Shown here: positions 1 to 64,000 of the stretch, piece by piece
How the letters are laid out: each line of letters starts with the position of its first letter
Numbering within the stretch: the stretch's first letter is position 1
From: Escallonia rubra
Lineage: Eukaryota > Streptophyta > Magnoliopsida > Escalloniales > Escalloniaceae
Direction: 5' to 3'
Length of the DNA: 64,000 nt
NCBI GenBank assembly: GCA_033065855.1
Contig: JAVXUO010002698.1
Coordinates: 1-64,000 of the forward strand
The notes under the pieces: model-generated
What the model was told of the DNA's origin: nothing
The model's database searches: none
The model's input: only the letters and a program-made list of their open reading frames with translations
Made by a program: the position numbers and the translations under genes

Positions 1-430
1 GCGCGCACACACGCGGAGACAGACACAGATACCCTTAACACGTACATATGAAAGTAAGATTGAGATAAAACGAGGAGAAGAAGTGAAACCACTACCTCGG
101 AAGGTGTTTGGGTGGTGTCATTGCCTGTGCAACGGCAATTGAAACTCGGGGCTCTGGTACAGTATATGTTGGCAACGAATCGAACAAGCGGCTTCTCGAA
201 TTCGCGTGTGGGTTTAGCAGCGAATGGTGCGAGACAGAGGAGAGGACGATGCACCAACAGTACCATTTTCTCCACCTCTGCTGCTTTACTTTGCTATCTG
301 GACCTTTAAGACGAACTTGACAGGTAAACGTTAAAAATCGCCGGAGTGCATATTTTGGTCCGTGTAAAAAAAAAAAATCAATTTTAACTCCAGTTCGTGT
401 GGTAGGTAGGAACCCTCGTCCAACTCTGTG
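1..430. other. Left-edge non-genic DNA
   Basis: No recognisable gene. A 117-codon open frame on the minus strand and two shorter plus-strand frames overlap here, but none shows a known domain or splice structure. The extreme left end is CA-rich. Confidence 0.4.
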
Positions 431-449
431 ATAATTAATAGTCAATAAT

Positions 450-587
450 GTGACAATTAATAATTAATAAATAATTTTTTATAATTTTTCTACAACCACA
501 TTTAGCGACAATACTTAATAATATTTCTTAACGCCACAAAATAAAAGTCATCAAAACCATTTAGCGAGCATTAATTATCGTTATATT
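450..587. repeat. Degenerate MITE-like repeat copy
   Basis: This stretch resembles the repeats at 9896-10018 and 10470-10593, sharing the segment ending CACAAAATAAAAGTC and the closing ATTAATTATCGTTAT. The family has GACAATTAAT-type ends facing each other. This copy is AT-rich and diverged, so its edges are approximate. Confidence 0.5.
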
Positions 588-594
588 GAAATGG

Positions 595-638
<44 letters not shown>
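595..638. repeat. (TA)n microsatellite at MULE insertion site
   Basis: A run of TA dinucleotides directly abuts the left TIR, and a shorter TA run (9780-9800) abuts the right TIR. The MULE appears to have inserted into this tract. Confidence 0.9.
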
Positions 639-641
<3 letters not shown>

Positions 642-884
642 AGCTGATCCTTGACAGCGTAGGCAAAATAGGATATCTTGCCAGCGCGATCTGGCCGTCC
701 ATCCCGAAGGGATGGACGGTCCAGATCACTTTTTTTTGCGGCGCTGTCAGTCGTCCGCTACACAGTGTAGCGGACGGATCTTTTTACCATCTTGCCCTCG
801 CTCACCCGTCCGCTAGACTGTGTAGCGGACGACATTCTTGGGCCAACAAAAAGTAGTCCGCTACACTGTCTAGCGGACGACTGT
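639..884 (+). repeat. Left terminal inverted repeat of MULE
   Basis: It aligns over 246 bp with the reverse complement of 9534-9779, with only scattered differences and one short divergent patch near 832-850. It contains a long hairpin (688-727) and three of the 23-bp palindromes (753, 808, 856). Confidence 0.93.
688..727. repeat. Hairpin inside the left TIR
   Basis: A 40-nt inverted repeat starting GATCTGG and ending CCAGATC, with inner arms CCGTCCATCCC and GGGATGGACGG around a 3-nt loop and a single one-base bulge. The mirror copy is at 9690-9729. Confidence 0.85.
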
Positions 885-984
885 TTCCGTCAAACCACCC
901 ACTTCCCCTGACAGTTGTCACATCAGTCGATGCACGTCTGTTACTTTGTCGTTATCCCAGCGTCCGCAACACAGTGTAGCGGAC
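753..984. promoter_or_regulatory. 5' cluster of four 23-bp palindromes
   Basis: Copies occupy 753-775, 808-830, 856-878 and 962-984. Each has left arm GTCCGCTACAC or a close variant, one central base, and the inverted right arm ending GTAGCGGAC. The cluster spans the TIR and the DNA just inside it, 380-610 bp upstream of the ATG of the mobile-domain/protease gene, so a role as promoter element or protein-binding site is plausible. That role is inferred from position and symmetry only. Confidence 0.6.
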
Positions 985-1364
985 GTTGGCAGGCATTCGA
1001 AGCCTTCTAAACTTCTATTCATTCCTTCTTCTCACAATCAAACTATTCCTTCTTCTCACGATCAAACCAGCGGCGTTGGCAAGTAGATCGGCGCAATTTC
1101 TTTGCAAGAAATCCTTTAATCGTCTCATCAATCACGTAAGTTCACAAACTAATCCTTTCTTTGTTCATAATCTAGAGTTCATCTTGCGGCGTTGGCAAGT
1201 AGATCGGCACTATGCTAGCGTTTGTCAATGTATATACATATATATTATATATGTGTATTGCGTATTATCTGATCACATGCTAGCGCTGAATATGCTAGCG
1301 TTGTATGTTTGGGAATGTTTACGCTTCCAACCTTGCCCTCTTTCCATTATTTCAGTTGCAAAAA

Positions 1365-4300
1365 ATGGATTTCAACCCTGGACCAGAAGATTCGTCCGTA
1401 TTATACGACCAAGCATCCCATATCAGTACGCTCATATGGGATGGTGGAGTAAGATACTTATTTTATCGTTTATATCGTTTATTTTGCTTACGTATTTCAG
1501 TTGCGAACGTTGTATAGTGTTTATTTTGCTTAAATAATATTTATTAATTCGTAGGAAAGAGCACTTGTCAACACGGTAGAAGTAAGCGATAATTTCAACG
1601 CCTGGAAATTGAACAGAACCCAGAAAAGATTACTGCGTGGGATTGGGTTTGGGATTTTCACGCATGGGCAGATCTTTCAACAACTTGACCGGCACTTAAT
1701 AGGTGCCCTTGTTGAAAGGTGGAGAAGTGAAACGAATACGTTTCACTTCCCTCTCGGAGAGATGACAATTACCCTAGAAGATGTAGGGTTCATCTTAGGG
1801 TTACCGGTGACGGGGCGGCCGGTAATAGCTCATCCGTCCGAAGCAACGAATAAGAGGACCGCTAGGGACTTCTTTACTTCGATACCCCAGGATGGATTTA
1901 ACAGTGGTGGTATCAAGTTGAAGTGGTTGGTAGATACCTACGGGGTTTTGCCGGAAAACTATACGGGCCATGACCTTGTGCTGTACACACAAGCCTTCCT
2001 CTTGTGGGTGATGGGGGCAATATTATTCCCAACGACGTCGAAGAACACGGTCAGCGTCAAATATTTACCGTTTTTGCGTAACCTGGCTGAGGTTGGGGAT
2101 TATGCCTGGGGTGCAGCAACTCTTGCATACCTGTACCGAGCATTGCACAAGGCAACGAGGCCCGACTCCAAAGCGATATGTGCATGTCTCTCGCTATTGC
2201 AGGTATATCATACAATTCTTCATTACGTGCTCTTTGTTGTTTTTTTTTTGTTGAATGGACAATAAATGTTGACGATACTTTTTTTAATGTCTTTGCTCTC
2301 AGGTGTGGTCTTATGAACACCTTGCTACCGGCGCACCCAGGCGTAGGGACGGAACAGATAATGTGTGGCCTCGGTTGTGCGCCTGGGAGTACAGCCGGAA
2401 GGAAACCCACTACGAGAGGAGAGACGATCCCCATCACAACATTTCATACTATCGGGGGGAGCTCGACTCGTTATCTCCTGGCCAGATGCGATGGGCACCG
2501 TACAAACGTTTGGCGCGACGGGTGGGAGAGTCGTTCGTCTTCACACTCTCCGGGTTGCAACGCACACCCCTGATCCACTTCGAGGTCGCAGAGTGGCAGC
2601 TGCCGGATCGCGCTATGCGCCATTTTGACTGCCTGCAGGGGTTGCCAGCCGGCGCGCCAGATATGAGGCTTAACAGGAACCCACCGGGTGTCGGACTGTT
2701 TGGCAGGGCGAATGCGCACGAGTTGTGCGCGCGTGAAATTGAGGTCTGGAATTCTTGGCAGGACACGCTGGCGGCCATTGTGTCGGAGCCTGACCCCGTC
2801 ATCAGCATCGAACAGTACAATGAGTGGTACTACCGCATCACCCGGAGGAGAGTAGCTCCAGTAAGGTTTGAACGCGGGGAGAAGTACCACCCTAGGGGTC
2901 AGATCGATGAGCACATGGCATACAATCTGGTAAGTTGCCCAACCAGTGCTTCTAATTGAACTTGATCATTCTAAGTGTGTACGAAGTTACTTATTTATTA
3001 TCTCTCTGGATGTAGGTTAATGCCTCGTTCGCCTTCTTCCAGAAGTTGAGCGAGCGGAAGGATTTGGTGGATGCCATGGGCGAGGAGCTTCACCAACAGG
3101 CTGAAGCGTTGGCGGTTGGCTGCGGGAATTTTTTGCGGCAAGCATCGGGACAGCCAAACCCGGGAATGGGTTATCCGGGGTGGCAGCGGCCGTTTGTTCC
3201 CGAGGGATGCACCGATCCCTCGGGACAGACTTCGGGAGTGAGCCAGGGATATGGTTTTCCCTCTGTACCGGAGATGGGTGGTGATTGGGGACCGCCAAGC
3301 ACCATGGGCCAGGCTCAAGCGCCGTGGGAAGATTACAGTGCGCCCTCCTTCTCTTTACTATTGGATTCGGAACCCCAACCCCTCTCTCAGAGTCAAGTCA
3401 CGCAAGACTGGGGTTTCGGAAACATCAGTCTGCCCATTGTCCCGTGGGCAGGACCATCTATTGCCAAAGGCGGGCAATACCCCCCCGTTGACCCCCCTGA
3501 AGGAGTGCAATATCCCCCCGTCGACCCCCCCCGAAGGAGTGCAATATCCCCCCGTCGACCCCTCCGAAGGAGTGCAATACCCCCCGGTCGACCCCCGAGG
3601 GCAATATCGCAAAGGGCATCCGTTGAAGCCCCTAAAGCCGCAGAAATGCCAGATAATCAGAGAGCGTTATTTTAGCGGCGTCCCGCATGACCAAGCGTTG
3701 TATAGTGTGGATCATCCGGAGGGCATGGATTACAGTTGCTCGTGGGGAGAACTGGCCTCGCTGGCTCCGGGGAGTTGGTTAGACAACGGTGTCGTCTCCA
3801 CCTACGTGGAGATTCTGAAGGAAAGGTGTCGGCAGCAGCCGACCTATCCGGCCGTTTTTCTGTTCGATGCCTTTTTTCATCAGATGCTAGTGTCTGAATG
3901 GCATGAGTGGGTCGAAAATAGGGGGAAGAAAAAGTTGGCCCAGTGGAGACCGTCCGTTAACCTACGAGCGTATCTTAATAGGGATAGTCCGGTGAGCGCA
4001 AGTGTTGCCGATGTGTTTCTAATCCCATTTCTAGGGCAAAGCCACTGGTACTTGGTTTGCTACTCCCCAACAACTAAAGTCGTATCGGTGATCGACAGTC
4101 TCCACGACGATACTCATCAGATGCCTGTGCTGCACATGTACAGAGCCCAGTTGGACGCGTTGGTAATATTACGATCGCTGTATAATTCTCTGATTCTATC
4201 TTGCCATAAATTTTAACTCGTGTCTTACGCCATTTTCTGTTTCTCGCAGAATATTTTTTGTGCAATGGTCAATCGTGTCCGTGATGTCCCCGTACCGGCG

Positions 4301-4561
4301 CGGCCAAATCTCAATAGGCGATTGAAGAAGAGGAGGCCCAAGCAACGTAACACTTCGGACTGCGGCGTCTTCCTTTGCATGTACATGGATTTCATTTGTC
4401 GCTCTGAGAGCCTCAAGGCGGCCGTCTGGAGCCAAGCAGAAGTTGAAGGCTATAGATATAGAATGGCTTGGCAAATTATGAAAGGCCGGCCTAGAGCGGT
4501 TAGGTTTATAGAAAATCCGGCTAATGACGAGAATCCGGCCCAACATGCAGACCCCAGTTGA
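1365..4561 (+). CDS. Plant mobile domain (PMD) + C48 Ulp1-like cysteine protease
   Basis: Five coding exons fit GT-AG rules: 1365-1448, 1555-2202, 2303-2929, 3016-4162 and 4250-4561, about 938 residues. A probable 5' UTR intron runs 1136-1355 (AC|GTAAG to TTTCAG). Exons 1-3 match the plant mobile domain (for example NRTQKRLLRGIGFGIF, EDVGFILGLPVTGRPV). A Pro/Gly-rich linker with QYPPVDP repeats follows. The C-terminal third is a C48 peptidase: His near residue 796 (GQSHWYLVC), Asp near 813 (VIDSL) and Cys near 873 (NTSDCGVFL). C48 enzymes process SUMO or related conjugates; PMD proteins act in silencing and genome maintenance in plants and are often transposon-borne. An eight-C run at about 3525-3532 shifts the frame, and removing one base restores reading into the protease. 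It is either a broken gene or a base-call error. The gene lies wholly inside the MULE, in its left half. Confidence 0.85.
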
Positions 4562-4746
4562 AATTGTATCATAACAGTATTTTTTACATAAACCGTACGC
4601 CATTGGTGTGATTTGATTTGTGTTGATTTCTGTTGTCGAATACTGATTTTTCTGATGAACGTTGTTGGTTTTTTGGCCTCATTGGGAATGATTGAAATGT
4701 GGAAAACGAAATGGTGCAAAAATTTTGTAAGTTTTTCTGCTGCGCC
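4562..4746. other. Spacer downstream of PMD/protease gene
   Basis: AT-rich probable 3' UTR and spacer leading into the 78-bp tandem array. No polyadenylation signal is assigned with confidence. Confidence 0.3.
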
Positions 4747-5438
4747 GTCCGCTACATTGTATCGCGGACGTAAAATGAAGACCAAATTTTTCTAAGTGTT
4801 GATGGGTGATGTTTCTGCTGCGCCGTCCGCTACATTGTATCGCGGACGTAAAATGAGGACCAAATTTTTCTAAGTGTTGATGGGTGAAGTTTCTGCTGCG
4901 CCGTCCGCTACATTGTATCGCGGACGTAAAATGAAGACCAAATTTTTCTAAGTGTTGATGGGTGAAGTTTCTGCTGCGCCGTCCGCTACATTGTATCGCG
5001 GACGTAAAATGAAGACCAAATTTTTCTAAGTGTTGATGGGTGAAGTTTCTGCTGCGCCGTCCGCTACATTGTATCGCGGACGTAAAATGAGGACCAAATT
5101 TTTCTAAGTGTTGATGGGTGAAGTTTCTGCTGCGCCGTCCGCTACATTGTATCGCGGACGTAAAATGAAGACCAAATTTTTCTAAGTGTTGATGGGTGAA
5201 GTTTCTGCTGCGCCGTCCGCTACATTGTATCGCGGACGTAAAATGAGGACCAAATTTTTCTAAGTGTTGATGGGTGAAGTTTCTGCTGCGCCGTCCGCTA
5301 CATTGTATCGCGGACGTAAAATGAGGACCAAATTTTTCTAAGTGTTGATGGGTGATGTTTCTGCTGCGCCGTCCGCTACATTGTATCGCGGACGTAAAAT
5401 GCTGCGCTAAGTGTGGTCCGCTACATTGTATCGCGGAC
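4747..5438. repeat. 78-bp tandem array carrying ten palindromes
   Basis: Palindrome starts at 4747, 4825, 4903, 4981, 5059, 5137, 5215, 5293 and 5371 give an exact 78-bp period; a tenth copy at 5416 breaks it. Each unit contains a 23-bp palindrome (left half GTCCGCTACAT, right half ending ATCGCGGAC) followed by TAAAATGARGACC, AAATTTTTCTAAGTGTTGA and TGGGTGAAGTTTCTGC. Copies differ at only one or two sites, mainly an A/G difference, so the array is young or homogenised. It lies between the 3' ends of the PMD/protease and B3 genes. Open frames through it are only translations of the repeat. Confidence 0.95.
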
Positions 5439-5454
5439 GTAAAATCACTTCCTA

Positions 5455-5555
5455 CCATTCACTATCGAGTGTATCTCAATATATCGAGGCTATTTCAACC
5501 TACCAATCACTATCGAGGGTATCTCAATATATCGAGGCTATTTCAAACGACACAA
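5455..5555. repeat. Two-copy ~48-bp direct repeat
   Basis: The segment CACTATCGAG to ATATCGAGGCTATTTCAA occurs twice in succession just downstream of the B3 gene stop. Minor, with no function apparent. Confidence 0.7.
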
Positions 5556-5618
5556 TTAAGCGAGGAAAAATTTCGAAACACAATCAACAAGAACTCAAAT
5601 TATTTTATTAATCATAAA

Positions 5619-6082
5619 TTAGGGTTCACATTGGGGGAAAGAAATTTTTTCACAAGTGCTCCGATCAAAGATTACAACTTGAAAATCCCACCACCCAAGG
5701 TGTTCAAACACTACAAAGTCCCCGAGTTCGAGGCCATGCTGGCGCACGAAGACGTTCCAACCCTCTGCGAGTTGCTTTTTTTGGGGTCGGCCGGGCTTCA
5801 GCTTGATTTCAACCTGCCATGCCCCCTTGCGGCTATATAATCTTGCACTGTCATGAATTGTTGTAAATTGATTGGTGAAGGCTTCCGGTATGTCCTAACA
5901 AACACAATACACAAAAAATAGGTTAGTTTTTAACCAAAAGATATAACACACGAAAATACAGAGATAGAGGGATGGCATACAAGTTCATTCTCAAACCCCG
6001 GCATCATGACTTTGAAAAAGTGTTTGCCTGCCAGGTGCAAGTTGCCAATAAAATCGTAGGTGGTCTCCGATCCAGAAGCCAT
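5619..6082 (-). CDS. Small single-B3-domain protein carried by the MULE
   Basis: Two exons on the minus strand: 6082-5981 (34 codons from ATG) and 5894-5619 (91 codons plus stop), giving 125 residues. The intron has donor CTT|GTATGC and acceptor TTTGTTAG|GAC. Exon 1 holds the B3 opening (KHFFKVMMPGFENEL) and exon 2 continues DIPEAF, then KGAWQVEIKL, AEGWNVFVRQHGLELGDFVV and ending FQVVIFDRS. This is the usual order of a B3 fold: the FFKV strand, the IP.AF turn, the W.V strand, then GW..F....L..GD and the final V.IFD strand. B3 domains bind DNA, and REM-type plant proteins often consist of little else. Five palindromes (6260-6489) lie 180-400 bp upstream of its ATG and ten (4747-5438) lie downstream. 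The frame is intact over the whole domain. Likely a captured host gene now part of the element. Target unknown. Confidence 0.82.
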
Positions 6083-6259
6083 CGAGGTCGGCGTTGAGGG
6101 GGGGACGGTTTATCGCCGGAGTTGTGGGTCACCGGAGATGTGGGTCGCCGGAGATGGAGTAGTGGCCTGGGCTAGATGTTCCAGACAGAGAGAGTGGCCT
6201 CCAGATTGGACTGATAACAGCCGATTGCCCGATATGATTAATATATATCATATAGACTT
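6083..6259. other. B3 gene upstream region
   Basis: Noncoding GC-rich leader, presumably 5' UTR and promoter of the minus-strand B3 gene. A 91-codon plus-strand frame (6060-6335) overlaps the B3 exon and looks like a shadow. Confidence 0.4.
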
Positions 6260-6489
6260 ATCCGCTACATTGTATAGCGGACATAAAAGAAGACCAAAAG
6301 TTATGACGTCCGCTATATTATATAGCGGACATTAAAGAAGACCAAAAGTTTGCCTGCTCTAACGTCCGCTACATTGTATAGCGGACGTACAAAGACCAAA
6401 AGTTTTACTTCGATGCCACCCCTCCGCTATACAATATAGCGGACGTAAAAGACCAAAGTCGATGATGTCCGCTACATTGTATAGCGGAC
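6260..6489. promoter_or_regulatory. Second internal cluster: five palindromes
   Basis: Copies at 6260-6282, 6308-6330, 6364-6386, 6422-6444 and 6467-6489, spaced 45-58 bp apart and separated by an AAAAGACCAAAAGTT-like spacer. The spacer echoes the 78-bp array unit but lacks its constant period. The cluster lies between the 3' end of the transposase and the 5' end of the B3 gene, so it could serve the B3 promoter. Confidence 0.75.
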
Positions 6490-6639
6490 GGGGATTACAA
6501 AATAAAAAAAAAACTCGTAATAAAGACTTTAGATTTGATTCGATGGCCTCTCATAGGTCCATTTTAAAAAAATTCCAGTACCCGGTCGAAAAATTATCCC
6601 TCGAATATTATTACAAATGTCATAAAGTTGTACAAAAAA

Positions 6640-8937
6640 TTAAAGGTCCACTGCAGCTTGTTCGTCCTCATCTTCGGCGTCACCTTCTTCCCCGTCTTGC
6701 AAACCCCTTGAACTTATCCCCAGTGCCTTGTAATGGTTCCGCTTGTCGTGGTCGGTCATTTTGTTGCACAATGCACACCTTCGCAGCTTTTTAGGTTGAG
6801 TTGCCGTTTCAATAGAGCTTTTCATCCGCGTAGATCTCTTGCGGCCTTTCGTTTGCGATATAATTGGATCCAACAAACGGATATCATTGTCGTCTTCCTC
6901 CTCCGGCTCGTCATCTTCTGATACCCCCGTCGTAGGCTCGGTGTCAATCGCATTGGTGACTGAAGCTGCTTCCAACTGGTCGACGATGGGCTCTTGTTGC
7001 TGAGCTACCTCGAGGAGATGTTTATAACCGACCATTGTAGCAGCACCTTTTACGGACAAACGGGTGAACATCGTCACCAGATGATTATACCGCAACGTCT
7101 CTGATTCTTCAAAGTCAGTATACGGGTGCTCCGGAAAGGAAATGGTACCGTGCAACCTGTTTGCACCTTTTGTCCACCGTGGCAAGACGTATTTATCGGG
7201 GATTGTCCTGATATTCTTCTGGGTGAAAAACCGCAGAACGTGTCTACACAGGATGCCATGGAACTCAAACTTCTTGCAAACACATGTCACCGAGTCCGTC
7301 AATGTGTCGTGGCTCACCGTATACATTCTGCGCAGCTTCTCAGGGACTAGGTCATTCACGAGCGAATAAACCTTGTACTCACGCGTAGACATTTCTGCCA
7401 CCTTGTTTATACTGTATCGTCCGGATTTTCGCAGCTCTACTTGGTATAGCAAGAAGATCTCCTTCGTATAGACTTTGGCACCGTTCATCTCCAGCGGGGT
7501 CTCGAGCAACGTTCTCCTTTGTTTGTACGTTGTTGCAAAGTCGGCAGCCCTTTCTTTTACGAACAACGAAGCTACCGCTTTTTGTGCGGATGCAACGAAA
7601 GTCTTCAAATTGGTAGCTGTACCCACATAACTATCGAACGTGGCATTCATGGATTCACTCCTGCCCGTCGTTTTCATGCCCGCTGAAAAATACCTCCTCG
7701 TGTAAACGCCAATCCATTGCTCTTTGCGCTCGTACAAGTGCTGGAGCCACTCGTTGTCTTGCAATGAGTAATCCCGAACAAGCTTTTCCCACCTCTCCTC
7801 GAATTCCTCAATCGTTAACGACTTGAGGACGCACTTGTCAAAATCCTGTTTAAAGTCTTGATACTTTGCGTACACGTGATGCAGCCGTTCCGGGTATTTG
7901 TTGCTTATGTGCCAGGTGCACAAGTTGTGCCGAGTGTCTGGGAAGACGGTCGCAATAGCCTTCTTCATTGCCAAATCTTGATCGGTGATGATCACTTTGG
8001 GTGCTTTGAAGTTCATTGCTTCCAGCCACGTCCTAAACAACCATTCAAAAGAATTCTCGGTCTCGTCCCTTAACAAGGCGAACCCGAACAGGATGGAGTG
8101 ATAATGATGATTGACCCCCGTGAAAGGGGCGAACGGCATCGAGTACTTTTTGGTACGGTATGTGGTGTCGAACGTTACGACATCCCCAAAATGCTTATAA
8201 GCAAGCCTCGAACGACCGTCGACCCAAAAAATTGTGCTAACTCGATGCTCGTCGTCAAGTTTATAATCGAAGGTCAACTGCGGGTCCTCCATCTGCATCC
8301 GTTTCAATAGGCTCATTGTGGCTTGAGCATCATTGAGGTCATACGCGGCTCGTCTATGGGTTCGGACCGCGTTACGAACGTCTGTCGTGTTAAAGGTCAA
8401 ATTTTGAATTCCCCCAGCCTGTTCAGCAAGAACATTAATCATGTCGGTAGGTCCTAGTCGCGCATTGCTCATTGTCTGAATCAGGCTCCTTGCGACCTTA
8501 CCCATCTTCTTGTGTTGATGCATCTCACTCACCTTAGAAGGGGTTACTAACGGGTGATTGTGTGCCAGTTCCAGGCTGGTAATAAGCCAATGGTCTTGTT
8601 TGGGTTTGTAGCTTACGAACATCTTGACCTGGCAATTTGTGCGCTCAAAGCAGTCCCGTCTTCTACGCGGATATCCTATTTCGTCCTCACTGTCATCATT
8701 GCCTACACATGTCTCATTTTGCACTGGGTTTCTGCTCCTATGGCACTCGTATAAGCGAGAGCATATCTTTCTCGTTATGGTGCTCGTTCTTGAAGTCTTT
8801 ATTCTAATGCCAAAACCAACCCTCAATGAATACGCTCGAAAACATTCTTCAGCTTCTTCCAACGTAGCAAATGTTCGTCCTAGATACGGATCACTAGCAT
8901 CTACGGGGACGTTGGAGCTCGACACGAAATCAGACAT
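6640..8937 (-). CDS. FAR1-type MULE transposase
   Basis: A single uninterrupted frame of 765 residues. The open frame extends upstream to a TTG, but the first ATG is at 8937 (MSDFVSSSN), which I take as the start. Residues ~20-130 are a FAR1/WRKY-GCM1-like zinc-binding DNA-binding region (YSLRVGFGIR, Cys at 59, 65 and 102, AHNH at ~125). Residues ~250-350 are the MULE transposase core, with candidate catalytic residues D257 (VTFDTTYR), D319 (VIITDQD) and E428 (GRSESMNATF). A SWIM zinc finger with C552, C554, C564 and H566 follows, then an acidic tail and a CALC..H zinc-knuckle-like motif. It should cut and join the TIRs of this element. It is convergent with the PMD/protease gene. No key residue is missing, so it may be active. 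FAR1/FHY3 transcription factors are domesticated relatives. Confidence 0.94.
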   Translation of the reverse strand: MSDFVSSSNVPVDASDPYLGRTFATLEEAEECFRAYSLRVGFGIRIKTSRTSTITRKICSRLYECHRSRNPVQNETCVGNDDSEDEIGYPRRRRDCFERTNCQVKMFVSYKPKQDHWLITSLELAHNHPLVTPSKVSEMHQHKKMGKVARSLIQTMSNARLGPTDMINVLAEQAGGIQNLTFNTTDVRNAVRTHRRAAYDLNDAQATMSLLKRMQMEDPQLTFDYKLDDEHRVSTIFWVDGRSRLAYKHFGDVVTFDTTYRTKKYSMPFAPFTGVNHHYHSILFGFALLRDETENSFEWLFRTWLEAMNFKAPKVIITDQDLAMKKAIATVFPDTRHNLCTWHISNKYPERLHHVYAKYQDFKQDFDKCVLKSLTIEEFEERWEKLVRDYSLQDNEWLQHLYERKEQWIGVYTRRYFSAGMKTTGRSESMNATFDSYVGTATNLKTFVASAQKAVASLFVKERAADFATTYKQRRTLLETPLEMNGAKVYTKEIFLLYQVELRKSGRYSINKVAEMSTREYKVYSLVNDLVPEKLRRMYTVSHDTLTDSVTCVCKKFEFHGILCRHVLRFFTQKNIRTIPDKYVLPRWTKGANRLHGTISFPEHPYTDFEESETLRYNHLVTMFTRLSVKGAATMVGYKHLLEVAQQQEPIVDQLEAASVTNAIDTEPTTGVSEDDEPEEEDDNDIRLLDPIISQTKGRKRSTRMKSSIETATQPKKLRRCALCNKMTDHDKRNHYKALGISSRGLQDGEEGDAEDEDEQAAVDL

Positions 8938-9430
8938 TGTGAAACAAGAGCTGTGTAGAAATAGACTACGCTTAACAATCAAATGGCATTTCTAACTGAA
9001 AATATTACCTAAAAATTAGGATGGCAAACATACGGTATGCATAATCTCAAAAGTGTCTCCAAATTAACAATTATTAATTTATTGAACATAACAAATTTAA
9101 ATTAGTAAGATAAATAGACGAATTCATCATGCCAAAAAATCGAATTAAACTATAATGAATTAAATATAAAGTTAACAAATTATACCTTTTTTTTTTTTTT
9201 TATGTCTAGAACATCACAAAAAATCTAGAGTATAAAATCACAAATTGATGAATACAGTGACAAATTTCTAGAACATCAAGAAAACTTGAAGCAAACTTAC
9301 CTTGCTTGAGCGAAGCTTGAAGCAAGTGTTACTCGAAGCTTGAAGGCAGCTGAAAATGGAAGCGAGTCTGAAGGAGAAGAAAATTGTGCTGAAAGAATTG
9401 AGTAGAAGAAAATTGTGCTGAAAGAAAATT
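8938..9430 (-). promoter_or_regulatory. Transposase 5' leader with probable UTR intron and uORF
   Basis: Reading the minus strand, CTCAAGCAAG|GTAAGTTTGC at 9301/9300 is a strong donor and TATTTTCAG near 8996 a plausible acceptor, giving a ~300-bp AT-rich 5' UTR intron. A five-codon uORF (8989-8972) precedes the main ATG at 8937. AAATTGAGT/GTGCTGAAAGAA segments repeat in 9370-9435. Confidence 0.55.
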
Positions 9431-9453
9431 GAGTAGTGGGGATGGGCAATACT

Positions 9454-9664
9454 GTCCGCTATACTGTGTAGCGGACAGAATTGCCGACATCAAGTCACAC
9501 TTGTGTCAGACAAGTCACAATTGTGTCAGAATGACAGTCGTCCGCTGGACAGTGTAGCGGACTACTTTTTGTCGGAGGATGTTTTCGTCCGCTACACAGT
9601 CTAGCGGACGGGTGAGCGAGGGCAAGATGGTAAAAAGATCCGTCCGCTACACTGTGTAGCGGAC
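9454..9664. promoter_or_regulatory. 3' cluster of four palindromes
   Basis: Copies at 9454-9476, 9540-9562, 9587-9609 and 9642-9664 mirror the four copies at the left end. They lie 150-360 bp upstream of the proposed transposase leader exon, so the transposase promoter and the right TIR share these sites. Confidence 0.6.
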
Positions 9665-9779
9665 GACTGACAGCGCTGCAAAAAAAAGTGATCTGGACCG
9701 TCCATCCCTTCGGGATGGACGGCCAGATCGCGCTGGCAAGATATCCTATTTTGCCTACGCTGTCAAGGGATCAGCTCCC
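9534..9779 (-). repeat. Right terminal inverted repeat of MULE
   Basis: Reverse complement of the left TIR over its full 246 bp. It contains three palindromes and the 40-nt hairpin at 9690-9729. It ends TCAGCTCCC followed by ATATATATA. Confidence 0.93.
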
Positions 9780-9895
9780 ATATATATATATATATATATA
9801 GAGGAGGAAGATTCCTTTAATTACGGTAGCAGCTAACCCTGCCAATAAAGAACATATTTTGTCTTATAAGAAACTTTCTCCAACCCTGTATACAA

Positions 9896-10018
9896 CGACA
9901 ATTAATAGTCACTAAATATTTCTGGTGACTTTTCTATTAACGCGATAGTTTTTAACAATATTTTTTTAGCGTCACAAAATAAAAGTTATTAGAAAAACTT
10001 AACAACTATTAATTGTCG
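9896..10018. repeat. MITE-like inverted repeat, copy in first tandem unit
   Basis: Opens CGACAATTAATAGTC and closes ATTAATTGTCG; the ends are inverted copies and a hairpin-type structure covers about 123 bp. No target duplication could be assigned. Confidence 0.6.
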
Positions 10019-10469
10019 TTATTTGAAAGTTACGAGAAAGATTACTTCAATCAGGATAGCAGTCAAATTCTTTCAATAAAAATTTTAACTGCTACCCGAA
10101 TTTTAAGAATCAAAATTGCATAGGTGAGCTCAGCTTGGCCGGCCGCTGGTGGACCTGGAAATGTTCATCCATTCTCGGTCCTAGTCAGACCGCTAAATGA
10201 ATATGATCTCATAGAAAAGAAGTAACAACGAATAGAAAGCACGACTAAAAATCAAACAAGTTAAGAAAGACTTATTGCCAGGAAGGGACTTGGTTATCAT
10301 GTCAATGCTAGCAAGCAACCTCTCGAGCATCTACCTACACTTGAGTAAAAAAAGACTTGTTTATGGGGGAAGAGATAGAAGGAGGATTCATTTAACTAGG
10401 GTAGTCCCTAAATCCTGTCAATGAAGAATAAATTTTGACTTGTAAGAAATTTTATCTAACCCTGTATAT

Positions 10470-10593
10470 AGTGACAGATAATAGTAGCTAAATGTTTTTA
10501 GTGACTTTTCTACTGACGCGATAATTTTTAACATTTTTTTATCGTCGCAAAATAAAAGTCACTAGAAACATTTAACAACCATTAATTGTCGCT
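10470..10593. repeat. MITE-like inverted repeat, copy in second tandem unit
   Basis: Same element as at 9896-10018, with ends AGTGACAGATAATAG and CATTAATTGTCGCT and inner arms AAATGTTTTTAGTGACTTT and its inverse. Confidence 0.6.
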
Positions 10594-11099
10594 ATTTGGG
10601 AGTTAAGAGAAAGATTCCTCCAACCAGAAAAGCAGCCAAATCTTGTCAATAAAGAATAAATTTTGATTACTATTCAGATTTTAAGAATCAAAACTTCGTA
10701 GGTGAGCTCAGCTCGGCCGGCCTCTGGTGGACTTGGAAATGTTCATCCATGCTCAGTTCTAGTCAGACCGCTAAATGGGAAAGAGGAATCTGATTCTCAT
10801 AGAAAAGAAGCAACAAAGAATAGAAAGCACGACTAAATCAAACAAGTTAAGAAAGACTTATCGCCAGGAAGGGACTTGGTTATCAGGTCAATGCTTGCAA
10901 GCAACCTCTCGAGCATCTGCGCTTGAGTTAAAAAAAGACTTGTTTCTTGTTTTGGCTCTGTCCAATCATTTAGCTTCTATCTCAAGTCAACAGAATTGGT
11001 CGGTCCTATAAACTCCATAAAGGGGACGACTGAAAGGCCGCATTTCTTATTCGGGTGAACTGTAATACACCTTCAGAGACTAACACGAGACCAGACAGA

Positions 11100-14000
11100 A
11101 TGGACGCGAGGTTGATGAAGGCTGCTCAAGCAGGAAATATTAACGCCTTGTACGACTTAATACGGCAGGAGGCGGATGTGTTGGAAGGTATTGATAATAT
11201 AGCATTTGCTGAAACACCCCTACACACAGCAGCATCAGCAGGGCATACCCATTTTGCCATCGAGATCATGAGCTTAAAGCCATCGCTTGGCAGGAAGCTG
11301 AACCCAGACGGCCTTAGCCCGCTGGACCTAGCTTTGAGGAAAGGCCGCACTGAAACTGTGAGGCAGCTTGTGAAGTTTTACCCCGATCTAATCCGGGTCC
11401 GGGGAAGGGAGAGGCTTACTCCTCTGCATTACGTAGCAGAAAAAGATGAAGTCGATCTTCTTGCTCAGTTCCTAGTTGCGTGTCCGGCATCTATCAAGGA
11501 CGTGACAATTCGTGGGGAAACTGCATTGCATATCGCCGTGCGAAACGGCAAAATCAACGCTTTTCAGGTCATCTTGGGATGGCTTCAGCGGACCAACAAA
11601 GAAGATGTGCTGAACTGCAGGGACGAGAAGGGCAACAAAGTTTTGCATGTAGCAGCGTTGACTAACCAACCTCAGGCATGTTCTCAAGTGCACGACTTAA
11701 TTTATTTTTTTTCCGCAAAATTTTTGATGCTAACTTAACCTGTGGTGAAAATGTTAAATATGCTATACAAAACCTACAGAAAGCGTGTCTATAGCACACT
11801 TAAAACTGACGATAAGAACACTATAACCTTAATGAGATCTCTACACTAACCTCCTAATCAAAAGCCATATATATCAAGCCCTCGCAAAAGAGTAATAGCA
11901 AGAAACCAATGTCGCCAAACCGACCGGTTTATTTGATTAAAATAAATGTGCTTGTGTGCATATTGGAAATTCATTTGCATGTTTGAGTGCTCACAATTAA
12001 ATTTCATATGCGTTGTAAATTTATGTGGATTTGTGTGCTATGCTTGCGTGTTTATACCTTTAAAACTAGTGAAAATTTATGATGCTCCAAATTTTGGTGA
12101 TATGATACGGTTTAAGGCCATTATCAAGTCATATCCTTTGTTGCTAGAAATGACATTTTCTCCACATCAATTCGAGTGTCCTTGGACATCATTGGCTCCG
12201 GCTTTGAGTGATCTTACTACAGTTTTTTATTTTATGTCCAAGCAATCAGCTTTCAAGCGTTGTTGGCTCTGACTCTTAGATATATATAGATTCTTATGTC
12301 TAAGCGACCAACAAATTCCACGCGTTGTTGGCCCCGGCTCTTAGGTATATCCATATGTCCAAGCGACCAACAAATTCCACGCGTTGTTGGCCCCGGCTCT
12401 TAGGTATATCCATATGTCCAAGCGACCAACTGCTTCCATGCGTTGTTGGCTCTAACTCTTTGGTTCACCTTTTATGTGGGTAAGCGACCATCCGCTTCTA
12501 CACATTGTTGGCTTCGAATCTTAGTCATATTCCTCAGTACCCCTAGATGACCATCTTTTGGGCGGCTCCGGCATCTAGGCATACTTCTTCTCTATCTGTC
12601 GACCGTATTTTGGATGGCTCCAGTAACGAATAGAGTTATGCTTTTAGTATATCTAAATGACTAATGTTTGGGTGGCTCTGAAATCTTGATATACACCCTT
12701 TGTTCATCGACCATAGTTTTAGGTGGCTCTAGCAATAGACAGAGATACCTTATAGTATTCTTGGATAACCAATCTTTATTATACTTGACTCCGACTTTTA
12801 AGAGTGCACCTTCATCTGGAGACCAATCATTGTTACTGTTGGCTCCGACTCTAGATAAAGTTTATGCCTAAACTTGATGACCAATTGTTGTTACTATTGG
12901 CTTCGACTTCAAGTGATATATTTTTCCGAAGTACGTTGTCCGATTCCTTTTTTAAGGATACGCAGGAAACCGTACAAAGACCCAAGCTCATATATGCATG
13001 TTATTTGCGAGTTTATCCAATCTTGTGGTCTTTGTTGTATTTCACTACAAAAATATAATTATTATGGGTGATGTTCGCCCGCAAGAGAGCTCCTTCACTG
13101 AAGGTCTTTGTAGACACCCGTGTTTGTAGTCTTTTTGTTTATTAATTAATTAATTATTGGGCTTTATTGATAACTAAAGTTTATTATTATTGGTTTAGGC
13201 TTACTAGTATAATGAGCCTGATTTGTTTAATTAGGTCTAATTGTCTAATAAGTAGTCTAATCCAGTTCAATCCAGTATAGTTGAGTTAAGTACAGTCCAA
13301 TCCAGTTCAATATAAGTGCAGTCCATGTTAGGAGATTATGATTTGGTTAGATAATTTAGAAATATCTTGTGAATAAACCCTGATGCATGTTAATCTCATT
13401 GATGTATATGAAATGTTGCGATAGATAATGTCCCAAAATTGAGAAAAATAAATTTTAAAATATTATGGGATAAACCGGGCGGTTTTCGACAAATCGGCCG
13501 ATTAGTTGACTTTTGTCCAATATGTGATCCCAACCAAATTTCTGACTTTATCAAAGATCTCAGACTCAAAAGTTATCTTTAGCACTTCGTTTAGCCCCAG
13601 CCTCTATAAAGAAGGCCTTTTGGCCATTTTCAAAGAGACTACTCCTCCTTAGAACTTCTGTATCATTTTTTCATAGAAGTGATATATAATTTCTAAGCAG
13701 AGCTTTACCATTTTCATACCCGCTTCATAGGGAGAATCTTGTATCGTGGATTTATCTTAAAGTGGTTCTAAGGTCTTGAATCCATCATCTTCTAGAGGTG
13801 GTTTTACTTTACTTTCTATAGTTTAGTCTAAAAAAGTCTAGCATATCCCCATTCCCGCGACCGAAGTTTGGCCATCAAAACAAGCTTTCTGAAAAAGGAG
13901 TCTTTTCAATCTATTTTCTCATTTTTGTGTGGAAGACTAGAGTTTAGGTCGCCTCCTATAGGGTCAGAGTCGAACTACAGTGGTTTTGATCTCAGTTTGT

Positions 14001-15957
14001 CCGACTGGATACATAAGTCATTTAACACTAGTTGTCGAATTCAAACCAAAGTTATATTTTGAGTTGTGGTTTATTGTATGACTTACATGTTTTAAGGCCA
14101 AAAATCATTAAAAATGAAGTAGATATACGAAGGATATGGTGGGTACCTAACACCTTCCCGCTGTATAACTTAGTCCCTAAACCCATAATTTCTGTTTTCA
14201 ATAGATTAGAAGCATGTTTGGCATCTTAGAGTCTTTTAGGGTTTTTCTTATTTTCCCTCTTGTTTATAAAATAAGATGGCAACTCCGAATTCCTAGACCT
14301 TCGCGGGTCGAAAAGGAAATTTTTTTCAAGACAATTTGCTACGGGTATGCATACTAAAGTTAAATTTTCATCAAAATGCTACTACATCAGGGGTTAAAAA
14401 TGAGATACCTACACTATTGTCTTATGGATAAGTAACAATTACATATGTGAAAACAAAATAAATCAACTGATAACGATCTATGTTACATATACTCTTCAAA
14501 ACTTGTGAAGTATCCGTGTCGGACAACACTTGGACATGATAATATAAGATATGTGTCAACACGTCTTATAGGATCGATATGCCAGTTAGAGCACTATCTT
14601 AAAGTGTTTCTTAGTCCGTTATTGCTCTGAGATGAGATAAAGTTTCAATTAAAATAATGTGCATCACACAAAATACTATGTTATTAAAGGAGTAACTAAA
14701 TAATGGTAATAGAAAGAAATATTTTGCCGTGTGGATTTTAAAACTTAGATCAATCCAACCCTTGAACACATATTTGGCTTGGACACTCGTAGCGAATCCA
14801 TGTAACATAGATAACGATTTAATTAACTTTCTGATTTAATTACAATATTGTTACCTAACCAAACCTCCATGGCATGCATTCCAAACAAGATGAGGGGCTG
14901 ACCTGAGTCCTACCATTCCAAAATAAAGGATTCACCCGTATTGCTGTAATTTAAAGAATGATCTTCTCAAGGACATCCTCATTTCTAACCTCGGTCAAAA
15001 TATAAATGACCACACATACCGTATTTTCTTGTAACATTTGCACATATTAGGTTATAATGATTTGCTCCCTTAGTTATCCAGACTCTGAGGAATTTATAGT
15101 GATTTTGTCCCTTATTTATCCAGGCTATGAAGTTATTGATTGGTGAAATGAACAAAAATGATAAAAATTTTGAGGGTTTGACAATCCTCGATCTTGTCTC
15201 AAGACTTCCAAGTGGGGTGAACGAAGAGGCTATGAAAATTTTACACCGTGCCAAAGCCTTAAGTCATTCATCAGTTCCTGATTTTGCTGATCTAGCTGGT
15301 TTTTTAAGCTCTCCAGAGGGATTTTGTGACAGAGTGGTTAGATTTAGCGTTTATCTGGAAATGGGTTTGTCAAGTAGGGCGCAAAGCGCGCTGTTGGTGG
15401 TAGCTGCACTAATCGTGACGATCGCCTACCAAGGTGCTCTCAGCCCCCCTGGTGGACTTTGGCAAGGTGACAGCATCGATACTATTAATGTTAATGCCAC
15501 CACCACTGCCATGCGAGGTGAACACCAACCTCTTCCCCATGCAGCCGGAAAGGTGATAATGCATGCATCCCAGTTCTGTCGTTTTCTGGCTTTCAACTCA
15601 ACAGCCTTAGTTGCCTCCGCAGGGGTGATTATTCTTATCCTCCAGAACAGCGCTTATAAGCCCTTGCTGCTTGTTTCTATAGCTTTTCTCTTGCTAAGCT
15701 ACGTGGATGCTATAAACACCATATCACCACCACATCATACTGCTACATTATACATCATGTTTGGTTGCTGGGTAGCATTAGGTGGAATTTTATATATGAC
15801 AGTATGGTTGTCGATGATAGAAAATGCATTCCATCTGTTGCGTACTGGCCGAAATCGCTTTTCTTACAGACTTGGGGTGCCACGCCGTTTTTCTTACCGG
15901 CTTCGAATGCAACGTCAAGTGGTTGCATCTCAGTACTCGACTGAAAGAGTCAATTGA
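11100..15957 (+). CDS. BDA1-like ankyrin repeat protein with PGG domain
   Basis: Two exons, 11100-11675 (192 codons) and 15124-15957, give 469 residues. Exon 1 encodes about five ankyrin repeats (ETPLHTAASAGH, LSPLDLALRKGR, LTPLHYVAEKDE, ETALHIAVRNGK, NKVLHVAALTNQ). Exon 2 carries the PGG domain (SPPGG at 299-303) and four hydrophobic segments near 279-296, 346-365, 371-390 and 400-424, so it is a membrane protein with a cytosolic ankyrin part. Family members such as Arabidopsis BDA1 act in immune signalling. The splice is unusual: exon 1 ends CCTCAG and the intron starts GCATGT, a GC-AG intron, whose join gives the family-typical NQPQ-A-MKLLI. The C-terminus has RFSYRL twice in tandem. The 3.4-kb intron contains tandem repeats and a Gypsy LTR. 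The frame is intact, but only transcripts could show that the long GC-AG intron is spliced. Confidence 0.88.
12180..12900 (+). repeat. Degenerate ~59-bp tandem repeats in the ankyrin-gene intron
   Basis: Best copies start at 12302, 12361 and 12420 with AAGCGACCAAC, then CGCGTTGTTGGC, CCGGCTCTTAG and TATATCCATATGTCC. Flanking copies from 12180 to 12900 keep only the GACCA...GTTGGCTCCGACT core. This may be part of an LTR retrotransposon, as an LTR starts 200 bp further on. Confidence 0.75.
13109..14390 (+). mobile_element. Gypsy-type LTR plus primer-binding-site stub
   Basis: The sequence starts TGTAGACACCCG, a start typical of plant Gypsy LTRs. It runs about 1.17 kb to TTTATAAAATAAGA and is followed at ~14276 by TGGCAACTCCG, a primer-binding-site-like segment. 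No gag or pol follows, so this is a truncated copy in the sense orientation of the gene. A related LTR start occurs on the minus strand at 58710. No target duplication was found. Confidence 0.65.
14391..15123 (+). other. Remainder of the ankyrin-gene intron
   Basis: AT-rich intron DNA with no coding signal. Near the acceptor, a ~50-bp segment ending TTATCCAG(A/G)CT occurs twice (about 15063-15082 and 15112-15125), so there are two candidate 3' splice sites. The second joins in frame to GCTATGAAG. Confidence 0.5.
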
Positions 15958-17700
15958 ACCCAAAACTAAATAATGTGTTGTCTCAGCTCCGACTCGCAAA
16001 AGCATGCAATATGCTGCACAAACTAGCTTCAGTTGGCCCAGCCTATTGTGCAGTTGGCATGTGTTTTATTGTGAGAATGAATGTAACAAAATTCTATTCA
16101 ATAAGCTATTTTATGTTGGAAATTTTCTAGTAACTAGACCTTTGGATTTCAGAGTTTGTACTTTAAAGTGTAATGTCTAGAAAGAATCAATCAATTAATT
16201 CATTGATCGGCTTGAAGATATAGTATATCAAAATTTGGCATTTAATAAGGAATGAAAAGGGTCAAAATGTGGACTCCCATATTGTTTGAAAAATGGAAAG
16301 GCTATGGGTATATGAGGGGCCATGTGACATGCTATATCGTTTTAGAAACACAAAATTATAAATGGCCATGCATTTGCACATGTGCATTGCACCGTACACG
16401 TGCGCGCGCCCACACCGATGGCTGTGGCATCGAGGTGCTTTTAGGTGCACATTGATTTATTTTTTTTCTGGCGATTACTCCGCTAGAATCACCAGTTTTT
16501 GCATGTTTTAACCTCAGAGGTAGCTTTTCTATTACCTTTAACAAATTATAAAGGGGACACTAAAACCTTGCCCATAAGAATAAGAAGAACAACAAACTAA
16601 GGCTTTCATGAAGATGCAAATATATAGTACAGTACAATAGAAAAGTAACTTAAGAAACTTCTTTCGATCCATAAATCAGATGAGGCATGCTATATTCGGG
16701 TTTCTTGGTTGCTCTAATAATTCAACTAAAATATGTCAATCCAATCAAATGAATCTTCGAAGAATATGTTGTTAAACATGAAAACTTTGTTCGGCCCAAC
16801 ATGTCGTTGCACATTGTGACTAAGGCTACAAGTGAACCGAGTTTTCAAAAACAAAGCTCGTGTCTGTTAATTTATAGCTCGTTCATGGTTGTTCACAAAA
16901 CAAAGGAATGGAACATGAACACAATTCTAGAGCTCGTAAAATAAAAGAGCCAAACACGAACACAACATTTTGTTAATGAAAGCGTTTGTCAACAACTCCT
17001 TTGTTCATTCATGCTTATTCATGTATATAGATATACATTTGTGACACGTATTTACAAATTATTAAATGTAAAAGTCAGATATTAGAAAATATTCTCAACC
17101 CTAACTAAAGCTAACCCCATGCAACTGCCTCTCTCTCTCTCTCTCTCTTCATTACCGCAACTTACAATCAAACAAACTCTTTCCCCTTAGAAATCAACAT
17201 TCACCCCTTCGTCTCTTTTCCCTTAAAGAATTCAGCCTTCCTCCATTCCCGTTGGAGAAAATGATTACTAGAGCCGTACAACTTCTTAAACACTTTCATA
17301 CATGATGGATGGAGGTGTTTCCAGGGTTTCGGCAAGTCACTCAAATCTTTCATCAAAACATGTTCGAGTAATTCTTTCCTTTTCGAATCCAGTATCTGCC
17401 TTACGTAAACGATTGAATCTTCAATATGTCCGTCTAGATTTTCTTGAGAACGAAGCAGCACAAGGTTTTTTTTTCCCCTTCTTGTTCTTTCTGTCAGTTC
17501 TGTGTATACACACAAGAATCTCTTTCCCTTTAAAATTCAGCCTTTGTCAATAGCTATTTCACTATCTCTGTCTCTCTGCCATTGCTCGATTCGTTATCTA
17601 GATCTGGTACTTAATTCTTCCTATGTGTTATATATAGCTATGTAGTTTATTAACTTTCACCGTCTTCTATAATCGGTTCAGTCGATCAATGCTTCAATAG
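15958..17700. other. Region downstream of the BDA1-like gene
   Basis: Probable 3' UTR followed by AT-rich DNA, with a short (CT)n run near 17131-17149. A 104-codon minus-strand frame (17201-17515) has no recognisable domain. No RNA gene seen. Confidence 0.4.
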
Positions 17701-19014
17701 CCTTCTTGTTGAAATTACTAGCTCAAGGCGCTACCTTATGATTAAAGTTGCAAGATCTGATAGAGGAAGGGAATATGATGGAAAATTATTTGAAACGGGT
17801 CATAATCCTAGTCCTTTTGCCCTGTGTTTGGAGGAATGTGGCATTGTTGCTTAGTATAAAATATCGGGTACGCCTCAACAGAATGGTGTAGTTGAAAGGC
17901 AAAACCATATCCTTTTGGATACAGTACGAAATATGATAAGCCAAAGAACTCTACCAGAATTTTTGTGGGTTGAAGCATTTAAAATAGCCGTACATAATTT
18001 TAACAGGTTCCCAATAAGTCTATGCCTGAAACTCCTTTTGAATTGTTGACATAGAGGAAACCAAGTTTATGATATTTTCATGTGTGGGGCTATTTAGTTG
18101 AAGAAAAAGTTTACAATCTACATACAAAGAAACTCGATCCCAAGACCATAAGTTGTCATTCTATAGGTTACCTTAAAGGTCTAAGGGTTTCAGATTTTTC
18201 GTCCATCACATACCACTAGAATTGTTGATACTAGGCAAGCAGTATATTTTGAAGATAGGGGGAGTAGTACACCAAGAATAATAAAATCCTAAGGAAATTC
18301 AGGATCATGTTTTCATTCCTGCAATCCAAAAGATTGGTGGACCATTCCCTCATATAGAGGATACCGATGCACCGGAGGTAATATGTAATTATGCGCCCTC
18401 TATTGTGAATCCTGCTCCAATTCCTGCTAACGAATAACCTTTTTGAAGGTCAGGAAGAGAGACACAGACATGTATCTCTGATGATTACATTGTGTACCTA
18501 GATGAGGAAGAATATAATCTCGGCATAAGACATGATGACCTACATCCTTTAAAAAAGCTATTATGAGCGACCACTTAACTCAATAGCTTAAAGCCATGAA
18601 AGATGAGTTAGAGTAAATGAAAATAAATGAAGTTTGAGACCTTGCATGACTTGCCTGAAGGGGCGAAACCTGTTAGTTTGAATAGGTCTACAAAACTAAG
18701 CTAAATCCTGAAGGCGACGCCGAAAGATGCAAGGTTAGGCTCGTCGCTAAAGTTTTCACTCAAAGGGAAGGGATAGTTTAATGAAATATTTTTTCATGCG
18801 TTGAAAAACGATTTTTTTCAAATAGTCATGGCTTTAGTAGTTCATTACGATTTAGAGCTGCATTAAATGGATGTAAAGATTGCATTTTTTAATGGTGACT
18901 TGCATGAAAATATCTATATGACACAACTAGAAGGGTTCATGATTGAAGACAAGAAAGACATGAGTTGTCAGTTGAAGAAATCCATATATGGATTAAAGCA
19001 AGCCTCTAGACAAT
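17700..19014 (+). pseudogene. Decayed Copia pol, integrase to reverse transcriptase
   Basis: Fragments of Copia polyprotein appear in order across shifting frames. The integrase core and its downstream signature come first (SDRGREYDGK, SGTPQQNGVVERQNH, near 17750-17900), then the start of reverse transcriptase (MDVKIAFFNGDLHENIYM, KKSIYGLKQASRQ, 18867-19011). Many stops and frameshifts interrupt it. It breaks off at 19014, where a CACTA element is inserted, and resumes at 23306. No LTRs were found. Confidence 0.85.
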
Positions 19015-22000
19015 CACTACAGCATAAATGGTCTTTAGCGACGGATTTTTCCGTCGATAAAGACCCCGAATCCGTCAGTAAAGACTTTACCGACAGAATT
19101 TTCGTAGGTAAAAGTCCGTTGGTAATAACCCCGTCGTTAAAGATTAATGGCGGAATTATGTGATCTGTCATAAAAATTTACTTTCACCAACGAAATTAAT
19201 TACTTTTAGCGAGAGAAAATTCCGTCGCTAAAGGTATTTTTAATATTTTTCCTAATTTCTGAATTCTCTTGAGAAAAATTTTGAAAAAACTTTTAGCGAC
19301 GGAATTCCGTTGCAAAAGTCTTTAGTAACATTAGTTTCGTCTCTAAAAGTATATTTCTAAAAATATTTACCAATATATAGAAGGACTTTTAGTGACAAAA
19401 TTCTGTCGTTTAATGTTTGTTTGTAAAAGTAAAAAATGGGGCTATTGTTTCATTTTTAATATTTTTTTAAAATTCAAATAATCCTAATCAACCAATCTAA
19501 CAACAATTTAATTCTCTAAACTAACATTCATCATTTACCAAACTTCAAGTAATACAAATAAGATTTAAGTCATATCATACAAATCCCAAAAACAAAATTA
19601 CAAGTTTCATTGAAATAACACCTGCATAACAAATACATCGACCATAAGATTTCATCAGACGTCATTTTTTCAACTGGTCAAAAAATGACTGCTTATTAAA
19701 TTTTGGCGGACAAGTTATTACAACTTTGTGTTCCATTTCAGCTATTACTTTTACAACACAATCTCTATCTAAATCAAATTGTTCATCATCTGTAACAAAT
19801 CATATTCAGATTCAATCTAAGTCAACTAAAGAGTATCATCGATAAATGCAGAGGTGCTATGCATGATTTACCACCTTTATCAAGTTTAGGCCTATTTTCT
19901 TTAGTAACAAACAACTATAATTGACCACAAAAAAAAAAGGTAATTTTCCCTACCTTAAAGCAGAAATTTGGACTTTACTTAGGAACATCTCTAGATATTG
20001 TTACAAATAAGAAGCTCCACTTTCAAAATCTGATTGATCGTGTGCAGGCAAGATGTGCAGGTTAGAAAAATCACCTCCTCAACAAAGCTGGCCGAGCAAC
20101 ACTCATCTCTTCAGTTCTTTCAGGGTTACTAGTTTACCACATGCAATCCTTCATTTTCCCCATATATGTTTGCAAACTGATAAACTCTATTTTCAGCTCC
20201 TTCTTCTGGTCTGGACAGCATAACAAGAAAGCTCATCACCCTATAAGTTGGGATTTCCTTTGTGGCCTTAAGAAGTGTGGCGGTTTAGGCTTCAAAGATA
20301 TCAATCTTTTCAACCATACGTTGCTTGCCAAAACTAGCTGGAAAATTCTCATCCGTCCTGATTGTCTTCTTGCGCAAGTTTTCATGGCAAAATATTGCAA
20401 AAGGAAAAAACTTCTTCACGCCACCAAGCCTTCAGCATCCTCTTGGGCTTGGAAAGGCATTCTCGCTGGCATCGTGATTTTAACAAAGGTATCTTCTGGC
20501 AGATCGAAAATGGACTCAATGTCGACATCTGGCGCGACTTTTGGATCCCTGACAACTCACCTTAACATCTCTCTACTCTAGTGCCTCATGCTTCGCGATC
20601 AGGATCGGTCTCAGACTTGATCATATCTTCTCTTTGGAATGAACAGAAAATTGATGCCATCTTCCCGAGCACCATTGCCAGACGCATCAAAGGTATTCAT
20701 GTGTCACTTCAAGGATCTGCAAACTAGCCGATTTGGACTCTGAATGATTCAGGCATATTCTCGGTAGCTTCTGCCTATGACTTGTTATTTTCGGAGCGGG
20801 CATCTAAGCGAATACTCCGGCCAAATAGCTTATCATCCTCCCCGAATCCTGTTTGGACAGTTTTATGGAAGCTCCACTTGTCGGCTAAAATCATCTTTTT
20901 TCTATGGCAATTACTTTTAAACCTCCTTCGTTTGAGATCCTTCCTATCTCATATAGGTATTTCGCTCCAGAAAAATTGTGTCCTATGCAATACCTTTGAA
21001 GAAACTGCCCAGCATCTTTTCCTCTCCTGCCAAAAAACCACCCCTCTTTGGAGCTTTATCAACCTCTTTGTACCCTACAACTTACCTTTAGAAACCTTTA
21101 AAGAATGGCTCATAGCCTAGATTTCCTCTCCTTATTCCTCATGCCTTATACATCTCCGAAACTCTATACTCAAAACTATTTGGATCAACCGCAACAAAAT
21201 CATTTTCAATCATGAAACATGGAATATTCAGCATCTTTTTACCCAGCAGATGACACTCAGTAAAAATATTTGGATTTGCTACTGACCCAAACCCAATTCC
21301 AGTCTTCCTCTCCGTTTTGCAAGCAAACCCATAAATAGTCCGAGCATTTCTTTTGTTCATCCATGTTCATGCAGTCAAGGATTCACCTACTTCACCTCTC
21401 ATGTGATATGCATTTTCAATCACACCTCCTTCGATTTCAGATTACAGATTTATTTATTTGATTCTTTGAATACTATGACTAATAATTTTGAATGAGTTTT
21501 TCCCTCAAATAATTGTTCTGAGGCCTATCGACAGAGTCTGCTCATATGCTTGAAATGACTCTTCCTTAACAACGTTACTCATTTGCATCTTAAATTTGAC
21601 TATATGTTACTAATTTCTGATCTACAGCAACCTAGCAGGATCAGGAAATCTTCAAATGCTGGTCTAATGGCGGATATCCATTTTGCTACCAAAGATTTCC
21701 ACCATCTACAGATCAGTCACTCCCATATGCCAGGATAAATCGTCTACAGAGGAGTACCTTTTGTTTTTGTATCTTGCTCCTCTTTCTTTATTCCTGGGAG
21801 TATGCTCCCTATATATGCAAATATTATGTGTGTTTTCGAAACTATTTCGTAGTTGCTTCTTGGTTTGTAAATATTGTCACGCTACTCTTTTTTCCTTGGA
21901 TAGTAGTCTAACTACTCCTGTAACCAAGGAAATTATCCTGCTTCTTTTATGAAAATTCTCATGTTTAAACCAAAAAAAAAAAAAGGAAGGGACCAACTGC

Positions 22001-23302
22001 TTTTCAATGCCAAAGTCGTTTTCTGACAACCTTTGGGCAGAAATATGCCAAAACCATGTCAGCATGGCCATCCCTAGCATGGTACAGCTGCTATGGCCAT
22101 ATAAAGGATGAGAAAATGAGGGGGAGTCTTAATGGGGCAAATTTGTCTATGTAGCTTCTATGTGCAAAGACTTTTTTCAGACTTGAGCATTGACTTTTTT
22201 GCCGTAACGGCTAAAGGTGTCTTGGAACTGACGCTCAGTGACTTCCCACGACAAATATACGGTACTCTTCATCCTTCCCGGCCATTTATACAGTTACGAT
22301 CACACACAAATCTAGATTTAGACAATAGACATATCACACATTAATAGACAGATCAAACATTTAATAAGCATGGGGCATAAATTAATTCTATAAATGTGAA
22401 AAATAAAACAATAATTCCCCACCATTTAAACAAGTATGGCCACATACGAACCCTAGTTTCAATAGTGAAGACAAGTTCAATAAAATCGGGGTATGAAGTT
22501 CTGCGATAAAAAATGAAACAATATTCCCGAGTTTTAAGAAAATCCTCTAAAATTAAGGAAGATGAGGACATAGAGGGGAAGAGAGGGACATAGATGCGTA
22601 CCGATTTTGGCTAAGGTAGTGTTTCCTTTCGAGGGAGCGAAACTATTGTCCTGAGGTTCAAAAGTCGTTTGGTTCTTAGGGTAAGGGGCAATTGGTGATA
22701 GATGGTGTGAGGTGTAGTTGTGGTCCATTGGCTGCTGTCGCAGGGGCCATTCAGCGATAGTGGGCTCATAGTGGGAGGAGATTCCAGCTTGGGTGTAGTA
22801 CACTTGAGGTTGTTGTTGGGTGAAAGAGAGAAGGGCGGCAGCGAGGGTGGGAATTGATGGCGTAGGAGGTGGGCGGCAGAGGTGGGAGTGGAGTTGGGCA
22901 CTGTGGGTGAGAGAGACAGAGAGAAGAGGGAGAAAGATAATGCGGCGGGTGGAAAGAAAAAGTAGAAATTTCTCTTTTAATACCCTTTAGCGACATGATT
23001 TTGGTCGTCGCTAAAAATCCGTCATCAAAACTCTTTTTAAATAGTTTTGTAAAATACAAAAAGGTTAAAAATGGAAAAAATACAAAAAAATTACGTTTAG
23101 CGACGGACAATTCCGTCGGTGATAGTTCATCGGTAAAAGTTCGTTGCTGAATACCCTCCTTACAGACAGAATAATCTGTTGGTAAACATCTTTACTGATG
23201 GACTTTTACCAACGGACAAATCCGTCGGTAAAAGTCACTTTTAGCGACGAATTTTTATTCGTCAGTAAAAATCTGTCGCTAAAAAATCTTTTTCTTGTAG
23301 TG
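19015..23302 (+). mobile_element. CACTA (En/Spm-type) element, non-autonomous, inside Copia
   Basis: Starts CACTACA at 19015 and ends TTCTTGTAGTG at 23302, flanked by AAT on both sides (19012-19014, 23303-23305), the 3-bp target duplication of CACTA elements. Both subterminal regions are packed with direct and inverted copies of TTTAGCGACGGA and TCCGTCGGTAAAAGT, as expected for transposase-binding sites. Rejoining the flanks restores the Copia reading QASRQ-WYLK, apart from a TGG-to-TAG change. No transposase is present; the interior holds a LINE fragment (19950-21985) and AT-rich filler. The segment from ~21768 to the end is duplicated at 34487-36042. Confidence 0.92.
19950..21985 (+). pseudogene. 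5'-truncated L1-type LINE inside the CACTA element
   Basis: Encodes the C-terminal part of an L1-like ORF2: the region after the reverse transcriptase (VYHMQSFIFPIYVCKLINS, GGLGFKDINLFNHTLLAKTSW) and a zf-RVT domain (NPVWTVLWKLHLSAKI, FLWQLLLN, CVLCNTFEETAQHLFLSC). Stops and frameshifts occur. An A-rich tail at 21972-21984 marks the 3' end. The 5' boundary is approximate. Confidence 0.85.
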
Positions 23303-23305
23303 AAT

Positions 23306-23820
23306 AGTATCTTAAATGCCACAATGTGATTATTAAATTTGGCTTTAAAGAAAATATAGGACCAACGCATATACCTAAAGATCAGGGGATAAGTTTATCA
23401 GTCCAGTTTTGTATGTAGATGATATCTCACTTACTATTGGCGATATGCATATGTTGCATGAGACCCAAAAAACTTTCTTTCTAAGAATTTTGATATGAAA
23501 GATCTTGGAGAGGCCTCTTATGTTATAGGCATTGAGAATCACCGATATAAGTCTCGTGGAATATTAGACTTGTCCCAAAAATGCTAAATTGATAAGGTTC
23601 TCAAAAAGGTTCAACATGCCTAAATGCGCTCCAACAGTTACCCACATGTTGTTGAGGGTGACAAATTCAATTTACTATAATGTCCTAACTAACAGGAGCT
23701 AGGCGAGATGGAGCGTTTTCCCTATGTCTTAGCGGTAGGGAGTCTCATGTATGCTCAAGTTTGTACTCGCCTAAATATAGCGCATGTTGCTGGCATGCTT
23801 GGACGTTGCCAAATAAATGG
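23306..23820 (+). pseudogene. Copia reverse transcriptase fragment C1
   Basis: Continues the Copia frame after the CACTA insertion: GFKEN, then YVDDISLTIGDMHMLHE with the YVDD catalytic box (23415-23470), NFDMKDLGEASYVIGI, and SLMYAQVCTRLNIAH. Frameshifts and stops are present. It ends abruptly at 23820, where the LTR of the next element begins. It is nearly identical to 36043-36560 and more diverged from 33139-33658. Confidence 0.85.
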
Positions 23821-25308
23821 TGTTGCCGAGGAAAGAGGGTCCGTTGCCACGTCAAGGTGCCACAAAGGATGCAGTCTGAGTCAGCTTCCAAGTAGACAAA
23901 GTGGAAGACAGTAGGGATGGAGTAAGGACTGAGAGCAAGGCTCCCCAGACAGGTCGCGAGGGTTGGCAGCGCCACGCAGGCAGGGTGACGACGAACAGGG
24001 CTGGCGGTCGACAGTCCGTGTCAAGGGTGCAGCGTCAAAGGTCCGATGACAGGAGTCCAAATGTGTTTCTCTCACTAGAAATCCAGAGAGAATGAGTTTT
24101 AGAGAGAGAAAGTGAAATGTTAAAATGAGAGATAAGTATTTGAATAAGCTCCAGAATCCACTATATATTGGCACAAATGTGCGCGTGTCATCAGCCGACA
24201 CGTGTCGTCCCCTGGGAGCGACACGTCACCAGGGGGTCCAAAGTATTGATTGTCCGTCGAATTACCGGTCCCCGAGTTCGTGCCGCCCTGCCCTTGCAGC
24301 GTCCCTCTGCCTGTCTGAGGAGACTAACCACACCGCGGTAGCATGGTCAGAGTAGCCCGTTGCCCCAGCCTCCAGTCCAAGCCCTTACTGAATCCCACGA
24401 GATGCGTCATGAGACGCGCAGAGATCCTGGCAGCGGTGAGGGTTGCCCCTGCAGCCAACTGCCAGGCGGACTAGGCGCGATGCCCTCCGAGGACCTGCTC
24501 CCGTCTCGGAGTGACCCGGGGGTCATTGCTCTGGCGGTGTCGATGATCAATGGTAACATGAGCGCACATGCTCACAGCTCGATACCCAGAGTCCGTGGCT
24601 GGGGGTCCTTGTGCAGGAGCACTACGAGCGGAGCCCCCGGAAGCCCGTCGGTTAATTGTGCAGGCGAGGGCTGGAGCCCCCGGTTGATTGAGCGGGCGAG
24701 GGCATTAGGGTTGCGAGCACGTCTCGCGGTGATGGCCAGAGCCTTGTTAGTCGATTGAGCCGGCGAAGGCTTCATGGTTGCGAGCCCGTCCCGTCGCGAG
24801 GGCCAGAGCCCCATCAGTTTGATTGAGCCGGCGATGGCTTCATGGTTGCGAGCCCGTCGCGTAACGAGTTTGATTGAGCCGGCGAGGGTTTCATGGTTGC
24901 GAGCTCGTCCCGCCGCGAGTTTGACTGAGCCGGCGACAATGGGCGTCGCGCTACTGAAGATAGCAGGGGTGTGTTGTTGGAGCGAGAAGCCAGTGTCGTG
25001 CAGCAGGTTCCCCCCAAGGACAAGGGAGACCGACCTCCTTACAAAGTGGGTGGCCGACCCCTTCTCAGGGGGGTGGCCGACCCCTTCTTAGGGGGGTGGC
25101 CTACCCCCTTCTTAGGGGGAAAATGCACTTTCGATCGCCGTCTGAATGCTTAAGGCGCGGAACGCTTTGACCGAGCAACGATGTTGAGCATCGGAGCGCT
25201 TTGACCGAGCAATGATGTTGAGCATGTTTGATTGCCGAGCGGGTGATGTGTCGTGCCACTGGGGTCTTTTAGCGGGCCCTAGGGTGAGGTTCGGATAGGT
25301 TGTGAACA
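23821..25308 (-). repeat. LTR, left copy
   Basis: 1,488 bp. Contains repeated modules TTGATTGAGCCGGCGA...TTCATGGTTGCGAGCCCGTC (24660-24930) and a GGTGGCCGACCCC(T/C)TTCT repeat (25048-25120). It differs from the right LTR mainly by the number of these modules. Confidence 0.85.
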
Positions 25309-25499
25309 TAAGCCCCCTACGTGCGGGGTGCGCGGAGGGGAAACCCGAGCGGGCGCCTCACGCATAAACGATGTTGGATGCACTCGGCATGGTCGCCGCT
25401 AAGTGCTTATGGCCCGCTGCGAGGGCCGAATCCCCTGGTTAATTGTGCCGGCGATGGCTATAAGGTTGTGAGCCTATCCCGGATGCGAGGGCTGAAGCC

Positions 25500-26395
25500 C
25501 CGTCGCTTTGATTGAGACGGCGATGGCTATAAGGTTGTGAGCCCATCCCGGATGCGAGGGCCAGAGCCCCGTCACTTTGATTGAGACGGCGATGGCTATA
25601 AGGTTAAGAGCCCATGCCGGATGCGAGGGCCAGAGCCCTGTCCCGATGCGAGGGCCGGAGCCCCGTCGCTTTGATTGAGACGGCGATGGCTATAAGGTTC
25701 AGAGCCCATCCCGGATGCAAGGGCCGGAGCCCCGTCACTTTGATTGAGACGGCGATGGCTATAAGGTTGTGAGCCCATCTCGGATGCGAGGGCCGGAGCC
25801 CCGTCGCTTTGATTGAGACGGCGATGGCTATAAGGTTGAGAGCCCATCCCGGATGCGAGGGCCGGAGCCCCGTCGCTTTGATTGAGACGACGATGGCTAT
25901 AAGGTTGTGAGCCCATCCCGGATGCGAGGGCCGGAGCCCTGTCGCTTTGATTGAGACGGAGATGGCTATAAGGTTGAGAGCCCATCCCGCCGCGAGGGTC
26001 GGTGCCCCGTCCCGGATCCGAGGGCTAGAGCCCTGTCGCTTTGATTGAGACGACGATGGCTATAAGGTTGAGAGCTCATCCCGGATGCGAGGGCCGGAGC
26101 CCCATCACTTTGATTGAGACGGCGATGGCTATAAGGTTGTGAGCCCATCCCGGATGCGAGGGCCGGAGCCCCGTCGCTTTGATTGAGACGGCGATGGCTA
26201 TAAGGTTGTGAGCCCATCCCGGATGCGAGGGTCGGAGCCCCGTCGCTTTGATTGAGACGGCGATGGCTATAAAGTTCAGAGCCCATCCCGGATGCGAGGG
26301 CCGGAGGCCCGTTGCTTTGATTGAGACGGCGATGTCTATAAGGTTGTGAGCCCATCCCGGATACGAGGGTCGGACCCCCGTTGTGTGATTCAGTA
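25500..26395 (+). repeat. 69-bp minisatellite
   Basis: About 12-13 units with starts at, for example, 25551 and 25620. The unit runs GATGCGAGGGCCGGAGCCCC, GTCGCTTTGATTGAGACGG, CGATGGCTATAAGGTTGTGA, GCCCATCCCG. It is related to the TTGATTGAGCCGGCGA modules of the LTR, suggesting it grew from LTR-like sequence. Long minus-strand frames through it (25596-26465) are repeat translations. Confidence 0.93.
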
Positions 26396-26939
26396 GGTGA
26401 GGGCCGGAGCCCCCGGTTGATTGTGCCGGCGAGGGCTTTAAGGTTGTGAGCCCGTCCCACCACAAAGGTACCTAGTGCCGGAGTACTCGGAGCGCGTCAA
26501 AGTAGCTTCCCGGAGGAGCCGTCTATTTGGCGGGAAGGGAGTTGAAAAGATGTGTCCTGGAGGAGTCGTCTATTCCCGCGGGATGTTGCACACTCCGGAG
26601 AGTGGGTCGAAGCATGTTCCACGACCAAGGCAAGGTGCGCATGGTGTGGTGAATGAGTGCGGTGCCCGGTGGGCATGTAACATGATTGTGGCGCACGGGT
26701 GCGGCGACTACCGTCGCGAGACAATACCTAGTGCCGAGGCACATATCACGAGAACGGTGCATGAGAGTGGCGACGAGTGTCGCGAGATGATACTTGGTGT
26801 CAGGGGCACATATGATGAGAATGGTGCATGAGAGCGGCGACGAGTGTCGCGGGATGATACTTGGTGCCTGGGGCACGTAGTACGACAGAGAGCCAATGGG
26901 ATGGATGTATCAGTGGCGCGGCGCATGGGCATGACGACG

Positions 26940-27700
26940 TGTGAGAGTGCGGTGCGCGGGCGCCGGCGACGAAGGTCGCGGAGATGGCGCAAGGGCGACG
27001 AGAGTCGCGGAGGTGTCATACGGATGCGGGCGACGAAGGTCGCGGAGATGGTGCGCGGGCGACGAGAGTCGCGGAGGTGTCATACGGACGCGGGCGACGA
27101 AGGTCGCGGAGATGGTACGCGGGCGACGAGAGTCGCGGAGATGGTGCGCTGGCGACGAGAGTCGCGGAGCTGGCGCGCGGACGCGGGCGACGAATGTCGC
27201 GGAGATGGCGCGCGGGCGACGAGAGTCGCGGAGATGGGGCGCTGGCGACGAGAGTCGCGGAGATGGTGCGTGGGCGTGGCGATGAAGGTCACAGAGACGA
27301 GAGTCGCAGAGCTGGCACGCGGATGCGGGCGACGAAGGTCGCGGAGATGGTGTGTTGGTGACGAATGTCACGGAGATGGCGCGCGGGCAACGAGAGTCAT
27401 AGAGCTGGCGCGTCAACGCGGGCGACGAAGGTCGCGGAGAGAGAGCGTACGGGCGCTGGCGACGAGGGTCGCGGAGACGGCGCCCGGGCGCTAGCGACGA
27501 GGGTTGCGTAGACGTTGCCCGGGCTAGGGGCGACGAAGGTCGCGAAGACAGCACCCGGGCGACGAGCGACGAAGGTCGCGAAGACGTTGCCCGGGCGATA
27601 GGCGACGAGGGTCGCGGAGATAGAGTGCACGGGCGTTGGCGACGAGAGTCGCAAAGACGGTGCCCCGGTGAAGGGCGACGAGGGTCGCAGAAAGACTGCA
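26940..27700 (+). repeat. ~30-bp GC-rich minisatellite
   Basis: Tandem copies of GGGCGACGAGAGTCGCGGAG followed by ATGGTGCGC or AGGTGTCATACGG. GCGACGAGAGTCGC/GCGACGAAGGTCGC within each unit is nearly self-complementary. Overlapping open frames on both strands are repeat artefacts. Confidence 0.92.
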
Positions 27701-28084
27701 CGGGTGCTGAGGATGTCGCGACGTGGGGCGCGACGAGGATGTGGCGAAGGTGGGTGCATCAAGGGTGCAGTGACGGGTGCAGGCTCGCGGTTTATGCGAG
27801 TGTAGCCAGATTTGCGAAAAAAATATAAGTATGGAAAAAAGTGAGAAAATGTGTAAGGGAGGGGCAACATGAAGGTTGGAGCATGAGATGCGCGTCATAT
27901 CCGCACGAAGATGGAATATTTTTTATTTTTTTGTAGCATGGTGAGAATGGCAGCAGTAGTCGTTGATGATAGTAAGGTTGTTCAGCTGACGCGGGTGGAG
28001 GCCTTGGTGTGAAGGTGATTGTGTTAGTGAGTATGGCTATGGCTTCCGAAGCATAGAAGTGGAATGTGGCCGAGGCCAAGGGTG

Positions 28085-28680
28085 GCCGAAAAGGGGGGGG
28101 GGGTCGGCGGGGTAAGGGGGTCGGCCAGGGGGGTCGCGGGGATTGCGGGTGTTGGTCAGCTGGTGCGACGGTGAGAATGGCCGAAGGTTGAGGGGAAAAT
28201 AGCGAAGGTCGGGCCGGCCGCGCGCTGTCGGTGGGCTTACGGGGTCGGAGGAGAGGAAAGAGAGGGGGGGTCGGGATAGCAGGGGGGTCGACGGGGTGGT
28301 TGGGTCGGCTAGAGGGGGTCGCGGGGAGAGTGGCCGAAGCAAGAAAATAGCGAAGGGGAAGAGGGGTCGACGGCGGCAATGGCCTGCCATGGCGCCGTGG
28401 GGGCTTGCAGGGTCGGGTGGAGAGGTAGAGAGAAAGGCCGAGGGGGGGGGGGGTCGGCGGGGATGAGGGGTCGGCTAGGGGGGGTTGGCGTGGGTGGAGA
28501 TGATGAAAGAAGAAGTGGAGACGCGGTGCAGCGCGATCGGCCGCGCGACGGAGGGCTTACAAGGTCGGGGAAGAGGGAGAGAGAGAGGCCGAGGGGGGGT
28601 CGGCGGGGATGAGGGGTCGGCCAGGGGGGGTCGGGATAGCAGGGGGGGTCGGCGTGGGGAGGGTCGGCGGCGAGAGTGGT
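28085..28680 (+). repeat. G-run-rich segment with quadruplex-forming potential
   Basis: Many runs of 4-11 G separated by TC or GGTCGGC (for example 28096-28140, 28265-28300, 28440-28475, 28590-28655), with modules such as GGGGTCGGC and GGGGATGAGGGGTCGGC. No coding function is supported. Confidence 0.85.
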
Positions 28681-29189
28681 CGAAGGGTTGTCGGCGGCGC
28701 AAGGCAGGTGCGGCGCATGAGGTAGGAGAAAGAGAAGGGGAATTAGGGTTGGGCGCGGGTCGGGTTGCGGTCAAGCGGGCCGGCGGTTTGACCCGCTGGG
28801 AACTGAGTGAAGAGATGGAAAACAAGCGGGGCAAGCGCGGGTCGGGGCCCTCGCGGGTAGGGTCTGCCCCTTCTGGGCTGCTGTTGCCTTTTGACTTTGA
28901 AAGTGAAAATGAAATTCGAATTTTTTTTTGTGGGAGCCTATAAAAGGAGCATGAGAGGGGTTGAAAATTTTTGATGAAGAAGTTTGAAGTGAAAGGGAGA
29001 GAAAGATGGAAGTTGGGGAGTAAGGAAAATTTTCTAAGTGTTGGAGAGAGTACCTGAGGGTGAAAAAAAAAATTGTGGAAAAAAATTTATAAGTGTAGAA
29101 TGAGGATGAGAGGGTGATGACCCGACCACGAGCATGTAGGGTGCGAGAGTCCAAGTGTTGAAAATTTTGCTAAGTGTTGAGCTGGGGCA

Positions 29190-29735
29190 AGGGTGCCAAG
29201 GGAAGCTGTTAGGAGTGATGACCCGACCGCGAAAAAAGAAGAAATTTTTCTAAGTGTTGAAAAAGTGAAGAGGGTGCCGAGTGAAGCCGCGGGGGTGATG
29301 ACCCGACCACGAAAAAGGAAGAAAATTTTCTAAGTGTTGAAAAGTGAAGAGGGTGTCGAGTGAAGCCGCGTGGGTGATGACCCGTCCGCGAAAAATGAAG
29401 AAAATTTTCTAAGTCTGGAAAAGTGAAGAGGGTGTCGAGTGAAGCCGCGGGGGTGATGACCCGTCCGCGAAAAATGAAGAAAATTTTCTAAGTCTTGAAA
29501 AGTGAAGAGGGTGTTGAGTGAAGCCGCGGGGGTGATGACCTGTCCGCGAAAAATGAAGAAATTTTTCTAAGTCTGGAAAAGTGAAGAGGGTGTTGAGTGA
29601 AGCCGCGGGGGTGATGACCCGACCGCGAAAAATGAAGAAAATTTTCTAAGTCTGGAAAAGTGAAGAGGGTGTCGAGTGAAGCCACGAGGGTGATGACCTG
29701 TCCGCGAAAAATGAAGAAAATTTTCTAAGTCAGCC
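29190..29735 (+). repeat. 79-bp tandem repeat next to the right LTR
   Basis: About seven units with GTGATGACCC starts near 29295, 29374, 29453 and 29532. Each unit runs GTGATGACCCGTCCGCGAAA, AATGAAGAAAATTTTCTAAG, TCTGGAAAAGTGAAGAGG, GTGTCGAGTGAAGCCGC. The AAATTTTTCTAAGTGTTGA core and GTGAAG are shared with the MULE 78-bp array. Confidence 0.9.
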
Positions 29736-29856
29736 TCTTGGATGGCTGGGTTGAGGTTGTGACTGGTAGTCCTTGTAGCCCTGCGTTGCTGAGTCAAGGT
29801 TGCTTGAGTGTGGCAGACTGCAACACGATGCTCACCTCCCCAGCGGAGTCGCCAAA

Positions 29857-31597
29857 TGTTACCGAGGAAAGAGGGTCCATTGCCACGTCGAGGTGCCACA
29901 AAGGATGCAGTCTGAGTCAGCTTCCAAGTAGACAAAGTGGGAGACAACAGGGATGGAGTAAGGGCTGAGAGCAAGGCTCCCCAGACAGGTCGCGAGGGCT
30001 GGCAGCGCCGCGCAGGCAGGGTGACGACGAACAGGGCCGGCGGTCGACAGTCCGTGTCAAGGGTGCAGCGTCAAATGTCTGATGACATGAGTCCAAATGT
30101 GTTTTTCTCACTAGAAATCCAGAGAGAAGAGTTTTAGAGAGAGAAAGTGAAATGTTGAAATGAGAGAGAAGTCATTGAATAAGCTGCAGAATCCACTATA
30201 TATAAGCACAAATGCGCGCGTGTCATCAGCCGACACGTGTCGTCCCCCGGGAGTGACACGTCGCCGGTTGGGTCCCAGAGTATTGATTGTCCGTCGAATT
30301 GCCGGTCCCCGAGTTCGTGCCGGGCTGCCCTTGCAGCGTCCCTCTGCCTGTTTGAGGAGACTGACCACACCGCGGTAGCATGGTCAGAGTAGCCCGTTGC
30401 CCCAGCCTCCAGTCCAAGCCCTTACTGAATCCCACGAGATGCGTCATGAGACGCGCAGAGATCCTGGCAGCAGTGAGGGTTGCCCCTGCAGCCAACTGCC
30501 AGGCGGACTAGGCGCGATGCCCTCCGAGGACCTGCTCCCGTCCCGGAGTGACCCGGGGGTCATTGCCCTGGCGGTGTCGATGATCAATGGTAACATGAGC
30601 GCACATGCTCACAGCTCGATACCCAGAGTCCGTGGCGGGGGGTCCTCGTGCAGGAGCACTACGAGCGGAGCCCCCGGAAGCCCATCGGTTGATTGTGCAG
30701 GCGAGGGCCGGAGGCTCCGGTTGATTGAGCCGGCGAGGGCATTAGGGTTGCGAGCACGTCTCGCGGTGATGGCCGGAGCCTTGTCAGTTGATTGAGCCGG
30801 CGAGGGCTTCATGGTTGCGAGCCCGTCCCGCCGCGAGTTTGATTGAGCCGGTGACAATGAGCGTCGCGCTACTGAAGATAGCGGGGGTGTGTTGTTGGAG
30901 CGAGAAGCCAGTGCCGTGCAGCAGGTTCCCCCCAAGGACAAGGGAGGCTGACCCCCTTACAAAGTGGGTGGCCGACCCCCTTCTCAGGGGGGTGGCCGAC
31001 CCCATTCTTAGGGGTGAAATGCACTTTCGATTGCCGTCTGAATGCTTAAGGCGCGGAACGCTTTGACCGAGCAACGATGTTGAGCATCGGAGCGCTTTGA
31101 CCGAGCAATGATGTTGAGCATGTTTGACTGCCGAGCGGGTGACGTGTCGTGCCACTGGGGTCTTTTAGCGGGCCGACCCCCTCCTCATGGGGTGGCTGTC
31201 CCCCTCACAAAAGGGGTGGTCGACCCCCTTGGCTGGCCGACCCCCTTACAAAAGGGGTGGCCGACCCCCTTCTCAGGGGAGTGGCCGACCCCCTTCTCAA
31301 GGGGGTGGCCGACCCCCTTCTCAAGGTGGGTGGCCGACCCCTCGGGGGGGGGAGGTGCTTTCGATCTCTGTCTGAATGTTTTTAAGGCACGGAGCGCTTT
31401 GATCGAGCATGGCGATGTTTGAGCCTCGGAGCGTCTTGACCGAGGAATGATGTTGAGCAAATTTGACTACCGAGCGGGTGACGTGTCGTGCCACTGGAGT
31501 CTTTTAGCGGGCCCTGGGGTGCGGTCCGCGGGTGACATGTCGTGCCACTGGAGTCTTTTAGCGGGCCCTGGGGGGCGGTCCGAATAGGTTGTGAACA
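29857..31597 (-). repeat. LTR, right copy
   Basis: 1,741 bp, longer than the left copy because of extra GGTGGCCGACCCCCTTCTCA modules (31160-31340) and a duplicated GTGACATGTCGTGCCACTGG end segment (31480-31560). On the minus strand it is the 5' LTR. Confidence 0.85.
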
Positions 31598-32045
31598 TTA
31601 GTTTAATTAGGGCCATTTATGGTTAATTAGGGATGGGATTGATTAGGATTAAATCTGTTTATTTAGGGTTTAATAGGGGTTTGATTAAGGATGTATTAGG
31701 ATTTAACTAAGGTCTATTAGGGTTAATTAGGGATGTATTAGGGTTTCATTAGGTTAATTAGGGTTTAACTATTGTTTAATTAGGGAAAACTAGGGTTTAA
31801 TTAGGGCCAACTAGGCTTAATTAGGGGTGTATTAGGGGTTGATTAGGTTTAATAGGGTTAATTAGGTTTAATTAGGGCTTATGAGGGTTTAAGTAGGGAT
31901 GTATTAGGGTTTAATTAGGACTCATTAGGGAGGTATTAGAGTTTAATTAGTTAGGGTTAATTAATTGGGGCTAATTATGGGTTAAATAGGGTTTAATTAG
32001 GATTAATCACGGGTTTAATTAGGGTAACTTAAGGTTAATTTTTTC
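31598..32045 (+). repeat. Degenerate TTAATTAGGG tandem tract
   Basis: Roughly 450 bp of irregular repeats of TTAATTAGGG, GTTTAATTAGGG and TGTATTAGGG. It resembles the plant telomere unit TTTAGGG only in its TTAGGG core; true telomere units are not present in runs. Confidence 0.85.
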
Positions 32046-32719
32046 TAACTATCAATACAATTATACATTATAACAATTATAACAACTATAACTTATAATT
32101 GTAACATGCAATTATTCATACAATATAATTATGACATATAGCAAAAATATAATTCTAGCATGTGATTAATATAATGGTTAACAACTCTGTCACTAAAGGA
32201 AATATGATCAATTTATGAGCGACAGATGGAGTATAACAATTATAACAACTATAACATATAATTCTAACATGTAGTTATTCATACAATATAATTCTAACAT
32301 GTAACAAAAAATAATTTCCATCAGCAAAAATTAAAATTCTAACATTTGATTAATACGTACAAGTGGGGTGGCGGTGGGGGCAATGGGCGGCCGGGGTTGC
32401 AGTGGGCCATTGGCCGGCAATGCGATGGCCAGTCGTTGGGGTTGCAGGCGATGGGCGATGGGGCCGTGGGGCAGTGGGGGGTGATGGAGGTGAGGGGGAT
32501 CGCGAGAATGGTGGTGAGGGCAGAGGGGGATGGCGATGGAGGTGGTCGGCGGCGTGATGAAGCGACGACGCGGGGGAAAAAGAGAGAGAAAAAACTTCAA
32601 GGCACGGGAGGAGAAAATAGAATGGATTTGGTTTTGAGGCAAAATTTTTGTACTTTTATAGACGAATTATTTCGTTGCAAAAGGTCTCTCTCTGAAAGTG
32701 TATTTTTTTTTTAACTTTA
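32046..32719. other. AT-rich repeats, then a GGT/GGC-rich stretch
   Basis: 32060-32345 holds two diverged copies of a segment with AACTATAAC, ATTCTAACATG and ATACAATATAATTCTAACATG. 32360-32590 is G-rich low-complexity DNA; the frames through it look non-coding. Probably interior of a CACTA-type element whose 3' subterminal region follows. Confidence 0.5.
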
Positions 32720-33138
32720 TTGGACTTTAGCGACAGACTTCATCGTCGCTAAAGACCCGTCTCTGAAAACATTATTCTTATGACTTTTAAGGACGGAATA
32801 CAATCCGTCGCTAACCATAACATTTAGCGACGAATCTAGACCCATCGTTAATAATCTGTCGCTAATTTTATTTTCAAAATTTATCTGAAATTAAAAATTC
32901 TGGTAAATTATTTTTGCGACGGATTATCTGTTGGTACTTTAGCAACGAGTTATTCCGTTGCTAAAAGTGGCTTTTAGCTACATAAAAGGCTTTTCATCGC
33001 TAAAAGTTCGTTGCTAAAGAGGGTTTTTCTTGTAGTGTATCTGTCTCTAAAAATCTTTACGGATGGACTTTCATTTTTAGCGATAGATTTTTATCCGTCA
33101 GTAAAAATCCGTCGCTAAAAAGTCTTTTTCTTGTAGTG
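32720..33138 (+). mobile_element. CACTA 3' ends, one nested within another
   Basis: Two CACTA termini occur 101 bp apart: TTTTTCTTGTAGTG ending at 33037 and CTTTTTCTTGTAGTG ending at 33138. Both are preceded by TTTAGCGACGGA/TCCGTCGCTAAA subterminal repeats. The outer end is followed by AATGG of Copia, the same site as in the element at 19015. The inner end is followed by TAT. No matching 5' CACTACA end was found in this stretch, so both are truncated. Confidence 0.8.
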
Positions 33139-33733
33139 AATGGTATCTTAAATTCTAAGATGTGCTTATTAAATTTGGCTTTAAAAAAAATATAGAGGAC
33201 CAACGCATATACCTAAAGATTAGTGGGAGTAAGTTTATCATTCCAATTTTGCATGTAGATGTTATCTTACTTACTATTAGCGATATGCATATGTTACATG
33301 AGATTAAAAATTTTCTTTCTAAGAATTTTGATATGAAAGATCTTGGAGAGGCCTCTTATGTTATAGGCATTAAGAATCACTGAGATAGGCCTCATGAAAT
33401 ATTAGACTTGTTCCAAAGAGGCTAGATTGATAAGGTTCTCAAAATGTTCAACATGCATAAATGCGCTCCAACAGTTACCCACATTTAGTTGAGGGTGACA
33501 AATTCAGTTTACTATAATGTCCTCACTAACTGGAGCTAGACAAGATGGAGTGTTTTTCCTATGCCTTAGCAGTAGGAAGTCTCATGTATGCTCAAGTCTG
33601 TACTCCCCTAAATATAGCGCATGTTGTTGACATGCTTGGACGTTGCCAAATAAATGGGTTAAGGGAAAGTAGTCAAGAAAGTCGTGCGCCACTTATACGG
33701 TAACAAGGATTTCATGCTTATTTATAGACCACC
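33139..33733 (+). pseudogene. Copia reverse transcriptase fragment C2
   Basis: Same Copia region as 23306-23820 but more diverged and less shifted: WYLKF-like opening, IPILHVDVILLTISDMHMLHE (YVDD box changed to HVDV), NFDMKDLGEASYVIGIKNH, then the YALAVGSLMYAQV region and HLYGNKDFMLIYRP upstream of RNase H. The tryptophan codon lost in the other copies is intact here (AATGGTATC). Confidence 0.82.
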
Positions 33734-34486
33734 CTAAGAACTTGTTTAGCAGTGTTTTGAATATCATAATCTCATGTATGTCGCTTGCTATTTCCATTGA
33801 CCACCCTTGTTTAGCAGTGTTTTGAATATCATAATCTCATGTAGGTCGCTTGCTATTTCCATTGACCACCCTTGTTTAGCAGTGTTTTGAATATCATAAT
33901 CTCATGTATGTCACTTGCTATTTCCATTGACCACCCTAATAACTTGTTTAGCAGTTTTTTGAATACCATAATCTCATGTATGACTAGCTATTTCCATTGA
34001 CCACCCTAAGAACTCCTTTAGCTAGCTTTACTCCCAATATGGTAGCACATACCTCGCTTATACTAATTTTCTGTTTCTGCACTCTATTCATTCATCTCGA
34101 AGTCCCTCCTCTTGCAACCTCTTGAAATAAAAATGCATTAACCTGTATTCTCAAACTGAGAAAAACTCATCAACTCTCATCGGTAGAATACCTAAAGAGT
34201 TCAAAAGTTGAAAGTATGCCAGTGTAGGAAATGAGCCAGCAACTGAACTGAAACCTGAATAAGTCCAGAAGATCATGTTTCCAATTCTATTACTCAACCT
34301 AGATGTGTGAATTTCGATGAAAGACACAAGTAATGTTCACACTAAAAGTTGAAAATGTTTGTCTTAGTCGGTCTGTTCACACAAATGAGAATTCAGTTTC
34401 TTTCTTGTGTCTGATTTGAACTTGACTGAAACCATTAAACAAAAAGTTCTTGTTTTTTTAATTAATCAAGTGATATAACTGCCATA
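33734..34486 (+). repeat. 66-bp tandem repeats and flank, first copy
   Basis: About four units of TGTTTAGCAGTGTTTTGAAT, ATCATAATCTCATGTATGTC, GCTTGCTATTTCCATTGACC (33740-34010), then unique non-coding DNA to CTGCCATA at 34485. Nearly the same sequence, with three repeat units, occurs at 36617-37316. Confidence 0.85.
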
Positions 34487-36042
34487 GTATCTTGCTCCTC
34501 TTTCTTTATTCCTGGGAGTATGCTCCCTATATATGCAAATATTATGTGTGTTTTCGAAACTATTTCGTAGTTGCTTCTTGGTTTGTAAATATTGTCACGC
34601 TACTCTTTTTTCCTTGGATAGTAGTCTAACTACTCCTGTAACCAAGGAAATTATCCTGCTTCTTTTATGAAAATTCTCATGTTTAAACCAAAAAAAAAAA
34701 AAGGAAGGGACCAACTGCTTTTCAATGCCAAAGTCGTTTTCTGACAACCTTTGGGCAGAAATATGCCAAAACCATGTCAGCATGGCCATCCCTAGCATGG
34801 TACAGCTGCTATGGCCATATAAAGGATGAGAAAATGAGGGGGAGTCTTAATGGGGCAAATTTGTCTATGTAGCTTCTATGTGCAAAGACTTTTTTCAGAC
34901 TTGAGCATTGACTTTTTTGCCGTAACGGCTAAAGGTGTCTTGGAACTGACGCTCAGTGACTTCCCACGACAAACCTCCGACAAATATACGGTACTCTTCA
35001 TCCTTCCCGGCCATTTATACAGTTACGATCACACACAAATCTAGATTTAGACAATAGACATATCACACATTAATAGACAGATCAAACATTTAATAAGCAT
35101 GGGGCATAAATTAATTCTATAAATGTGAAAAATAAAACAATAATTCCCCACCATTTAAACAAGTATGGCCACATACGAACCCTAGTTTCAATAGTGAAGA
35201 CAAGTTCAATAAAATCGGGGTATGAAGTTCTGCGATAAAAAATGAAACAATATTCCCGAGTTTTAAGAAAATCCTCTGAAATTAAGGAAGATGAGGACAT
35301 AGAGGGGAAGAGAGGGACATAGATGCGTAGTACCGATTTTGGCTAAGGTAGTGTTTCCTTTCGAGGGAGCGAAACTATTGTCCTGAGGTTCAAAAGTCGT
35401 TTGGTTCTTAGGGTAAGGGGCAATTGGTGATAGATGGTGTGAGGTGTAGTTGTGGTCCATTGGCTGCTGTCGCAGGGGCCATTCAGCGATAGTGGGCTCA
35501 TAGTGGGAGGAGATTCCAGCTTGGGTGTAGTACACTTGAGGTTGTTGTTGGGTGAAAGAGAGAAGGGCGGCAGCGAGGGTGGGAATTGATGGCGTAGGAG
35601 GTGGGCGGCAGAGGTGGGAGTGGAGTTGGGCACTGTGGGTGAGAGAGACAGAGAGAAGAGGGAGAAAGATAATGCGGCGGGTGGAAAGAAAAAGTAGAAA
35701 TTTCTCTTTTAATACCCTTTAGCGACATGATTTTGGTCGTCGCTAAAAATCCGTCATCAAAACTCTTTTTAAATAGTTTTGTAAAATACAAAAATGGAAA
35801 AAATACAAAAATGGAAAAAATACAAAAAAATTACGTTTAGCGACGGACAATTCCGTCGGTGATAGTTCATCGGTAAAAGTTCGTTGCTGAATACCCTCCT
35901 TACAGACAGAATAATCTGTTGGTAAACATCTTTACTGATGGACTTTTACCAACGGACAAATCCGTCGGTAAAAGTCACTTTTAGCGACGAATTTTTATTC
36001 GTCAGTAAAAATCTGTCGCTAAAAAATCTTTTTCTTGTAGTG
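34487..36042 (+). repeat. Direct duplication of LINE tail + CACTA 3' part
   Basis: Nearly identical to 21768-23302. Observed differences are few: a 10-bp insertion near 34972 (ACCTCCGACA), one extra triplet near 35330, one base near 35278 and small indels near 35793. It starts abruptly at GTATCTTGCTCC and ends in TTCTTGTAGTG. Open frames here mirror those of the first copy and have no known domains. Confidence 0.93.
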
Positions 36043-36616
36043 AATAGTATCTTAAATGCCACAATGTGATTATTAAATTTGGCTTTAAAGAAAATATAGG
36101 ACCAACGCATATACCTAAAGATCAGGGGATAAGTTTATCAGTCCAGTTTTGTATGTAGATGATATCTCACTTACTATTGGCGATATGCATATGTTGCATG
36201 AGACCCAAAAAACTTTCTTTCTAAGAATTTTGATATGAAAGATCTTGGAGAGGCCTCTTATGTTATAGGCATTGAGAATCACCGATATAAGTCTCGTGGA
36301 ATATTAGACTTGTCCCAAAAATGCTAAATTGATAAGGTTCTCAAAAAGGTTCAACATGCCTAAATGCGCTCCAACAGTTACCCACATGTTGTTGAGGGTG
36401 ACAAATTCAATTTACTATAATGTCCTAACTAACAGGAGCTAGGCGAGATGGAGCGTTTTCCCTATGTCTTAGCGGTAGGGAGTCTCATGTATGCTCAAGT
36501 TTGTACTCGCCTAAATATAGCGCATGTTGCTGGCATGCTTGGACGTTGCCAAATAAATGGGTTACGGGAAAGTAGTCAAGAAAGTCGTGCGCCACTTATA
36601 CGGTAACAAGGATTTC
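36043..36616 (+). pseudogene. Copia reverse transcriptase fragment C3
   Basis: Nearly identical to C1 (23306-23820), including the W-to-stop change just after AAT. It continues beyond the point where C1 is cut, through the HLYGNKDFML segment. Confidence 0.85.
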
Positions 36617-37316
36617 ATGCTTATTTATAGACCACCCTAAGAACTTGTTTAGCAGTGTTTTGAATATCATAATCTCATGTATGTCGCTTGCTATTTCCAT
36701 TGACCACCCTTGTTTAGCAGTGTTTTGAATATCATAATCTCATGTAGGTCGCTTGCTATTTCCATTGACCACCCTTGTTTAGCAGTGTTTTGAATATCAT
36801 AATCTCATGTATGACTAGCTATTTCCATTGACCACCCTAAGAACTCCTTTAGCTAGCTTTACTCCCAATATGGTAGCACATACCTCGCTTATACTAATTT
36901 TCTGTTTCTGCACTCTATTCATTCATCTCGAAGTCCCTCCTCTTGCAACCTCTTGAAATAAAAATGCATTAACCTGTATTCTCAAACTGAGAAAAACTCA
37001 TCAACTCTCATCGGTAGAATACCTAAAGAGTTCAAAAGTTGAAAGTATGCCAGTGTAGGAAATGAGCCAGCAACTGAACTGAAACCTGAATAAGTCCAGA
37101 AGATCATGTTTCCAATTCTATTACTCAACCTAGATGTGTGAATTTCGATGAAAGACACAAGTAATGTTCACACTAAAAGTTGAAAATGTTTGTCTTAGTC
37201 GGTCTGTTCACACAAATGAGAATTCAGTTTCTTTCTTGTGTCTGATTTGAACTTGACTGAAACCATTAAACAAAAAGTTCTTGTTTTTTTAATTAATCAA
37301 GTGATATAACTGCCAT
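36617..37316 (+). repeat. 66-bp tandem repeats and flank, second copy
   Basis: Matches 33734-34486 with one repeat unit fewer. It ends ...CTGCCATA, where the first copy joins GTATCTTGC and this one continues AATAGATTATG into single-copy DNA. Confidence 0.85.
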
Positions 37317-37635
37317 AAATAGATTATGTAACTGCAACACCAAGTCATAAGCAATTTTTCCTTCGTAATAAACTATCCGCGTAATCTTCTTCGTTCTGGA
37401 GTTTGACTTGTGGCCCACATCACACCAACTTCAAGATTTATATTAATGCAGTGGACGTATGCACAGAAGAGCCGGCAAGTGAAGAGGCCCATATCCAAGA
37501 AATGACTTGCGAATTTGTTGGAAGGAGGCATTTGTGAGAGACGTGCTTAATTGAAATAGGTATCTGATGGTCAAAGTATACTAGAGGTGGGAGGAGTTAA
37601 AAGGAGCAAATGTAGAAGCAAGCCATCATACACAA
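37317..37635 (+). promoter_or_regulatory. Upstream region of the ACD6-like gene
   Basis: Single-copy DNA between the duplicated block and the ATG, containing TGGTCAAAG (a W-box-like TTGAC complement) near 37569. It presumably holds the promoter. No TATA box is assigned with confidence. Confidence 0.4.
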
Positions 37636-40600
37636 ATGTCTGTGCCCAAAAAACCAAGCTTATTAGGTGAGGAAGAGGAGGAGGAGATCTATGGGACAGC
37701 CGAGTCCATGGACCCCCAACTGTACAGAGCTGCCACAGAAGGTGATATTCTTGAGTTCATCAAAGCCATGGAACGAGTGGTTGATGACAGACATCACAGT
37801 CCGCCAGCAACTTGCGTCCAACTAGGCCCCCAGAACAACACAGTTCTTCACATAGCAACAAGTTTCCATAATTACGAGATTGTTAAACTTATTTGCAAGG
37901 ACTTGCCCTTCTTTGCTGCTGAAAAGAACGCGAGAGGCGATACCCCACTTCATATTGCAGCTAGAGATGGTGATTGCTTGCTTGTAAATTTGATAGTTGA
38001 TTCAGATTTCAGAGAACATTGTTTGGGTGAGAAGAACAAGGTGGGAAATACTGCATTGCACGAGGCATTGCATCATCATCATGAAGAGGTGGCTCGAATC
38101 TTAATCGATAGAAACAGGAACTTGTCATATACGGTCAATAAGGAAGGCAAGTCTCTGCTGTATCTGGCAGCAGAAGCAGGATATGCTGGTATTGTTAAGC
38201 TGCTTATGGAAAATCCCATCGGGAATTACACTTGTGTTAAGAGGAAGCTCAAAAACAAGTCACCAGTTCATGCTGCTATACTTGGAAGAAACATAGGTAC
38301 ATCTATTCTACTTCCCCTCTTTTGGCAAGTACCAGTAATTGATTACAACTGTCTAAACCATAATATTCGTATACATATCCAGTAATCAATTAAGTTTTAT
38401 TGAACCTCTTCTTAGGAGCATAAACAAGCCTGTTCTTGCAAGGGAGTGTCGTATGTGTGAGCAAGGGTTGCATGTGTCACTTAGGACCAGTAGTTGTGAA
38501 CGATGCGTGCTTTACCAGTAGATGTCATTATTATCATCATGGTAATAAACAACCCGGAGGCCGGGCTTGATTAGGAACATGCATTACTTTTAGATCATCA
38601 GCCACTCCTTTGGTATAAATTTTGAAGTCCTTTCTTTTTGGATCTCCAAAAGACTACACTTTCTAAAATCTGGTACTCATGATTTCCAATTAAGAGAACG
38701 AACAACCACAAAAGAAAACATGTTCAAGTACCTGATTAAACCATGCTAAATTGGAAACTTGAGATACTGTTCATAAACCTTGACTTTCTAACATGATCTT
38801 TCCTCGTCAGACAAAGGGAGTACTGAACTTTCTGAAGAACCTCCTGACAGATCAATATTAAGAATCTAATTTACGAAAATTGAGATGTATCGATAACGCA
38901 CCTTGTTATAGATTGCTTCTTTTTTGTTTCTTATTCATAAGATGCATAACTTTAGCAATTTCTTAATGAGCAATTCACGCTTCCAAAAGTTTGACCTTCT
39001 AGCCTCATAACTACCTTGTGTCCAAATGAGATGCAGTATCTATCGGTGCATGCAAATAACTTGGAAGCTTCAAGATGAGCAGATTTGCCATATACTTACT
39101 CAAAAAAAAGAAAAACTGTAATGTTTAGATAACGAACTAGCAAGTGTTTAACGTCAAAATCATGGAGTCACTAATCTTTTAATTTATAGACAGAAGCAAA
39201 ACCAAAGTAACATTCAGAAGGAAAAAGCCCAAATCTTTGCCACACTTCTCCCAGGTACTTATCTACTTCATTAAGCTTCCACTAAATATTCACGCACGGT
39301 TGAAGCTGAATTTAATATATTCGTCTACTGACTTACACATGCTTCCTCGACGCCTTGCACTAGAATTGGCCGCATCTACAAGTTTGAAGATGTGCCGGCT
39401 AATTTCAATCCATGGATGTCCCTTTGCCTTCCATATTTAAATGTCTTAATGATCTCATTGCAATCACGCAAAGGATGTCTAAGCAGAATCTTAAATTCAT
39501 CTTGTTTACAAATAGGCGCTTCAAAAGAAAATCAATCAGATCTCTGGAAACTACAATATTAATATTGTCATAGTCAGGATTATTCCGAGTTAAACGTCTA
39601 TGCAAATGAATGCATAAGATACATAAGCTTCACTCTTTCAGTTTAGAGGATCCCCAGGTTTTCAGATCTGTATAACACTACCATTTTATGATATACTTTT
39701 CGTACACCCTAAAAGACTATTAACTCTTCAAGTTTAACAATCTCGTAAAAGAAATCAGAAGCTAAGATTTCCTGATTTGGCTAGTGTTTAACATGCTGAT
39801 TTAAAATGCCAGATGTCCTGAGAATATTGTGGGAAACGGACCAATCATCCTTCCAGTTAAAGGGTGACCAGGGGAGGAATCCTCTGCACTTTGCTGCAGA
39901 TATCGGCTATGTTGAAGGGGTTAATTTCTTAATACACAATTTTTGTGCTTCTGCATATCAAAGGGATAAACATGGGTTATTTCCTATTCACATAGCATCC
40001 AGCAAAGGTCATACTGACATAGTTCAAGAGATTCTTAGTCACTGTCCTGATTCGAGGGATCTACTCAGTCTCCAAGGTCATAATGTTCTTCATATCACAG
40101 CTATGAGTGGGAATACCAAAGCACTCAGTAAAATGCTTAAAATTCCGGAGCTAGAGAAACTTGTGAACGAGAAAGATGAGGATGGAAATACACCTCTACA
40201 TGTGGCCACCATCCATCTGCATCCCAAGATCGTTAGCACCCTAACTCGGGATGCAAAAGTGAGTCTCAAGCTGCAAAACAATGAGGGTTCGACAGCATTC
40301 GACATTGCTGAGTGCTACATGGAAAAGGAGGCATCATTTGTCAAAGTATGTGAAATATACATATCACCAGGAACATAATTGCATTAATTGGCAACCCTGA
40401 ATCAGTTGATTTATATTTTTACACTGCACTTGAACTAGTGAAAGACCAATAGAATTTCTGTGGATAAACAAATACACGTGACCTAAAAAGTAACAGATGT
40501 GGTGTCTATTCTCTATTATGCAGAGGTTGACTTGGATGGCCTTGAAAATTGCTGGCGCTCCACGATCAAAGGGACCTAAAATTAAAAATTCTGTGCACGA

Positions 40601-41147
40601 GCAAACCCAAATGGAGAACTGCAGAGACAAGGTCAACTTTATATTGGTGGTGGCAATGCTCGTTGCTGCTGTGACCTTTGCTGCCGGTTTTACCATCCCA
40701 GGTGGTTATAATAACAACTCTAACCCTAACCAAGGCAACACAACCATGCTAAAAAAGGTAAAATTTCAGATATATGTGATCAGCAACACCGTAGCAATGC
40801 ATAGTTCCATCATTGTTGCTGTTACCCTTTTATGGGCAGAGCTGGGAGATTCCAGTTCTATGCATGTTGCCCTAAAATTTGCAATCCCACTATTAGGGAT
40901 AGCACTTTTTATGATGTCCATGACATTTATGGCAGGCGTATATCTAATAGTTAGCACACTCAGTTGGCTTGCCAATGTTATTCAGTTCACGAGCTTCATC
41001 TTTGTTTTCATACTTGTCCTACTCTATGTTCCACTTTGTTTCCTGGGCTCATCGAACTATCATATCTTCCATCGCTTCTCTTACTATCCATTTCGTCTAA
41101 TGCTTTATGCTTTTGGAAACTGCACTTCAGACGATGCAGAAGCATAG
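37636..41147 (+). CDS. ACD6-like ankyrin repeat / PGG-domain membrane protein
   Basis: Three exons, 37636-38296, 39813-40345 and 40524-41147, give 605 residues with all junctions GT-AG and in phase (ATAG|GTACAT to GCCAG|ATGTC; AAA|GTATGT to ATGCAG|AGG). The N-terminus is acidic. Ankyrin repeats run from about residue 60 to 390 (NTVLHIATS, DTPLHIAARDGD, NTALHEALHHHH, KSLLYLAAEAGY, RNPLHFAADIGY, HNVLHITAMSGN, NTPLHVATIHLH). Exon 3 encodes the PGG domain (AAGFTIPGGY near 455) and four membrane segments (~435-456, 480-502, 513-540, 549-573). Arabidopsis ACD6 and its relatives act in salicylic-acid-dependent defence at the plasma membrane. No lesions are visible. It is the second ankyrin/PGG gene in the window and reads in the same direction as the first. 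Confidence 0.93.
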
Positions 41148-42790
41148 GCAGCCTTCTCAGCCTGCCATTGAAATAGTATCTTGTACAGTTTATGGTCCTT
41201 CAACCTATGCCTTTGATCAATGACATGTTGGTCAAGTTGTACATAAGTTGCTGTCACAAAATAATGATCAACAATTTGTGGGTCGATTAGTATGTAAATA
41301 GTTGGACAACAAGGACGTTGGGTGAAAGAAGACGGGAAATTATTCCCTCGGAAGCATCTCTCACGGGGTTTTGGTATTCTAGCATTTGGTGGCGAAGGCA
41401 ATGAGAAGAAAAATATGGGCGTGTAGCATTAACTACTTCACTTCTTTTGTATGTATCAGTTGTATATATCTCTGTGAAACAAGTGTATCATTGGAAAAGA
41501 TTGATCTATGAATCAAAATCCACTTGTGTTTGCACAACAGTGTATCATGTAGTACCTCAGACCATTGTGTTTGCACCCCGACCCGCCACATTCCTGAAAC
41601 CATGATTGAGTGTGTATTACAACTTAGTAGATCCACATGGGTCTAACTAAAGAGATCGTCCTATTTAATGAAACATGAGAAGGAAATACGTAAGAAATCA
41701 ATGTTTTGACATTGCAAAAGAAATGTTTTATAGCAGCAAGAAAATGTCGAAGACATATAACTTTGTGGTTTGGTGGCTATGAACCAAACTCAGCTCTGAT
41801 TGCTGCTGTCTAATCGGAAATCAATACTTGTCAGACTTGAGACTAAAGGGCCTTTAAGCTCTGATGTGGATCGTTGAAGTTAATATGTTCATTGGTTAAG
41901 TGGAAGCCGTGCTTTTGCAGTTCATCATACAATCGAAACCATACTCCTAAGTTGCGACCAGATAGTAATGGCCTTGGGGATTCTACATTTGGCAGCAAGA
42001 ACCAAAGGGGAGTTTCTACAGCATATTTATCCTTCTACAAGTCTCATCGGAGAAGAAGATTTATCAGCGCATAATGTCTTTAGCCGTCAGTATATACAGA
42101 ATAGTGCCTCATGAATTTGTAAGTCTACTACCTTCAACAAGAGTTTCACACTCTCAGAAAAGGGATTGTTCATCTGAAGCGAAACTTGTCAAAAAATACA
42201 GAAAAATGCAGCAGCAACAAAGATATCAAAAATGTATTTGGTGGTTTTGGACTAAATCATGCTGTGCTTGATACAGTACATACCTTTACATGTCTGACCA
42301 GATGGATGCCATTGTTGTGCTGCGATAGAAGTACTAAGATTCAAGATAATCCATCCTTACGTTGATCGAAAGCTTTACTTTTGCGTGGAATTATGCATTC
42401 TCAAGGTCCTGTGCATAAGCTGCTTTCCTCAGGCGAGCATGGCAAGGGCCCTTGTAAACCTTCTATAATCTTCTGTTCATTGCCAATGCTTTATAACGAA
42501 ATCCGGATACGATGTAAAAAGGTCGGATAAGCTTTTGACCACATGAACTAGAACTGGTGCTAGGCTATCAACGGAGCGGTTTCGGATCAGATTGGGCTTG
42601 ATCCATATCTGGATTGGTGGGAAATTTTCTGTTTGAACTTGGATCTGATTAGGCATCGAATTGTCACAATGTCGATCTTGTCGAAGTTGGGATTCGGCTC
42701 AAGTTCGACACGACTACATTCAAAAAGACAAAACAAACGACCACAAAGTTCAATCAAGATGTATATATGAACAGTCAATTTAAGGCATTA
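41148..42790. other. Region downstream of the ACD6-like gene
   Basis: Probable 3' UTR, then intergenic DNA. Short open frames (for example 41874-42271) have no recognisable domain. No RNA gene or intact transposon seen. Confidence 0.45.
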
Positions 42791-42796
42791 AAACAT

Positions 42797-43020
42797 TTTT
42801 TTTTTTGTTTTTTTTGTAAGAGAATTGCATTGATAATAGAAAAGAGTATCCGGGGGCCATACAGACAGATACAAAATAGTTAAAATAGTTAGACTACACG
42901 TGCCTATGGAATAAACAGCCCATATCTGGTGGCAAAGGCATTCAAACATTGAAAAGTCAAAATATTCTTCAAACTCTTGTAACAATCATATATACCAAAA
43001 CATGTCCTCCGTTTATTGGT
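42797..43020 (-). pseudogene. 3' tail of a LINE
   Basis: On the minus strand the sequence ends CAATGCAATTCTCTTAC followed by an A-rich tail (T-rich at 42797-42818 on the plus strand), a typical plant LINE 3' end. Only a few hundred bases remain. Confidence 0.5.
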
Positions 43021-43220
43021 AATCACATCGACTTGGCAAATCAAGTTATCTCATACACAAATTCTATTTTTGTAGCGTAAATTCGGATAAAACCGGAATG
43101 TCAATTTTTGCGTATATTATACACGACACCTCTAAGGTTTACTCAAAATTACATATGGCGGCTATTAAGTATTTTTATTACTTCTCACCGCCTGTAGGTT
43201 GTCATTGTATTACACAAAAC

Positions 43221-44264
43221 TAGACCTGCCAAAAAAAGGCCCGGATCCGCGGGTCGATCTGTACTTGGCCAAAAAAAACCCGGGTACGGGTACCTATTTT
43301 GAAGACCCAATGAAAGCAAACACATACCTAAACCGAACCGTAATTTTCGGATAGATCCGTCGGATACAGTTTACCTGGACTACCCGTATTTTGTACTATA
43401 TAACTAAGTGTTAGGGTTTTCATTCACAGATTCACTCATTTTTCTCTTGCGTCGTTCCTCCCTCCCTCCCTCCCTTCCTATCTGAACTCTCTCTCGCACG
43501 GTGCTGCTCTCCTCTCTCACCTCCGGCGCTGCTCTCCTTCTCTCACGACTGCGCTGCTCTCTCACAACAGCGCTGCTCTCCCTCCCCCCCGGCGTTGCTC
43601 TATCACGACGGCACTGCTCTCTCATGACGTGGCTTTCTCCATCGACGACCAATCTACGTCAGATCCTTTCACAACGTCGTTCTCTTTATCGACGACCAAG
43701 CTACGCAGATCCGCCTCTAATGTCTCCGCGCGCCACGTCTCTGCCACATCTCCGGCGCCACCTCTCCGATCGTGAAAGGGATAGTACAGGACTTACAGCC
43801 AATACCAAAGTGGTCTCCGATCGACTTTGTTACGCTATTTGAGATTAGCAGAATTATTTTTTCTAGATCTATTTGTTATTTGTGTTTATTTTTTGAAAGT
43901 ATTAAGTATTTTGCTACTATGTGCCTATTGTGTTCAGATTAAAAGTGCTTATTGTGTTCGGATTTAGATGATTGTGTTGGATTTGAGACGTGAGATGATC
44001 ACTTCCCAAATGGATTGTATAAATTAAATTAGAAAATGTGTAGTAATAAAAAAGAAGGAAAAAAAATACTCCAAAAGAATTAGCTCAGTGAATATCTGGT
44101 AATAAAAAAATAATAATAATAATTTACCCGACTCGCCTTGTTAGGGTATGGGCACTAAAAAGCTCTACCCGAAAAAAAATCGGGTAAAATTTTCCTTGCC
44201 CGTTTTTATCGAGACCCGGCCAGATTTTATCCATACCCGACGGGTTTACCCGTTGTCAGGTCTA
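43221..44264. mobile_element. Non-autonomous hAT-type element
   Basis: Ends are inverted: TAGACCTGCCAA at the left and TTGTCAGGTCTA at the right, both followed inward by CGGGT/ACCCG-rich subterminal repeats. Flanking 8-bp words are CACAAAAC (43213-43220) and CATAAAAC (44265-44272), matching at 7 of 8 positions and of the right length for hAT. The 1,044-bp interior encodes no transposase; a CT-rich stretch (43430-43800) has a 113-codon frame without a domain and might be a captured promoter/5' UTR region. Confidence 0.82.
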
Positions 44265-44272
44265 CATAAAAC

Positions 44273-45430
44273 CAACTTCCGTCAAGAGACTATAAAAAAA
44301 TAAAAAAAAATAGGGCAACATAAATTTATTACCGGCCAAAGTCCAGCAGCCACCACAGCCGACACCCAGCAACCGCACGCGAAGGGTTCTGTCCATTATT
44401 GCCCATCATGGAGACCTTCCCTGCCCATCACCGACGACGCCCTGCCTAGCCACCATAGACCATCTTTCTGCCCACTCACTGCCATCATACACACAGATAG
44501 GCACATAAACACATCGACGAGACACGCACGCACAAAACACCACTGCATCACTCCACCATTGCCCCGCCACTACTACCCAAAACAAACCCAGTACCGCATA
44601 TTTTCAAACATGACCACCAACGCCCAACCCCCTTTCATTGCCCTGCCACCACCACACAAAATAAACTCACGGTCGCCGATCTTCAACCACAACTACCACT
44701 ACCCCAACCCCCACCCTTGCCTTGCCACCATCGCCCAAAACAAACTCACCACCGCCAATCTTCAACCACAACCACCACTACCCCACCCCCATCATTCGTT
44801 TTCACCACCCACCACCACCATTGATTTTCACAACCACCACTAAGCCCACGTTACAAATATATAGATATGTAACCACCTAACGACCATTCAAAGAAAATTG
44901 CCTCATTTTATAAAACACGGCCACACACGTACACGCACACGAAGATCCATCCAAAAATTTAACAACAAAGGTTTTGTTTCTTCACCTGGCCGAAGTCGAT
45001 CAAGGTGGATCTTGTAATGGTGGTTGGGATATAGATCCGACATTGGTGGTTTTCGCTTTTGGTGGTGGTGGCAGGGCAGTGGGGGGGGGGGGGGGTGCAT
45101 GAGAGAGAGAGATAGATAGGCGATATACAATTGCTCTAAGGCGTGGGATGGTGTATGGAGAGGGGGGGTGACAGATTGGCTAATGTTATCTGTTTACTAG
45201 AGGTATTACTATCTTTTCGTTGATTCTGTTAGCCGAAAAATTATACTTACCAGATGCCAACATTAGGAATGCCGTATGACTTATTTCAATATTATGTTAT
45301 GTTATGCTTTCCACGTCAATATTTGTTGCTTAAAAGATCTTATGTTTTATACTACTAGTTAATTAATACACTTCTTAACAGCAAAATAAAGGTCTGCAAA
45401 TGCATGCGAAAATAGACGTTTTTTCCCGCA
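44273..45430. other. CA-rich low-complexity intergenic DNA
   Basis: 44340-44840 is rich in CCACC and CAACCAC words, including a twice-repeated segment around CACCAACGCCCAACC / CACCACCGCCAATCTTCAACCACAACC. A G-run (45079-45094) and a GA/GATA microsatellite follow. Pro/His-rich frames here are compositional. No gene supported. Confidence 0.5.
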
Positions 45431-45435
45431 TAACA

Positions 45436-45573
45436 AAAACGTGGTTTGAAACACGTTTTCAAAGTAGAAATCGCTGTTTCAAACAGCGATTTCTGCTTGA
45501 TTTTTACCTTAAAGTTGAAAACGTGGTTTGAAAACACGTTTTCAAGGTAGAAATCGCTGTTTCAAACAGCGAT
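45436..45573. repeat. Cluster of four strong hairpins upstream of the GNAT gene
   Basis: Two hairpin types alternate, twice. Type 1 is AAAACGTG...CACGTTTT with an 8- or 9-nt loop (45436-45459, 45517-45543). Type 2 is a perfect palindrome centred on TGTTTCAAACA, 14 + 1 + 14 at 45466-45494 and 10 + 1 + 10 at 45553-45573. A partial type 1 follows at 45574-45592. The cluster ends about 55 bp before the GNAT ATG. Confidence 0.9.
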
Positions 45574-45645
45574 GAAAACGTGGTTTCAAACCTACGGCTG
45601 GAAGCCGAGCTCAGAGCAGGTGCAAAGTGCAATCAAACAATCAAG

Positions 45646-48600
45646 ATGGCTAATTGGGTAATAGTGGAGCTGCACAGAAACTCGGTCAACTGGTCTCAAA
45701 TAGTGGGCGACATTGTGAGATTGGAGAGGAAGATCTTCCCTAAACACGAATCTCTTGCCCGATCTTTCGACGACGAGCTGAGCAAGAAGAACAGCGGATT
45801 GCTCTACTCTGAGATTGACGGATGTGTTGCCGGCTATGTCATGTATTCATGGCCTTCCTCTCTTTGTGCTTCCATCACCAAACTCGCAGGTTCGCACTCA
45901 ACCACCCACCCCCTCGCTTCTATATCTTGTTCCTACTCAACCCTTTTCCTAATTTTAGGCCAAGTCTAGTACGACGTTGTTTATGCTATAATTAATTTTT
46001 GTTATTGATTTTGAATAAGCGATTACATCGATCCAACTCAAAAATACCTTTTCTTACCAAACGCGCTCATCTGGTTATGGAGACGAAAAACACTTGTGTG
46101 CTTCCCAAAAGCGCTACCAAACTGGGTCTTAATCCCTTCTGATATTTTGTGAATTTCTAGGTTGAAGTAGAATAGTATAAGTTACAAATCAAATCAAATC
46201 AAATCAGTATTGTTTGACGGATCAAACTAAGGTGAGAACGAGTAGAGAAAACGAGTAAAGTTAATGTCTGCAAAATTTTAATTGGACAAAAATTATGAAA
46301 GGGAGTGACTTCTAACTACCCACGATTAAGCATCACAAAATGGAAAATTTGTTGGTGGCTTGATAGAAGGCATGAATCAGTTACATCAATAATACGGTAA
46401 TACACAAAAGGAAAGTAGAAGTGAAGTTTGTGAAAGTGATCCTACAATGAAAAAACTTGGCAAATCTGTGGCTTACTTATTGTACGCTTTCCACAGAACG
46501 CCCTTTTCCCTTTTTTACTGGTTGTTTCGGAGGCTATTATGTAAGGGCAGTGCCACGGATTTGTATTTGTGACAATCAGATTCTTATTGGTTTTTTGGGA
46601 TAATGTGTTGGTTTGCTTGACTGCGGTGTAATGTGGATCAAACCTTGAATTTTAATTGTTGTTCAACTTACAGAGTTTCAACCAGAGCGTTGACCACAGG
46701 CACGCAAATATGCCTGACTGGGGGTCCACTGATGCCAGCTTGAATGCACATTTTTCATTTTTTCTTTTTCAGTTGCTTCAGGTATAAAAACCAGAAGTCC
46801 TTTCTTTCACGCCCACTGTTGATAAAGGAGGTTATTGACTCTTAAACGGAGAAGCATGCTTTGACAATGATATCAACTTAGTTCAAAAAAAATAAAATGT
46901 AGAAGTATCCATGTAGAAATTTCAGCTCACCCCATGTGAAGATAAGCAATCATAAACGTATTCCAGAATTTGGCTAGGTTATGGCTACATGTCAACTCGC
47001 TCAGGAGCCACATGGGCACCTTTACCCATGTCATGGCTATACGTCAGGGGCTTCTTGGAGGTAGTGGTGTGGCGGTACAAGGGAGAGGCTCTGGCCAGTA
47101 CAGTTGATGCAGGAGTATGTAAGTACATGGGTCTTACACTGCAGGAGTCCTTGATTGCACATGTGGCCTGTTCCTACGAGGACTACCAATACCTCTTGAG
47201 ACCGAGGTGCCACAGATGTACCAGACCTTCCAACACCCGCGGGCAGCACTAGCTAGTTCTCCAAGAGAGTACGTGATAGAGACCACGTGATACACAACCT
47301 TGACTTAGAAGGTTAGTTAATAGTCACGTGAACACCTTCATTTGCTCGATGACACATATGATGGGGCTCAGATGTTGCTTGGCCTACTAGCATGTTGCTT
47401 GGCCTCTATAAAGACATGTAAATTGATGATAATATACATGTTTAACTTAAAATATATGTGTACACCTTCTATCGGCTCGATGGCACATGTAAATGTGGCT
47501 CAACAATGAAAATGCTCCTCATAAATCGACCCCACAACTACTTGTCTCCCCTTTTTTATTCGTCCTTATGTATAGGGTCACGTGCTCCCTGGGGTGCCTC
47601 TAAACCTGCTAAAAAATGATTGGTTGTATATACCTGAAAGTCTTTGAAATCTAGTCCTACCGCTAAGATAGGAGAGTGCACCAAATCCCATGCTACCAAA
47701 GTTATACTAGAAACAATTCTAGTTGCCTATTGGCGAAAAGCTCATGAAAAGCACATGCAGGCACTTCCTAACCGACACCAGAACTGGAAAGAGTGACATA
47801 TATTAAGTTATCTAATTAGAGAGGCTGCTCTTGGTAAGATTAAGGCTCCCTCTGTTGGACAAATGCTACCTTTTCCAGTTTGATAACCCCCTTTGTTTTG
47901 GACAAAGTGCCTTAGGTTCACCATAGGAAGCTCCAAACAGGTTACACTGAAAGGAACCCACCCTGCAGCCCTAAATATCTCGCAAGTTTGCCACAGGATG
48001 CTGCAAATGCCATAAACTTTCACTTGCTAAGACTCAATTGCAACCTAGGCATTGCTTCAAGACCGAGAAGAAGGCCCTTATATATCTGATTTCAGGCTCC
48101 GCCACCAACGAAAAAGAATCGTGTCAACTGCAAACAAGAAGTGCAAAATCACAGAACTCTTTGCCTAAATCCCCTGCCTCTTGGTTTAGTTAACTTGATG
48201 CAACATTATTGGGTGTAATTTCACTTTGGTCTTGCTTTTGTTTGAATATGGGGTGTAATTATCAAACTTTTGACATTTAAAATTACAAGAAAACACATTC
48301 CTTTGTGCCTGTGATTTGTAGTTTTGATTCTTAAATGTGGTTTGTGTTTGAGCATTGAGGTGACCATGAGGAACACCATGGTTATTGCATGGTTGTAGGG
48401 GAAGAAGTTCGAGATGTGCATGATCGTGTTAGTGAAGAAACCTCTGGGCATGTGGTGGGATTGGGTGGTGGTGGAGGGGAAGATAGTGGTTGAGGGTTGT
48501 GGGCATGAGTGTGGGCATGGGCGTGGATGGGCAGCAGGGGTACGTGGAGGTCGGCGGTGGCTATGCTGAGAGCAGTCGAGGGAGACTGTCAATTTTTTAT

Positions 48601-49617
48601 TGAATTCATATTAATCCAAAAAACTCAGTTAATGCAAGTTCTCGCTTGTTGAGTTTGTTCAATTGTCGTGAGTGTTTTGAAATTAGCCTTCATGGTACGT
48701 CGCACGCATGACTTATAGTGTTAGCATTTCTAACCACAATACGATAGAAGATTGTAGTTTTGATTCTTAAAAGTGGTTCGTGTTTGTGCATTAAGGTGAC
48801 CATGGGAACAACCATGGTAATTGCGTGTTGTAGGGAAAGAAATTAAAGATGTGCATGATTGTGTTAGTGAAAGAAGCTGTGGGCATGTGTTGGGATTGGT
48901 GGAAGGGGAGAGAGTGGTTGGTGGTTATGGGCATGAGTGTGGGCATGGGCATAGGGCAGCAAAGGTACATAGAGGTTGGTGGTGGCTATGTTGAGAGCCG
49001 AGGGAGAGACTGAGTTTCTATTGGGGTCATATTAATCCAAAAAACTCAAGTCAATGCAAGTTCTCGTTTGTTGACTTTGTTCAGTAGTTTGTAGGAGTTT
49101 TGAAACGGGTCTTCATAGTACATCACACGCATGACATTTACTGTTAGCAATTTCTAACCGAATGTGATAGAAGATTTAGAATTGTACTATTATTTCTTGT
49201 TGGAGCTTCAGCTATTATTGTGGAATACCCCCAACGGTTTTCAGTTATTACGGAGCTCATAGGGCTATCGAAATTCAAAGCCAAATGAATAGATTCAGAA
49301 GGTTTAATGAATTGACACGCTTATTGGTAATTTTAAGGGCACAAAATGATCAGATTTTGATTGTTTCTTTTCCTTTTTCTGCATTAGTGAAGGAGAACTA
49401 CAGGAGACAAGGCCTTGGAGAGGCACTGCTGAAGGCAGCAATTGACAGATGCAGAACTAGAAATGTACACCGCATATCACTTCATGTGGAGCCCTTGAGA
49501 ATATCGGCCGTGAATCTTTACAAGAAACTTGGATTCCAAGTTGATAATCTTATAGTAGGTTACTATTCTTCAAATCGAAATGCATTTAGAATGTATTTGG
49601 ATTTTACCAGTGATTAG
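45646..49617 (+). CDS. GNAT-family N-acetyltransferase
   Basis: Two exons, 45646-45889 and 49388-49617, give 157 residues; the join CTCGCAG|GTTCGC to GCATTAG|TGAAGG is in phase and yields ASITKLA-VKENYRRQGLGEALL. The acetyl-CoA-binding motif A is RRQGLGEAL (about 87-95), and the C-terminus has the NLYKKLGFQV segment typical of RimI/NAA-like acetyltransferases. It likely transfers acetyl from acetyl-CoA to protein N-termini or another amine; the substrate cannot be told. The ATG at 45646 is the first in frame; upstream in-frame DNA lacks an ATG. The 3.5-kb intron contains a tandem duplication (48311-49175). No missing residues noted, although the protein is on the short side for the fold. Confidence 0.88.
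48311..49175 (+). repeat. Two-copy ~440-bp tandem duplication in the GNAT intron
   Basis: 48311-48752 and 48753-49175 share TGTAGTTTTGATTCTTAAA, AAGATGTGCATGAT, GGGCATGAGTGTGGGCATGG, CATATTAATCCAAAAAACTC and ATGCAAGTTCTCG. The copies are moderately diverged, so the duplication is old. Confidence 0.85.
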
Positions 49618-50695
49618 TAGGAAAAAAGGAGCTGAAAACATGGTTCAGAAAGTTGTATAAATTAACATCCCCCAATCACATGATTTGGCAGAATCGAATT
49701 CTCTGAAACCTTTACTTTTTTGAAGGGCTTGAGAAAGAGTGAGTTTCATCAAGCTGAGGAAAAGTTTAAGTTGTTTTGCTCACAGTTTCAATTTGTCGTT
49801 GAATTTGGAGTTAAAAGTTCAAGAAAACAAGAGGCAGTTGTTGTTCACTGAAATATATTATATTTAACAAGCCATCCGGCTATACAAAAGATGTACTATA
49901 ATATTTTACAGCCATTTAATAGTAATGGAAGTCAAGTATTGTCCATGTTTACAAGATTAGATCTAAATGCATCTAGTTCATGATTCTATGTCATAGAGAC
50001 TTCTGATCTAGCGTTGTAAGCAAAAATGGCAAGTCCAGTTGCTTCAGTCAGCAGTTGTTTGCTTCCTACTAATATTCGACAGTAGTGAAAATATGCACTG
50101 GGTTAGGCATATTTCATACATGATTGGTGCAGTTACTGCATTAATCTCTTCCAGTCATGTCATATGTGCAAGCAAACGTTCAAAATTAGTGTAAAGGACA
50201 ATATGTTTCACATGATACGGTCTTGCCCACTGTAGTGTTTTCAACACTACCGGAGCTGGTGAAGTGAAAGGATCTTGAGAATAATAAGAAAATGCACATG
50301 AGCCCAATCGATGTCTTAAAAGGTTTTGATATACAAATGTCTAGCCCTGATCGTTGTTTATGCTACTGAAAATAAGATCATGTATAAGCACGGATTTAAT
50401 GGAGGTTGTACGATGCTTTAGAGTTGGATGTTGGCTTTGGCGGATGCCATTGACTTCCGAGGCCAGTATGTCTTGCTGAGTTTATTGAGAAAGCTTTTCA
50501 TGTAATTTATACTTGAGCTTGTGTTTTCCGGATGATGATCATGGGATCAAAAGTGGTGCATGTGAATATAACATCATTCCTATGTAACCATATTGACTAG
50601 AGTGTAATAAAGAAAGTTATGGCTACTTTGGATCTTTGTGTGGTGGGAGCATTGCCTCTGTTGATCCAGACAATAAGTCATTCAATAAATGATGG
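49618..50695. other. Region downstream of the GNAT gene
   Basis: Probable 3' UTR and AT-rich intergenic DNA. No gene, RNA gene or repeat structure recognised. Confidence 0.4.
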
Positions 50696-51299
50696 CAAAG
50701 TTGGTTACATTCGGATTCCTAAATCCAACCCAAACTACATCGCACGTACACTAGACATTTGAGAAATAGATGATCACAAGTCTCCATTTGCGAATTGCAA
50801 AAGCTATAATCAATAGTGCCACTGAATCCTACCTTTGAAAGCCTATTCATAGTTAGTAGTCTTCGCAATAGAGCTTGCCAGAGGAATACTTGAATTTTAT
50901 GGATCAATCGCAGTTTCCACAGACGGCCCCAGGTTTTGGAAGGTATACATTGCCCTAGATTATAATTTGGTTTGATTTCCTCTATTCTTCCAGCCTCTCT
51001 ATCATATTGTACCTGGTAACCTGGTCTTACTGAGTAATAACGTGAGGGGGTATGGTTCCGAGTAAGTCTATCTAGAAATTTTCCCTATGAGACATGGTGA
51101 CTTCTGATGACAGTGCATACATTTTCCAGAATTGTCTTTCAACTCTTGAATATTCCATTGCCGGTTGTGTATCAGATCAGTCATTGTAATGGTTGATGAG
51201 TCCGTACGTTGTATATCTTGTATGTTCTAACCAATACCGATCCGCCATCGATAATGGAGGATTATCTTTAATCCAGAAATCCTTCCATACTTGTATGTT

Positions 51300-53968
51300 C
51301 TAACCAATACCGATCCGCCATCGAAGTTCTGGAATCAGACAGTCTCTACCATGGAGAATACCCTTCCACGGCCAAGAACTATTTCTTGCAGGTTTGATTT
51401 CCATGAAATATTTTCTTGAACAGTATTTGGCTCGAAAGATTTGGCTTAGTAGTGAGTGAGGATCTTGGATTAAGGACCAACTAGTTTTGGCTAGAAGAGC
51501 GGAATTGAAAAGATTCAACTTTTTAAATTCCAACCTTCCTGTCGTTGTCGGTCCACATAATGTGAACCAGTTCACAAGATGAAGAGCTTTGTCCTTATTT
51601 GCTCCTAAGAAATTATTGAATATGTTATCCAATTGCTTGCAGACATACTTTGGAAACTTGAAGACCTGCATATGATAAGTCAAGAGAGACGAGAGAACCA
51701 ATGTGATGGGTGTTTTCCTTCTGGCTTTGTTTAGTAATAGACTTTTCCAACCCGCATATCTGTTCTAGACTGCGAGGACAAGTTCTCTGAAAAAGTCTTT
51801 CCTATGAGTCACAATATTCAAGCTAGTAGCAGATATTTTCCAAATCTGCCACTCTTGGATATTCCCAGTATGAATATCACAAAGGCCATCAATTCATTGG
51901 AGGTATTGGGGCTAAAGGATATAGTTGACTTGTTTAAGTTAATTACCTATCCTGATTGTTCACAATAATTGTCCAACAATTATTTTAGAAGTTCACATCC
52001 CAGCAGAGTAATCTTGAAAAAGATAGATAGAATTGTCAGCAAAGAATAGGTGATTTACTGCCGGACTAAGGGTACCGAGTTCAATTCCATAATCCACCCA
52101 ATTCTTGAGCCCTCGAAAGATTTGCCAAGAGCACTTCTGCACACAGAATGAACATGTAAGAGGACAGGGAGTATCTTGCCTAAGCCCACAATCCGGCTTG
52201 AATTTTTGTGTATGTTCCCCATTTATGAGCACCGAGTAGGATACAGTTTGGACACATTCTATAATCAGATGGATGAAATGTACCGGGAAGCCAAATATGT
52301 TCAACACTGCTCGGAGGAAGTCCAAACGAATGCGATCATAGGTTTTGCTCATATCTATTTTCTGTGAGCAAAATGGCCCAATACTAAATTTCTTTAATCT
52401 GATATAGTTTGCCAGTCTTGCGCAATAAGGATATTTGTCATAGATTTTACTTCCAGGAACAAAGGCATTTTGAAATGGCGAGATCAAGGATCTCGTTACA
52501 GGTCTAAGCATATTGACCAAAATGAGAACAATAATTTTGTAAATTGTATTACACTAGCTAATTGGTTGAAAATCTCTTGGTGACGTAGGGCTTTCCTTTT
52601 TCGGTATGAGAACAATAAAGGTAGTATTTGTTTCTCTGAGCATATGTCCAGACTGTGGATAGGAGAGCACTGCCTGGGTAACTTCCTTCCCAACAAAGCT
52701 CAAGATTCTGATAAAACATAGCTGGGAGGCCAACTTGTCCAAAAGCCTTAAGCAGTGAGAGATTTGAAGTGGCTAACCAAACTTCGGATGCCTGAAAAGG
52801 TTGATTTATATAATTGAATTGGTCTTGTGAGATAATTGAGGTGATGGCATTAATATAGCTGTACTTTTGGCTCTATATTGCTTTCCTTGCAAAAGATCCA
52901 TAAAATGCTTTTGAAAGTAGGCTTTTATGGCCATCGAATTTACTAAAGTTGTTCCTTGACCATCAATGATAGTATGAATGGAGTTTTTGTTTCTTCGAAC
53001 CATAGTTGCAGCATGGAAGAACTTAGTATTCATATCTCCCAATTTTAACCATCTTTCACCAGATTTTTTGGCCCAATGAATCTATTCACATTCCACTAGC
53101 CAGTTCAAGTGTTTATAATTTTGGAAATTTTGGTCTTTCGAATTAGGATCTGAAAGGTTATGTTAAAATATAAGAAGTTGTTTTTGCCCGCTTCAATTTC
53201 CTCTACAAGAAATTCAAAAGATTTCCTATTCCAAATCCCCAAAGCTCTTGTGATCATTCTTCTTCTAGACATGGTCCAAATTAAAGGTGATCCTAAGAGG
53301 GAAAGCTTCCGAATTTCTTGAATTGATTTGAGGCATTTAGGATGATTAAGCCATGTAGCTTCAAATCGGAACGGTTTATGTTGACCAGAAAGTTCCTTTC
53401 TATAATGAAATATAATGAGTGCGTGATAAGATCCTTGGATTCCTTTGTTTTGGATACTAGATTGAAGAAAAAGTGATATCCATCTTAGGTTAACATAACC
53501 TTTATCCAGTTTCTCAAAAGTACAATACATCCCTTCTTGATTATTGGTCCACGTGAAAGGTAGACCTATCCAGGCCAGTTCGCACAGACCTAGATTGAAT
53601 AAGAATTTTTGTAACCAGTCGTGGCTACGATAATCATTGGAGTACAAACCATCTTTTTCACCTAAATGGAGCACTTGGTTGAAATCGCCCAACAAAATCA
53701 GTGGTCCCTCTATATTTTTTAGAACAACTTCGAATTTATTACAAGTTGCTTGTCTTTTAGTCCAATAAGGATGTCCAAAGACAACCCCTACCGTCCATGT
53801 GGGGACTTTTATATAAGATGTCGAAATGACTAAAATATTCTTGTTCCTGTGTAGGACTGAGACCGGTAACGTGTCCTTCCAGCCCAGCCAAAAATCTTCT
53901 TTAAAACCATTAGAATCGATACCCTTGAATGAGGAAAAAGCTAGTCTATTGAATTTGCTACCAACCAA
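51300..53968 (-). pseudogene. LINE ORF2: endonuclease and reverse transcriptase remnants
   Basis: 53968-53105 carries an APE-type endonuclease (LILLGDFNQVLH, GLPFTWTNNQEG). 52520-51993 carries reverse transcriptase motifs (NAFVPGSKIYD, KIDMSKTYDRI, QDTPCPLTCSF and FFADN in place of the usual FADD). 51701-51300 holds the region after the polymerase core (MQVFKFPKYVCKQLDNIFN, LLAKTSW). Frameshifts separate the pieces and the catalytic DD is altered, so it is inactive. Confidence 0.88.
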
Positions 53969-56032
53969 AGCAAAAGTTAGTTTCTGTAAGAAAAAAGAAA
54001 TCTAGATTTACAGATCGGGCAAAAGATTTTGCCAAGTAAACTATTTGAGGTTGCCCTACAGTTCCAACATAAACCTTTCATTTTAATCCTTGAGATTATA
54101 AAGGGACAGCCATTGAAACCCACAAAATGATCAAGATAGCTAAGAAAAAAGAGAAGACAGTGCGTTGGAGAAGATTTTTTTTCTAACAGCTCCACTGGAA
54201 CCCGTACTATGTTTTTCCAAGACTCTAGATTTGAGTCTCAAGGCATGGATCGTAATGAAAATCAGGTGAATACCGACCAAGTTACCATCTTCATCAATCT
54301 CCGTGAACTGATTCATTCTTTTCTTTCTTTGTTTTTCTACTAAATATCCCAAGATTTGATAACTCCTCACTCTTCCTTTTTTGGACGCCACAAATCACAG
54401 GCTTACAAGTTAACGGCAGGGGGTGAAGATCAATACAGTCATAAAGCCTAAATGTAAAGTCAGTAGATCCTCTTCGAAAATGCCAAAGTTCAGATAATGC
54501 AAGAAGTGGTGTAGTAGTAACATGCTTTGCAAACATTGTTTTCAAGCCAGTAAGTGCATAAGGGTTTTTGCAAGAACTTATGCGAGAAAAAACCTGGATT
54601 CGGCAGTGATAGAGATAAATATGATTCCTTTGATGGATTGGGCATTCCATCAAGCTCCTTTGATAAGCTAATCTTTTGTTTCTTAATAGAATATGATCTT
54701 TGAGAGTGCATATCTTCATTAGCTTCCAAAGCTTCCTTCTTGTTTTTTTACCATTGCATCAGTAGAAGTGTTCATATCTAGTGGAGAAGGCACTTCCAAA
54801 AAATTGGTTGCCCCCAACTTTGGGATCTCTTTGGATGAAGAGGGGATGAGATAAGATCAGTAATCTGAATGCCCGAAATAAATGCCTGAGTATTTGGGAC
54901 GTTCATCACATTTGCAAGAATAAGAGTGGGATCTAAAAGGATGGGTTCAACTTTCTTTGGATTCCATGCAGACTATGGTGTTACAGGTTTGGTCCATGTA
55001 GATTTTTTTATTTCTGCTTAAGTTTATCTAGGGGAGAAGGCACTTGGTTTTTCTGAGTTGGAGTGAATGGATCAGGCTAACTGGTGATAGGCCTGGATTC
55101 ACTTGTACCTTCCTAATGGGTTGTTAAGATTTGCATTAGCTTAAGGAGCCCAAGATGAGAAGGAGACTGGTCCATCTTCTTAGTGGCCTATTTTGGTCCG
55201 AACTCTCTAATTAGACAAGTCATTTAGGCCAATGAGAGCAGCTCATTGGCTTCTCTGCATATAAAACAGGGTCAGCTATTTGCATATGTGCTTTCAGTGG
55301 GCTTGCATTATGAAAAGTTACGTTCCAATTCAAATGGACCCAACCCTAATATAGAAGGTTCATTTAATGGATCTGGCTTGAGACAGAAATTGGGCCTGGC
55401 AATTGGTTCAGGGTAGCTGCTAGGTGGACCATGCACTTCAGATTCTCGGATAAGCAAATTGGAGTTGATTTTTTAGAAATGTTTGGCTTAAGGTGAAATG
55501 GGTATAGTCCATCTGGTAATGTGGGAAGCTATAGCAGACCTATTTTTAGGGGAGCTAAATTCATTTTGCCCACCTGGTGAAGAGGGAACCAAAGACCTTT
55601 TATTAGGGAAAAATTCTTCCTTAGATTTTCCCATGATAGCTTTACTCAGATACATCTCACCTCTTGGTTGGCGATGTAGGCTTGGCACTGTAGGACTAGA
55701 GGCATCATGGATGGTGACATCATCACCTGACTCAACTTCAAAATGTACAATCTCAGTTGTCACATGAACATATGGGCTTGCAGCAGTAGTTTCTTCTCTT
55801 GAAGAATTATCCACAGAAGTGTAACGAGTTCCACTTTCTGTTGAGCACATTCCAGAGTTATAAGAGATCACTGAAAATTATTCGTTAGTGTTGAAAAGAT
55901 CAGGTCCATAACAGGTATCGACTATCAGAACTTGGGAATTTTGACTAACGTTGACATTCGGGTACAGACGGAGAGACTGCTTGAACATAGGCACACTAGT
56001 CTCTATAAAAGAGGGAAATAAATTTGGTCCAT

Positions 56033-56780
56033 TTAATAGGGTTGCTTTACGGCGTAGGGATTCCAACACAACTGGCAAAGATTCAGTACACGTTCGTGCC
56101 CTAGGCTGCCGCAACAATAACATACATGGCAAACCCTTTCATACATGCATGCCAAGCATTTTACATCACAGTTCATCAAATGCGGATCAGGTTGAAACAT
56201 CAATGGAAAAAAAAAACTCCTGAAAAATAATGGTTCATCCAGCAAGATGCGAACTTTAATCTTGAAATAATCCTTGTGTTTACATCTTCTTTCAGGATAA
56301 TCTATATCAAGGATTTGCCTCAACACAGTTCCTATATTGATTGTAAGATCCATCAGATGGTAACAATCGCTAAGTATATTGACAACTCTCACCAAAGATC
56401 CACCTAAGGAAAGGTAGAAAAGTGACATGCAAAAATATGGTATGAGGTGTCCTGGGTTTAAGAACCATAAGACATCCCTTAATATCCCAAGGACATTTTT
56501 TCAGTAGAAGTTGAGCTTGTTCTCGAGTGGTAAAGTGAAAGAGGAAGAGACTATTGATTATATGAACTATAATAAGAGCAAATAAAGACCAATATTTGGC
56601 CACATACCTCTGCACCTCTCCTTTAGTCAAAACTTCACCATCCACAATCTTTCCCATAAGAATGCTTTGTAAATTAGCTTGATCTGCCATGATCTTCTGC
56701 TTATCTACAAGAATCATAATGTTGTTTCTTTCCAGACCTGAAAGTCTAGGTGGGTCATCTCCTGCAAAGGTTGACGGCAT
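56033..56780 (-). pseudogene. LINE ORF1-like remnant
   Basis: 56780-56370 encodes a segment (KGEVQRYVAKYWSLFAL, REQAQLLLKKCPWDIKG) like the DUF4283 region of plant L1 ORF1. An overlapping frame (56428-56033) carries a zinc knuckle, CYCCGSLGHE. The frame change between them marks decay. Confidence 0.75.
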
Positions 56781-57369
56781 ATTGGAACTAAGTGATGAGA
56801 AATGGATGCATGGGTGACTTCAAATAGTTAGAGGGCAACAAGGCAGTGAGATGATGTAAGTAAACTGATGAAGCGTAGGTCACGAAACTGAAACAAAAAT
56901 GGGTGCATGGTTTTTGTGGAGTTGGCGGGATACTAATGGATTTGGAAATGTAGACAACTGACGTAATTTATTACATGAGAAGGCTTGTTAATGCTTGAGT
57001 AAATGAAAAGGGTGGTTAGGTATGAAGAATAAATGCTTAAAAGTAGAGAGAAGGTGGAGAATTTGGTTAGAGGGAGAAACAAAAGCTTGTGCTCACGCAA
57101 AGATATATTGAGACCTAGCAGTTCGGTTAATTTATCTGCGTATAGCGCGGCCACAAGTCCACAACGTTGAACACCAAAGGGGGAATGTTGAAGGCACATC
57201 ATAATGATGAACTTCAGTATATAGAGAACATTTTCATTCCGAAACTTTGATGTGAATTTTATGATAAATAAGCTATTATGGTCTTAAGTTGCTGTCTAAT
57301 TTTTCACACTTTATTGAAACACCAAGGTGTAAAAAGAAATGACATTGGCTCATTGTAATCATAATAATT

Positions 57370-57480
57370 TAAGAGTTAATTTTTATTGCTACCTTAGTTG
57401 TAGTAAGATATTTACAACCTCTTATATAATGAAAATTAATAGCTTCTAAATGTTTTTAGTGACATTTCTATTAACGACTC
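57370..57480. repeat. Fragment of the MITE-like repeat family
   Basis: Shares AATTAATAGCTTCTAAATG, TTTTTAGTGACATTTCTATT and AACGAC with the copies at 9896 and 10470. Only one half is recognisable. Confidence 0.5.
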
Positions 57481-58489
57481 TTATATAACGACTCTGCCCC
57501 GCCCTGCCGCACCGCACCATCGGGTCAAAAGATGAGAATACCATCCTCGATAGGATGCACTACTAAAAAACTCGACCCCCCCCAATTCGCCCTCGATGGA
57601 CTATTTCTGGCAATAATGATTTTTATTTGTCTTTTGTCAAAATTTTAGAAAGAAAAATCAACAAATTTATGTTAAAAACAAGTGAAGAACATGAAAATTA
57701 ACAAAAGTTCTCGCAAAATTAGTCCATGAAGCAGCTTTGACCAATAACAATTGGAAATTTCATGATGTTCTTTATACAACCATGTTCTGCTGAACCAAGG
57801 TATTTCACATCATTTCTATTAACCAACTCCATCCCCTTTATCCTCCATCTGAATCGACAACGGAGTCTACAATGAGTTGCAATTCGATGCCAAGCCAGTT
57901 ACGACAGCGCAACCACTTCCCCTTCCCCGCCTGACACTCAATCCTTCTCTAACACACTCCAAGCCATCTTCGAGGTCGCTAGCCGTGAACAGAAACCCAA
58001 TGCCAAGCTACCGATGCTTCTGATCTGGCGATTCGTCGTGTCACAGTTATGACACGTGAACATGTAGAGTCGCGATTTTGACCTTCATTAAAACTAGAAG
58101 GATGAAATGCTAACTACAGATTGTGTTTGGTGGACGGTGGCTAGTGGTGAGGTAATTTTAAAGGGGATGATGGTGCGGGGAAAATGAGAGGTGAAAGGCT
58201 GAGCGGCAGAAGAGAGAGAAGAACAGAAGAAAAGTATGGGTAGGGTTTTTATGACTATATTTATATAGCACCAAGATGGAGGGTTGTGATTAAATTTAGG
58301 GTTAGGATATCATTATATATGGAGCGGGTTAAAATATATACCAAATTTGACCCAAACCAGCTACGGGCTAAAATTTTAATTACCATACCCGCCCATAACC
58401 CGATTAAAGTCAAAAAAATCGCTCTTATCAGATAGGTGCGGGTCAGATATCTGTTAGGTGCGAATCAAGTTGCTATCCCTATGTAAGAC
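57481..58489. other. Intergenic DNA with possible decayed transposon
   Basis: CGGGT- and CCCGC-rich words near 57485-57530 and 58320-58460 are reminiscent of hAT subterminal repeats, but no paired ends or target duplication could be fixed. No gene supported. Confidence 0.35.
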
Positions 58490-58710
58490 TTTTTATCCTC
58501 TCTAAACATTGATTTCCCCAAGCTCAAACTAACTGGATCAACTAACTGGACTGGATCACTTAAACTGGACTAACTGCACTGTTACTTGGACCGGATCAAC
58601 TAGACTGCTACCTGGATTGAACTTATATAATTAAATTAAGCCTAGACCATTTGTAATAGGAATAAGCATAATAATAAATATATAAAGCCTATAAAAATGA
58701 GGTGTCTACA
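58490..58710 (-). mobile_element. Gypsy LTR fragment
   Basis: Minus-strand start TGTAGACACCTCATTTTTA at 58710, followed by GGTCTAGGCTTAATTTAAT and AGTTCAATCCAG words. The LTR in the ankyrin intron (13109) has a related layout. The downstream extent is unclear and no internal region was seen. Confidence 0.55.
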
Positions 58711-59620
58711 ATATCTTTTGGTAATGTTGACATTAACGTCTACGGATCTAGGTTACTCTTCCATAGCATTGGAAAGAGAGAGATTGTCCGAAACAGCCAT
58801 GACTAGTTTTGAAAGATACAAAGTAAATTTTTTCTTGTTTTGATACTTTATGGATACCAATCTAAAAAAAGGGGGAAAATAGCCAAAGATAAGTTGCCAT
58901 TAACAAATTTAATGTTTTGCCGAACAGAAATGGACAGCAACTGGTTAATTATCCAAAGCATACATAACTTTGAAAAAAAATCAAGTATAACTTCATATCT
59001 TAAAGAGAGATATGTCGATCTATCGGTTTTCAAGATTTTTCATTTGTACATTTTATCTTTTTCACACGTAATAAAATGTTCCTGATCGACTAATATCTCA
59101 TTTGACAGACCCATCCAGTAGTCATTGGGTTCATTGTTGAAAATGTAAACAAGGATCCTAAGCTCCTAAAAAAGGATTCCATCAGTTGAGCTCAACTTAA
59201 AGTGTCTTTGCGTTACTTAGGTAACTATTCTCCCTTGTACCTAATGTGAATCTTTAATGTTTTGCGTTAGAAAATCGGAATCTACCAGAAGCAACAGTTG
59301 CAAAGCAAGCTGCTATTAGACTTGGATAAATTTTTCCGTAGCACGAGTCATAGCAAGAGGCTACAATCCGTTTTAGATAATAATTCTTGGCCGCTAAATG
59401 TAGTCAGTTGCATTTTTTTTACAGCTTCTGTGACGATTCTTAACGGCACATTTTAGCATCACTAACTAAATGCCACTAACCAACATTGTCTTTTCCACGA
59501 TATGAAAAAGAGCCCTAAGGCAACGTGAATCCAATTAACAGCTGAGCTATTAAGGGGTTAGGAACCAAAAAGAGGGGGAAGACAGAAAGAGGCATGTTTG
59601 GATTGGCTAGACAACTATCG
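58711..59620. other. AT-rich intergenic DNA
   Basis: An 81-codon frame (58840-59085) lacks any domain. A weak trace of the MITE-like family (CCGCTAAATG...CACTAAC) lies near 59390-59480. Nothing else supported. Confidence 0.35.
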
Positions 59621-59628
59621 ATTTACAC

Positions 59629-60436
59629 ATGGGCTGTTTGATAAAACTAAAATTTAAGTGCTAAAAAGTTAAGTACTGAATAATTCAAACTGAAAACTTT
59701 AAGCAATTGAATTTTTACTAAAAAAATAAGTTAACCCGTTCGGTAAACCAAAAGCAAATGTCTGAAAATTGTTCCATTTACAAATTTATCTATTTAACCA
59801 AAATTATGCATTTATTTATGTACTTTATAAAAAAAATTACCAAAATCGTGGTGGCGGCGGCGACAACGACGGAAGGGTGTCAATGGTGGCGATAGTGGTG
59901 CATGAAGACATGTGTTGGTAATTGTGGTAGTAGCGATAGGCGGAGAGATGGCCGCAATGGCAATAATTGTACGGTGATGGATATTCAGATAGTTTTGACT
60001 AACATGGTCGTGGTGACAGTGGCGATGGTGTGGTGGAGGTGATGGTGTCCTTGTGGTGGAGGTGGTGGTGACAGTGGCTAGGTTGTAGTAATTATGGTGG
60101 TCGTAGTAAGAGGGAATAATGGTGGTGGAGGCAGTATTGCTAGCAAATTTATTGAGGAGGCATCATAGTAATGATTATTCTCATAAGTATAAAGTCATCT
60201 TCAATAACTTTTAACCATCTTGCTTAAAATGATTATTCTTATAAATATAGAATTATGTTTAATAACTTTTAACCATCTCACTTAAAATTAAGTGATAAGT
60301 ATTAAGTAAGTCCACCATGACTTAAATTTTAGTCTATTATTGATATAAATTAATTTTTTAATTGATATAATGTTAAACATTATCAAACGCATTTAATTTA
60401 AGTTTTAAGTACTTAATTGCGTTATCAATCATGCCC
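59629..60436. mobile_element. Possible non-autonomous element with imperfect inverted ends
   Basis: The left end GGGCTGTTTGATAAAACT and the right end, read inverted, GGGCATGATTGATAACGC are similar, and both are followed by TTAAGTACT-like words. Flanking 8-mers do not match. The middle (59850-60150) is GGT/GGC low-complexity DNA. Tentative. Confidence 0.35.
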
Positions 60437-61066
60437 TAAGATTGGCCCATAAAAACTGCCCCAAAACACAAACCAACCAAGGAAAAAAATAATAATAATA
60501 AAAAGCCCCCCATTGCGCTTAAGGTTCGATTCACTTTGAGAGAGAAGGTGGATTCCATTTTACCTTTATTTCAAAGATAGATACTTGAAAAAGTATTTTG
60601 GTTGTTTTACAAAACTTTAACATTTGCCGTCTTGTCAAACTTTATGCATTAACATTATTCGTCAACCATTTAAATGTATTAAAGTCCTGAGGAATGTAAT
60701 TGCACCTCAGGAGTTATCTTTGGAGCTCTACACTTTGAGGACTTGGAGGGCTTGAGTTGAGATTTATTTTAGAAATTTGGGAATGAGATACTTTTATAAG
60801 GTATATATCAGTTATGTTAATCATGTTTCCTTGCATATCCTTTACTCTTCTCTGCTATTTTTTTTTTTGTACAAGAGTAAAATTATCCTTGTACTTTGCT
60901 CTTTTTTTAAACAAAAACAAGAAACTAAGGTCATATTTTTGTGAGCTTAATCTTTTTCAGCCATTGCCTAAAACCCCTGACCGGCTTTAGTGACAATTCC
61001 AATAACCATTTTGAAAAGTAAAAAAAAAAAAAAAACATTTTGAAAAGTGAAAAACAGTATGGCGTC
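60437..61066. other. Intergenic DNA left of the tRNA gene
   Basis: AT-rich, no gene recognised. TGTTTTTC read on the minus strand (about 61049-61056) lies just after the tRNA 3' end and is a plausible RNA polymerase III terminator. Confidence 0.4.
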
Positions 61067-61139
61067 TGATGCTGCCCAGGATCGAACTGGAGACCTTTAG
61101 TGTGTAAGACTAACGTGATAACCACTACACCACAGCATC
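61067..61139 (-). tRNA. tRNA-Val (anticodon UAC)
   Basis: A 73-nt cloverleaf on the minus strand: acceptor GATGCTG paired with CAGCATC plus discriminator A; D-arm region GTGTAGTGGTTATCAC; anticodon stem TTAGT/ACTAA around loop CTTACAC, giving anticodon TAC; T-arm TCCAG-TTCGATC-CTGGG. It decodes GUA. No intron is seen, and CCA is not encoded, as usual for a nuclear tRNA gene. It lies 244 bp upstream of, and divergent from, the tetraspanin ATG. Confidence 0.93.
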
Positions 61140-61308
61140 ATCTTTTGATCTTTTCTGAGTCAGTAAATAAATTTATTTACAAAACACGTGAACCAGACAA
61201 AACCTATTGAAGCGGCGTAATGTTGGATTCTGCTTAAAATTCGGAAATGACAAGAAATCAAATTTGACAAAGACACATAAGGCTTCATATTCGCGCAAAT
61301 TTTCCCTT

Positions 61309-61345
61309 AACCCTAGTTCTGGTCTTAGGATTAGGGTTAGGGTTT
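61309..61345 (+). promoter_or_regulatory. Telo-box-like motifs in the tetraspanin leader
   Basis: AACCCTAG at 61309-61316 and TTAGGGTTAGGGTTT at 61331-61345 lie 40-75 bp before the ATG. Telo-boxes (AAACCCTA, either strand) are common near plant transcription starts and help set expression in dividing cells. Function here is inferred. Confidence 0.5.
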
Positions 61346-61382
61346 TTCTTGTGTATGTTGGAGGTCAACTGGGTCACCTAAA

Positions 61383-63904
61383 ATGGGGAGAATGGCGAGG
61401 AGCTGCATCCGGTCATTGCTGAAGCTGGTGAATTCTTTAATTGGGATGATTGGAATTGGAATTATACTGTACGCCCTGTGGATGTTTAGGGTTTGGCACA
61501 GGCACATGGATGGCCCCTCCCCAGCCCCATGGTAAGGCCCCCGCCCCACCCCTTATCTTTCTATGTCTGTGTATAAAACTATGGATTACACCCCAACCAA
61601 GTTCTCGTGATAGGATTGTGGGCCTCTTTTGGTGGTAAAGTAACGATTTTTACAATGCTGCTTTTTTGGTTGTAGGATTTACTTTGCATGAGTGAACTTA
61701 TTGCTGCTTTTAAGCAAAATGTTGACTGCTATTTGTTTAGTTGGTACTACTTTTGAGCTCTTGACACAATGTCACAAAGGGGTGTGTGTGTTTGACTGTT
61801 TGTGTATGTCTCTTTTATCTTTGTACTGCATGACTTTGCAGGTTCATCTACACTTTTTTGGGGCTTGGTGTTACTCTGTGTGTGGTCACGTGCTCGGGTC
61901 ATATTGCTGCAGAGACTGCTAATGGTTGCTGCCTTTATTTCGTATCCTTTCCATCCACTGATGGCTGATGTTCGGTTACTTTGCACATTTCTTTTTGGTC
62001 AAGTTTTACTTCTGCGGATGAAATATGGAGTCTAAAAGCTTTGATTTGTCGGACTGCGTCTTAAAATTACCTATCTTCTTTTGTTTTTGTATGCTAGTTT
62101 CTACCTAGTTGTTAGTATTTTAGGATGCGCAATAGATACAGAGACATAAAACAGTATGAACTAGCATGTGTATTAAATTGACATCATATTGCTCTTGTCT
62201 TAAGATTCGGTTCGATATGAATACGTACCTCACAACCTATCATATGGTAAATTCATTATGGCATTTATTTCTTCGTCTTTTGGGGCTTTCAAAATTAATT
62301 ATGCATCTTCTGCACTTATATCAACTAGAAACAGCTGGTCTTTTAGACGGACTACTTGCGGATCTATGACACAATATTGTTAAGTTTATATATTGTTCTG
62401 TAGGATTTATGACACGATAGGATATGTGATATGGAAAATTGGGCTGCCGTTACAAAACGTTTATCTTGTTTCGACAACTATGGTTTCTACTAGGAAATTG
62501 ACCTACTCGATTGTGGAAAGTAGTATGGTAAACTGTTTTTATCTAGAGAGCAAAGAGTATGGTTGCCAGCCTCCTACAACGCTTTTGGTTCTACCTTGCA
62601 GCCAGGCAATACCTTTTCATGGCTGGAGGACCAGGCAGTAAATTTCCATGTCTTACCTTTATATGCTTTTGTTTGGTTGTTTCTCAAGCATTGATCACTT
62701 GAATGGCTAATATTTAACATTTCTAGATGTTGTCATGGACATGATGTTGCTGTATATGGTTCTTGTGATATGTTGTTGAACTGTATAGAAAGACGAATAT
62801 GTGGCACTAGACTAGTTCAGGGGCATCATTAATTTTTTGATTCACAGTTGTATTTGCCGGCCATGTACGGTTTAGAAAAGAAATGTCATCTGTTTTCATT
62901 TTTCCGGTCTATTCCGTGCTTTTAACTTTGTATTCTCGGTTTCTATCTTAAGAACAAAATTGTCTCATTTTTCTCGTTTTACAACTATGTTTGAGATTCT
63001 TTATGAGAACTTTTCTTACGTAATGCTGTTAAGGTGATATTTTGGATCACCTAGATTTATAATAGTTCAAAGAACTGCCTTTTGTAAGTGCCCAACTGAA
63101 GTTCAGAGATAGAAAAATCAAGTGTTTTACTATAGCGCATCATTAAGTTTAATTTTCTTATCGAATCTGGATAGATTATGAATAAAAATAAGCAAGGAAT
63201 TGAGTTGATCTGGGTCCAGCTTCAGCCGATCTTTCATTTAATTATCCCTTTCATTTGTTTTAATGTGGTTGACAATTGATACAATTAAGGGAAGTTACGT
63301 TTAATCTTCTTAAAGTTAATATGCCTCTAATTACCATTGTGTTTTCTTTGAACATTTGGAAACAAAGAGATCTCATTTCACTTCACTGATGTCTTTGGCT
63401 AATACGACTATATGGCTTTTTTTCTTATTAAGGTTATACCTTTTATACAATGGATGATGAAATCAGCATGTTTCTTTTGCCCTTGTAATCTCCCTATCTT
63501 CACCAAATGTTTCAGTTCCAAAGATTCACACGACTTCCAGTGATATGTGATCTATATTATTTGGTTATGAAAAGTCTAGAACTTGTTACTCAGTAACTTC
63601 TGTCCAAATAGACGACGTAACTCAATTGTCGTCCTTAAATTGATATAGTACATGGTGTTTGTCTTTTTGCTTTTCACGCTGGAAGCTGCTGTGACTGTGG
63701 ATGTATTTTTAAACCGCAACTGGGAGGAGGTAAATTGCTTCATGGACATTTGGCCTTTGCGTCTACTGTCGAGTCTAATTTCATTCGACATGACATCAGG
63801 ACTTTCCGGAAGACCTAACTGGCAACTTAAAGGAGTTGAAACATTTTATCAAGGAAAACTTTGATCTGTGCAAATGGATTGGCTTGTCCGCTGTGGCTGT
63901 ACAG
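61383..63904 (+). CDS. TET19: Tetraspanin-19-like membrane protein (3' end beyond window)
   Basis: Four exons are visible: 61383-61531, 61842-61941, 63649-63729 and 63800-63904, each with GT-AG borders and matched phase (CCATG|GTAAGG to TTTGCAG|GTTC; TTTC|GTATCC to GATATAG|TAC; GAGGAG|GTAAAT to CATCAG|GACTTT; GTACAG|GTCTTT). They encode 145 residues: a first membrane segment (~17-36, [17 protein letters not shown]), the second ([17 protein letters not shown]), the AAETANGCC loop, the third ([16 protein letters not shown]), then an extracellular loop ([15 protein letters not shown]...CKWIGLS). The fourth segment and tail lie outside the window. Tetraspanins organise plasma-membrane microdomains. 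The match to plant tetraspanin-19 is from memory of the family. The start could also be the in-frame ATG at 61392. Intron 2 is 1.7 kb and holds no coding signal. Confidence 0.92.
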
Positions 63905-64000
63905 GTCTTTCTCGCTCCCTCCCTCCCTCCTCCCTCCTTTTGATAAAAACATATACACAGAGGAGGCTGTCAACAGGTGTACCCAATCTCCTTATTACCC
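63905..64000 (+). other. Start of tetraspanin intron 4
   Basis: Begins GTCTTTCTCG and continues with a CCCTCC-rich tract; cut by the window edge. Confidence 0.6.

Follow-up and report, generated by a model that had tools for sequence, protein, structure and literature searches.

How a transposon escapes silencing without derepressing the genome of its host is an open question for which few worked cases exist, namely VANC, TnpA and MURA. The same question is raised by a 9.1-kb MULE of Escallonia rubra, located at positions 639-9779 of the window (the whole 64-kb stretch of DNA analysed here), which harbors two genes besides its transposase and a recurrent palindrome. The first-pass annotation had proposed that this element follows the logic of the Arabidopsis VANDAL MULEs with unrelated parts, one accessory protein recognising the palindrome and lifting silencing in trans. 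The element and its target site are composed as follows.

598-638, no strand: (TA)n target site, resuming at 9780-9800
639-884, no strand: left TIR, 246 bp, with the end GGGAGCTGATCC and palindromes at 752, 807 and 855
752-985, no strand: palindrome cluster 1 (752, 807, 855, 961), upstream of the PMD-C48 gene
1365-4561, plus strand: PMD-C48 gene, exons 1365-1448, 1555-2202, 2303-2929, 3016-4162 and 4250-4561, frameshifted near 3525
3467-3596, plus strand: 33-bp tandem repeat encoding EGVQYPPVDPP linker repeats, their number differing between copies
4734-5439, no strand: palindrome cluster 2, located where the PMD-C48 and B3 genes converge; nine palindromes in a 78-bp tandem array and a tenth at 5415
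5618-6082, minus strand: B3 gene, exon 1 6082-5981, exon 2 5893-5618, 125 aa
6259-6490, no strand: palindrome cluster 3 (6259, 6307, 6363, 6421, 6466), upstream of the B3 gene
6640-8937, minus strand: FAR1-type MULE transposase, 765 aa, single ORF
9453-9665, no strand: palindrome cluster 4 (9453, 9539, 9586, 9641), upstream of the transposase
9534-9779, no strand: right TIR, 246 bp, with palindromes at 9539, 9586 and 9641

The TIRs at both ends are identical in 238 of 250 aligned columns (95%). The outermost letters of the element, GGGAGCTGATCC...GGATCAGCTCCC, are set in a (TA)n microsatellite, so that the TSD of this particular copy is not delimitable; a perfect 9-bp TSD flanks a related 136-bp element (L036). 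TSDs of MULEs measure 8-11 bp, usually 9. Both a MULE transposase domain (Pfam E 1.2e-32) and TIRs, by which the Mutator superfamily is recognised, are present. The transposase further contains an N-terminal FAR1 (1.2e-12) and a C-terminal SWIM domain (5e-5), the layout of FAR1-type (Jittery-like) plant MULEs. The PMD-C48 gene matches PMD (E 1.8e-50 and 1.6e-18) and Peptidase_C48 (E 3.9e-5 and 2.3e-6), the closest relative of its PMD part outside Escallonia being MAIN-LIKE 2 (39% over 45% of the query). Owing to an 8-C run near 3525, the C48 part is out of frame with the PMD part, so that a working PMD-C48 gene in the window is ruled out. The B3 gene, with its GT/AG intron, encodes a protein that matches Pfam B3 with E 1.1e-10 and 41.8 bits (cut-off 30.1) and whose nearest solved chain is 1yel (E 0.008); the single homologous match obtained, among two candidates, is from E. 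herrerae.

The palindrome consists of two half-sites GTCCGCTAYA inverted around a 3-bp centre. All 23 palindromes of the window lie within the element and none in the remainder of the 64 kb, while 200 dinucleotide shuffles of the element yield 0.025 on average and never more than 1. None of the 23 is coding though 60% of the element is (P ~1e-6 with the nine-unit array counted as one site), and clusters are located upstream of all three genes. Genome-wide, 15,177 palindrome cores are found versus a single one for the reversed control, and the invariance of the half-site extends past the search pattern, its position 11 being A in 925 of 926 cases. Shuffles, reversed control and noncoding placement thus rule out a chance product. 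A 79-bp array elsewhere in the window (29215-29731) was considered as a second related element and set aside, its resemblance to the 78-bp unit being confined to stretches of 19-44 bp. The matched TIRs, the intact transposase, the intact B3-domain gene and the 23-fold, exclusively noncoding palindrome of the first-pass annotation are all confirmed; the PMD + C48 protease gene, which it had not called intact, is likewise present, with five exons and the frameshift described above.

Comparison of complete copies in the genome depicts unequal preservation of the three genes. The transposase is open in 12 of 15 copies versus 3 of 17 for PMD-C48 (Fisher P 0.001), which is broken in the other 14 including that of the window. 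An open B3 frame is present in all 15 complete copies (15 of 15) and, beside intact transposases, in 19 of 20 additional places chosen by their transposase; since the frame is short (375 bp), its being open in young copies is weak evidence of selection. Ratios calculated from within-family variants are 0.41-0.75 for the larger exons and 0.60 for B3 exon 2, and are likewise weak because the copies are young. Between subfamilies B3 exon 2 diverges fast (dN/dS 0.77-1.54, some copies being degenerate) with the palindrome core unchanged, a combination which would fit the transposase as binder better than B3. To our knowledge, the known B3 sites (ABI3, RAV1, ARF) are unlike GTCCGCTAYA.

Five related places were selected by transposase similarity only, namely L060, L061, L062, L063 and the C267 element. 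The first four contain both B3 and palindromes, with 1, 2, 6 and 5 exact-arm palindromes in 1.8 kb, respectively, or 6, 6, 7 and 7 sites at no more than 5 of 22 mismatches. These four are unequally distant from the window's element; B3 exon 2 of L062 is 96% identical to that of the window, and L060 possesses just one exact palindrome. The C267 element retains a transposase 51% identical over 737 aa as well as PMD (47%) and C48 (41%), and neither B3 nor palindrome is found in the 6.7 kb read within and on both sides of its transposase, where the best match has 8 of 22 positions wrong (shuffles give 7-10). Since this element keeps transposase and PMD-C48 without B3 or palindrome, the palindrome tracks B3 rather than either of the other two genes in this small sample. 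As the one related family found to lack B3 is also devoid of palindromes in the sequence read, B3 and palindrome together have the appearance of a private switch. The co-variation of palindrome and accessory gene, proposed as a check in the first-pass annotation, is therefore found with B3 as the gene in question, although with a single B3-less element sampled it amounts to 4/4 versus 0/1. Three further element-sized loci selected by palindrome (L029, L031, L032) all carry B3 sequence; over all nine lineages, palindromes are present in 8 of 8 with B3 versus 0 of 1 without (P 0.11).

The pattern of mutations between copies was inspected for traces of methylation. The CG/CHH ratio of C-to-T singletons is 3.7 in the transposase and 2.9 in PMD-C48 versus 0.88 in noncoding DNA (z 2.6 and 2.4), the noncoding part of the CG signal being 7 CG transitions; CHG and CHH changes remain high there. 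The noncoding, palindrome-bearing DNA of the copies, free of excess CG decay, is compatible with low CG methylation, and anti-silencing by the B3-palindrome pair of the element is possible. The high CHG and CHH changes contrast, however, with VANC21, which is reported to affect CG and non-CG methylation alike.

Similarity to known systems is found on two sides. As in VANDAL21/Hiun, a MULE encodes an accessory protein and carries a short motif in noncoding DNA, clustered in expanding and contracting tandem repeats (PMC5735166, PMC10398659), here all 23 sites being noncoding and the 78-bp array being such a repeat; in VANDAL21, VANC21 causes methylation to be lost locally in noncoding DNA (same sources). 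The 18-29 sites of 13 full-length copies recall the varying number of VANC target repeats (PMC5735166). Differences are observed in that VANC contains DUF1985 and DUF287 and not B3, a gene with both domains not being found in the window's element, in that its motif is 9 bp long (YAGTATTAY) instead of a long palindrome, the main text of PMC5735166 not containing 'palindrom', and in that VANDALs have no TIRs or short ones according to the part of PMC6446971 consulted, in contrast to the 246-bp TIRs described above. Some VANC genes, termed KIU (Kaonashi Ulp1), carry an Ulp1/C48 domain (PMC13317346) and thereby resemble the accessory PMD-C48 gene, whose N-terminal part is PMD instead. In MUDR, MDR, MUDRAVI2 and other MULEs, as observed here, a PMD gene lies next to the transposase gene in antisense orientation (PMC6446971, Table 1), whereas for the FAR1-bearing plant groups Jittery and Hop no PMD is given in the rows of that table consulted. 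Neither is B3 listed in these rows, nor does 'b3 domain' occur in the main text, and no report of a B3 gene in a MULE was found in the literature searched. Relative to systems of the VANC/KIU type, B3 is the new part of the element.

On the other side, En/Spm encodes the DNA-binding protein TnpA, which recognises a short motif present in several copies at either end. Transposition depends on TnpA, including the trans mobilisation of deletion derivatives whose cis sites are retained, and a methylated promoter can be activated by it (PMC2613891, PMC10398659, as far as consulted). In the present family B3 is only a candidate for such a role. The motif is likewise retained near both ends in deletion derivatives (L012, L023, L035, L036), and two palindromes, exact or with at most 3 of 22 mismatches, occupy the middle of each of the 136-bp and 144-bp MITEs. 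Their retention in these gene-free MITEs suggests that they function at the ends of the element, if only alongside gene activation. Contrary to En/Spm, the element belongs to another superfamily without CACTA ends, and its motif is a long palindrome which is also found internally. We know of no B3 domain in TnpA.

Several proteins may be considered as readers of the palindrome. We give even chances to a private control module made up of the B3 protein and a palindromic operator, with B3 binding the palindromes in trans at ends and promoters in a TnpA-like manner. That the FAR1-type transposase itself binds them, B3 being a passenger or acting elsewhere and the internal copies serving as decoys or autoregulatory sites, is possible but doubtful. 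The transposase has its own FAR1 DNA-binding domain, subterminal palindromes at both ends and in the 136-/144-bp MITEs are the pattern of transposase-binding sites, and where the palindrome core is conserved so is the transposase (L032, 90% identity, dN/dS 0.32), while B3 is not. Any demethylation could then be due to the transposase, as in MuDR, whose TIRs become less methylated through MURA itself (PMC10398659), so that an accessory protein is dispensable for TIR hypomethylation. Against this, many of the 23 sites are remote from the ends, ten being situated in the middle of the element and another five upstream of the B3 gene, and no palindrome accompanies the C267 transposase in the sequence read, although a protein of 51% identity could recognise a different site.

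It is unlikely that the palindromes are passive structures (hairpins, cruciforms or replication-slippage repeats) read by neither accessory protein; they could form hairpins, and part of their count stems from the expanding and contracting 78-bp array, but sequence contexts as different as TIRs, array, B3 promoter and MITEs share an invariant half-site while the centre varies freely, all 23 sites are noncoding, and the whole genome contains the reversed pattern a single time. Very unlikely is the PMD-C48 protein as a VANC-like anti-silencer reading the palindrome, an option that the first-pass annotation had allowed. Ulp1 can occur in VANC genes (PMC13317346), the linker with variable tandem peptide repeats has its counterpart in VANC proteins as far as these were consulted, and a weak, sub-threshold DUF1985 match is found at the same place in all 7 PMD proteins scanned of 120 listed (E 0.001-0.24; 0.018 in the window's PMD exon), DUF287 being absent among the Pfam matches listed for the window's element. 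PMD-C48 is nevertheless a poor candidate for the reader, being kept in the palindrome-free C267 element and broken in most complete copies. Of the VANDAL-like logic proposed earlier, the B3-palindrome co-variation, the variation in palindrome number and the mutation pattern speak in favor, while the weakness of PMD-C48 as reader and the MITE palindromes, which suggest a role at the ends, do not; the parts are 'unrelated' with respect to B3 only, as PMD-C48 resembles the VANC/KIU genes.

With B3 as the reader, the element would be a FAR1-type MULE of the autonomous type, amplified recently and equipped with a private control module of two parts. We infer that B3 acts in trans on the palindromes of every related element, to which it probably binds as a dimer, and that at TIRs and gene promoters it keeps ends and promoters accessible and active. 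The means may be activation of transcription, loss of CG methylation in the vicinity and/or formation of a transposition complex, in the manner of TnpA on Spm and VANC on VANDAL21. PMD-C48 would be an older accessory of the MULE lineage with a VANC/KIU-like make-up, now mostly decayed in this family. Only tentatively can it be proposed that one branch of PMD-C48 MULEs gained the B3 gene and the palindromic operator, and that the pair replaced PMD-C48 as a sequence-specific anti-silencing and end-activation system, now supporting many autonomous families, MITEs and Pack-MULEs, with about 15,000 binding sites of a single transcription-factor domain of plant type spread in the 566-Mb genome.

Dozens of nearly identical open copies offer a candidate pair, namely a protein of 125 aa and a defined palindrome as its putative site, both of which are small enough for direct testing. 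If B3 is indeed the reader, a plant transcription-factor fold would have been turned into the transposon's own switch, and the roughly 15,000 sites in the host genome would be free to affect host genes.

The window element, a MULE, extends over 9,141 bp (639-9779) with the ends GGGAGCTGATCC and is bounded by TIRs of 246 bp each, which are identical in 238 of 250 aligned columns. From left to right it is composed of:

Left TIR
PMD-C48 gene, (+) strand, with PMD and Peptidase_C48 parts
Array
B3 gene, (-) strand, encoding a small B3-domain protein of 125 aa
Palindrome cluster
FAR1-type transposase gene, (-) strand
Right TIR

The insertion site is a (TA)n run, and TA-repeat flanks are found in all 15 copies with both ends located among the window element and its 20 fetched genome copies. 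Each TIR contains a second palindrome (695-719 and 9698-9722; GTCCATCCC and GGGATGGAC) within a longer inverted repeat, and inspection by eye shows look-alikes in sister elements, e.g. L033. The family is real, intact-looking and recently amplified, and it is both young and large. The 40 left-TIR matches scored among 2,018 candidates are all 97-100% identical across 250-263 bases, additional rows being partial matches within places already counted, and the 59 transposase matches scored among 4,760 candidates are without exception 99-100% identical and free of stops.

All 23 palindrome sites of the window lie within the element, none in the rest of the window, compared with a mean of 0.025 in the shuffled element. 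Coding sequence makes up 60% of the element, yet harbors none of the 23. All three genes have a cluster of palindromes upstream, and the array occupies the space where PMD-C48 and B3 converge, between their 3′ ends. Pooling 463 sites from 30 fetched loci together with the window element, which are related so that the sites are not independent, gives the half-site consensus (C)GTCCGCTAYA flanking a free 3-bp centre; position 11, a letter outside the search pattern, is A in 925 of 926 half-sites. In the assembly (566,129,122 bases, 3,222 contigs) TCCGCTA-N7-TAGCGGA occurs 15,177 times and the reversed control once. Elsewhere in the window (29215-29731) a 79-bp tandem array contains GTCCGC half-sites and resembles the 78-bp unit of the element in short stretches of 19-44 bp only, a likeness hinting that the array of the element may descend from other repeats.

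Related elements were also sought by transposase similarity only. A search with the carrot transposase P0006 scored 56 of 4,320 candidates (54 without stops), none overlapping the 59 listed window-family places, and five of the matched places were read for 1.8 kb past the transposase. Four of them (L060-L063) carry a B3 gene at the equivalent position, open in L060 and L062 and frameshifted in L061 and L063, together with 1, 2, 6 and 5 exact-arm palindromes, respectively. The fifth (L059, contig C267) shows neither B3 nor palindrome over this distance. Its element was read piecewise from 64,630 to 71,300, the ends not being located; the transposase shares 51% identity across 737 aa, and PMD and C48 are both present and convergent. 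Within these coordinates the B3 search gave no match, and the sequence closest to the palindrome still mismatches it at 8 of 22 positions, no better than shuffles (7-10). The C267 element has repeats of its own, namely a ~167-bp unit adjoining the transposase (L059:196-941) and repeated noncoding stretches upstream (L064), which are perhaps its own target motif. Its PMD-C48 linker likewise consists of tandem peptide repeats (WEPSSGLPPD...), differing in sequence from EGVQYPPVDPP of the window family.

The co-variation of palindrome and accessory genes, proposed as a check by the first-pass annotation, is borne out in this sample for B3, as L060-L063 have both and the C267 element, where read, neither, and fails for PMD-C48, which the palindrome-free C267 element retains along with its transposase. 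The palindrome therefore appears to accompany B3 rather than the transposase type or PMD-C48, in a sample that holds one B3-less element, and the two look like a private pair. Recognition of the palindrome by the B3 protein is the favoured interpretation, to which we give an even chance.

The places listed for the genome-wide palindrome pattern, on contigs C1 to C12, were picked irrespective of genes and all read. They include three sister elements in which B3 sequence is present: L029 and L031 are degenerate, and in L032 B3 exon 2 is open, the usual ATG lost and the transposase degenerate. L033, L034, L037 and L038 are isolated ends or short fragments. Two MITEs, 144 and 136 bp long, each consist of the element ends and two palindromes, and one of them is flanked by a perfect 9-bp TSD. 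L030 holds two non-autonomous elements. A small element at L030:3447-4957 with TIRs and palindromes carries a gene-like fragment, which we take to resemble a phospholipase C gene, and is perhaps a Pack-MULE.

Of 21 places (20 fetched by TIR match and the window), 15 carry a complete, open B3; it is partly deleted in L009, absent from L012, L018, L022 and L023, and masked by N in L013. A complete, uninterrupted transposase is present in 15 places and has an open frame in 12 of them, while PMD-C48 is complete in 17 and open in three (L010, L026 and L016, the last carrying a 27-bp deletion as well as shifts within its final codons; Fisher P 0.001 for open transposase versus open PMD-C48). B3 is also open in 19 of 20 further places adjoining open transposases, taken from the 59 listed, and was not found in the 1.1-kb slice beside the open transposase of L052. 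As B3 comprises only 375 bp, the open-frame count alone is no proof of selection. Comparison of the window element with sister elements, some of them degenerate, gives dN/dS values of 0.32-0.33 in the transposase, 0.25-0.55 in PMD, 0.47-0.70 in C48, 0.12-0.38 in B3 exon 1 (21-34 codons) and 0.77-1.54 in B3 exon 2 (65-86 codons). The rapid evolution of B3 may reflect adaptation or, since some compared copies are degenerate, relaxation.

In young copies, the ratio of singleton C-to-T changes at CG to those at CHH is 3.7 in the transposase and 2.9 in PMD-C48, while it is 1.00 in noncoding DNA with palindromes and 0.88 in noncoding DNA without them (7 CG changes; z 2.6 and 2.4). The unfiltered initial count gave 3.8, 2.2 and 0.9 for transposase, PMD-C48 and noncoding DNA. 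Three repeat pairs from other parts of the window were counted as well: CG excesses are ~3.0- and 2.3-fold in two of them, and the third has too few changes. This pattern, small in numbers, fits a loss of CG methylation in the noncoding DNA of the element. Non-CG methylation does not look absent there, since CHG and CHH changes remain high, whereas VANC21 is reported to act on CG and non-CG methylation alike. The B3-palindrome pair may lift silencing, as had been proposed for an accessory protein.

The analogy to VANDAL elements drawn by the first-pass annotation is apt as to layout. Its "unrelated parts" hold for B3 only: Ulp1 can occur in VANC genes (PMC13317346), and the PMD proteins scanned give weak matches to DUF1985. 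Antisense PMD genes are common at MULE transposases (PMC6446971 Table 1), and captured PMDs were speculated by the authors of PMC5418596 to aid the anti-silencing of MULEs. A public gene model, P0122 (contig C2451), fuses PMD exons of the element with PPR repeats and is probably a chimera created by annotation across a TE insertion. In the literature searched, no description of a B3 gene within a MULE was found. By analogy, the closest working model for the B3-palindrome pair is Spm TnpA, described as an element-encoded reader of repeated subterminal motifs that is required for transposition in trans and able to activate methylated promoters (PMC2613891, PMC10398659).
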